DNA of 47,368 nucleotides from Clostridiaceae bacterium (GTDB lineage Bacteria; Bacillota; Clostridia; Acetivibrionales; DUMB01), in assembly GCA_012840535.1 (NCBI GenBank), contig DULF01000047.1, positions 1 through 47,368 on the forward strand, written 5' to 3'. The notes beneath the pieces were generated by a model. It saw only the letters and a program-made list of their open reading frames with translations, was not told the DNA's origin and made no database searches. Position 1 is the first letter of the stretch; each line of letters opens with the position of its first letter. This document shows, piece after piece, positions 1 to 47,368 of this stretch. Made by a program: the position numbers and the translations under genes.

Positions 1-764
1 AGCGCTTCTTTGCCGTTATATGCTTCACATACCGAATATCCGCTGTTTTCAAAGTATGATTTTACAATCTCCACTATTTTCGCTTCATCGTCCACAACCA
101 GTATTTTTTTACGCATGTTATTCATAAGCAGTATCAGTGTAATTATAACTCCGGCCGTTTCAAAATACAGTCCTTCAACAGCGTGAGTATTGTCAATCGA
201 TATCTGATAGGTCGAATATAAGCTATAGATAACCGCCGCTGTCGTACCTATTGCTATAAGGGAGTCCATGTTAGGGCTCCTTTGGATAAGCGCTTTATAT
301 CCGACTGTGTAGAATTTGTTTCCGGCTATGATTACCGGTATAACCAATGCCAGTTGGGTAAGCGCGTATCTCAAAGGAAAATGCATGGGCTCAAGGAAGC
401 CGGGTATAGGGAATGGCAGCCACGAAATCATCGGCACCATTGCAAGGTATAACAGAGGCGCGGTGAATATTGCCGCTATGATGAATTTTCTCCAAAGCGT
501 GCGTATCTCTTTCTCCTTGCGCAGCTTATCCTCGTCAACAGCAGCTTTTTTCTCAATATTTATAACCTCATATCCTATTTTTTCAATGACCTGCTTTATT
601 TCGGAGAATCTGGTTTTCTGAGGGTCATATTCTACGGTTGCCTTTTCCGTGGCAAAGTTTACAGAAACACGTAATACTCCTTCTTTTTTGCCCAATACTT
701 TTTCAATTCTGCTAGCACATGCTGCGCAGGTCATGCCGCCTATCTTAACAATTTCTTTATTCAT
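1..764 (-). CDS. CopA-type heavy-metal P1B ATPase N-terminal region (HMA domain + first TM helices) continuing in frame into a response-regulator receiver domain; runs off the left edge
   Basis: Manual minus-strand translation from ATG 764: MNKEIVKIGGMTCAACASRIEKVLGKKEG...GLYFETAGVIITLILL|MNNMRKKILVVDDEAKIVEIVKSYFENSGYSVCEAYNGKEA; no stop before base 1; GMTCAAC HMA motif; KKILVVDDE receiver motif. Confidence 0.8.
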   Translation of the reverse strand, partial: MNKEIVKIGGMTCAACASRIEKVLGKKEGVLRVSVNFATEKATVEYDPQKTRFSEIKQVIEKIGYEVINIEKKAAVDEDKLRKEKEIRTLWRKFIIAAIFTAPLLYLAMVPMISWLPFPIPGFLEPMHFPLRYALTQLALVIPVIIAGNKFYTVGYKALIQRSPNMDSLIAIGTTAAVIYSLYSTYQISIDNTHAVEGLYFETAGVIITLILLMNNMRKKILVVDDEAKIVEIVKSYFENSGYSVCEAYNGKEA

Positions 765-813
765 TACAATTCACCTCTCATTAGTTAGCATAAATGTCAG
801 TATATACGTACCG

Positions 814-2664
814 TCAATGGCAGGAAGGCAACCCGCTGGTATCTACAGATTCCTGTATGGTCGGAACATATTTGATTACTTCTTCCTTAATTGCATCAAT
901 GTCAATTTGGTTTATATCATCAACAACCTTTACATAGCCATAAAATGTGTTATCGAAAGCAGCAAAATCAAAATCGCCGTCAGGTATTAAAAATAATTTA
1001 TTCTCCCCCTCCTGCATTCTGATTTGTGCATAATACTTGGGAAATATAAGTATGCTGTTGCTGTCATTTAATTTAACAGCGTTAATGTTCCATGTTGTTT
1101 CTATTCCCCTCTGCATTACCACTACTGCCGGGGAAAACCTGTCCTCTTCCATGTTTATTTCAACAATCTGTTTCCCGTCTTCTATTCTGGCAATTGCAAC
1201 TTTGTCAGTAGGTATTTTGTATCCGGATTTTTGAAGTCCCCCATTTGAGCCTGATGCATCAACGTTATTAATATCATCAACTACAGTTATTTTGCTCCTT
1301 ATCATGCCCATCCAACAGCTATACGCAAATATCCCGGTTTGTTCCGGAGTGAATTCTATAATATTGTCTCCTGGCTCAAGCTTTTTTACTTTATTGAATT
1401 TTGGTATTATTATTTCATTATTACAGCCATTTATGTCGCTTTTCCGAGCCTTTATGATCCACCTTACAGGTATGCCTTTTTGAACCGTTACCGGTTCATA
1501 CCTCCCTGGCTGCAGATTTGTAGTTACAATCTGGACACAATCTTTTATTGTTGCAATATTGCCGCTTTTAGCGCCGCTGTCTGAACCAAACGGTATGGAA
1601 GGCAATGAAAAGCCTGACAATGCCAGGCCTCTGTTAGCCATGGCTATTCCAAGCACTATAACCAGTACGGCGCTTACTTTTATCATCTTATGAGTAAATT
1701 TTCCGGTCAATATGGAACTGAGTGCGCCCAGACCGAACATCAAAGGCACTGTACCCATGCTAAAGAAAAACATGGACAATGCTCCTGCCACAATACTTCC
1801 GGTACCCAGCGCATAAATCTGCATGGCCTGAAGCGGCCCGCACGGCATTAAACCATTGAACAGTCCAACAAAAAAAGGTCCATATCTTCCATTGTTATTG
1901 TAAAGCTTGCTGCCAAATATCTTGGGCATCTTGGGGTTCAGCTTCCTAAGCCAGGGAAATATATTAAGCATATTTAGTCCCATAATTATCATGAACAAGC
2001 CGGATATAATTGCAACAATTCCCTTGGCAGCCCCGGAAAAACTAATGATGGAACCTAATGCTCCTACTGTGCCTCCGATAACGGTATAGGATATTATCCT
2101 GCCGCTGTTATAGAGCAAACTTGGTTTCAGCTTCGAAATCTTGCCGGGGTTTCCGTTGTCAATCTTGTATGAAACGCACTGGGACAGGTTGATTCCCCCG
2201 CACATTGCAATACAGTGCATTGAAGTAATAAGTCCGACAACAAAAAGTACACCATACCCCATTGATTGGTTAATCTCCGGTATAAAGTTAAAACCAACAG
2301 TGTTTTTAATGATAAGATAGAGAGCCAGCAATATAATCCCTATGCCAAGAAACTGGCTTATTGACATTCTATCTTTTTTGGCTTCATTTTCTTTTGTTTT
2401 TGAAATAGTTTCGCTGCCTGGCTTGTTCGTTTCGCTGCCCGGCTTATTTATTACTGTATAATCCATCTCTTCTAATGTTTTAATAATTTGTTCCAACCGT
2501 ATTGCATTTGCGTCATAAGTAATGTAAACATTGGAACTGCTGTAAATCGCTTTTACTTCCACTATGCCGTTTAGTTTTTTAAGAGCGTTCTCTATCCTCA
2601 TTACACAGCTTGTACAGGCCATACCCTCTATCCGGAGGATTTTGCGCATTATTCTTCGTTCCAT
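814..2664 (-). CDS. HMA domain + sulfite exporter TauE/SafE (UreH/DsbD-like) membrane domain + cupredoxin-like C-terminal domains; putative copper-handling protein
   Basis: GMACTSCVMRIE HMA motif; SMHCIAMCGGINLSQC and GLMPCGPLQAMQIYALGTGS membrane-domain motifs; cupredoxin-like repeats at C-terminus; upstream of copA-like gene on the same strand. Confidence 0.82.
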   Translation of the reverse strand: MERRIMRKILRIEGMACTSCVMRIENALKKLNGIVEVKAIYSSSNVYITYDANAIRLEQIIKTLEEMDYTVINKPGSETNKPGSETISKTKENEAKKDRMSISQFLGIGIILLALYLIIKNTVGFNFIPEINQSMGYGVLFVVGLITSMHCIAMCGGINLSQCVSYKIDNGNPGKISKLKPSLLYNSGRIISYTVIGGTVGALGSIISFSGAAKGIVAIISGLFMIIMGLNMLNIFPWLRKLNPKMPKIFGSKLYNNNGRYGPFFVGLFNGLMPCGPLQAMQIYALGTGSIVAGALSMFFFSMGTVPLMFGLGALSSILTGKFTHKMIKVSAVLVIVLGIAMANRGLALSGFSLPSIPFGSDSGAKSGNIATIKDCVQIVTTNLQPGRYEPVTVQKGIPVRWIIKARKSDINGCNNEIIIPKFNKVKKLEPGDNIIEFTPEQTGIFAYSCWMGMIRSKITVVDDINNVDASGSNGGLQKSGYKIPTDKVAIARIEDGKQIVEINMEEDRFSPAVVVMQRGIETTWNINAVKLNDSNSILIFPKYYAQIRMQEGENKLFLIPDGDFDFAAFDNTFYGYVKVVDDINQIDIDAIKEEVIKYVPTIQESVDTSGLPSCH

Positions 2665-2906
2665 ACCACACCTCTTTTTTTCCTCAATAAGCTTTTTTCG
2701 CCTAACGCTGTAACATTGCTAAATCATTATTCAATTTAACATATTTTTATGGAGATTTTATGAAGATTTACATTCAGATAAATATTATTTTAATACTTCA
2801 AAGCATAGTACTGCGCTTTTAGCCATAATCCAACATAGTTGCCTGTGGTATATGCATACTATATAATTAAATACGTTAACAATAAATTGCGGGGGGCTGG
2901 TAGGCG

Positions 2907-3377
2907 ATGAAGGTTGGAATAGGCCAGGACAGCCATAAGTTCGACTTTGAAAATAAAGAAAAAAAGCTCATCTTAGGAGGAGTGGTGTTTGAAGGCTATC
3001 CTCCGCTTCAGGGCAACAGTGATGCTGATGTGGTGCTCCATTCCTTAACGAATGCAATCTCAGGAGTTACCTGCGTCAATATATTGGGAGAAATAAGCGA
3101 CAAAATGTGCCTTGAGCAGGGAATAACGGACAGCAGGGAATATTTGCGCGAAGCGTTGAAATACTTAGAGGGCAGCAAGATTGTACATATTTCCATATCC
3201 ATAGAATGCCTTGTGCCAAAAATCACTCCAAAAATACCTGAAATCAGGAAAAGCATATCTGAACTGCTGGATTTGCCTGAAAACTGCATAGGAATAACCG
3301 CCACTACCGGCGAAGGCCTTACTGAATTCGGCAAGGGTAACGGAATACAGGTGTTTAGCTGCGTGACCGTGGTTTGA
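2907..3377 (+). CDS. ispF: 2-C-methyl-D-erythritol 2,4-cyclodiphosphate synthase, divergent
   Basis: MKVGIGQDSHKF, LILGGV, NSDADVVLHSLTNAI, TATTGEGLTEFGKGNGI; 156 aa. Confidence 0.8.
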   Translation: MKVGIGQDSHKFDFENKEKKLILGGVVFEGYPPLQGNSDADVVLHSLTNAISGVTCVNILGEISDKMCLEQGITDSREYLREALKYLEGSKIVHISISIECLVPKITPKIPEIRKSISELLDLPENCIGITATTGEGLTEFGKGNGIQVFSCVTVV

Positions 3378-3435
3378 ATAGGTATGACCCGCCTCATTGA
3401 ACAATATATTTAGCATTATTGCTCTTCGTGTTTAA

Positions 3436-3459
3436 GGGGACGGTCTGCCTTCCGTCCCC
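3436..3459. repeat. palindromic GGGGACGG...CCGTCCCC hairpin
   Basis: GGGGACGG-TCTGCCTT-CCGTCCCC, 8-bp perfect arms, intergenic between convergent genes. Confidence 0.75.
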
Positions 3460-3492
3460 GTGATTTCATTCCACCTTCTTATTCCTTCCGGT

Positions 3493-4716
3493 TCAGCTTC
3501 TGAAAAGCGCCTTTTCCTTATTGAACATTGACGTTGCAAGCGTCAATGTAAGTGCCACATATACTACTGACGATAGCAATGCTGCTAAAAGGTTTGTATA
3601 ATTAATTGTCCCGCTTAAAACCATTTTAAAGGCTGATATGGTATTGATAACCGGTATAAAATACATAACCAACTGAATGTCCGCCGGTTGGGTGAACATT
3701 GTAGCATAACCGGGAATCATTGCAGCAATCATAAGGAAAGAAAGATAAGTCTGAGCTTCCTTAAATGACCTAGCATATGTACTCAAGGCGATTTGTATTC
3801 CTGCAAAGGTCATGCCAAGAGCTATGGCTATCAATATTGCAAGCACGAGTGCCGGAGTCGGAATATTAAATCCGGTAATTTCCGTTCCTGTTCCCATCGT
3901 CAGGGAATTCGGGTTAATCATGTATCCGATAGCGAATCCGATGATTATTGAAACAACGCTGACAAAGGAAAACAAAGTAACAGTGAAATATTTTCCCAGC
4001 AAAATTGATGCCCTGTCCGGCTTTGTTGTAAGCAGGGGTTCAAATGTATTCCTCTCCTTTTCCCCTGCCACCAGGTCAGTAGCGGCAGGAATTCCGCCTA
4101 CTACCACCAAAAGCCCCAACATAAATGGGAGTGTCATTATAAGTATAGGATTGCTTGACTTGTTTTCATCTGCAACATCAGTATGCTCTATCCTTGCCGG
4201 TTCAAGAATTTCAGGGTTGATATTCAATGCTGTAAGCCTTTCTCTCACAACCCTGGCATTAAATTCTCCTATAGCCTGGCTTAACATTTGCAGGCTTGCC
4301 TCAGACTTCAGCTTCATCCTGTCATAGATAATATTAATTGTAAATGGCTTGCCAGACTCCATTTTCTCTTTGTAGTCCTTTTCAAAATCAAGTACAGCAC
4401 TTATCACTTCCTGTCTTATGGCTTCAATCGGATCGTCAACATCTATAAGCTTTATATTAGGCCAATTCCCCAAAATGTCGTTTTGTATCAATTCTTTTAT
4501 CTCATCCGTCCTGGAATTCTCAGAAAGCGCAATGGAAATGTTTTCAGTAATATCCCTCTGCATTTTTTGCACTCCGCCGCCAACCAATATATTCATTAAG
4601 GGTATTATTATCATCGGTACCAACAAACTTGTTATTAAAGTCTTTTTATCCCTGGCAATATCTTTAACCTCTTTTTTAAATACTATCCAGACATGCTTAA
4701 TGTTCATGCTTTCCAC
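3493..4716 (-). CDS. natB: ABC-2 type transporter permease, NatB-like
   Basis: 407 aa, N-terminal TM anchor, large extracellular segment, AGEKERNTFEPLLTTKP motif; overlaps upstream ATPase gene. Confidence 0.8.
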   Translation of the reverse strand: MESMNIKHVWIVFKKEVKDIARDKKTLITSLLVPMIIIPLMNILVGGGVQKMQRDITENISIALSENSRTDEIKELIQNDILGNWPNIKLIDVDDPIEAIRQEVISAVLDFEKDYKEKMESGKPFTINIIYDRMKLKSEASLQMLSQAIGEFNARVVRERLTALNINPEILEPARIEHTDVADENKSSNPILIMTLPFMLGLLVVVGGIPAATDLVAGEKERNTFEPLLTTKPDRASILLGKYFTVTLFSFVSVVSIIIGFAIGYMINPNSLTMGTGTEITGFNIPTPALVLAILIAIALGMTFAGIQIALSTYARSFKEAQTYLSFLMIAAMIPGYATMFTQPADIQLVMYFIPVINTISAFKMVLSGTINYTNLLAALLSSVVYVALTLTLATSMFNKEKALFRS

Positions 4717-5428
4717 CTACCAATCTCACGAATATTTCCTCGAGGTTGGGATTATTGTATTTTTCTTTAAATTCTTCAATTGTGCCGGTATCTACAAGAT
4801 TTCCTTTATGAATTATTCCAATTCTGTCACACAACTTCTCAACCTCGCTCATGGAATGGCTCGATAATACAATCGTTTTCCCTTGTCTTTTACACTCACG
4901 AATAAATTCATGTACTCCTCTTATTGCACTCACATCAAGGCCTGAGGTAGGCTCGTCAAAAAGCATTATATCAGGATTATGTACAATAGCACGCGCAAAA
5001 GCCACTTTCTGCTTCATACCTTTTGATAGTTTCGAAGCCCTGCGGTTGGCGTATTCCTCCATGCCAAAGGCCTTTACCAGGTAATTCACTCTTTCCTTTA
5101 TACTCTCTTTGTCCATATCATTAAGCTCGGCAAAATATGTAATGTTCTCAACGGCGGTAAGCCTGTCATATAGTCCGCTTTCACCACCAAAGAGTATTCC
5201 TATGCTCGCTCTCACCTTCGCAGGTTCTTTTAGGATGTCAAAATCTCCCATCTCTGCGGTTCCCTCAGTTGGCTTAAGCATAGTTGCCAACATTCGCAGG
5301 GTCGTGGTTTTCCCTGCTCCGTTTTCGCCGAGCAATCCGAAAATCTCTCCATCGTTTACTTCAAAGCTGATGTGGTTAACAGCCGTAAAATCTCCAAACT
5401 TTTTTGTCAGCCCTTTTACTTTGATCAT
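4697..5428 (-). CDS. natA: ABC transporter ATP-binding protein, NatA-like
   Basis: Walker A GENGAGKTT, signature LSKGMKQKVAFARA, Walker B IMLFDEPTSGLD. Confidence 0.88.
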   Translation of the reverse strand: MIKVKGLTKKFGDFTAVNHISFEVNDGEIFGLLGENGAGKTTTLRMLATMLKPTEGTAEMGDFDILKEPAKVRASIGILFGGESGLYDRLTAVENITYFAELNDMDKESIKERVNYLVKAFGMEEYANRRASKLSKGMKQKVAFARAIVHNPDIMLFDEPTSGLDVSAIRGVHEFIRECKRQGKTIVLSSHSMSEVEKLCDRIGIIHKGNLVDTGTIEEFKEKYNNPNLEEIFVRLVGGKHEH

Positions 5429-5441
5429 TGATTTACTCTCC

Positions 5442-6158
5442 TTATCTACAGTTTAGAATTGCTTCCGCCACCGGTATGTCTTCCCTCGTAGTAATTTTTA
5501 TGTTGTCGTATCCGCCCATCACCAGTTTTGGCTTATGTCCTAAACGTTCAACCAATGAAGCATCATCAGTACCTATAAAACCATCTTCCAGCGCTTTTTT
5601 ATGGGCGTCCAGGATTAACCCGTATTTAAAGGTCTGTGGAGTCTGAATTAACCAAAGGGCACTTCTGTCAAGAGTTTCAACAACAAAGCCGTCTTTGTCC
5701 GAGCGTTTTACCGTGTCCTTTACAGGCACGGCGACACAGGATGCGCCAAATTCATATGCTGCATATATGCTGTCAATAATATTTTTCTCCCCGGCAAACG
5801 GCCTTGCTCCATCGTGAATAAGCACTATATCGCAACTTTTATCAACCTCCAGCAGGCCATTGTACACGGAATCCTGCCTTTCAAGCCCGCCTGCCACCAG
5901 GGTTTTGACTTTTGTAAAACCATACTCGTCTATGATGTTTTGCTTGCAATACAATATTTCATATTCATTCACAACAAGCACAATTTCATTAATAAAACGG
6001 CAATCCTCAAAAACCTGAAGAGTTCTTGCCAGAACCGGTATGCCGCATATTTCCAGATATTGCTTGTTTATATCCATATTCATGCGGGTACCTTTACCCG
6101 CCGCAACAATAACTGAGCTAACAAATAAATCAGGCAACTTTTTCACAATATCCTCCAA
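5442..6158 (-). CDS. ispD: 2-C-methyl-D-erythritol 4-phosphate cytidylyltransferase
   Basis: VIVAAGKGTRM, VLIHDGARPF, QTPQTFK, TDDASLVE motifs. Confidence 0.92.
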   Translation of the reverse strand: MEDIVKKLPDLFVSSVIVAAGKGTRMNMDINKQYLEICGIPVLARTLQVFEDCRFINEIVLVVNEYEILYCKQNIIDEYGFTKVKTLVAGGLERQDSVYNGLLEVDKSCDIVLIHDGARPFAGEKNIIDSIYAAYEFGASCVAVPVKDTVKRSDKDGFVVETLDRSALWLIQTPQTFKYGLILDAHKKALEDGFIGTDDASLVERLGHKPKLVMGGYDNIKITTREDIPVAEAILNCR

Positions 6159-6355
6159 AATTATTTATTCTTGGCATTACGGTTATGATTATAACATAAT
6201 ATTCCTGCCCTTAAAATAAAATTGCTGATATTTTTAAAAAATACCCCCATGAATAAAGCACATAGCACCATAGAAATTTCATACAGATGTGTTATATTTA
6301 TATTTTAAGCACAATTACTATTTCTTTTCAAAAATATCAAAACGGGGTGGAAGAA

Positions 6356-9022
6356 ATGCTTGCAGTTACTGACCTAAGATGCGAGTATAAGGTTAATCCT
6401 TTAGGAATAGACGTGATGAGGCCAAGATTGAGCTGGAAAATAAAGTCAGACTTAAGGGGTGTCATACAGACAGCATATCACGTTCAAGTATCTCGTAATG
6501 ACAATACCTTCACGGATATTGTGTGGGATTCCGGGAAAATAAACACTGACCAGTCCATACATATTGAATATAAAGGGAGTACCTTAAAGTCAAGAACACG
6601 CTATTATTACAGAGTAAAAATATGGGATAACAAAGGCAACGTTTCTGACTGGAGCGAACCAGCTTTCTGGGAAATGGGGTTGTTGAACGTTTCCGAATGG
6701 AAAGCGGACTTCATTACACCGGACTTTGGCGTTGAAAGCCAGGATTCGGAAGCCTGCCCAATGTTGAGAAAAACATTTAAAGTTAACGGCAAAGTTAAAA
6801 GCGCAAGAATTTATGCAACAAGCCTGGGTTTGTATGAACTCTACCTGAATGAAGCAAGAGTGGGCGACCTGCTGTTCACCCCCGGCTGGACCAGTTACAA
6901 TAAGCGGCTTCAGTATCAGACCTATGATATCACCCCAATGTTATCAAACGGGGAAAACACAATCGGTATCATATTGGGCAATGGTTGGTATAAAGGAAAT
7001 CTTGCATGGGAAGGAAGCAAAAACATATTCGGCGACAAATTAGCCGCACTTTTGCAAATGCATATTACTTATGAAGACGGAAAAGAAGAAGTTATTGTCA
7101 CGGATAAAGATTGGAAAGCATCGACAGGACCGATTCTCATGTCGGAAATATATCATGGCGAAATATATGATGCCAGGCTTGAAAAAGAGGGTTGGTGCAC
7201 GAATGATTTTGACGACAGCAAATGGCACGGCGTAAAGGTGCTTGATAAGCCTAAGAATATATTGGTGGCACAGGTCAACGAGCCTGTAAGAAAAATAGAG
7301 GAGATAAAACCGGTGGCAATCATAGCCACACCTTCAGGCGAAACAGTGCTGGATATGGGACAAAATATGGTCGGCTGGCTGCGTTTTACTGTGGAAGGCA
7401 AATCAGGAACGGTTGTCACCATCAAGCATGCGGAAGTATTGGATAAAGAAGGCAACTTCTACACGAAAAACTTAAGGAAAGCCAAACAAACGATACAATA
7501 CATTTTAAAAGGCCGGGGGCAGGAAGTTTTTGAGCCCCATTTCACATTCCAGGGATTCAGATTTGCCAAAGTTGAAGGGTATCCCGGCAAACTGTCGCTT
7601 GATAACTTTACCGGTGTTGTAATCCATTCTGATATGGAGCAAACCGGCAGCTTCAAATGTTCGGACGAATTGGTCAACCAACTTCAACATAACATTTTGT
7701 GGGGACAGAAAGGTAATTTCCTCGATGTACCTACCGACTGCCCGCAGAGGGATGAGAGGCTTGGATGGACCGGCGACGCGCAAGTATTTATCCGTACCGC
7801 CTGTTTTAATATGAATACGGCTCTCTTTTTTACAAAATGGTTAAGGGACTTGAAAGCAGACCAACTGGATAACGGCGGCGTGCCATATGTTATTCCCAAT
7901 ATCCTGAACGAAAATTCCCATTCAGCCTCCGCCTGGGGAGATGCGGCAACAATCTGCCCCTGGACCATATACCTCTGTTATGGTGATAAGAAAATACTCG
8001 AAGAGCAGTATGAAAGTATGAAATCCTGGGTTGAGTATATAAGAAATCAGGGACCGGATGAATATCTTTGGAATACAGGTTTTCATTTCGGAGATTGGCT
8101 TGCGCTTGATTCAAAAGAGGGCAGCTATATTGGGGCAACATCAAAAGAATATATCGCAACGGCCTTCTACGCGTATTCAACATCACTTGTCGTAAAGGCT
8201 GCCAAAATACTTGGAAAGGAAGAGGACGCAAAAAAGTATGAAGAGCTTTATTTCAGAATTCTTGAAGCCTTCAGGAAGGAATTTGTCACGCCAAACGGAC
8301 GTATTGCTTCGCCCACGCAGACAGCCCATGTTCTTGCACTGATGTTTGACTTATTGGAAGAAAAAGACAGGGAAAGGGCTATTAAGACGCTGGTTGAATA
8401 TCTTGAAGAAAATAATTACCACCTTAACACGGGCTTTGTTGGTACTCCCTATCTATGTCCGGTTTTAAGCAGATATGGATATAATGATATCGCTTACAAG
8501 CTTCTTTTGCAAAAAGACTATCCTTCATGGCTGTACCAGATAACCAAAGGAGCAACTACCATATGGGAACACTGGGATGGGATTAAAGAGGACGGTTCTT
8601 TCTGGAGCGAAGATATGAATTCTTTCAATCACTACGCTTACGGCTCGATAGGAGAATGGCTTTACAGAGTTGTGGCAGGAATTGATACTGATGAGGAAAA
8701 ACCGGGATACAAACACATTTATATAAGTCCGCAACCTGACAGGTCCCTGTCTTTCGCAGAAGCATCGCTTAAGTCCATGTACGGGGAAATAAAATCTGCC
8801 TGGACATGGAAAGAAGACAACATGGAGCTAATTGTCAGCATTCCTCCGAATACAACTGCAACAGTAAAGTTGCCCTATGCAAAGTTTGACGAGGTAAAAG
8901 AAAACGGGAAAGCCGCCTGCGAAGCTGAAGGCATCAGCAGCTGTGAAGAAACTGATTCAGGAGTAAAGCTTGAACTGGGCTCAGGCAGTTACATGTTTTC
9001 CTACCCTGTATATAAGGCATAA
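6356..9022 (+). CDS. alpha-L-rhamnosidase (GH78)
   Basis: ORF opens at 6287 but ATG 6356 has GGGGTGG just upstream; RPRLSWK, GWYKGNLAW, DVPTDCPQRDERLGWTGDAQVF motifs. Confidence 0.9.
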   Translation: MLAVTDLRCEYKVNPLGIDVMRPRLSWKIKSDLRGVIQTAYHVQVSRNDNTFTDIVWDSGKINTDQSIHIEYKGSTLKSRTRYYYRVKIWDNKGNVSDWSEPAFWEMGLLNVSEWKADFITPDFGVESQDSEACPMLRKTFKVNGKVKSARIYATSLGLYELYLNEARVGDLLFTPGWTSYNKRLQYQTYDITPMLSNGENTIGIILGNGWYKGNLAWEGSKNIFGDKLAALLQMHITYEDGKEEVIVTDKDWKASTGPILMSEIYHGEIYDARLEKEGWCTNDFDDSKWHGVKVLDKPKNILVAQVNEPVRKIEEIKPVAIIATPSGETVLDMGQNMVGWLRFTVEGKSGTVVTIKHAEVLDKEGNFYTKNLRKAKQTIQYILKGRGQEVFEPHFTFQGFRFAKVEGYPGKLSLDNFTGVVIHSDMEQTGSFKCSDELVNQLQHNILWGQKGNFLDVPTDCPQRDERLGWTGDAQVFIRTACFNMNTALFFTKWLRDLKADQLDNGGVPYVIPNILNENSHSASAWGDAATICPWTIYLCYGDKKILEEQYESMKSWVEYIRNQGPDEYLWNTGFHFGDWLALDSKEGSYIGATSKEYIATAFYAYSTSLVVKAAKILGKEEDAKKYEELYFRILEAFRKEFVTPNGRIASPTQTAHVLALMFDLLEEKDRERAIKTLVEYLEENNYHLNTGFVGTPYLCPVLSRYGYNDIAYKLLLQKDYPSWLYQITKGATTIWEHWDGIKEDGSFWSEDMNSFNHYAYGSIGEWLYRVVAGIDTDEEKPGYKHIYISPQPDRSLSFAEASLKSMYGEIKSAWTWKEDNMELIVSIPPNTTATVKLPYAKFDEVKENGKAACEAEGISSCEETDSGVKLELGSGSYMFSYPVYKA

Positions 9023-9038
9023 GGTTTCGCAGAAAACT

Positions 9039-9074
9039 CAGGGCTGTTAACTTCAACACAAGTCAACAGCCCTG
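9039..9074 (+). terminator. intrinsic-terminator-like hairpin between convergent genes
   Basis: CAGGGCTGTT...AACAGCCCTG inverted repeat just after the rhamnosidase stop. Confidence 0.6.
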
Positions 9075-9130
9075 TATCTTATAAAACCTTACATTATCAG
9101 GACAATATGCAAAAAAACAAATGCAGTAGG

Positions 9131-10225
9131 CTACAATATCTTGTTAACGCTGCACTTGGGTTTTGCAAAAATCATTCTTCCCGCTGCAGTCTGCAGCACA
9201 CTTGTCACCATTACACTTATGCTTTCGCCTATGTGTTTTTTGCCTCCGTCGACAACTATCATTGTTCCGTCATCCAGGTATGCTACACCCTGGCCATTTT
9301 CCCTGCCGTCCTTTATTACCTGCACAGTCATCTCTTCACCTGGAAGAGCAATAGGCTTTACCGCGTTAGCAAGTTCGTTTATGTTTAAAACCGTGACATC
9401 CTGCAGACTGGCAACCTTGTTCAGATTATAGTCTATGGTGAGAACTTTTCCGCCAAGCCTCTTGGCAAACTTTAAAAGTGCACTGTCAACCTCTTCTCCC
9501 TCATCGATCGTAATATTTTCAATTCTTATCGGATGTTTGAGTTCCTTCTGTAATATGTTTAAAACATCAAGCCCTCTTCTTCCTTTATTTCTTTTTAACA
9601 CATCGGAGGAATCCGCAATGCGCCTGAGCTCCTCCAGCACAAAACCGGGAATAATAAGTTCGCCTTCAATAAAACCGCTTCTGCATATATCTACTATTCT
9701 TCCGTCAATGATAACACTTGTATCAAGCACTTTGGGCCCCGGTGAGCCTTTTGAGTTTTTGGAAAATCCACCTTTATTTTTGAAAACCTCAAATAAATCT
9801 TCGTTTCTTTTACCTATAGCAAGCCCTATTCCTATACAACCAAATAAAATATTAACGGCTATTGAAATCGGAACACCTATAACGTCCACTTTATTTATGG
9901 GTATTGTAATCAGATTTGCTACTATTAATCCGATTATTAGTCCGACTGAACTTATTGCAAGCTCATAGAGGGTCATTTTTTGAATGGCGGATTCAACTTT
10001 GTCAAATAATTCCATAACTGATTCAATAACCTTATTCCCCGTGGTGTAGAAAATAACAGCTGAAACCAGTGAAATGAATAAATACAAAGCAATTTTGATT
10101 TCCTGAGAAGCATTGGTCTCATTTACATAAAAAAGTGTTCTCGTCAAAGTATAACCGGTTATCGCCCCAACAGCGGCAAAAGAAATTTTTATAACTCTAT
10201 TCAACACGGTATATGACTCCCCCAT
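9131..10225 (-). CDS. PIN/TRAM domain membrane protein (YacL family)
   Basis: N-terminal TM helices, VLDTSVIIDGRIVDICRSGFIEGELIIPGFVLEELRRIADSSD PIN domain, GVAYLDDGTMIVVDGG TRAM segment. Confidence 0.9.
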   Translation of the reverse strand: MGESYTVLNRVIKISFAAVGAITGYTLTRTLFYVNETNASQEIKIALYLFISLVSAVIFYTTGNKVIESVMELFDKVESAIQKMTLYELAISSVGLIIGLIVANLITIPINKVDVIGVPISIAVNILFGCIGIGLAIGKRNEDLFEVFKNKGGFSKNSKGSPGPKVLDTSVIIDGRIVDICRSGFIEGELIIPGFVLEELRRIADSSDVLKRNKGRRGLDVLNILQKELKHPIRIENITIDEGEEVDSALLKFAKRLGGKVLTIDYNLNKVASLQDVTVLNINELANAVKPIALPGEEMTVQVIKDGRENGQGVAYLDDGTMIVVDGGKKHIGESISVMVTSVLQTAAGRMIFAKPKCSVNKIL

Positions 10226-10279
10226 ACTAATAGTATATTGTTTTGAATAGATTTTAAGTCCCGTGAATGAGAGTAAAAA

Positions 10280-10765
10280 TCAGGCCAAAGTTTTCAGCAA
10301 ACCGTCAATTGTTTTCTCCATTTCCAGTTGATTGACACCTTTTGCGAGAACAAGTTCACTTATGAGAATTTGTCTTGCACTACTCAGCATTTTTCTTTCA
10401 CCGGTAGATAAACCTTTTTTCTTTTCCCGCAGCATAAGGGCTCTAACCACATCCGCTACTTCAAATATGTCACCGCTTTTAATCTTGGACATATTTTCCC
10501 TGTAACGCTTGTTCCAATTGCTTGTTACGTTAACATTCCTGTCTTGCAATATTTCAAATACCTTGTCCACTTCCTGCGAACCGATAATACTCCTTATTCC
10601 GATACCGTCAACATTTTGCGTCGGAATCATTACCTTCATGTCGCCTATAGGCATTTTTAATATGTAATAGCTCTGTTTTTGCCCGAGAATCTCCCTCTCT
10701 TCGATTGATTCAATTATGCCTGCTCCATGCATAGGATATACAATTTTATCCCCTACATTATACAT
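10280..10765 (-). CDS. CarD/CdnL-type transcriptional regulator
   Basis: MYNVGDKIVYPMHGAGIIESIEEREILG; ORF opens at 10780, start at Met6 (10765) fits the family N-terminus. Confidence 0.9.
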   Translation of the reverse strand: MYNVGDKIVYPMHGAGIIESIEEREILGQKQSYYILKMPIGDMKVMIPTQNVDGIGIRSIIGSQEVDKVFEILQDRNVNVTSNWNKRYRENMSKIKSGDIFEVADVVRALMLREKKKGLSTGERKMLSSARQILISELVLAKGVNQLEMEKTIDGLLKTLA

Positions 10766-11075
10766 AGGTATTTCCTCCACATACTGCCAAGTAGTGCTGA
10801 GTTACTTTTTTAGTATACTACAAATATCCTTTAATGTCAAAAAGAATCATTCTACCATTAGAAATACCAACTGTCAATGAAAAATTTAAATTCCATTTAT
10901 TTACATTTATACCATCCTTAATATCTTTTTTAATTGACAAAAACATGTCCCTGCAATTATAATTAAACTGTGCAAGCAAAGATTTAACTATATTGTAAAT
11001 CCTTGTACGAGCTAATAAACAGACAGAAATTTTGTGAAACTATTAATATAAGTATTTACAGCCAGGGAGTGAACA

Positions 11076-11474
11076 ATGTTGAAGGATATGATGTTGGATA
11101 AATTCCAATATACTGTACTTGAGCTTCTCGTAAGAAATAAAAGCATTATTGACCAACTTTCAAAATTCCAGGATTCGAACGCCAGGATAAACCGTTCAAT
11201 CGTAAAAGCAGTAACGCATTGCGGTTGTATTGAAATTAACGCCAAAAAGCAGAATTACGATGAAAATCTTGATTTCGATGAAATACGCAGTCATATGGAA
11301 ACTCATCTGAAAGGCGAGCTCTGTGATAACTGCAGAGACATTATTGAGAAGGAAATCGGGCGAAATCTTTTCTATCTGGCATCAATCTGCAATACTCTTG
11401 ACTTAAATCTCTATGATATTTTAATAAAAGAGCACGAACGGCTAAAAGTTCTCGGAAAATATACCTTGCGGTAA
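11076..11474 (+). CDS. conserved small cysteine-containing protein with MazG-like helical C-terminus, function unknown
   Basis: 132 aa; SD-like AGGGAGTGA upstream; THCGCIEI and CDNC motifs; EIGRNLFYLASICNTLDLNLYDIL resembles MazG-type helix pair; followed by terminator. Confidence 0.65.
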   Translation: MLKDMMLDKFQYTVLELLVRNKSIIDQLSKFQDSNARINRSIVKAVTHCGCIEINAKKQNYDENLDFDEIRSHMETHLKGELCDNCRDIIEKEIGRNLFYLASICNTLDLNLYDILIKEHERLKVLGKYTLR

Positions 11475-11501
11475 GCATGATATGTATAAATGCAAAAATA
11501 A

Positions 11502-11544
11502 GCTGCATCGTCCAGAGCCCTGTCCAATGCAGCCGTATTTTTTT
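11502..11544 (+). terminator. rho-independent terminator
   Basis: GCTGCAT...ATGCAGC stem followed by CGTATTTTTTTC, 28 bp after the stop of the 11076 ORF. Confidence 0.75.
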
Positions 11545-11545
11545 C

Positions 11546-12910
11546 TTAACTTAGAAGTACATCCAGCGCTTCTCTTACGTTTTCAACAGGCTGTATGTTT
11601 ATTCCCTCTAATCCTTTAATCTGTCTTACTACTTTGATATTTCCCGCCGGAATTATACAATTCTTAAATCCCAGTCTTAAAGCTTCCATTATCCTTTTGT
11701 CCACCTGGCTGACTGCTCTTACTTCACCCGTTAATCCCACCTCACCTATTACAACAGTGCCAGGCAATATGGGACTATTCTTAAAGCTTGAAGCAATAGC
11801 GGCCGTGATTCCCAGGTCACAGGCAGGCTCATCGAGTTTCATCCCCCCGACAACATTGACATATGCATCATGGTTATACAACTGAAGGCCAACCCTTTTT
11901 TCCAGCACCGCCATCAAAAGAGTAACACGGTTATAATCAACACCGGTCGTCATTCTCCGGGGCATTCCGAAATTTGTGGCACATACAAGTGCCTGTACCT
12001 CAACAAGCATGGGCCTTGTTCCCTCAACACTGGAAACAACTACGGATCCAGGAGCGTCTTCAGGCATCCCGGAAAGCATCATCGCAGAAGGATTGTCAAC
12101 CTCACAAAGTCCAATGTCTCTCATTTCAAAAATGCCTATTTCATTGGTCGAACCAAACCTGTTTTTCACGGAACGCAGCACCCTGTAACTTGAGTGTCTT
12201 TCTCCCTCAAAATACAGTACCGTATCAACCATATGCTCCAAAACTTTTGGACCTGCAATGGCGCCTTCTTTTGTAACATGTCCCACAATCATCACGGCTA
12301 TGCCTGTGCTTTTTGCAATCCGCATAAGGCCTGCTGTTGTTTCCCGGACCTGGCTTACGCTGCCAGGAGCGGAAGTCAGGTCATCCCTGAAGATGGTTTG
12401 TATGGAATCAATAATGACCAGGCCGGGTTTTACGCTGTCAATTAGTTCCTCTATTACACCGAAATTTGTCTCCGACACCATCAACAAGTCAGCTCTTTTT
12501 ACCCCAAGCCTGTCAGCTCTTATTTTAATTTGTTTAATGGATTCTTCTCCGGATATATATAAAATTTTTGAATCAAGCCCGATCATGTTGCAAACTTGAA
12601 GAAGGAGCGTCGATTTGCCTATTCCCGGATCACCGCCCACAAGTACAAGGGAGCCTTTCACAACTCCTCCCCCAAGGACTCTGTCCATTTCCTTCATCCC
12701 TGTGGAATACCGCTTTTCTTTATCAACAGCTATATCGTTTATGCTCACCGGAACATTCTTCCTTCCGGTATCGGTCCTGCCTCCGGGCTTTCCGCCCACT
12801 GCTTCCTCAATGAAAGTATTCCACTGGTTACATGCAGGACATTTACCAAGCCATCCGCTTGATTCGTAACCACATTCCTGGCATATAAAAACCGATTTAA
12901 CTCTTGCCAT
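11546..12910 (-). CDS. radA: DNA repair protein RadA/Sms
   Basis: CQECGYESSGWLGKCPACNQWNT zinc finger, GGDPGIGKSTLLLQ Walker A, Lon-like C-terminus. Confidence 0.95.
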   Translation of the reverse strand: MARVKSVFICQECGYESSGWLGKCPACNQWNTFIEEAVGGKPGGRTDTGRKNVPVSINDIAVDKEKRYSTGMKEMDRVLGGGVVKGSLVLVGGDPGIGKSTLLLQVCNMIGLDSKILYISGEESIKQIKIRADRLGVKRADLLMVSETNFGVIEELIDSVKPGLVIIDSIQTIFRDDLTSAPGSVSQVRETTAGLMRIAKSTGIAVMIVGHVTKEGAIAGPKVLEHMVDTVLYFEGERHSSYRVLRSVKNRFGSTNEIGIFEMRDIGLCEVDNPSAMMLSGMPEDAPGSVVVSSVEGTRPMLVEVQALVCATNFGMPRRMTTGVDYNRVTLLMAVLEKRVGLQLYNHDAYVNVVGGMKLDEPACDLGITAAIASSFKNSPILPGTVVIGEVGLTGEVRAVSQVDKRIMEALRLGFKNCIIPAGNIKVVRQIKGLEGINIQPVENVREALDVLLS

Positions 12911-13091
12911 TTTCCCTCCCGATTATTGTCACCTTTATCATGATTATATCATAACTTGAAGTAAGGAGGATAAATTATGATTTCACTTGCCAAAAAAATC
13001 ATTTTGTTTTTTAATCTGGTACTGAACTATGGAATAAGCCCTATAACCATAATCAGGCACAGCAGGAATGCCTATTGATTCTGCATGTTTT

Positions 13092-15026
13092 TCACAATAC
13101 CCCTTTCTCGGTCAACTCTGTCAGCACAAGTATGAACATGGCATGTGACCAGGTGAGGGGTATAACCCATGCCGGCTTCCCGCTTTCTTTATCAACCTGT
13201 TCCGGAAGCAGATTGAGCTTCGTGCATGATTTTACAGCCCATTCAAAATAATCCTTTGCTTTGCTGAAATCGCCCTTTTTAATATGATACAGGGCAGCCC
13301 ACAGAGTTGTGATTATCCATGGATTCCCTCCAATGTATTTGTCGTTCTCGTATCTTTTGAGTCCGCCAACTTTCGGTGAGATGAGGCGTTCTTCAATAGT
13401 TTTGACAGTATTTACAATTCTTGGATCCTCAACATCAAATACTTCAAAAGGTATCGCCATCCCGAGGAGGCTGACATCAACAGTCCAGTCTTCGGAGGTA
13501 ACATCCTTGCAATAGCCTTTAGGATTAACCTTTATCATAATTTTATTATCAGTATGCTCTTCCTCCCATGGATTAAGTTTTACCCGCACGCTTCTTATAA
13601 ACCTTTTTTCCTCTTCCTTCCAAAAGTTTTTTACAATCGCTGTTTTTATTTTTTCAGCGGCTGATTTCCAATCGTCAATATAATACCGTGAAAATCCAAG
13701 TATTTCAGCAATTCTTGCCCCAGCCTTTATCCCGGCATAAACTGCTGCGGAAGAATACGCATGTTCGCCGAACCTCTCCTCCCAAAGGTCATAACTTGGT
13801 CCAGGCAGACCGGTTTCCTCATCAATAAACTTTATCATAAACTCTACCGCTCTTTTTGCACTTTCCCACATTTTTTCCAAAAAAGCTATATCTTTTGTTA
13901 CCTCATAGTGTTTCAACATCCCCCATACAAGAGTCCCGGTTTCATCTATCTGCAATCCCCAGGAGGGAGCCAGATTGCCGTCCATGTAGTAACGCTGATG
14001 CCATGAACCGTTTTCGTCCTGTGTATTTAACACCCAATCGTAAAACTTGTCTACAACAGAACCAAGACCGCATTTATCCAGCGCCGCAGTTATGAACGCA
14101 GCATCCCTTCCCCAGCAGTAAGCATATTTACCGCACCTTGTAAATTCTTCATCCACTTCGGGAGACGCAAGAAGTCCTCCGCTTTTTTTATCAGCCATAA
14201 GCTTAAAAACCAGCAGTGAGCGTTTGTACAGGCTGTCAATCTCATCTACGCCTGTCAAAACTTTCTTTGTTCCTTTCAGATAATTAATCCAATAATTTCT
14301 CGTCGCCTCATAATATGTTGAGGGCTCTCCGTTTCTGGCACACTTTGTTATGGCCTTAATTCCTTTTAGACTATGAGATGCGCAAATATATAAGGTAAAT
14401 GTTTTCTTTTCCCCTTTATAAATAGGGTCCAGTTTCCAGGAAACAGCTCCATCACTCATCATTCCAATATTATCAAACCCGTTAAGCCACGTGGATTTCG
14501 CGCTTTCAAACGCATTGTTTCCTAATTGAAATTGGTACACTTCCCTGTCGGCGGAAAGCGAAATATAGTAGCCATGCCTGTAATGCACAAGAGCTTCATT
14601 TTCAAAATCAAAGAATATTCCTGCACGGTCAAAACCGTTTGACATTCCTGAGGAAAATATGATAAATCCTGGTTCAATTGCCTGCTCACCTGTATTTTCC
14701 AAGTTGTAATGCCTTACAAAAATATCTTTGTCCGGCAGGACAAAATCCAGTTGTTCAATCTTTAAGCCCCTCCAGATATCTTCAAATACAGTTTTTACTA
14801 TATTGGTATCCTCAATATACTGCTGGTGTTTATTAAATTCACTTTCATTCAGCCATACTGTGCTGTTTTTATAACCTGTCAAAAAAACTCCTGTAAGCAT
14901 TTTGTCTATATGTTGAGGAAAATCAATATTGGGCCAGAATAATCTTACCAGTTCACCGTTTTCGCTGATACACCCCAGCATGCATGAATTGCCCACAATT
15001 GCATCATTAAAATATGTTTTTGCCAT
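13092..15026 (-). CDS. glycoside hydrolase family 15-like (glucoamylase-type) protein
   Basis: 644 aa; YCWGRDAAFITAALDKCG, WHQRYYMDGNLAPSWGLQIDETGTLVWGM, PGPSYDLWEERFGEHAYSSAAVYAG. Confidence 0.85.
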   Translation of the reverse strand: MAKTYFNDAIVGNSCMLGCISENGELVRLFWPNIDFPQHIDKMLTGVFLTGYKNSTVWLNESEFNKHQQYIEDTNIVKTVFEDIWRGLKIEQLDFVLPDKDIFVRHYNLENTGEQAIEPGFIIFSSGMSNGFDRAGIFFDFENEALVHYRHGYYISLSADREVYQFQLGNNAFESAKSTWLNGFDNIGMMSDGAVSWKLDPIYKGEKKTFTLYICASHSLKGIKAITKCARNGEPSTYYEATRNYWINYLKGTKKVLTGVDEIDSLYKRSLLVFKLMADKKSGGLLASPEVDEEFTRCGKYAYCWGRDAAFITAALDKCGLGSVVDKFYDWVLNTQDENGSWHQRYYMDGNLAPSWGLQIDETGTLVWGMLKHYEVTKDIAFLEKMWESAKRAVEFMIKFIDEETGLPGPSYDLWEERFGEHAYSSAAVYAGIKAGARIAEILGFSRYYIDDWKSAAEKIKTAIVKNFWKEEEKRFIRSVRVKLNPWEEEHTDNKIMIKVNPKGYCKDVTSEDWTVDVSLLGMAIPFEVFDVEDPRIVNTVKTIEERLISPKVGGLKRYENDKYIGGNPWIITTLWAALYHIKKGDFSKAKDYFEWAVKSCTKLNLLPEQVDKESGKPAWVIPLTWSHAMFILVLTELTEKGVL

Positions 15027-15252
15027 TATTCATCCCCCAATTCTTGGTTATTTCCCGCGCCCTGCCTCTTTACACACTCCGGCGGGAGAATATTTCCCAT
15101 TTCGTTTCTTTCAGTATTTTGCGCCCGCTGGTTATGTTAAATCAGTACAAATATATTTTTTGCTATTAACTAAGTATAATAATAAATATTTTTCCTTACA
15201 AAGGCAAAAATAATATAGAATCTTTTTCAGTATTGTTTAATGGAGGAACGAA

Positions 15253-16509
15253 ATGACGTTACAGCTAAATATCTTGGTAATGCGCATAACACAAATAGTC
15301 CAGGTGTTAGTTTTTATTGCAGGGTGCTATTTTTTCAGTATATCATTATTTGGATGGATAAAAAGAAAAGAAAATTCAGCCGAACAATACCCTCCGAAAA
15401 AACGTTTTGCCCTTATTGTTGCGGCGCACAATGAAGAAATTGTTATACCTCATATCATTGACAGCCTTTTTAGACAAAACTACCCAAGGGAACTATATGA
15501 TGTATTTGTTATTGCTGACAACTGCAGCGACAGAACAGCGGAAATTGCCGAAAAACACGGTGCAATAGTGTACATAAGGCAAAACTCCGAGGAAAGAGGC
15601 AAGGGATACGCACTTGAATGGATGTTTGAAAAGATTTTCAATATGGAGAAAAAATATGATGCAGTAAGCATATTTGATGCAGATAACCTTGTATCCTCCA
15701 ACTTTTTGCTTGAAATGAACAAGCAGTTATGTAAAGGACACAAGGTTGTACAGGGATACATAGACAGCAAAAATCCATTTGATTCGTGGATAACCTGTTC
15801 TTACTCCATAGCGTTCTGGCTTTCAAACAGAATCTTTCAACTTCCGAGATACTACTTAGGTTTAAGCTGCGGATTATCCGGGACAGGATTTTGCATTGAT
15901 ATCGAGCTCCTGAAGGAAATTGGCTGGGGAGCAACCTGCCTTACTGAAGACCTGGAATTTACCATGAAGCTTGCGTTAAACGGCAAAAAAGTTGCATGGG
16001 CCCACAATGCGGTAGTATATGACGAAAAGCCTCTTACGCTGAAACAATCCTGGAATCAAAGAAAAAGGTGGATGCAGGGGCATGCAGATTGCGCAAGCCG
16101 TTACCTTAAGCCGCTCTTCTCAAAAGCTTTTAAAGAAGGGGACCTTGTGGCTTTTGATTGCGCAGTGTATTTATTTCAGCCAATCAGATTTGTGCTTATC
16201 GGCATAATTACAATAATGATGTGGATACAAACAGTTTATCCTGAATCGCCTTTTTACACTTTGAGATTTATATTCCCTGAAAGCATATGGTATATTTTTG
16301 TTATACTTCAATTTTTCTATGGTCCTTTTATAATACTTATAGAGAAAAAATTCAATCTCAAAGTCATCCTGGGGTTCATCGTGTATCCCATATATTGCCT
16401 TACCTGGGTCCCAATCACGATACAAGGATTTTTGAGCAAAGACAATAAAAACTGGTTTCATACCGTCCATACAAGGGAAATCAGCATAAAGGAGCTTGAA
16501 AAAGCTTAG
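15253..16509 (+). CDS. family 2 glycosyltransferase, membrane-bound
   Basis: AAHNEE, DNCSDRTAEIA, DADN, TEDLEF, QRKRWMQG (QxxRW) motifs; TM helices at both ends. Confidence 0.88.
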   Translation: MTLQLNILVMRITQIVQVLVFIAGCYFFSISLFGWIKRKENSAEQYPPKKRFALIVAAHNEEIVIPHIIDSLFRQNYPRELYDVFVIADNCSDRTAEIAEKHGAIVYIRQNSEERGKGYALEWMFEKIFNMEKKYDAVSIFDADNLVSSNFLLEMNKQLCKGHKVVQGYIDSKNPFDSWITCSYSIAFWLSNRIFQLPRYYLGLSCGLSGTGFCIDIELLKEIGWGATCLTEDLEFTMKLALNGKKVAWAHNAVVYDEKPLTLKQSWNQRKRWMQGHADCASRYLKPLFSKAFKEGDLVAFDCAVYLFQPIRFVLIGIITIMMWIQTVYPESPFYTLRFIFPESIWYIFVILQFFYGPFIILIEKKFNLKVILGFIVYPIYCLTWVPITIQGFLSKDNKNWFHTVHTREISIKELEKA

Positions 16510-16532
16510 GATAAAATGGAATAAAATGTACC

Positions 16533-17792
16533 CTATAATAAATCAGCCAAATCCATTGACCGCGTATGCAGAGTGTGGGACCACTCTTTTTGATCTTTGT
16601 CAATAAAACCTTGAATTATAATGGGTATCCAGGTAAGGTTGTAAAATGGGAACAAAATATAATACAAAATAATCTTTATATTTGCCCTGCCGTCCATAAA
16701 AACAAATATTATGCCAACGTAGGTTGTTATTATGAGCGTTAAAGCTGCAATGAAACCATTGGCGCTTATCACCTGCGTTAAATCCGTAAAAAGCACAAAT
16801 CTAAGAAAATTGGCAAAAAGTCCAACTCCGCTGATAACTATGATTAACGGTTGAATAAGATACAGCGCGCAGTCGAATGCAATCAAATCCTTATCACGTA
16901 TAAATTTTGCAAAGAGTTTTTTCAGATATCTGCATGCACAATCAGACTGTCCCTGCATCCAGCGCTTTCTCTGTCTCCAGGACTGGGCAAGGGTTATGGG
17001 TTTTTCATCATATACAACTGCCTTATGGGACCAGTAAGCCTTTTTCCCTGCCAAAACAAGTTTTATTGTGAATTCCAGGTCTTCAGTAAGGCATGTGGCA
17101 TTCCATCCAATTTCCTTCAGTACTTTGGTGGAAACAGTAAAACCCGTACCCCCAATTGCGCAAGACAACCCCAGATAATATCTTGGAAGCTGAAACAATC
17201 TGTTATTTAACCAGTATGTAATTGAATAACTTCCTGATATCAAAGAATCCAAAGGGTTTTTACTGTCAAGATAGCCCTGTATTACCTCATGCCCCATGCA
17301 GAGGTGTTTGTTCATTTCCTTTAAAAAATTAGGCGATACAAGGTTGTCCGCATCAAAGACGCATACTGCGTCATAACTTTTTTCCATGGCAAAGAGCTTT
17401 CTGAACATCCATTGCAATGCATAGCCTTTGCCCCTTTTTTTATTGTCAAATCTCTCATACACTATAGCCCCGTTTTCCCTTGCAATTCTGGCAGTATTGT
17501 CATTACAGTTGTCCGCAATAACATATACATCATACAAATCTGTTGGATAATCCAAATTTTTAAGGTTTCTCACAATATTGCCTATAACCAGTTCTTCGTT
17601 ATGCGCAGCAACCAACAAGGCAAATCTGTGTTTAGGCGCGTACTTCTCTGCATCAGCCTCCTTTCTTTTAACCCATCCGAAAATTGAAATTACAAAGTGA
17701 TAAAGAAAGACAGGAAATAACAAGTATTGAAGTGCAAAAACAATGGTATTGACGATAGATTTAATAGTATGCAAGTTGCCAACCTCAAACAT
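16533..17792 (-). CDS. family 2 glycosyltransferase, paralog of the 15253 gene
   Basis: Same motifs (AAHNEE, DNCNDNTARIA, TEDLEF, QRKRWMQG); ORF opens at 17864, but GAGGGG SD precedes the internal ATG at 17792. Confidence 0.88.
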   Translation of the reverse strand: MFEVGNLHTIKSIVNTIVFALQYLLFPVFLYHFVISIFGWVKRKEADAEKYAPKHRFALLVAAHNEELVIGNIVRNLKNLDYPTDLYDVYVIADNCNDNTARIARENGAIVYERFDNKKRGKGYALQWMFRKLFAMEKSYDAVCVFDADNLVSPNFLKEMNKHLCMGHEVIQGYLDSKNPLDSLISGSYSITYWLNNRLFQLPRYYLGLSCAIGGTGFTVSTKVLKEIGWNATCLTEDLEFTIKLVLAGKKAYWSHKAVVYDEKPITLAQSWRQRKRWMQGQSDCACRYLKKLFAKFIRDKDLIAFDCALYLIQPLIIVISGVGLFANFLRFVLFTDLTQVISANGFIAALTLIITTYVGIIFVFMDGRANIKIILYYILFPFYNLTWIPIIIQGFIDKDQKEWSHTLHTRSMDLADLL

Positions 17793-18005
17793 TCTCAACC
17801 CCTCTTTTGTATAAAAATTTTCAGGCAAAACATACATACTAATAAAAGATATACCTATCATCAATCACAATCAATTATGGTTTTTAACAAAAATTCTTTA
17901 GCTGACGAGAAAAATTTCTAACTATTAGATAAATATTAAATAAAGAATTTGAAAAAATTTATGAAATATATATAAATCGAAGACAACAGTCCTTTTTTAT
18001 TTGGA

Positions 18006-18027
18006 GGGGCGCAATAATCTGCGCCCC
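18006..18027. repeat. GGGGCGCA...TGCGCCCC palindrome downstream of clpC
   Basis: 8-bp perfect stem, 6-nt loop; on minus strand followed by TCCAAATAAAAAAGG. Confidence 0.65.
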
Positions 18028-18137
18028 CTGCCTGCAAACCGCTTGTTTCTGTTCCTTATCGAAGAATTTACTCAAAGGCTCCAGACAGGAGCCCCACTTG
18101 CCGTACTTCTTCGAAAAATGCTTGTAGTCTTTGGCGT

Positions 18138-20579
18138 TTAATGTTTCGCTTTCACTTTAAATGCCAGCTTATCTTCTTCGAGATCTATAAACACCTCATC
18201 CCCTGTTTTGATCTTTCCTTCAAGCATTTCTTCCGCCAACCTGTCTTCTATCATGCTCTGGATTGACCTTCTAAGAGGTCTTGCGCCATATACCGGATCA
18301 AATCCTTTTTTGGCAAGGAAAGCTTTCGCGCTGTCCGATACATCAAGTGTTATATTATTCTGTTTCAGCCTTTTGGCAAGGTCATTTATCATGAGCCCTA
18401 CAATTTCTTTTATGTGCCCCTCTTCCAGTGGATGGAATACAATAATTTCATCAATTCTGTTCAGGAATTCCGGACGGAATGTTTTTTTCAATTCACTCAT
18501 GACATTATTCTTCATTTCTTCATAAGTCTTTGCTTTTCCATCCCCTCCGGCAGCAAATCCAACGCGTTTTGGCTCAGTTATCAGCCTTGCGCCGACATTT
18601 GACGTCATGATTATTACAGTATTCCTGAAATCCACCACTCTGCCCTGGGAGTCTGTCAGTCTTCCATCCTCCAATATTTGGAGGAGTATGTTGAATACCT
18701 CAGGATGCGCTTTTTCAATTTCATCAAACAGAACTATTGAGTACGGCTTTCTCCTTACTTTTTCAGTAAGCTGTCCGCCTTCCTCATACCCCACATATCC
18801 CGGAGGCGAACCTATAAGTCTTGAAACACTGAATTTTTCCATATATTCTGACATATCAATTCTTACCATTGCGTTCTCATCCCCAAAAAGGGCTTCAGCA
18901 AGGGCTTTGCTAAGCTCAGTCTTGCCTACGCCTGTAGGTCCGAGGAATATAAACGATCCAACAGGCCTTTTTGGGTCCTTTAAGCCTACTCTTCCCCTTC
19001 TTATTGCCCTGGCAACCGCTTTTACCGCTTCATCCTGTCCAATAACCCTTTGATGAAGGGTTTCCTCCATCTTCACTAGCCTTTCTGATTCTTCCTCGGT
19101 AAGCCTTTTTACCGGAATACCTGTCCAGCTGGACACAATCTCGGCAATTTCTTCTTCCGTAACAATGTCTGTCCTGGTCTGGTTCTTTTGCTGCCAATCA
19201 TTTTTAACCTTTTCCAGTTCACTCCTGATACTTTGTTCCTGATCCCTTATTTTTGCGGCCTTTTCAAATTCCTGGCACCTTATGGCTTCCTCTTTTTCCT
19301 TACTAAGCCTTTCAACCTCTTCCTCAAGCTCCTTTAACCTGGGAGGCGCCGTAAATGCCATAAGCCTTACTTTCGAAGCTGCTTCGTCAATCAGGTCAAT
19401 TGCTTTGTCAGGCAGGAACCTGTCAGTGATATACCTGTCTGACAACTTAACGGCAGCTTCAAGGGCTCCATCCGTGATTTTAACGCTATGATGCGCTTCG
19501 TATTTATCCCGTACACCCTTTAATATCTCAATAGCTTCCTCTACTGTCGGTTCCCCTACCGTTATAGGCTGGAACCTTCTCTCAAGAGCTGCATCCTTTT
19601 CTACGTGCTTCCTGTATTCGTCAAGTGTCGTTGCGCCTATAACCTGTATTTCTCCTCTTGCCAGCGAAGGTTTCAGGATATTTGAAGCATCAATTGCACC
19701 CTCGGCCGCTCCCGCTCCGATTATAGTGTGCATCTCGTCGATGAAGAGAATTACATTTCCAGCTTTTCGTATTTCATCGAGAGCCTTTTTTAACCGCTCC
19801 TCAAATTCCCCTCTGTATTTTGCTCCTGCAACCATGGATGAAAGATCAAGGGTAACCACGCGCTTATCCTTCAATATTTCAGGCACATTTCCTTCAACAA
19901 TTTTCTGTGCCAGGCCTTCAGCTATGGCAGTCTTGCCGACACCCGGCTCTCCGATCAGGCACGGATTATTTTTTGTCCTTCTGCTCAATATCTGGATCAC
20001 GCGTTCAATTTCCTTGTCCCTGCCTATAACCGGATCAATTTTACCTTCCCGGGCCATTTCCGTCAAATCCCTCCCAAACTGGTTCAGAGTGGGAGTATTT
20101 GAACTATGCCTGCTGCTTCTGGACTCTCCGGTAGTACCCGGCGCTTCCTCATTCAGGATACGGATAATCTCTCCCAGAAGCTTTTGTACGTCAACTCCGA
20201 TATCCAATAGTATTCTGACAGCAACGCTTTCGCCTTCCCGCATAATACCTAGCAGGAGATGCTCCGTACCAATATAACTATGTCCCATTCTTCTTGCTTC
20301 TCTGAAACTCAATTCCAAAACCCTTTTTGTCCTCGGAGTAAAGCCCAGCGGCTGTTGCCCTGTTGCTTCACCTCTTCCAATGAGTTCATCTATTTCCTTC
20401 AATATTTTTTCCTGAGTCACTCCTTGCCCCTGCAAAACACGTGCAGCAATGCCTGATCCTTCTCTCACCAATCCAAGGAGAAGATGCTCGGTTCCTACGT
20501 AGTTATGTCCAAGCTGCATTGCGCTTTCCTGTGCAAGAGTTATTGCTTTTTCTGCTTTTTCAGTAAAACGGCCGTACAT
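18138..20579 (-). CDS. clpC: ATP-dependent Clp protease ATP-binding subunit ClpC
   Basis: Two Clp_N repeats, two Walker A motifs (GEPGVGKTAIAEG, GPTGVGKTELSKA), UVR segment, C-terminal D2 domain. Confidence 0.97.
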   Translation of the reverse strand: MYGRFTEKAEKAITLAQESAMQLGHNYVGTEHLLLGLVREGSGIAARVLQGQGVTQEKILKEIDELIGRGEATGQQPLGFTPRTKRVLELSFREARRMGHSYIGTEHLLLGIMREGESVAVRILLDIGVDVQKLLGEIIRILNEEAPGTTGESRSSRHSSNTPTLNQFGRDLTEMAREGKIDPVIGRDKEIERVIQILSRRTKNNPCLIGEPGVGKTAIAEGLAQKIVEGNVPEILKDKRVVTLDLSSMVAGAKYRGEFEERLKKALDEIRKAGNVILFIDEMHTIIGAGAAEGAIDASNILKPSLARGEIQVIGATTLDEYRKHVEKDAALERRFQPITVGEPTVEEAIEILKGVRDKYEAHHSVKITDGALEAAVKLSDRYITDRFLPDKAIDLIDEAASKVRLMAFTAPPRLKELEEEVERLSKEKEEAIRCQEFEKAAKIRDQEQSIRSELEKVKNDWQQKNQTRTDIVTEEEIAEIVSSWTGIPVKRLTEEESERLVKMEETLHQRVIGQDEAVKAVARAIRRGRVGLKDPKRPVGSFIFLGPTGVGKTELSKALAEALFGDENAMVRIDMSEYMEKFSVSRLIGSPPGYVGYEEGGQLTEKVRRKPYSIVLFDEIEKAHPEVFNILLQILEDGRLTDSQGRVVDFRNTVIIMTSNVGARLITEPKRVGFAAGGDGKAKTYEEMKNNVMSELKKTFRPEFLNRIDEIIVFHPLEEGHIKEIVGLMINDLAKRLKQNNITLDVSDSAKAFLAKKGFDPVYGARPLRRSIQSMIEDRLAEEMLEGKIKTGDEVFIDLEEDKLAFKVKAKH

Positions 20580-20735
20580 TATTTATCAACTCCTTTCGTA
20601 AATTGTCTTAATTCTTTCATTCCTTCCGGCAGTTCACAGAACAGAAATCAAATTTTGACCTGCCTTGAAACTTTTTTATTTGTTCTCTCATTTCTGTTCT
20701 CCATTCTCTAGTACGACTGTCACCAATCAAGGTAA

Positions 20736-20870
20736 GGTGACCGTCCTCTCTGAGGGCTTGTCACGTTCAAGGTAAGGCGACACTCCTTTCAGATTACCGG
20801 GTATTCCTTTTACGTTAAGGAATGTCCCCTTCTGTTGTAAGGTGACAGTCCTCTTCGAGGGCTTGTCACC
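20736..20870. repeat. cluster of GTGAC/GTCAC palindromic repeats between clpC and mcsB
   Basis: GGTGACCGTCCTCTCTGAGGGCTTGTCAC, GGCGACACTCCTTT...AAGGAATGTCCCC, GGTGACAGTCCTCTTCGAGGGCTTGTCACC. Confidence 0.75.
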
Positions 20871-21897
20871 TTTTGATTAGCTCCCTTATGAGTTCTGCCC
20901 GCCTCAAATCCCTTTCTTCCGGGCTAAGAGGCTTCCCGATTGTTTTTTGCAGGTTTGCAGGTTGAGTTAAAAGCATTATTTTATCCAATGTATTCCTGTC
21001 TATAGTTTTAATTATTCCCATATCAATGCCTAATCTCACATCCGAAATCAATTTCATGCACTCTTCAGATGTCATAATACGTGCATTAGTGAAAATTCCA
21101 AGTGAACGGTAGATTTTATCTTCAAATCTATATGGATTCTGTTTGTAAAGTTCGTTCCTTATAGTTCTTTCCTGTTCAATAATTTGGGAGGCAACACTTG
21201 TTATGTTGGCAATAATTTCCTGCTCGGTTTGGCCAAGTGTTACCTGGTTTGAAATTTGGAACATATTGCCTGCTGCCTCCGTATTTTCTCCATACATGCC
21301 CCTGACTGCGATACTCAATTTACTGCATGCTTCCAGGATGTTCCTGATGTACCCCGTCATAACCAAAGCCGGCAGATGCAGCATAACAGACGCCCTGATT
21401 CCTGTCCCTATATTTGTAGGACAGCAGGTCAAATATCCGAAATCTTTGCTGAATGCATAATCAACCTTTTCTTCAAATAATTTGTCCAAATTGTTGCAAA
21501 GCTGCCATGCAGCATCTATCTGCATACCGGGATACAGGCACTGTATCCTTATATGGTCTTCCTCATTTACCATTATGCTTATTGTTTCGTCCTTACTAAT
21601 GATGGCAGCGCTTTCTATCTGGCTTTCTGCCAGATCCGGACTTATCAGGTGCTTCTCAACCAGCACCTGCCTGTCTACAGGATTCAGTTTTTGTATATCG
21701 ACGAAATAGAAGTTGTCAGCTGCAGTTGCGCTGCTTTTTATAACAATATCCTTTATCTCGGATAATAATTTCAAACTTTGTTCCCGGCTCATTCTAAATG
21801 GGAACGGATAACGCTCCAAATTACGCGCCAACCTTACCCTGCTGCTAATAACTATATCCGGCTTAAGTACATCATTATTGTTTCTATCACCGGTCAT
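20866..21897 (-). CDS. mcsB: protein arginine kinase McsB
   Basis: VISSRVRLARNLERYPFP, phosphagen-kinase fold motifs, RDLRRAELI; start at internal ATG with GGAGGTGGGAAAATG (ORF opens at 21954). Confidence 0.95.
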   Translation of the reverse strand: MTGDRNNNDVLKPDIVISSRVRLARNLERYPFPFRMSREQSLKLLSEIKDIVIKSSATAADNFYFVDIQKLNPVDRQVLVEKHLISPDLAESQIESAAIISKDETISIMVNEEDHIRIQCLYPGMQIDAAWQLCNNLDKLFEEKVDYAFSKDFGYLTCCPTNIGTGIRASVMLHLPALVMTGYIRNILEACSKLSIAVRGMYGENTEAAGNMFQISNQVTLGQTEQEIIANITSVASQIIEQERTIRNELYKQNPYRFEDKIYRSLGIFTNARIMTSEECMKLISDVRLGIDMGIIKTIDRNTLDKIMLLTQPANLQKTIGKPLSPEERDLRRAELIRELIKR

Positions 21898-21950
21898 TTT
21901 CCCACCTCCGATTATCTGCAATTTTCCCGCAAACGCCCTGGAACTTGTTA

Positions 21951-22454
21951 TCAAATCTTCTTGTTTTCCATTTCCCTGATTTTGTCTCTTATCTCAGCCG
22001 CTTTCTCATATTCCTCATTTTGTATGGCTTTGTTCAGAGCTTCTTTCAGCTTTTCTATTTCACGGGCGGCATTTAAGTCTTTCATTAATTTCTGCGGCAC
22101 TTTGCCTACATGCTCTACATTCCCATGAAGCCTTTTTATTATTGGCTTAAGCCTTTCTCCAAAGACCTTATAGCAGTTGCCGCAACCCAGTTTCCCTGTT
22201 TTTTGGAAATCGTCATAACTCATTCCGCATACATCACACAAGCGTTCCTGCTGGACGGAATGTATATACGGCGAAGCTCCATTTATGCCTATAAATCCTG
22301 AAAAAAAGTCTCCTAAATTAAACGGGGAATCTATATGAAACTGGCTTTTCTCATTAGCACATTGTTCACATAGATATAACTCAACCTTCTTGTTATTAAC
22401 TATCTGCGTAAAATGAACATTCGCAATTCTTTTTTGGCAGTGCTGGCATAGCAT
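21951..22454 (-). CDS. mcsA: protein-arginine kinase activator McsA (UvrB/UvrC-motif, zinc-finger protein)
   Basis: MLCQHCQKRIANVHFTQ..LCEQCA, CDVCGMSYDDFQKTGKLGCGNCY; UVR motif; start chosen after GAAAGGGTG SD. Confidence 0.93.
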   Translation of the reverse strand: MLCQHCQKRIANVHFTQIVNNKKVELYLCEQCANEKSQFHIDSPFNLGDFFSGFIGINGASPYIHSVQQERLCDVCGMSYDDFQKTGKLGCGNCYKVFGERLKPIIKRLHGNVEHVGKVPQKLMKDLNAAREIEKLKEALNKAIQNEEYEKAAEIRDKIREMENKKI

Positions 22455-22474
22455 TTTTCTCACCCTTTCATTCA

Positions 22475-22933
22475 TTAAACCAACAAGCTCATTAACATGT
22501 TCTTAAGCAAATCTGCGCGCAACTCATCCCGTTTAGGAAGAGGAACCGCACCTAAAATTTTATCGCTTATAGCTGCTTTTAAAAGCAGTCCTTCCCTTTT
22601 TGAAATAACTTCATAATCGATAAAATTGTTAATAAACACCTCTGCAGACTGCTGGGATATACTGTCCCCCATGGATGTTATTGTATGCATAAGATAATTT
22701 TCCGGCCGATTTATTTTTGCTCTTTTTATCTTAATATACCCTCCGCCACCTCTTCTGCTTTCGACATAATAGCCTTTGTCTATTGTAAATCTCGTATCAA
22801 TCACATAGTTTATTTGAGATGGCACACAATTGAACTGGTTAGCTAGCTCATTTCTTTGTATCTCTATTGTACCGTCCATAGCATCAATCATTTCCTTAAT
22901 AAAAGCTTCAATAATATCGCTCAATCTTGCCAA
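22475..22933 (-). CDS. ctsR: transcriptional regulator CtsR; likely TTG start
   Basis: LSDIIEAFIKEM, QFNCVPSQINYVIDTRFTIDKGYYVESRRGGGGYI; ORF opens at 22978 but AGAGGTGATGAAGGA-TTG matches the family N-terminus. Confidence 0.93.
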   Translation of the reverse strand: MARLSDIIEAFIKEMIDAMDGTIEIQRNELANQFNCVPSQINYVIDTRFTIDKGYYVESRRGGGGYIKIKRAKINRPENYLMHTITSMGDSISQQSAEVFINNFIDYEVISKREGLLLKAAISDKILGAVPLPKRDELRADLLKNMLMSLLV

Positions 22934-23000
22934 TCCTTCATCACCTCTCGTTAAATATAATTTTACATTATAAAGCATATTATTATCATGTCATTTTATT

Positions 23001-23029
23001 ATAATAAACCAGTCAAATTTAAATGTCAA
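23001..23029 (-). promoter_or_regulatory. sigma-A-type promoter for the ctsR operon
   Basis: Minus strand TTGACA (23029-23024), 17-bp spacer, TATTAT (23006-23001). Confidence 0.7.
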
Positions 23030-23036
23030 AACTGAT

Positions 23037-23053
23037 TTTGACTTTCTTTGACC
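23037..23053 (-). promoter_or_regulatory. CtsR operator (tandem heptad box)
   Basis: Minus strand GGTCAAA-GAA-AGTCAAA, exact match to RGTCAAA-NAN-RGTCAAA, just upstream of the -35 box. Confidence 0.88.
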
Positions 23054-23139
23054 TTCATATATATTATAGATAATATTTTTGGCAGAATCAAGTAAAATTA
23101 AAAAAATTTTTTACAAAAAAAGTCATTGCAAAATAAAAT

Positions 23140-23161
23140 CCACCCTGCAATTCCAGGGTGG
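23140..23161 (-). terminator. intrinsic terminator of the DUF4349 gene
   Basis: Minus strand CCACCCTGGAATTGCAGGGTGG followed by ATTTTATTTTG. Confidence 0.7.
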
Positions 23162-23200
23162 CGCAAATTGAATACTCCTTAAGCTTAAATCAAATACTGC

Positions 23201-24196
23201 TTACTTGTCATCATCGCCGCTTTTATCTAAAAATGTTTTCTTACCCTTTTTTACTGCTCTTTTGTATATCGCCAGCGCTAACAGCACGAACAAACCTAAC
23301 AGAATCAGCGCCGGCAGTGCCTGCACTATGAGAATCAAAAGCTCTCCGCAAAAAGTTATCACGCCTTTAAAGCTGTCCAGGAAATTTCCCAGCAACCGTT
23401 CTCCGTATGTCTTTCTTTCCGGCGGTTTTTTCCCATCATCAGGGTACTTTTCATTCATGTTGATAGTTATTGTTGACAGGTCAATCAAATCGTCAAGCTT
23501 TCTCAGAGTTACCGTAAGGCTTTCTATCTCATGTCTTATATCTGTAAGCCTGCTTTCCGTCTTAAATATTTTATCCGGGTCGTCAAGTTTCTTCAGGTAT
23601 TCCTCAAGCCTTTCCTGTTCATATCTTAATAATCTCAACCTAGACTCCACATCAAAATACTTGCTTGTTACATCTTCCACTCCTATACTCTCGTGGGTGG
23701 TAATACCTAAACCTTTTATACTGTTTAATACTTTGTCAAATTTATCCTTATCAACCCTTACTACTATTACGCCCCTTTTTATAAGCTTCATTTCTGAGTC
23801 AATATATATTTTCTCAGTGTTGATACTTGACTCCTGGATAAAGCCTATTCCCAGCAATATGCTGTTTAATTTGCTATAAGCCTCATCGAAGTTTTCCACT
23901 TCAATTGTAACATTTGCCTTACGGATTATTTTCCTTTCAGCAAGAATAGCGTTTAATGCCGACTCAACTCCCGTTCCTGAGCTTGTAATTGCAGTGGAGC
24001 CGTCACCGGAATTTTCCGCTTCCACAGCCTCCGCTACAGCTTGTGACTCAAAATCCAACTGTGCGCTCTGCGTCGAAGCCGCCATCTCTTTTGCCGGAGC
24101 CACTGAACTGTCACTTTTAGAACGGGAACTGCAAGCTGTAAAAACTGAGATAAGAAGCAACGCCACAGCCAGAATGCATAAAACCCGTTTTCCCAT
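23201..24196 (-). CDS. DUF4349-type lipoprotein
   Basis: Lipobox LLISVFTAC; RKIIRKANVTIEVENFDEAYSKL, coiled coil, C-terminal TM; ORF opens at 24226, start at internal MGKRVLC. Confidence 0.8.
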   Translation of the reverse strand: MGKRVLCILAVALLLISVFTACSSRSKSDSSVAPAKEMAASTQSAQLDFESQAVAEAVEAENSGDGSTAITSSGTGVESALNAILAERKIIRKANVTIEVENFDEAYSKLNSILLGIGFIQESSINTEKIYIDSEMKLIKRGVIVVRVDKDKFDKVLNSIKGLGITTHESIGVEDVTSKYFDVESRLRLLRYEQERLEEYLKKLDDPDKIFKTESRLTDIRHEIESLTVTLRKLDDLIDLSTITINMNEKYPDDGKKPPERKTYGERLLGNFLDSFKGVITFCGELLILIVQALPALILLGLFVLLALAIYKRAVKKGKKTFLDKSGDDDK

Positions 24197-24316
24197 TTTG
24201 ACCCTCCTTTTTTTATGTCTTATCATATATATGTACCCTGTCAGAATTCTATTATTTGAGACGAATTCCGAAACTATATAGTTCCGGTGTCATCCATTGA
24301 AATTTGTGAATATTAT

Positions 24317-24347
24317 AAAAGGGATACCATAAACCAGTATCCCTTTT
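24317..24347 (-). terminator. intrinsic terminator downstream of EF-G-like gene
   Basis: AAAAGGGATAC...GTATCCCTTTT inverted repeat. Confidence 0.7.
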
Positions 24348-24361
24348 TGTATGACAATTGG

Positions 24362-26452
24362 TTATTCGTCTTCAGCCTCGTCAGCCATTTCTTTCTTAGC
24401 TTCTTCTATTATCTTCTGGGCAATGTTTGCAGGCACTTCTTCGTATCTTTCAAACCACATCTTGAAGTACCCTCTGCCTTGGGTCATTGACCTCAAGTCA
24501 GTAGCGTATTTGAACATCTCAGCCTGCGGCACTTCTGCAACAACCTGCTGCAAACCGTTTTCCTGAGGGTTCATTCCAAGTATTCTTCCTCTGCGCTTGT
24601 TAAGATCGCCTATAATATCGCCCATGTAGTAGTCAGGTATATAAACCTCAACATGATATATTGGCTCAAGCAGGACAGGTGAAGCGTCCGGAAGCCCTTT
24701 CTTGTAAGCCAGGCGGGCTGCTATTTTGAATGCCATTTCCGATGAATCGACAGGATGGAATGAACCGTCTACAAGCGTAGCCTTCAGATTAACTACGGGA
24801 TAGCCTGCAAGCACGCCGTGCTGTATTGCTTCACGAAGTCCCTTTTCAACAGCAGGGAAATACTGCTTAGGTACGGCTCCGCCGAATATCTTTTCTTCAA
24901 AGGTCAGGTCTTCTGTTTCGCCGGGTTCAAATTCAATCCATACATGGCCGTACTGACCGTGTCCGCCGGTCTGTTTCTTGTGTTTGCCCTCCACCTTGAC
25001 TTTCTTTCTTATAGTCTCTCTGTACGGAACTTTGGGATCAACAAGGTTGACCGAAACTCCGAACTTGGATTTGAGCTTGCTTACTATGACATCAAGGTGC
25101 TGCTCTCCGATACCTGAAATGAGAACTTGTCGTGTTTCAGTATTTGTGGCTACCTTGAATGTAGGATCTTCATCCTGCAGTCTCTGTAACCCATAGCTGA
25201 TTTTTTCTTCATCACCCTTTGCCTTCGGTTCAACGGCAAGTGATATGGCAGGTTCAGGAAATTCTATCTTATCAAGCACAACTGGTTTTGATTGATCACA
25301 AAGAGTGTCATTTGTGCTTGTAAATTGCAATTTGGCAACGGCGCCTATATCACCTGCAATCAATTTATCTACAGGGATCTGCTTCTTTCCCCTCATCATG
25401 AATACCTGAGATATTTTTTCAGTTTTTTCAGATGTGGTATTGTATACAACCGAATCTGATTTTAACGTTCCGGAATAAACCCTAAACAGCGAAATCCTTC
25501 CGACAAACGGGTCGGCAATTGTCTTGAAAACAATAGCTGATAAAGATTCGTCGGGCGTAACTTTTAATTCAACAACTTCTTCACTACCAGGTTTTGTTGC
25601 TTTTACAACAGGATTATGGTCAGGAGCCGGCATATACTCTATTATTGCATCCATAAGCAATTGAACGCCTGCATTGTTTATGGCAGAACCACAGAAAACA
25701 GGCACTATTGAGCCGTCAGCAACACCAATCCTCAATCCCTTGTTAATTTCTTCAGGAGTAAAATCTTCGCCTTCAAAGAATTTCTCCATCAATTCCTCGT
25801 CAGTTTCGGCAACCGCTTCTTTAAGTTTTTCTCTAAGTTCATCCACTTTATCATTTAAATCGGCAGGAATGCTTATTTCAACAAGCTTATCCTTTTCAAA
25901 CTTTTTTGCTTTCATATTGATTACATCAACGATACCGACAAATTTCTCATTTTCAATAATAGGAATCTGGAAAGCAATGACTCCGTTTCCGAAAGTACTT
26001 ACCAGGCTGTCAAACACCTCAAAAAAGTTCGCATGTTCTTCATCCATTTTACTTACAAAAAACATTTTTGGAATATTTTCCTCTTTCGCATATGCCCACG
26101 ATTTTTCAGTACCTACCGCTATACCGCCTTTTGCCGGTACAAGTATGATTGCTCCGTCTGCAACCCTTATACCCTGTTTAACTTCGCCTACAAAATCAAA
26201 ATACCCAGGAGTGTCAATCACGTTAATCTTATGATCTTTCCATTCACATGGCGCAATTGATGTATTGATTGAAATTTTTCTTTTAATCTCCTCAGGGTCA
26301 TAATCTGTGGTGGTAGTGCCGTCCACTACCTTCCCAAACCTGTCCAGGACTCCGGTATTAAACAGCATTGCTTCCGCCAGTGTCGTCTTGCCCGCCCCTC
26401 CATGAGACAATAAACAGACGTTTCTGAGCTTTTTCACAGTGTAGTCTTTCAT
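24362..26452 (-). CDS. elongation factor G-like GTPase (EF-G paralog family)
   Basis: SHGGAGKTTLAEA G1, DTPGYFDF G3, SKMDEE G4; EF-G domains IV/V; 696 aa. Confidence 0.9.
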   Translation of the reverse strand: MKDYTVKKLRNVCLLSHGGAGKTTLAEAMLFNTGVLDRFGKVVDGTTTTDYDPEEIKRKISINTSIAPCEWKDHKINVIDTPGYFDFVGEVKQGIRVADGAIILVPAKGGIAVGTEKSWAYAKEENIPKMFFVSKMDEEHANFFEVFDSLVSTFGNGVIAFQIPIIENEKFVGIVDVINMKAKKFEKDKLVEISIPADLNDKVDELREKLKEAVAETDEELMEKFFEGEDFTPEEINKGLRIGVADGSIVPVFCGSAINNAGVQLLMDAIIEYMPAPDHNPVVKATKPGSEEVVELKVTPDESLSAIVFKTIADPFVGRISLFRVYSGTLKSDSVVYNTTSEKTEKISQVFMMRGKKQIPVDKLIAGDIGAVAKLQFTSTNDTLCDQSKPVVLDKIEFPEPAISLAVEPKAKGDEEKISYGLQRLQDEDPTFKVATNTETRQVLISGIGEQHLDVIVSKLKSKFGVSVNLVDPKVPYRETIRKKVKVEGKHKKQTGGHGQYGHVWIEFEPGETEDLTFEEKIFGGAVPKQYFPAVEKGLREAIQHGVLAGYPVVNLKATLVDGSFHPVDSSEMAFKIAARLAYKKGLPDASPVLLEPIYHVEVYIPDYYMGDIIGDLNKRRGRILGMNPQENGLQQVVAEVPQAEMFKYATDLRSMTQGRGYFKMWFERYEEVPANIAQKIIEEAKKEMADEAEDE

Positions 26453-26901
26453 AAAAATTCCCCCTTGTGTTTAGTAATTGTGCGTATTAATTGAAGCTTT
26501 CATTATTTGCTCCGGTAATTATAATACCTAAAAAGCAGGAATATAATTCATAAATTGTATAATTTATGAGTAAAATTAATAATTAGCTAACTCAACTATA
26601 AATTATTCTATGTTTTTTGCATTTTTCCTTTTATTTATCTCAAAATTAATTTTTTTATGTGATACTACGATATTATATCATATATTAAGTATATTTGTGG
26701 AATACAAAATAAAGAAATTTTTCCCCAAAAGTATATTGGGACCGTAAAACTTGACATTTAAACATTATCATTGTAAATTCAATATGTAGCAAGTTGAGTA
26801 TTATAGCACGGTAGGACGGTAATAATAATAAGTTTTAAAGCCTACAACTATTAACAGGCTGAAGAAAGTTTTGCAGCACATGTAGAAAGGAAGGATTATA
26901 T

Positions 26902-27930
26902 ATGGTTATAGTAATGAAGCCGGGCTCGGATAAGAGCCAAATAGAAGAGGTTTCCAAAGTTCTTGAATCCCTTGGCCTTGGAGTGCATATTTCGAAGGGA
27001 ACCGAAAGAACAATCATAGGCGTAATCGGGGATAAAAGGGTATTAAGCAATGTGCCTCTGGAGCTTATGCCCGGAGTAGAAAAGCTCGTTCCGATAGTTG
27101 AGTCCTACAAGCTCGCAAGCAGGACATTCAAACCTGAATCGAGCATAGTGGAAGTAAACGGGGTCAAAATCGGCGGAAAACAAATAGTTATGATGGCAGG
27201 CCCCTGTGCTGTTGAAAGCCGTGAACAGATTATTGAAGCTGCAAAGGCTGTAAAGAAATGTGGAGCGCAGTTTTTGCGCGGAGGAGCTTTTAAGCCCAGA
27301 ACTTCCCCATACGCTTTTCAGGGCATGGAAGAGGAAGGTTTAAAGCTTCTGAAAGAAGCAAAAGAAGAGACCGGGCTTTTGATTATCAGTGAGGTTACCA
27401 GCGAAAAAGCCATTGAGATAGCTGACAGGTATGTGGACATGTTTCAGATTGGAGCCCGTAATGCGCAAAATTTTCATTTGTTAAGAGAAATAGGAAGGTC
27501 CAGAAAGCCTGTATTATTTAAGCGGGGTCCCTCAATCACTATAGAGGAATGGCTCAATGCAGCCGAATATATAATGAGTGAAGGCAACTACAATGTAGTC
27601 CTCTGCGAAAGGGGCATAAGAACATTTGAAACCGCTACCAGGAATACGCTGGATATCAGCGCGGTTCCCGTTGTTAAATCCATGAGCCATTTGCCAATAA
27701 TTGTAGACCCCAGCCATGCTGTGGGAAAATACCAATATGTCCTGCCGTTGTCGAAGGCGGCAATAGCGGCGGGCGCAGACGGTTTAATAATAGAAGTGCA
27801 TCCAAATCCCAGGTGTGCGTTATCAGATGCAGCACAGCAGCTAACACCTGAAGATTTCAGATCTTTATGCAGGGATATAAGTAAAATTGCTGAAATAGTG
27901 GGAAGAGAATATGAATATTGTGAACAGTAA
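26902..27930 (+). CDS. aroF: 3-deoxy-7-phosphoheptulonate synthase (AroA-beta/KDO8P-like class with N-terminal regulatory domain)
   Basis: MAGPCAVESREQIIEAA, LRGGAFKPRTSPYAFQG, VDPSHAVGKYQYV. Confidence 0.93.
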   Translation: MVIVMKPGSDKSQIEEVSKVLESLGLGVHISKGTERTIIGVIGDKRVLSNVPLELMPGVEKLVPIVESYKLASRTFKPESSIVEVNGVKIGGKQIVMMAGPCAVESREQIIEAAKAVKKCGAQFLRGGAFKPRTSPYAFQGMEEEGLKLLKEAKEETGLLIISEVTSEKAIEIADRYVDMFQIGARNAQNFHLLREIGRSRKPVLFKRGPSITIEEWLNAAEYIMSEGNYNVVLCERGIRTFETATRNTLDISAVPVVKSMSHLPIIVDPSHAVGKYQYVLPLSKAAIAAGADGLIIEVHPNPRCALSDAAQQLTPEDFRSLCRDISKIAEIVGREYEYCEQ

Positions 27931-29017
27931 AATTACAATAATAGGTCTCGGCCTTATCGGAGGTTCCCTGGCGAAGGCATTGCGCGAGCGCCTGGGAGTC
28001 TCTGATATTACCGCGATAGAAAAAGATTCCGGAACTATTGATAAAGCTGTAAAGGACGGAAGCATTTCACGTGGTTTTACCGCTCCTAATGAGCATGTCT
28101 GGAATTCTGACATAATCTTCCTGTGCACGCCGGTAAAACAAACTATAGAATACATTACAACCATCTATGATAAGACCTCTCCTGATTGCATTATTACCGA
28201 TGTTGGCAGTACAAAGGGAAAAATAATAGAGTGCGTAAATAATTTGCCAAACCCTCCTTGCTTTATAGGCGGGCACCCAATGGCAGGCGCAGAAAAAGAA
28301 GGGTACCTGGCGAGCTCTTCTCATCTTTTTGAGAATGCATATTACATATTAACCCCAAGCAAAAGCACGACAGAAGCTGCAATTGATTGCATGCTGCAAA
28401 TAGTACAGGGAATAGGTGGCATACCAATATTAATCGATGCATATACACATGATAGAATAACAGGAGCAATCAGCCATGTTCCCCATATTATTGCATCTGC
28501 CTTGGTAAACATGGTCAGGGAGATGGATTCGGGAGACGGTAGAATGCAAATGCTTGCGGCAGGCGGATTTAGGGATATTACAAGAATTGCTTCTTCAAAT
28601 CCCGACATGTGGGAGAATATTATCGCAAGTAACAGTAGTCATATCATAGAAATAATGAATACTTATATAAATATATTGAACAAATTTAAGGAGGATATGA
28701 TAAACTGTAATTCCAGAGGAATTTATGAGTTTTTTGATTCTGCAAGAAACTACCGTGAGCAGATGCCCTCCGGAAGAGTTGGACTAATAAGTCCTTTGTT
28801 TGATATAGTTGTCGATGTAGTGGACAGACCCGGTGTGATAGGTGAAATTGCAACCATACTTGGTAACAACAATATTAATATAAAGAATATAAATGTATCA
28901 AACAGCAGGGAATTTGAGCAAGGCTGTTTAAGGATTACCCTTCCTGATCAAAAAAGTGTAAATATTGCCTTTGACTTGCTAAGTATTAAAGGTTATAAAG
29001 TTTATAAAAGTAAATAA
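27911..29017 (+). CDS. tyrA: prephenate dehydrogenase with C-terminal ACT domain
   Basis: ITIIGLGLIGGSLAKALRE, GGHPMAGAEKEGY; VVDRPGVIGEIATILGNNNINIKNI ACT domain; 20-nt overlap with aroF. Confidence 0.9.
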   Translation: MNIVNSKITIIGLGLIGGSLAKALRERLGVSDITAIEKDSGTIDKAVKDGSISRGFTAPNEHVWNSDIIFLCTPVKQTIEYITTIYDKTSPDCIITDVGSTKGKIIECVNNLPNPPCFIGGHPMAGAEKEGYLASSSHLFENAYYILTPSKSTTEAAIDCMLQIVQGIGGIPILIDAYTHDRITGAISHVPHIIASALVNMVREMDSGDGRMQMLAAGGFRDITRIASSNPDMWENIIASNSSHIIEIMNTYINILNKFKEDMINCNSRGIYEFFDSARNYREQMPSGRVGLISPLFDIVVDVVDRPGVIGEIATILGNNNINIKNINVSNSREFEQGCLRITLPDQKSVNIAFDLLSIKGYKVYKSK

Positions 29018-29059
29018 ACAGGTTATTGTCTGATAACTATTTGATTGGGGGAATGAAAT

Positions 29060-30334
29060 GTGTTAGTTGCACAGAAACGCTCGCTAAAGGGAGAGATCAA
29101 AGTTCCAGGTGACAGGTCTATATCTCACAGGGCTGTGCTGTTTGGTTCGTTGGCCAAGGGTACCACTGAAATCAGCGGATTTTCCATGCAGGAAGATTGC
29201 CTTAGCACCATTGACTGTTTCAGAAAAATGAGTGTTGGTATAGAAATCCTTCCAAACAACAGGATAAAGGTCCATGGTAATGGACTTTACGGCTTAAAGG
29301 CTCCAACTTCAATCTTAAACGCCGGCAGATCCGGGACAACAATCAGGCTTTTACTTGGGGTTTTAAGCGGTCAACCCTTCGCCTCAACCATAACAAGAAG
29401 CGAAATTTCATTAAAGAAACCTGTCGGCAATGTTGTGCACCCTCTCAGGCTAATGGGAGCAAACATTATCGGAAAAGACGATGGCAACTACTGTCCTCTA
29501 TCAATTTCACCTTCATATCTCAAAGGCATTACCTATACACTTTCTCCTTACGAGACATATGTAAAATCCTCAATACTAATTGCAGGCCTTTATGCAGAAG
29601 GTGAAACTACGGTAATTGAAACTGAGAAATCCAGAGACCACTCTGAGTTAATGCTGAATTACTTTGGAGCTGATATAAAAGTAGATGGATTAAAAGTCAC
29701 CAGTCATCCGGTCAATAACCTGTATTCACAGAAAATTGAGGTTCCCGGAGACATTTCAATGGCATCGTATTTTATTACCGCAGGCCTCATTGTTCCAAAT
29801 TCAGATATTGTTATTAAAAACGTCGGAGTTAATCCGACCCGTGCGGGAATACTCGATGTATATAGGTCAATGGGAGCAAACATTGAAATCCTTAACAAAA
29901 GAACAGCCAATAACGAAAAAATCGCTGATATAAGAGTAACTTCATCGTCCCTGCGCGCTACGGTAATTGAAAGCAAGGATATACCGAGATTAATTGACGA
30001 GATACCCATAATCACTGTTGCAGCTGCCGTAGCCGACGGAACTACGATAATAAAGGGCCTTGAAGGCTTTAAAATAAAGCAGTCCAATAAAATTAACATT
30101 CTCGTCAGTCAGCTGTCTAAAATGGGGGCAAGTATTGAAGAAACAGAGGATGGCTTAATAATAGAAGGAGGAAAACCTTTACGCGGCACAATCATTGACT
30201 GCAATAATGATTTCTCAATAGCTATGGCAATGGCAATAGCAGGACTTGCGGCAAGCGGTGAAACCATGATAAGAAAATCACAAATTCTTGAAGTTGTATA
30301 TCCTGATTTCGGCTCAATACTGAGAAAGCTATAA
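29060..30334 (+). CDS. aroA: 3-phosphoshikimate 1-carboxyvinyltransferase (GTG start)
   Basis: LKGEIKVPGDRSISHRAVLFGSLAKG, LNAGRSGTTIRLLLG, RDHSELML; GGGGGAA SD. Confidence 0.95.
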   Translation: MLVAQKRSLKGEIKVPGDRSISHRAVLFGSLAKGTTEISGFSMQEDCLSTIDCFRKMSVGIEILPNNRIKVHGNGLYGLKAPTSILNAGRSGTTIRLLLGVLSGQPFASTITRSEISLKKPVGNVVHPLRLMGANIIGKDDGNYCPLSISPSYLKGITYTLSPYETYVKSSILIAGLYAEGETTVIETEKSRDHSELMLNYFGADIKVDGLKVTSHPVNNLYSQKIEVPGDISMASYFITAGLIVPNSDIVIKNVGVNPTRAGILDVYRSMGANIEILNKRTANNEKIADIRVTSSSLRATVIESKDIPRLIDEIPIITVAAAVADGTTIIKGLEGFKIKQSNKINILVSQLSKMGASIEETEDGLIIEGGKPLRGTIIDCNNDFSIAMAMAIAGLAASGETMIRKSQILEVVYPDFGSILRKL

Positions 30335-30363
30335 TTTTAAGGTTATATTTTTACAATAGAATA

Positions 30364-30394
30364 GTAAAACGGCCGGTTCCACCGGCCGTTTTAC
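30364..30394. terminator. bidirectional intrinsic terminator between aroA and rex
   Basis: GTAAAACGGCCGGT-TCC-ACCGGCCGTTTTAC, 14-bp perfect stem. Confidence 0.88.
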
Positions 30395-31053
30395 TCATTC
30401 TGTGTTTTATCTTCCACGCGTCCAAACTTTTCTTTTAACCTATAACCGAGCACCATAAGGCTATCACTCAAATGGACATTTTCTATTACTACGTCATAGG
30501 GCAGCTTCAAGTCCATAGGTGAAAAATTCCACAAACCTTTAATACCAAGACGGGCCACCCTGTCTGCAACTTCAGGGGTATGCTCATAAGGCACCGTAAG
30601 AATTGCTATATCCACTTTATTTTCTTTCAAAAATTCCTCTATTTTGTCAATATGCATTATTTCAATATTTTTAATCTTTTTTCCGATTATTTTCGGATTT
30701 ACGTCAAATATTCCCACAAGGTGGTACCCTCTTTTTTCAAAATTCCCGTAATTGGCAAGAGCTTGTCCCATGTTGCCTGCTCCGATGATAATCGTATTAA
30801 ATTTCTTATCCACTCCAAGAATTTTACCAATTTCATTATAAAGGTACTCTACATTGTAGCCGTAACCCTGCTGTCCAAAACCTCCAAAACAATTTAAATC
30901 CTGTCGTATCTGAGATGCTGTTATTCCCATTCTTGCGCTGAGTTCCTTGGAGGAAATCCTTGTTATATCCATTTTCAGCAAGTCTGAAAGATATCTATAA
31001 TACCTGGGAAGACGTCTTATTACCGCTATTGAGACCTTCTTTTTTGAATTCAT
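30391..31053 (-). CDS. rex: redox-sensing transcriptional repressor Rex
   Basis: AVIRRLPRYYRYL, SSKELSARMGITASQIRQDLNCFGGFGQQGYGYNV, GAGNMGQALANY. Confidence 0.95.
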   Translation of the reverse strand: MNSKKKVSIAVIRRLPRYYRYLSDLLKMDITRISSKELSARMGITASQIRQDLNCFGGFGQQGYGYNVEYLYNEIGKILGVDKKFNTIIIGAGNMGQALANYGNFEKRGYHLVGIFDVNPKIIGKKIKNIEIMHIDKIEEFLKENKVDIAILTVPYEHTPEVADRVARLGIKGLWNFSPMDLKLPYDVVIENVHLSDSLMVLGYRLKEKFGRVEDKTQNE

Positions 31054-31343
31054 TCGATTTCATTCCTCTCCTTATTATTAGTCTTTCTTCTTTTATTAAG
31101 CTTTTATTCACTGGAGCCATTTGCGTATAATGAGACAGCATTTATATTATAACAATTGAACCGGCTGGTACATACCCTGTAGAATTAATTACCTTATATA
31201 TTTTCATGATAATTAATAAAACAAATACAGTCAATTTCCAGCTAATGTAATTATAACATCTTTGTTATTTTATTGTCAATATTACCCGTATCCATTATGC
31301 GGCAAATACTTAGAGGGTTGTCCAGGATCTGGGGATTTTTTCA

Positions 31344-31388
31344 GGGGACATCTCACAAGGAAGGCCTGCTTAAGAAAGGTATGTCCCC
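31344..31388. repeat. GGGGACAT...ATGTCCCC inverted repeat downstream of amidase gene
   Basis: 8-bp perfect arms bounding 45 bp. Confidence 0.6.
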
Positions 31389-31399
31389 CGGCCTTAAAC

Positions 31400-32131
31400 T
31401 TAATCTGTTGCATTTTCCGCTGCAAAGTAATTTTTGATTCCTTCCTTTATTGCCAATGCCAACTTTTCTTTGTATTCCTTTGTCTGGAGCTTCTTTTCTT
31501 CTTCCGTATTCGACAAGAAGCCGCATTCAACAATCGTCGTCGGGGTTTTTAAATCTCGCAGAATTATTATAGGTTCCTTTTTGAGCTGCGGCTGACGCCC
31601 GTTTTGAGGATCAACGATTTCCCTTAAAGCTTTCTGAATTTCTGTGGCAAGCCTTTGGCTCTCCGGAGAATTAGGGGGATAAAAAGTCTGAGCGCCGTAA
31701 TATTGTGACTCCGTAAATCCATTCATGTGTATGCTGACAACTATGTCAGCGCCGCCTTCATCCATAATCTTTTTTCTTCTTTGCAAATCCTGTTTCCTTT
31801 TTTGCGTAACACTTGTGGTACCGGGCTGATATTCAAGCTTATCTTCAGTCCTGGTCATAATAACCTTAAAGCCGTCTTTTTCCAGGAATTCCTTGGTCAT
31901 AAATGCAATTTCAAGGTTCAGATCTTTCTCCTTTATGCCGCTGTAACTGCTTACCACGCCAGGGTCTTCTCCTCCATGTCCTGCATCTATTATCACTGTC
32001 TTTTGTGCGTTCTGAGGATTTGTAACTGGAGTTGCCTCTCCTGTGCCGACATTTAAGCTGTAAATCGCAATGAGCAGCAAAAAGATCAAACCGACAAGCA
32101 ATACATTGTTTTTCCTGATTATAACTATCAT
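31400..32131 (-). CDS. cwlD: N-acetylmuramoyl-L-alanine amidase (CwlD-like)
   Basis: VIIDAGHGGEDPGVVS, KDLNLEIAF, SIHMNGF, VVECGFLSN; N-terminal signal anchor. Confidence 0.85.
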   Translation of the reverse strand: MIVIIRKNNVLLVGLIFLLLIAIYSLNVGTGEATPVTNPQNAQKTVIIDAGHGGEDPGVVSSYSGIKEKDLNLEIAFMTKEFLEKDGFKVIMTRTEDKLEYQPGTTSVTQKRKQDLQRRKKIMDEGGADIVVSIHMNGFTESQYYGAQTFYPPNSPESQRLATEIQKALREIVDPQNGRQPQLKKEPIIILRDLKTPTTIVECGFLSNTEEEKKLQTKEYKEKLALAIKEGIKNYFAAENATD

Positions 32132-32232
32132 AGCAATCCCGTCCTAACCCATATTTGAATACACTATATGAATATTCACGTATAGGTTGGACATATTCCA
32201 TGAATAGAAGTAAAAATGATATGAATACGTAA

Positions 32233-32341
32233 GGGGGACATTCCTCTTCAAGGGATGTCACGATTGCGGAAGGGGGACACTCCTCTACGAGGGGTGTCAC
32301 GATTGCGGAAGGGTGACATTCCTCTTCAAGGGATGTCACCC
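32233..32341. repeat. 39-bp tandem repeat (2.8 copies), each containing a palindrome
   Basis: Copies start at 32233, 32272, 32311: GGGGGACATTCCTCTTCAAGGGATGTCACGATTGCGGAA and variants. Confidence 0.9.
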
Positions 32342-33205
32342 TATGAATATTAGATCATCTGTGGTGCCGCCGAGTTTATCAATGGCAGATTTTATCTCAA
32401 AGAAAGTTTCCATATCGATGGTGTTCCTGTTCTTCTCAATGTATCCCCTTAACGCAGGTATTGCCCTCCCATCACCGTATGTTGCCAGGCATGAAGCTCC
32501 CAATATCTTATTTTGCATCCTTAAAAAAGCACTTTTCAGGCATCTGTAAATTTTGTCGGATTTATTGCCAGCGCCAATATCAGCAAGCGCCATCATCAGA
32601 TATTCATGTGCATCCGTAAAGTCTTGCGCCGTTTCCAGTTTGCCTATTATCGGATCTACAGAAGGCAAACCTATATTTACAAGTGACTCCCTGATGCTTT
32701 CCTTGAATAGTTCATCATCATGTTCCGGAAGGGTAAACAGCATATCTATCATTTTCCCTACAGCCCTCTCCAATTTCCACAATCCCAGGACTTTTATCGC
32801 GTTTAACGCGATTAACGATTTATCTTCTTCAAGGTTTAGGCCTTCGCTGCCAAAAGCCAGTTCCATCATACTTTCTACAGCTTTATCCCCAAAGCTCTTC
32901 AGCTTGTTCAGCAAAGCCTCCGGCATACTGTCATCGCAAATCACCGCACCAATCTTAAACAGCTCAACCAGTTTTTCAAAATCATTGATGCCGTTAAAAT
33001 ACTCCAGCGGAGTTATACCGCCAATTTCATCGAAAGATGTGTTCTCCCATTTTGTCAGCTCTTCCCTGACACATTCCTTAAGATCATCTATAGACTGAAT
33101 AAAGCCGTCTTCGCTTTCATTATTGTCCATATCTGAAAATATTTTTTTGTACACACGACTTATTGCTTTATTGTAGTTTTTAAATATGGTTTCAGCTTTT
33201 ATCAA
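32336..33205 (-). CDS. HEAT-repeat-like alpha-helical hypothetical protein; probable TTG start
   Basis: Helical repeat sequence; ORF opens at 33232 but GGAGGT-ATCGGTA-TTG places the start at 33205. Confidence 0.65.
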   Translation of the reverse strand: MIKAETIFKNYNKAISRVYKKIFSDMDNNESEDGFIQSIDDLKECVREELTKWENTSFDEIGGITPLEYFNGINDFEKLVELFKIGAVICDDSMPEALLNKLKSFGDKAVESMMELAFGSEGLNLEEDKSLIALNAIKVLGLWKLERAVGKMIDMLFTLPEHDDELFKESIRESLVNIGLPSVDPIIGKLETAQDFTDAHEYLMMALADIGAGNKSDKIYRCLKSAFLRMQNKILGASCLATYGDGRAIPALRGYIEKNRNTIDMETFFEIKSAIDKLGGTTDDLIFIG

Positions 33206-33259
33206 TACCGATACCTCCATTAAAGCGGTCATGTATATAAAGCGTAAGAATTACACATG

Positions 33260-33790
33260 CTATCCTTTTTTATTTTTCGCAGCAGGCCTTGTCTTTGGTT
33301 TTCTAAACTGGAAACCATAAAACCCTGCCATATATGCAAACATTGACACTATCGGTACAACTAATGAAGCAGCAACATACCCGATCGTCGTACCTCCGGC
33401 CAGCCTTACCACAAAATAAACCGGTCCCATTAATGTTTTCAAAGCCAATTCCTTAATACGGTTCGCAACCGGGTCATTAAGCAGAATAAGCGGATAGATC
33501 AGCTGAATTACAATTAGCGGCAAAAACCCAATTAACCCAATAATCAGACCTTTCATGGGATATGGATTAAGGTTGTACTGGGGCCTTTTTTCTTTTACAG
33601 CCAGCTTTTTTAAATCCGAATACAGCATGGCATAAAGCAAAAGGAAATTTAAGAATGAGTATAAAGGTATCCATTTAGAGTAGTTGTCTTTTGTAATTGC
33701 CAAAAACATATAAAGGAATACGACAAAAACGACTAGAGAAATTATATAATCTATAAATACCCTAAATCCGCTTTTAATATATTCTTTCAT
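33260..33790 (-). CDS. predicted multi-pass membrane protein, function unknown
   Basis: Four or more hydrophobic segments; GGAGGTATTTTCATG start signal. Confidence 0.7.
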   Translation of the reverse strand: MKEYIKSGFRVFIDYIISLVVFVVFLYMFLAITKDNYSKWIPLYSFLNFLLLYAMLYSDLKKLAVKEKRPQYNLNPYPMKGLIIGLIGFLPLIVIQLIYPLILLNDPVANRIKELALKTLMGPVYFVVRLAGGTTIGYVAASLVVPIVSMFAYMAGFYGFQFRKPKTRPAAKNKKG

Positions 33791-33877
33791 GAAAATACCT
33801 CCGTGATACATCAAACACCATTAACAAAAATTATATATTAAAAAGGACAATTTGAAAAGGCTGGTTTCCCTTAAAAT

Positions 33878-34023
33878 TGTAGGGGCGGTCTCTGACCGCC
33901 CGTTTACTGCATGCGCTATTTCCAGAATTTGTATTTATGTTTCTATATATCAATGTGTTAATTTATCTCAACATTTTCACAAACAGTAACCCCATTTACG
34001 GGCGGCCTGAGACCGCCCCTACA
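33878..34023. mobile_element. MITE-like element with about 26-bp terminal inverted repeats
   Basis: Left TGTAGGGGCGGTCTCTGACCGCCCGT, right (revcomp) TGTAGGGGCGGTCTCAGGCCGCCCGT; 2 mismatches; no ORF inside. Confidence 0.6.
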
Positions 34024-34169
34024 TATCAGTTGATTCAATCGTGTTGATATATATATATACACATTTTATGCCGAGTTTAAACAAAAAAATTATTGAATTT
34101 GAAGATAACATCATTATGTGCTATTCTATTACGTAGACAAAATTTATACTTATTAATGGAGGTTTAAAC

Positions 34170-34856
34170 TTGGCTACTTATAAATATGACACGCATGTTC
34201 ACACGTCGGAAGTTAGTCCTTGCGGCAAAGTGAATGCTTTAGAACTGGTTAAATTATATAAAGCAGCAGGTTATGACGGATTAGTCGTTACTGATCACTA
34301 TTGTGACGAATACTTTTATTCCCTGGACGGACTTAGTTGGGAAGAAAAAATTGATATGTATTTAAGCGGATACCGTACAGCTTTGGCAGAAGGGCAGAGG
34401 ATTGGCCTGGAAGTCATTTTGGGTATTGAATTGCGTTTTTCAGAAAACGAAAATGATTATCTCGTTTATGGTATTGATGAATCTTTTTTAAAAAAATACA
34501 AGGAGTTGTATAAACTTGGTATTAAAAGATTCAGAAAGATGACCAGCGGTATGGATATATTAATTTACCAGGCTCATCCGTTCCGCTCATGGATAGAACC
34601 TGTTGACCCTGCACTTCTAGACGGGGTTGAAGTTTTTAACGGCAATCCCAGGCAAGACAACATGAACCATAAAGCCCTGTCATTTGCAAAAAAGCATAAT
34701 TTAAAAATGATTTCCGGTTCAGACTTTCATCGGAAAGAGGATTTGGCAAGAGGCGGTATTATAATACCTAGGAAGGTGAAAACCTCCGCAGAGTTAGTTC
34801 AACTATTGAGGAACGATGAAGTCCTTGGCCTTATAGAACCTGATTCCGTTTCCTGA
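34170..34856 (+). CDS. PHP-domain phosphoesterase-like protein (TTG start)
   Basis: YDTHVHTSEVSPCG, LVVTDHY, QAHPFR, SGSDFHR metal-binding motifs; GGAGGT SD. Confidence 0.88.
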   Translation: MATYKYDTHVHTSEVSPCGKVNALELVKLYKAAGYDGLVVTDHYCDEYFYSLDGLSWEEKIDMYLSGYRTALAEGQRIGLEVILGIELRFSENENDYLVYGIDESFLKKYKELYKLGIKRFRKMTSGMDILIYQAHPFRSWIEPVDPALLDGVEVFNGNPRQDNMNHKALSFAKKHNLKMISGSDFHRKEDLARGGIIIPRKVKTSAELVQLLRNDEVLGLIEPDSVS

Positions 34857-34880
34857 TATTTAAAAATCCTAATACTAAAA

Positions 34881-34914
34881 AAATAGTGGTTGAATCATAA
34901 ATCAACCACTATTT
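34881..34914. terminator. hairpin terminator between convergent genes
   Basis: AAATAGTGGTTGA...TCAACCACTATTT, 13-bp perfect stem flanked by A and T-rich tracts. Confidence 0.8.
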
Positions 34915-34936
34915 CTCTATTTGACTTTAAAAAATC

Positions 34937-36001
34937 TTATTTCTTTCCATATACTTCATCATAGAATTGCTGTGCGTTTTCTTTTGTAACTTCCTGAGTC
35001 GGCAGAGCAACAATCTTTGGAACTTCTTTACCATTTCTTAAATCATTGATTGAGTCAATTAACATTCTACCGTGCAGAGCTCCGCCACCTAAGCTTATTG
35101 AACCTTTCTGAGGATCTCCATTAATTATATTCAAAACCTCTTGCTCAGTTGCATCTATTGAGAATAAGCCATAATCATCATATTCTGAAGGATCAATAGC
35201 TGCTTTGATAGCCTCATTTCCACCTACACCGCCACCGGCACTCTGGCTGAGAATTACTCTAAGATTTGGATGTGCCTGAAGGATGTTTTCAGTATTCTTC
35301 TGACCCTGTTCAACAGTTAATGTGGCAGCATTAGCAACGAGCTTTGAGTTAGGGAACAGTTCTTTCATATGTTTTTCTATTTGTTGACCCTGGATGACAC
35401 CAACCTCAACTGTTGGTATGTCAAGATGCGCCCATTCGAATTCATTATCTCCATATTTTTCACGAATCCACTTAGCTGCGAGCTCAACTAATGCAGTACC
35501 GGTCTTGATCGGGTCAAGAGTAAGAGTTGTATAGCAGTTCTCAAGTCCTCTAGAGTAGTCGGTAACAATGATACCAGCATCCATTGCTTTTTTTGCTACA
35601 TCTTCGACGGAAGTCGGATCGATAGCTAAGATACAAATTGCGTCCATTCCGCTTTGAATAAAGTTTTCAATCTGCGAAACTTGTACTGATGAGTCTTGCC
35701 CTGCATCAACATATGTGACTTCCATCCCAAGGGATTCTCCATATCTCTTTGCTTCCTCTACAACTTCTGCCCATACAGGATTTGAAAGGTTATAGAACGC
35801 AAAACCAACTTTGAATTTTTCTCCACTTGCTGCTCCTTCGTCCGCTGGTTTTTCATCCGCTTTATCACCTCCTGTTTCCTGGGTAGTGGCAGAAGTTTCA
35901 CCTCCTGTTGTTTTGTCTCCTTCAGAAGTGCCTGAATTACATGCTGCAAACATAAATACTGTCATAACAACTACAAGTAACAATGCGAGTATCTTTTTCA
36001 T
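34937..36001 (-). CDS. sugar ABC transporter substrate-binding lipoprotein (periplasmic-binding protein 1/RbsB type)
   Basis: Lipobox MFAAC, low-complexity linker, KVGFAFYNLSNPVWAEV; start at internal MKKILALLL (ORF opens at 36064). Confidence 0.88.
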   Translation of the reverse strand: MKKILALLLVVVMTVFMFAACNSGTSEGDKTTGGETSATTQETGGDKADEKPADEGAASGEKFKVGFAFYNLSNPVWAEVVEEAKRYGESLGMEVTYVDAGQDSSVQVSQIENFIQSGMDAICILAIDPTSVEDVAKKAMDAGIIVTDYSRGLENCYTTLTLDPIKTGTALVELAAKWIREKYGDNEFEWAHLDIPTVEVGVIQGQQIEKHMKELFPNSKLVANAATLTVEQGQKNTENILQAHPNLRVILSQSAGGGVGGNEAIKAAIDPSEYDDYGLFSIDATEQEVLNIINGDPQKGSISLGGGALHGRMLIDSINDLRNGKEVPKIVALPTQEVTKENAQQFYDEVYGKK

Positions 36002-36050
36002 TTTTTCTCCCTCCATTTTTTTCATAGTAATAATATAATGTTTTGCTATT

Positions 36051-37082
36051 TTAAACGTTTTCAACGTTTATAGCCTTGATTTTCTTAATATACTCGTTTT
36101 TCCTGCGCATCGTAATGTCGTAAACAACCGCTGCCAGCATAAGTACGCCCTTCACAACCCATTGGGTGTATTCACTGACATTCATTAGCAGCAAACCATT
36201 ATCCAAAAATCCTACTATTAACACACCAACCAAAGCACCAAATATCGTTCCTTTTCCGCCTGAAGCACTAACACCGCCTAATACGCATGCAGTTATTACG
36301 TTAAACTCAAAGCCTACTCCATTTGATGACAAACCTGAGTTTGTTCTTGATAAGGTCAGCACCGCAGCAACTGATGTTAAGAAACCACAAATACTAAACG
36401 CCAGCATTTGCAGTGCACCAGTGTTAATACCTGAAAGCTTCGCTGCTTCTTCGTTACTGCCGATTGCATAGAAGTACCTGCCAAAATAGGTCTTTTTTAG
36501 TATTATTGAGCCTATTACGAATATTACAGCCATAATTATCAGCGATACCGGTATTCCGGCGATTGAACCCTGGCCCAGGAAAGAAAAACTTTTCGGAAAC
36601 CCGAATATCGGCAAACCGCGGCTTATCATAAAGCTTATTCCGCGAAGCACATTCATTATTGCAAGTGTGACAATAAGCGGCACAACTCCGGTTTTAACTA
36701 CTATTAGCCCGTTAATAAACCCTATGAAAGTACCCAACGCAATTACAATTATTGATGCAAGCAAAGGACTAATATTGGCATTAACCATAAGCCATGCGCA
36801 AAGAACATTTATCAGCGATATCTGATATCCTACTGACAAATCAATGCCTCCGCTTATCATTACTATTGTCATGCCAACAGCGACGATTCCCAAGGTTGAT
36901 ATTTGTCTTGCTACATTAAACATGTTTTTTATCTGAAAGAAATTCGGCGCATATATGCTAAAGAGTATAAAAATAGCTATTAGCACCAAGAAGACACCAT
37001 ATTCGTTCACTTTCTTTAAATCTATTTTAGATTTTTTTACAGTAGCTACACCCTGCTGATTCGTATTTGTATTAGCTTTCAT
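36051..37082 (-). CDS. sugar ABC transporter permease (RbsC type)
   Basis: GGIDLSVGYQISL, multi-TM, LGGVSASGGKGTIFGALVG. Confidence 0.9.
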   Translation of the reverse strand: MKANTNTNQQGVATVKKSKIDLKKVNEYGVFLVLIAIFILFSIYAPNFFQIKNMFNVARQISTLGIVAVGMTIVMISGGIDLSVGYQISLINVLCAWLMVNANISPLLASIIVIALGTFIGFINGLIVVKTGVVPLIVTLAIMNVLRGISFMISRGLPIFGFPKSFSFLGQGSIAGIPVSLIIMAVIFVIGSIILKKTYFGRYFYAIGSNEEAAKLSGINTGALQMLAFSICGFLTSVAAVLTLSRTNSGLSSNGVGFEFNVITACVLGGVSASGGKGTIFGALVGVLIVGFLDNGLLLMNVSEYTQWVVKGVLMLAAVVYDITMRRKNEYIKKIKAINVENV

Positions 37083-38572
37083 TAATTATCACACTCCGCC
37101 GATTTTTTAAGTATTACTTCCTGAGAGAATTCTTCTTTGTTTAATATCGCTGATAACCGACCTTTGCATAAAACAACTATCCTGTCTGACATGCCAAGAA
37201 GTTCCTCCATATCTGAAGAAATCATTATGATGGATATCCCTTTTTTAGTCATGTCAACCATTAAGTTGTATATCTCCTGTTTTGCGCCAACGTCTATACC
37301 TCTTGTAGGCTCATCAAGTATAAGTACCTCAGGACTTGTTCCAAGCCATTTGCCAAGTACCACTTTTTGCTGGTTGCCGCCGCTTAAATTTTTTACTTTT
37401 TGGTTTATGCCAGGAGTTTTTATACCAAAAACTTTTACACTTTCATTTGCAAGTTTCGCTATAGCTGCTTTCGAAACAAACGAAAGCTTTGAAAGCCTTT
37501 GCAGCATAGTAATTGTAAGGTTGTCTTTAACGGTCATTTCCAGGAATAAGCCGTGTTTTTTCCGATCTTCAGGAATCAGAGTGATTCCTTCCTTAATCGC
37601 AGATTTAGGCGATTTAATTTTCAACCGCTTTCCTTTTAATATTATTTCTCCGCTTTCTATCTTTGCACTGCCAAAAAGCAGCTGAGCAAGCTCAGTCCTA
37701 CCTGCTCCAACCAGACCGCCAAATCCTAAAATTTCACCTTTTTTCAAATCAAAAGATATATTTTTAACTCCATTGCCTGATAGGTTCCTTACTGAAAGTA
37801 TAATTTCATCTGTTTTTGCAGTTCTTTCAGGATACGTTTCTTTAAGCGTTCTACCGACCATATAGCTGATAAGTTGGGCTTTTGTCGTTTCAGATACATT
37901 TTTCGTTGTTATATATTTGCCGTCTCGCAGCACCGAAACTCTGTCTGCCACTCTATATATCTCTTCTAGCCTGTGAGAGATATAGATAACTGTAACGCCT
38001 TCCTTTTTTAGGGAATCCACAATATTAAACATGGCTTCAACTTCATTGGTTGTAAGTGGTGCTGACGGTTCATCCATAATGAGAATTTTTGCATTTTTAG
38101 CTACTGCTTTCGCTATTTCAACTATTTGCTGGTAACCTGTCGTCAAATCTTCAACCTTTGTTTCCGGGTTAAGTTCAATATTAAGCCTTTTAAAAAGCTC
38201 GGCTGCTTTTTGGTTCATAGCTTTTTGGTCGCAAATCCAACCTTTGCGAATAAATTCTCCCAAGAAAATATTCTCTGCTGCACTTAATACAGGCACGAGA
38301 TTAAATTCCTGATACACAACGGCAATACCATTTTCTCTGGATTGCAATGGAGTCAGGAAGTCAAACTCTTTGCCGTTCACAATAATCTTTCCGGAGGTAG
38401 GTTTTATTGCTCCCGACACGGTTTTTATAAGTGTGGATTTTCCCGCTCCATTTTCTCCTACCAAAGCATGCACTTCACCCTTACGAAAACTAAGGCTTAC
38501 GTTATCTAACGCTGTTACGCCCGGGTATAGTTTAACAATATTTTTTAATTCTAAGATATTTTCGCTCACCAT
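37082..38572 (-). CDS. sugar ABC transporter ATP-binding protein (RbsA/MglA type, duplicated ATPase)
   Basis: GENGAGKSTLIK, VYQEFNLVP, LSGGNQQKVVLGKWL, LILDEPTRGIDVGAK. Confidence 0.93.
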   Translation of the reverse strand: MVSENILELKNIVKLYPGVTALDNVSLSFRKGEVHALVGENGAGKSTLIKTVSGAIKPTSGKIIVNGKEFDFLTPLQSRENGIAVVYQEFNLVPVLSAAENIFLGEFIRKGWICDQKAMNQKAAELFKRLNIELNPETKVEDLTTGYQQIVEIAKAVAKNAKILIMDEPSAPLTTNEVEAMFNIVDSLKKEGVTVIYISHRLEEIYRVADRVSVLRDGKYITTKNVSETTKAQLISYMVGRTLKETYPERTAKTDEIILSVRNLSGNGVKNISFDLKKGEILGFGGLVGAGRTELAQLLFGSAKIESGEIILKGKRLKIKSPKSAIKEGITLIPEDRKKHGLFLEMTVKDNLTITMLQRLSKLSFVSKAAIAKLANESVKVFGIKTPGINQKVKNLSGGNQQKVVLGKWLGTSPEVLILDEPTRGIDVGAKQEIYNLMVDMTKKGISIIMISSDMEELLGMSDRIVVLCKGRLSAILNKEEFSQEVILKKSAECDN

Positions 38573-38587
38573 ACTCTCCTACCCATA

Positions 38588-39412
38588 CTATAATTTGTTT
38601 ACTTCTAGCATTAAGCTATAGGTCCTTGCACTGTTTGCTCTGACAATGGAAAGATATTCTCCTCTATTTATTGAGTCCGGAATACCTATCCACGGTTCCA
38701 GGCAAACTGCATCAGGAAGCAATGTAAAAACTACAAGTGTTTTGTACTCTGGGTCAAACCTTTGGGTAATGCTGTATCCGTCAGCCTTATTTTTAAGTGA
38801 AAAGCTCTGTTCAACCGGATCGCAATATACATTATTGAGTTCTTCTGTCAAATTAATTGGTTTATTATGCTCACCATAGCAGCAATTAATATAATCATAA
38901 TATCTTTGGTAGCTTTGATAAAATTCAAGAGCTTCCTTGTTTGACGTTGCATAGTAAGGGTGCCAGCCTAACGAATGCGGCATGTCTTCGCCGGAATTGT
39001 TTATTAATGTTGCTTCTATGTTTAATGTACTGTTTTTAACAGTATATTTCACTTTAAATACAAAGCTGAAAGGATAACAGCTTGCCATCAGTGAATTTGA
39101 ACTCTCCATCCATAGCACTGCGGAGTTTTCTGTAACTTCTTCCACTGCGAACGGGGTATCCTTTACAAACCCGTGTACCGGCATATGGTATTCCTTGCCG
39201 TTTAAAGTGTATCTATCGTTTGTAGTCTTGCTGGCAAACGGAAACAGTATTGGAATTCCGCCTGCCAACACATTGGCAACCCCAAGCTTTGATTCATCCA
39301 ATTTTAAAACATTTACTTCTCCTATTGCCAATTTTCCCACTAATCCGCCATGGTCCGGATATATTGTTGCTGTAAGGTCGCTTAACCTATCTTTTAAAAC
39401 TATCGTATTCAT
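38588..39412 (-). CDS. aldose 1-epimerase family protein
   Basis: MPVHGFVKDTPF, GWHPYYAT, LEPWIG motifs. Confidence 0.82.
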   Translation of the reverse strand: MNTIVLKDRLSDLTATIYPDHGGLVGKLAIGEVNVLKLDESKLGVANVLAGGIPILFPFASKTTNDRYTLNGKEYHMPVHGFVKDTPFAVEEVTENSAVLWMESSNSLMASCYPFSFVFKVKYTVKNSTLNIEATLINNSGEDMPHSLGWHPYYATSNKEALEFYQSYQRYYDYINCCYGEHNKPINLTEELNNVYCDPVEQSFSLKNKADGYSITQRFDPEYKTLVVFTLLPDAVCLEPWIGIPDSINRGEYLSIVRANSARTYSLMLEVNKL

Positions 39413-39449
39413 TTTGCTTATCCTTCCCGCTTACTCAGTTTTATTACTG

Positions 39450-40334
39450 TTACGCCTCTTTATATGGGTTTAGCCCCAAGTATTCATACATTGTCGCTGC
39501 GCACTCGCTGAAATCTTTCTTTCCTTTTCCATCCTTAAGACTTGTGCGCAACAGATCAAGAACTCCGTCAAGAACAAATCCAGGCACATTATATTCTTCG
39601 TAAAGTTTTTTAACATAGGTCATATCTTTTAAGCCGAGACCTAGCGCAAAATCCAAACGATAATCACGGTTTACTACCTTTTTGCCGTAAAAATCAAATA
39701 TCCAGTTGCCAAACGGGCCTTCATTCATTATTTTGAAAAGATTTTTTGTGTCGATCCCCATCTTTTCCATCAGAGGGAAAATCTGTGCCGTGGTTACCGC
39801 ATAGCTAAGACTTGTAAAGTTCATTGCCAATTTTACCGTGTGCGCATTGCCTGATTCTCCAACATAGTCAATCGGGTCTGCATAGCACGCAATTAAATTC
39901 ATTACTTTGTCAATTTCTTCCTTATCACCTGAAACCATGCAGGGAGCATTTCCAGCTGCCGTTTCAGCAGGTCCACCCAGCAATGGAGCATCAATAAACA
40001 CGCCGCCTTCTTCTTTAAAGCGGGCATATAATTGTTTTGTAGCCATTGGATAACTGGTAGAAGTATCAATTACAACTTTACCCTTAACACCCTCTTTAAA
40101 AAATTCATCTGTAACCTCTGCAATTACATTTGAGTTAGGAAGGGATAAGAATATTACGTCACTGTTTTTGAAAACCTCTAATGAGGACGCTGCAATAGTA
40201 GCCTTTCCTTTAAAGTAATTTGCATTTTCCTCGTTTACATCAAAAATTGTCATGGGACAGCCGCTTTTTTTAATGAGGTTTTCACACATTCCTCTCCCCA
40301 TTGCTCCTACGCCTATAAATCCTAATCTTTTCAA
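39450..40334 (-). CDS. beta-hydroxyacid dehydrogenase family (3-hydroxyisobutyrate dehydrogenase-like) oxidoreductase
   Basis: GFIGVGAMGRGMCENL nucleotide-binding motif; GESGNAHTVKLAMNF catalytic-Lys motif; DAPLLGGPAETA. Confidence 0.85.
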   Translation of the reverse strand: MKRLGFIGVGAMGRGMCENLIKKSGCPMTIFDVNEENANYFKGKATIAASSLEVFKNSDVIFLSLPNSNVIAEVTDEFFKEGVKGKVVIDTSTSYPMATKQLYARFKEEGGVFIDAPLLGGPAETAAGNAPCMVSGDKEEIDKVMNLIACYADPIDYVGESGNAHTVKLAMNFTSLSYAVTTAQIFPLMEKMGIDTKNLFKIMNEGPFGNWIFDFYGKKVVNRDYRLDFALGLGLKDMTYVKKLYEEYNVPGFVLDGVLDLLRTSLKDGKGKKDFSECAATMYEYLGLNPYKEA

Positions 40335-40626
40335 AATAATCCTCCCCTTTTTTTGGAAATTTTGATGCTTAACGTTTATCTACATTAAGCTTAAAGACGG
40401 CCTTACATGTGATGTTTACAAATTTTGACAAAAATTCACCCTTAATATTAATTATTAAAGAAACAAAATTAATAATTAATGCTATAATATAATGGATAAA
40501 ATTGTCCTTTTGGATAAAATTGACACAATTATATTGACACTATTATATTTTAATTACTACGTTATTTTATACAGCTATACCATCTCTCTTATTAGATATT
40601 TTACAAATAAACATTATTTTTGTAAA

Positions 40627-40704
40627 TGCACAAACATAGAAATTTTTGCACAATCCTAATATTTCTAATGCACAAAAATTTAAATTTTTGCACAATCCTA
40701 ATAT
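40627..40704. promoter_or_regulatory. 42-bp tandem repeat containing four TGCACAA sites; candidate AraC-family operator array
   Basis: TGCACAA at 40627, 40647, 40669, 40689; 33/36 identity between the aligned first 36 nt of the two 42-bp units. Confidence 0.6.
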
Positions 40705-40927
40705 AAACATTAAAAAAAGTAATTGCTTGATATTGACATTATTTAATAAAATAGTTAAAGTATAAATAACGTGATAATATGTGTCAAATAGAATAATCAA
40801 GCATTATAAATTAGTTGACATACATATAATATAAATTCTTTTGCCATAAAATAAACTTTCAATTACAAATTTATCGTATCTGTTTAAATTGAAAAATGTC
40901 AAAATTATAATATATTTGAGGTGAACA

Positions 40928-41776
40928 ATGCCAAAGATAATTATAAAAAGCCTTCCGCATATATTATTTGCTCGCCCATATTGCGTTAACAGTTATAGCT
41001 TTAAACAAAGGGAATACTTTCTTACTGAAATAATTTATGTCACTGAGGGTTGTTTGGAAATATCCTTTAACAACTGCAGATATAATGTGCTTTCAGGAGA
41101 CTGCCTGGTAATACCTTCAAGAATGGTCGTTGATTGCAGGACCTCTAGCGATTTTAACAATAACGCTCACCTGGGTGTTGGCTTTGTCGCTGATATCGAA
41201 ATTGTTGAAGACTACAATAATGAAACTAATAATATGCGTTTTCCGGTATTTACTACTAACTATATAAAATCAATTGAAAATAAAGATGATTTCGAAATGC
41301 TTTTTACAAAATTAATTTCGGATTACTCAAATGGAAATAATCTTGAGGCTATTTCTGACCTTTTTTTACTCTTGTCAAAAATTAATTTATCTTTTGATTC
41401 TTCAGTTTCATCTAAAATGAATCATTTGTATGTAAAAAAAATTACAGATTATATTAATGCAAACGCCCATAAAAAAATTTCTGTTAAAGATATTGCAAAA
41501 CTTCTTTCCATTACCCCTGAATACGCCAGCACTATTTTTAAATCCGTAAAAAACGAAACAATACTCTCCTATGCAAATAAAGTTAAGATAAAAAAGGCAA
41601 AGAACCTTCTGGAGCATTCTCAAAAATCACTTGGAGAAATTGCAGAGTTTATTGGTATGGATAACCAATCGTATTTTTCGAGATTTTTTAAGAAACATGT
41701 CGGGCTCTCTCCCAGTGCATACCGCAAAATTGTACAACGTCAAGACATAGACAGAAATCTATTAGTTAGGGAATAA
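40928..41776 (+). CDS. AraC-family transcriptional regulator
   Basis: Cupin-like N-terminus; two-HTH C-terminus ITDYINANAHKKISVKDIAKLLSITPEYASTIFK...GEIAEFIGMDNQSYFSRFFKKHVGLSPSAYRK. Confidence 0.9.
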   Translation: MPKIIIKSLPHILFARPYCVNSYSFKQREYFLTEIIYVTEGCLEISFNNCRYNVLSGDCLVIPSRMVVDCRTSSDFNNNAHLGVGFVADIEIVEDYNNETNNMRFPVFTTNYIKSIENKDDFEMLFTKLISDYSNGNNLEAISDLFLLLSKINLSFDSSVSSKMNHLYVKKITDYINANAHKKISVKDIAKLLSITPEYASTIFKSVKNETILSYANKVKIKKAKNLLEHSQKSLGEIAEFIGMDNQSYFSRFFKKHVGLSPSAYRKIVQRQDIDRNLLVRE

Positions 41777-41811
41777 ATCAATATAGCATAAATCAAATAA
41801 TTAAATAAAAC

Positions 41812-41838
41812 AGCCCACGGAACTTATAATTCCGTAGG
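41812..41838 (-). terminator. hairpin downstream of tRNA-Cys
   Basis: GCCYACGGAA-CTTATAA-TTCCGTAGGC stem; minus strand continues into TGTTTTATTTAATTATTT. Confidence 0.65.
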
Positions 41839-41842
41839 CTTA

Positions 41843-41917
<75 letters not shown>

Positions 41918-42049
41918 ATCTCATTTGTCCTCCTGCGAACTATAGTATAGCAGGAAATTATTCTATAGTCAAGATTTTTTAGTCACAAAACACAGTTTAC
42001 AATATAGGCCATTGGCGTTAAAATATGCCATATGATCTTAAAACCCTGT

Positions 42050-43162
42050 TTATTTATCCGAGGCGCCGCCCATTTTCCTCAACGAATTCTTCATATTGTC
42101 AGTCGCAACAATGCTTCCATCCTTCATAATCCATAGAGCGTCCACACCTTCAAGGCTGTCTGCCAATGCGCGGCTTTTTTCATAAGGAAGTATGAACAGG
42201 GCGGAAGACAAAAAGTCAGCCAGCCCGGAATCTTTCGTCACTACCGTCACTGCACGGTAATGGCCTGCAGGCATTAAAGTGTTCGGGTCAATAAGGTGGT
42301 GCAATCTCTGCCCGTTTACCTCATAATATCTCTGATAATCTCCACTCGTAACTACGGAATTTTCCGTAATATAAACAGTGTCAAGAGGATTGTCTTTTGG
42401 CAGCAGCGGATTGCCATCTGGATTCTGAATACCTATGCTCCATTTGCTTCTATTGCCGTCCATTGGCTTGCCGACTGTCCTGATATTTCCGCCGCTGCTT
42501 ATTATAAACGAGGTAAATCCTTCACTTATAAGTTCCCTGGCAACAATTTCAGTTGCAAAACCTTTTGCTACAGCCCCCACGTCAAGGCTCATGCCCTTTT
42601 CGCGCAGGAATACCGTTTTCTTTACTGGGTCCACTTCCACCTTGTCAATATCAGTCTTTTCCAAGGCCTGTTTTAATAACTCCAAATCAGGTATCCTTGC
42701 CTTCGACGGGTCAATCCTTCCTTCCTCCCTGTACGTATGCCAGATGGAAAGAACAGGCCCTAATGCTATATTGACAACTCCACCTGTCTTACTGTACCAC
42801 TCTTTTGAAAACTGAATAAGATCTATAATTTCCTGCCTAACTTCAACCGGTTTCACCCCTGCGTTGTCATTGATGGTCTTTATATTGTTTATTCCGGCAT
42901 AATCATGGTATATATCAAAAAGTTTGTGAAGCTCCTCAAATCTTGCCTGACCCTTTTTAGCCAGAATTTCAAACTGTTCTCCATTTTCTGCATATCCCAT
43001 GAATTGTATTATTGAATCAAAAGCCCCAAAGAATTCATAACTATACTTAGTGTATCTTTTGTTTCCTGTCCTGTTCCCGAAGGCACATCCCGTGTTAAGT
43101 ATCAATATGGCAAATAGCAATATAGCCAGTAATATGGCCAGCCTACGCTGCAAATTAACCAC
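42050..43162 (-). CDS. apbE: FAD:protein FMN transferase, ApbE family lipoprotein
   Basis: Lipobox LNTGCAF; SLDVGAVAKGFATEIVARELI, SSGGNIRTVG, HHLIDPNTLMPA. Confidence 0.92.
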   Translation of the reverse strand: MVNLQRRLAILLAILLFAILILNTGCAFGNRTGNKRYTKYSYEFFGAFDSIIQFMGYAENGEQFEILAKKGQARFEELHKLFDIYHDYAGINNIKTINDNAGVKPVEVRQEIIDLIQFSKEWYSKTGGVVNIALGPVLSIWHTYREEGRIDPSKARIPDLELLKQALEKTDIDKVEVDPVKKTVFLREKGMSLDVGAVAKGFATEIVARELISEGFTSFIISSGGNIRTVGKPMDGNRSKWSIGIQNPDGNPLLPKDNPLDTVYITENSVVTSGDYQRYYEVNGQRLHHLIDPNTLMPAGHYRAVTVVTKDSGLADFLSSALFILPYEKSRALADSLEGVDALWIMKDGSIVATDNMKNSLRKMGGASDK

Positions 43163-43204
43163 CTCAGAACAATAAGCATAATTTTTTACTTCATAAAAGC
43201 GTTT

Positions 43205-43231
43205 AAACCCCTTCAGACAATGAAGGGGTTT
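43205..43231 (-). terminator. hairpin between FMN-binding lipoprotein gene and apbE (terminator/attenuator)
   Basis: AAACCCCTTCA-GACAA-TGAAGGGGTTT, 11-bp perfect stem. Confidence 0.6.
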
Positions 43232-43252
43232 TAAATCATATTAAATTAAAAC

Positions 43253-43804
43253 TTATTTCGCATTTTTAACAGCTTCTTCAACAGCTGCAATATAGTCTTC
43301 AACAGAAATTGTCACCTTACTGGTAAGATCAGGCTCATCAGGAACACTCGGGTGATTTTCATCAACAGCTTTTACTTTCATAGCCTTTACCTGATCTATG
43401 GTTTTCCCTACCATCCATTTTTCAAGCTCAGCAATTTGTTCATACCATTCCCTGCCTATACTGGACTGTTTAATCATGCCGTAATCTTTGCCAAGCTCAA
43501 CTTTGGTCTTTGGCTTCTCCTGCAGGTCGGACTTGATTTTTCCCTGTGCGTCAAATGCTACTCTGGTCTGTGCAGTATCTATTGTTACACTAACAATTTT
43601 GCCCTTTGAGTCAACACCTACAGCTGCCATTACTACGTCCACCTGTGCAACTCCGTCCTTATCTGCAGTCGCGTCAGTTGACTTAGCTATTGACACAGTT
43701 TGACCAAGACCTGTCTTTATTCCTCCTGATGAACCGCAACCAGTAAGAAGCATGATAGATACCAGCATTAAAACAGCAAGTAGTGCAGAAACCAGCTTTT
43801 TCAT
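43253..43804 (-). CDS. FMN-binding-domain-like lipoprotein
   Basis: Lipobox MLLTGC; single domain ending DEPDLTSKVTISVEDYIAAVEEAVKNAK; adjacent to apbE. Confidence 0.75.
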   Translation of the reverse strand: MKKLVSALLAVLMLVSIMLLTGCGSSGGIKTGLGQTVSIAKSTDATADKDGVAQVDVVMAAVGVDSKGKIVSVTIDTAQTRVAFDAQGKIKSDLQEKPKTKVELGKDYGMIKQSSIGREWYEQIAELEKWMVGKTIDQVKAMKVKAVDENHPSVPDEPDLTSKVTISVEDYIAAVEEAVKNAK

Positions 43805-43863
43805 CTAAATCCCTCCTTTCTTTCAACATATAATACTTTATTTCTTGTAAATCCTTTGCAGGA

Positions 43864-44868
43864 TTACAACCATTTTAAAATTTCCTCCATAGCATAAATA
43901 CCGTCTGCCGCAAGAGTGCTGCCGACTTTTGGAGTGAAATGGGAAAGCAACTCACGGCACCTCGTTATGTAACGATCCTTGAGTTTTTTTGCCCCATCAA
44001 CGCCACCTGCTTTTCGCACGTCTATCATTAGTCCCTCAACTTCTACTGTTCCACATAAAAACTCTTCTATACGTTTTGATATTGCTTTGGAACGTTTGGC
44101 TGCAAGAAGAAAAGGCAGGGTAAATATTCCTTCTCTTATATCATTAGCTACCGGTTTACCGGCTTCCTTCTCATCACTTTCAATGTCAATGATATCGTCA
44201 CGTATCTGAAAAGCTACTCCTAAATTCATGCCAAAGCGCTCCAAAACATTTACCTGCTCGCCACTGCAACCGGATGCATAAGCCCCCAGAGCGCAAGATG
44301 CTGAAAACAGAATTCCTGTTTTCTTCATTATCCTTCGCAGGTACTCATTAACAGTCGTCATCTTAAAACGGTTAAGGTACTGGTTTACCTCACCGATACA
44401 TATCATTTTCGCAGCCTTTGCTACACGTTCAAGCCTTTCTGAATGTAATCCGGACTCTGACAGCAATAAAATGGAGTTTGCCAGAAGATAGTCGCCTGTG
44501 TAAACGGCGAGGTTTATGCCGTTTTTTTCCGAAACAGTCAGCTGGCCGCGTCTTGTCTTGGCATTGTCTATTATATCATCGTGAATAAGCGTTGCCGTAT
44601 GGAGCGTTTCAATAGCAGCAGCCACAGGAAATATCTTTTCCCTTTCATAATTCCCCATCATGCCTGAAATAATTACAAGAGCAGGCCTCAACCGCTTTCC
44701 CCCTGAGAGGATCATTTCATTTGATGTATTATTAAGAAAACTGTTCCCTGGTGGGTACTTGCTGGCAATATAAGATTCAAATGCTATCAGCTCCTCTTTC
44801 ACAAAGGGGCAATTTTCCCACATAGCGTTCCAACTCCGAATTGAATTAAGCCCTGCTTTATTGCTCAT
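43864..44868 (-). CDS. polyprenyl diphosphate synthase (heptaprenyl/octaprenyl type)
   Basis: GGKRLRPALV, LIHDDIIDNAKTRRG (FARM), FQIRDDIIDIESDEKEAGKP (SARM). Confidence 0.92.
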   Translation of the reverse strand: MSNKAGLNSIRSWNAMWENCPFVKEELIAFESYIASKYPPGNSFLNNTSNEMILSGGKRLRPALVIISGMMGNYEREKIFPVAAAIETLHTATLIHDDIIDNAKTRRGQLTVSEKNGINLAVYTGDYLLANSILLLSESGLHSERLERVAKAAKMICIGEVNQYLNRFKMTTVNEYLRRIMKKTGILFSASCALGAYASGCSGEQVNVLERFGMNLGVAFQIRDDIIDIESDEKEAGKPVANDIREGIFTLPFLLAAKRSKAISKRIEEFLCGTVEVEGLMIDVRKAGGVDGAKKLKDRYITRCRELLSHFTPKVGSTLAADGIYAMEEILKWL

Positions 44869-44872
44869 TTAT

Positions 44873-46792
44873 CTACCTCTCATACCTATTGAAGCATCCC
44901 TTGAAGAAAAGCCTCAGCTTGCCGTTTCTCTTGCAATTGTTCCAGACATTGTTAAGGTAAGGCATTATATAGTAATCCAGCCCAAAGCCTCTGCCTGCTC
45001 CTCCCATAGTGGCTACGGAAGCAAAAATCATCCACCACGTACTCTTATAAATTCCTGTTGACGTTAAGAACATGAATAACAGTCCAAGTGAAATGACCGA
45101 ACCTACAAAAGTAAAAGCGCCGCCTATGAGCATTAAGCCAACTAAAATCTCAAGTATTACAACCAGCACCTGGAAAAACATTGCAAGGCCGTCAGTTGCC
45201 AATACAATATTTTTAAGGAACCATTCCACAAGATTAAAACTGCCTATATCAAGAATTTCCAGTTTTGCAAAAAGCTCGCTGGTAATCACATTTCCTTCAA
45301 CAAGCCTGCTTTCTTTCCCCAGGATAAAGTGGAAAATCTTTAAATCAAGGCTGAATATTTCATCAATTCTTCTAATAAAAGCTGCACTCGGTGTTGCCCC
45401 TGTTGTCCCGTCAGAAGCCATACCTAAAAATGAAGCAAGCATTGGAGAAGACAGCCAGCCTTGCTTTATCTTCTCAATACCTTCGTAAAGCCACATTATT
45501 CCAAAGAATACTCTCAGTGGAGCAAGCCACCATACCTGCATCTTTGTAGACCAGTGTTTTTCAAGGAAAAGTTTGCGTTGTTTACATTCAATGAATTCAT
45601 GGTAGATATACCGCCCTACTCCTCTAAAGCCTGTAATTTCCCAGAGATAGTGGATATTTACCAGATATTTCATTATGATGGAAAGCCAAACCGGAAGTAT
45701 TTTGCCCATGATTTCGGAAACAGTAAAATAACGCCCAACAGACACCATTGTTCCATGCATTTTGACTTTAACCTTTTCGAGGTCTTTTCCCCTTATTGAA
45801 TTCAGTATGTTTTTAGCTGCTCCTTTTGCAGTCTGAAGCGCGTTTTCAACCATGGCCGGATATGGCTTGTTATTTTCGTCAAGAAGGGCAGACATATCTC
45901 CTACCACATAAACATTATCATATTCTATACGGCAAAACTCATCGACCTCTACCCTGTTTGAGTTTGCTGCTGCTGAACAGTGCAGGTCATCCACGTCTTC
46001 ACAGGGTTTTATACCTGCTGCCCAAATGAGGGTCCTCGTGCCAATAAACTTATCTCCTATAAAGAAACCGTCTGCTTTAACATTATCAATAGTAGCATTA
46101 AGAATTATTTCTATACCAAGCTTTTTCTCCATGTACTCGTGAGCTTTCCTGGAATTCCTTTCATCAAGGGTGCTCAATATACGAGACATCATATCCACTA
46201 TTACAAGCCGTACTTCTTTGCGGTCTATTCCGTGTTCACGGGCAAGCTGCCTGGTCCAGTGGGCAAGTTCGCCAATCATTTCAACACCTGTGAACCCTGC
46301 ACCGCCAACAACAAACGTCAGCAACTTCTTTCTTTCTTCCTCATCCTTCTCCTGGGCGGCAAGGGTGAAACACTTCTTGATATGTTCGCGGATCTTTACG
46401 GCGTCTTCATAGGACCATAGGGTAAAAGCGTTATCCTCAAGACCATTTATACCATAAAAATTCGGTTTGCTTCCCATGGCCATAATGAGATAATCATAAC
46501 TGTATTCATTTTTATCTGAAAATACCCTGTTATTTGCAAAATCATATTTCGTTATTTCGTCATATACGACTTTGACATCAGTAAAATCGAATATTTCTTT
46601 CAGAGGTACACGAACAGCTTCTTCGGAAACACGATTCCCGGCAACTTCATGGATTTCGGTCAGAAGTGTGTGATAGTCGTTCTTGTCTATCAGTGTGATT
46701 TCTACCTCGTCCTTCCTTTTCAGTTTGTTTAAGGTTAGTGCAGCCTCGACACCTGCATAGCCGGCACCGATAATCACTACTCTCTTTGACAT
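44873..46792 (-). CDS. type II NADH dehydrogenase-like FAD oxidoreductase with C-terminal DoxX-like membrane domain
   Basis: VVIIGAGYAGVEAALTL, VVGGAGFTGVEMIGELA, TLIWAAGIKP, NVYVVGDMSA; C-terminal 200+ aa with TM helices (FFGIMWLYEGIEKIKQGWL). Confidence 0.9.
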   Translation of the reverse strand: MSKRVVIIGAGYAGVEAALTLNKLKRKDEVEITLIDKNDYHTLLTEIHEVAGNRVSEEAVRVPLKEIFDFTDVKVVYDEITKYDFANNRVFSDKNEYSYDYLIMAMGSKPNFYGINGLEDNAFTLWSYEDAVKIREHIKKCFTLAAQEKDEEERKKLLTFVVGGAGFTGVEMIGELAHWTRQLAREHGIDRKEVRLVIVDMMSRILSTLDERNSRKAHEYMEKKLGIEIILNATIDNVKADGFFIGDKFIGTRTLIWAAGIKPCEDVDDLHCSAAANSNRVEVDEFCRIEYDNVYVVGDMSALLDENNKPYPAMVENALQTAKGAAKNILNSIRGKDLEKVKVKMHGTMVSVGRYFTVSEIMGKILPVWLSIIMKYLVNIHYLWEITGFRGVGRYIYHEFIECKQRKLFLEKHWSTKMQVWWLAPLRVFFGIMWLYEGIEKIKQGWLSSPMLASFLGMASDGTTGATPSAAFIRRIDEIFSLDLKIFHFILGKESRLVEGNVITSELFAKLEILDIGSFNLVEWFLKNIVLATDGLAMFFQVLVVILEILVGLMLIGGAFTFVGSVISLGLLFMFLTSTGIYKSTWWMIFASVATMGGAGRGFGLDYYIMPYLNNVWNNCKRNGKLRLFFKGCFNRYER

Positions 46793-47186
46793 ATAATTTA
46801 CCCTCCCGTAAAATTAGCCTTTTTGCTCTATAAGCACTTATTTGTAATATGTGCTGTAAATTAATTTTGTATCATTTATTTATATAAAAAAATTATGTTT
46901 AACTTAAATACAACTATGATACTTTTTTAACATTCTTTTACACAATAATAGTAATAATAGCCGCCGACCAAAAAATAACTCAATGCTTATTATATTAATA
47001 CCCTTATTTCCAGTCTTTAAACTATTTATTTATATCGAGAAAAATATCATATTTGATTAACATAAAAAATATATCATACGTAATGCAACATTACATTACT
47101 ATTAAATATTTGCCATAATATGAATTTTCATCCTTTTTAATAAGCTTGTTATTATATCATATACCTGCATATTGAATACGAAAAAA

Positions 47187-47211
47187 AGCATCTTCTTTTA
47201 AGAAGATGCTT
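47187..47211 (-). terminator. intrinsic terminator after tRNA-Gly
   Basis: Minus strand AAGCATCTTCTTAAAAGAAGATGCTTTTTTTCG. Confidence 0.9.
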
Positions 47212-47286
47212 TGGAGCGGGTTACGAGATTTGAACTCGCGACTTTCACCTTGGCAAGGTGACACTCTACCGCTGAGTTAAACCCGC
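47212..47286 (-). tRNA. tRNA-Gly (GCC), CCA encoded
   Basis: GCGGGTTTAACTCAGCGGTAGAGTGTCACCTTGCCAAGGTGAAAGTCGCGAGTTCAAATCTCGTAACCCGCTCCA. Confidence 0.97.
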
Positions 47287-47323
47287 ATGACCTGGATAAA
47301 TGCATTTTGCACTTATCCAGCAC

Positions 47324-47368
47324 TGGTGCCCAGAGCCGGAATCGAACCAGCCACACGAGGATTTTCAG
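47324..47368 (-). tRNA. 3' part of a tRNA, probably tRNA-Phe (GAA), truncated by window edge
   Basis: Minus strand CTGAAAATCCTCGTGTGGCTGGTTCGATTCCGGCTCTGGGCACCA; anticodon loop CTGAAAA, TPsiC GGTTCGATTCC, CCA end. Confidence 0.85.

Follow-up and report, generated by a model that had tools for sequence, protein, structure and literature searches.

An apparent copA–response regulator fusion at an assembly branch point in a Clostridiaceae draft genome

The stretch of DNA analysed here, hereafter the window, is the whole of contig C26 (47,368 nucleotides) of the Clostridiaceae genome G000, and its base 1 is a contig end. Next to that end, on the minus strand, the N-terminal part of a CopA-type copper ATPase passes in frame into the start of an OmpR-type response regulator. 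As a new protein architecture this fusion is most likely not a real feature; the junction itself is present in the DNA, where it may represent a genuine deletion allele. On balance we consider it probable that the window carries a damaged version of a conserved and otherwise ordinary copper-resistance operon (HMA/DsbD gene, copA, copZ, response regulator, histidine kinase), lying at a branch point of the assembly and produced by a recent loss-of-function deletion in part of the population. The features on which the argument turns are as follows.

Positions 126–764, minus strand: 5′ part of copA, encoding one HMA domain and four transmembrane helices, 79–84% identical to the intact 821-residue CopA of relatives.
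Positions 126–128, minus strand: junction, where the copA codon CTT abuts the ATG of the response regulator; 126–127 (TT) belong to the shared 127-mer, which stops short of 128.
Positions 3–125, minus strand: start of the OmpR-type response regulator, with its ATG at 125; the complete 233-residue gene is on contig C35 (10808–11509, minus strand).
Positions 1–127, minus strand: 127-mer identical (100%) to C35 11385–11511, the last 127 bases of that contig; it covers the TT preceding the ATG and the codons for residues 1–41 of the response regulator.
Positions 814–2664, minus strand: intact gene for a 616-residue protein with HMA, DsbD-like membrane and cupredoxin-like parts, which precedes copA in relatives too.
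C35 9354–10790, minus strand: histidine kinase (HAMP-HisKA-HATPase), directly after the response regulator.

The minus-strand frame from 764 to 3 is open for 254 amino acids and runs off the end of the contig. The translation follows CopA as far as ...YFETAGVIITLILL and thereafter reads MNNMRKKILVVDDEAKIVEIVKSYFENSGYSVCEAYNGKEA, such that residues 1–213 correspond to a CopA N-terminus (an HMA domain and four hydrophobic helices, by Pfam and hydropathy) and residues 214–254 to the first 41 residues of the regulator. The HMA domain (PF00403, residues 6–66, 69.6 bits) includes the GMTCAAC motif and with it a CxxC pair, while the Response_reg match at residues 221–254 covers the first 34 of 111 model positions and scores 23.7 bits against a cut-off of 30.2 because the receiver is truncated at the contig end. 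The switch falls shortly after the fourth transmembrane helix ends, where the cytoplasmic actuator domain of CopA would begin, and exactly at this point the aligned CopA proteins of relatives go on with GK(T/S)LEAVSKG. The in-frame passage from a CopA N-terminus to an OmpR-type receiver start that a preliminary description of this DNA had proposed is therefore confirmed by the open frame, the Pfam HMA match and the alignment of relatives.

What the window shares with CopA-type P1B copper ATPases (HMA, E1-E2_ATPase and Hydrolase domains) is confined to the N-terminal HMA domain and the four helices. The E1-E2_ATPase actuator, the CPC and DKTGT motifs, the ATP-binding parts and TM5–8 are all absent from the frame, whereas the CopA proteins of relatives have actuator, CPC and DKTGT; the earlier statement that the catalytic parts are missing was thus correct. 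It was equally right that no Shine-Dalgarno sequence precedes the internal ATGs: GGAGG stands just upstream of the homologous regulator ATG in three relatives (G003, G010 and G001) and is missing at the regulator start in the window, where copA, instead of copZ, a spacer and GGAGG, lies ahead of the start codon. As a separate observation, the CopA of the window has one HMA domain (560–764, minus strand) where its closest relatives have two, and this domain starts like the first HMA of the relatives and proceeds like their second, as if tandem HMA domains had recombined.

Following the regulator leftward, as had been suggested, leads to the adjoining contig C35, which carries the full receiver, the DNA-binding domain and the kinase. 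The C35 regulator has its own ATG and complete Response_reg and Trans_reg_C domains, the kinases of the closest relatives are 72–81% identical to the one that follows it, and the pair matches, with complete domains, the OmpR-family regulators and cognate HisKA kinases encoded beside copA. Contamination was considered as a cause and set aside: the C35 kinase (81%) and an ABC permease on C26 (67%) each match best to G001, a genome of the same family, and both contigs therefore fit one lineage.

In related genomes these genes form an operon with intact members. The order HMA/DsbD gene, intact copA, response regulator and histidine kinase on one strand is found in at least nine loci (G003, G007, G010, G004, G008 with two loci, G011, G025 and G029), the copA frame being long and open in every case, and CopZ-like proteins of 68 amino acids are encoded between copA and the regulator in G003, G007 and G010. 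The HMA/DsbD gene of the window stands where this order predicts. A relative in which an intact copA is followed by a separate regulator had been named beforehand, together with evidence of misassembly, as something that would speak against a biological fusion; relatives with this arrangement exist, and the junction itself coincides with an exact 127-base overlap of contig ends. The operon is not invariant, since in G009 (L041, 2737–4806) the regulator directly follows the HMA/DsbD gene with no copA between them, showing that copA can be absent from it, and regulator–kinase pairs lacking an adjoining copA occur in G001, G009 and G019.

Two further loci deserve mention in their own right. A short contig of the same assembly (L013; C168, 1–2188) holds the end of a gene for a GTP-binding protein, an FtrD-like gene and the beginning of another HMA/DsbD gene, which is 71% identical to that of the window and resembles the one of G009, a member of another family; the contig may stem from a further copy of the operon or from contamination. 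In L037 (5754–8218, from the record of Acetivibrio straminisolvens JCM 21531; compare L064), CopA is encoded in overlapping frames of 489 and 380 amino acids, apparently as the result of a frameshift.

The position of the junction relative to the end of the contig carries much of the argument. The assembly of G000 is a draft of 240 contigs and 3.19 Mb with 96.7% completeness. Identity between C26 and C35 stops at the end of C35 (11511) and is not one base longer, and no third contig end in the assembly carries the 127-mer. As a control for this length, other contig ends of the same assembly were sampled: dovetail ends of exactly 127 bases join the start of C9 to the end of C10 and the start of C11 to the end of C14, terminal stretches of 127 bases are shared by C33 and C27 and by C191 and C217, and C13 and C50 overlap by 126 bases. 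The recurrence of exact 127-base ends indicates that the assembler used a k-mer of 127 and that C26 and C35 come together at a vertex of the assembly graph (a de Bruijn k-mer overlap, k = 127). Contig-end overlaps of the maximal k-mer length are known from metaSPAdes and MEGAHIT assemblies (PMC10914622), and the ends described here resemble them in that one fixed length is common to several pairs. Apart from this, five contigs (C238 at 14592–14741, which is the right end of L014, and C33, C27, C191 and C217) have an end in common, a repeat with 123 or more identical bases that is probably the terminus of a mobile element breaking the assembly.

Dovetailed contigs of this assembly can be true neighbours, as an ordinary reading frame runs unbroken through both control joins (C10/C9, within miaA, and C11/C14). 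C26 and C35, too, probably adjoin each other in the genome, with some 2.0–2.6 kb missing between them. What sets them apart from the two controls is that only here does one gene change into another at the edge of the overlap: the switch from copA to the regulator lies within 2 bases of the edge of the 127-mer, on the copA side of the vertex, so that the two halves join at a branch point, and an overlap of exactly the assembler's k ends where the genes switch. Had variation on the regulator side caused the branch, a switch at the vertex edge would be expected only about 1–2 times in 100. The simplest reading would be that the data contain a second upstream sequence leading into the same regulator, one that parts from C26 exactly at the junction.

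The sequence missing between the two contigs, as judged from relatives, would comprise about 1.6 kb of copA (its 3′ two thirds), copZ, a spacer and the GGAGG of the regulator. Looking for the 3′ part of copA elsewhere in the genome had been suggested as a check, and the outcome was negative: protein and DNA searches of the G000 assembly found neither the missing part nor copZ, the best protein matches being paralogues at no more than 59% identity and the best DNA matches (65–72%) lying on C238, and the native upstream region of the regulator is on no contig of the bin. C238 does hold an intact second CopA, with a frame of 739 amino acids and a CopZ-like gene adjoining it.

These observations can be accommodated by a deletion that would have removed about 2.0–2.6 kb from the DNA behind C26, from the end of TM4 of CopA to just ahead of the start codon of the regulator, with homology of no more than 2–3 bases (TT). 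CopA would thereby have lost its catalytic part, copZ and the ribosome-binding site of the regulator would, to judge from the relatives, have gone too, and the frame shared by copA and the regulator would be a coincidence. This regulator start would also be present in the sample with other DNA upstream, which would make the contigs break there, and the loss may be tolerated because an intact CopA is encoded on C238. Since the genes on both flanks of the junction, on C26 and on C35, are undamaged, any deletion must be recent; it would sit in living cells rather than in a chimeric molecule, and from the geometry of the graph a native allele would coexist with it. Counting against this reading, neither the native upstream region of the regulator nor the lost part of copA is on any contig of the bin, and a join that falls in frame and exactly on a start codon looks a little neat for a random event; the frame alone would be kept about one time in three.

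A chimeric join comes close behind, and we regard it as possible, with perhaps one chance in a few. According to this explanation, the cells would have an intact series of copA, copZ, regulator and kinase, and either a chimera in the library or gap-filling by the assembler would have joined the N-terminal part of copA to the regulator start where coverage failed. The coincidence of the switch with the k-mer edge at a contig end would follow naturally, the intact arrangement is the rule among relatives, the genome is a draft of 240 contigs, and undamaged frames on both sides are what an artefact, or else a very recent event, would leave. Against this, a false join at small k needs at least 21 shared bases where the junction offers 2–3 at most, and assemblers usually discard low-coverage chimeric edges, and the intact continuation of copA is not in the assembly. 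A rare chimeric read would not be expected to prevail over a copA continuation in the contig, as the junction does here; on this point a real deletion, carried by at least part of the population, is the better fit.

It is improbable that one genome instead holds two copies of the 5′ end of the regulator, one joined to a copA remnant and the other behind its own promoter ahead of the kinase; in that case C26 would not truly adjoin C35. Contigs would break in the same way at any repeat of 127 or more identical bases, and the copA-free regulator–kinase pairs of G001, G009 and G019 offer a precedent, but the operon order of relatives puts copA directly upstream of this very regulator and the 127-mer appears on no third contig end.

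Least likely, and very improbable, is a functional fusion, born of an in-frame deletion, in which a single protein of about 446 amino acids (HMA-TM1-4-REC-DNA-binding) would be a membrane-tethered regulator, sensing copper through its CopA-derived HMA/TM module and receiving its phosphate from the adjacent kinase. In its favour, the reading frame stays open through the junction, the regulator here has no Shine-Dalgarno sequence of its own, and the join lies after TM4 by hydropathy, so the receiver would face the cytoplasm; in P1B ATPases the domain following TM4 is cytoplasmic. However, the native start codon is still there, the join falls on an assembly edge, and the genes are separate in the relatives checked. 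An HMA-TM-REC architecture, which the preliminary description had thought worth seeking in relatives, was found in none of them: the window alone spans the junction among 60 relatives and, in a search with the junction peptide, among 392 genomes of the class, and thus no architecture conserved in more than one genome emerged. A Treponema locus (L069) matching query residues 1–253 turned out to encode an ordinary CopA of 779 amino acids. The best matches inspected from a plasmid search, outside which lie 59 records with longer coverage, are to the regulator and start at query residue 23 at the earliest, i.e., at the junction, and a literature search for a copA–regulator fusion found none. Of the three origins envisaged initially, a deletion and a misjoin have both survived, whereas a membrane-anchored metal-binding regulator has gained no positive support beyond the open frame.

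The hypothetical fusion would resemble the membrane-bound one-component regulators of the CadC/ToxR type in placing a DNA-binding regulator at the membrane. Those proteins have an N-terminal DNA-binding domain and a single transmembrane segment, and nothing in the window points to common descent or function. An apparent gene fusion that lies less than one k-mer length from a contig end should be compared with other contig ends of the same assembly before it is given a biological reading. Were the fusion fixed and functional, it would represent a new route by which a metal-responsive regulator can arise from a transporter.
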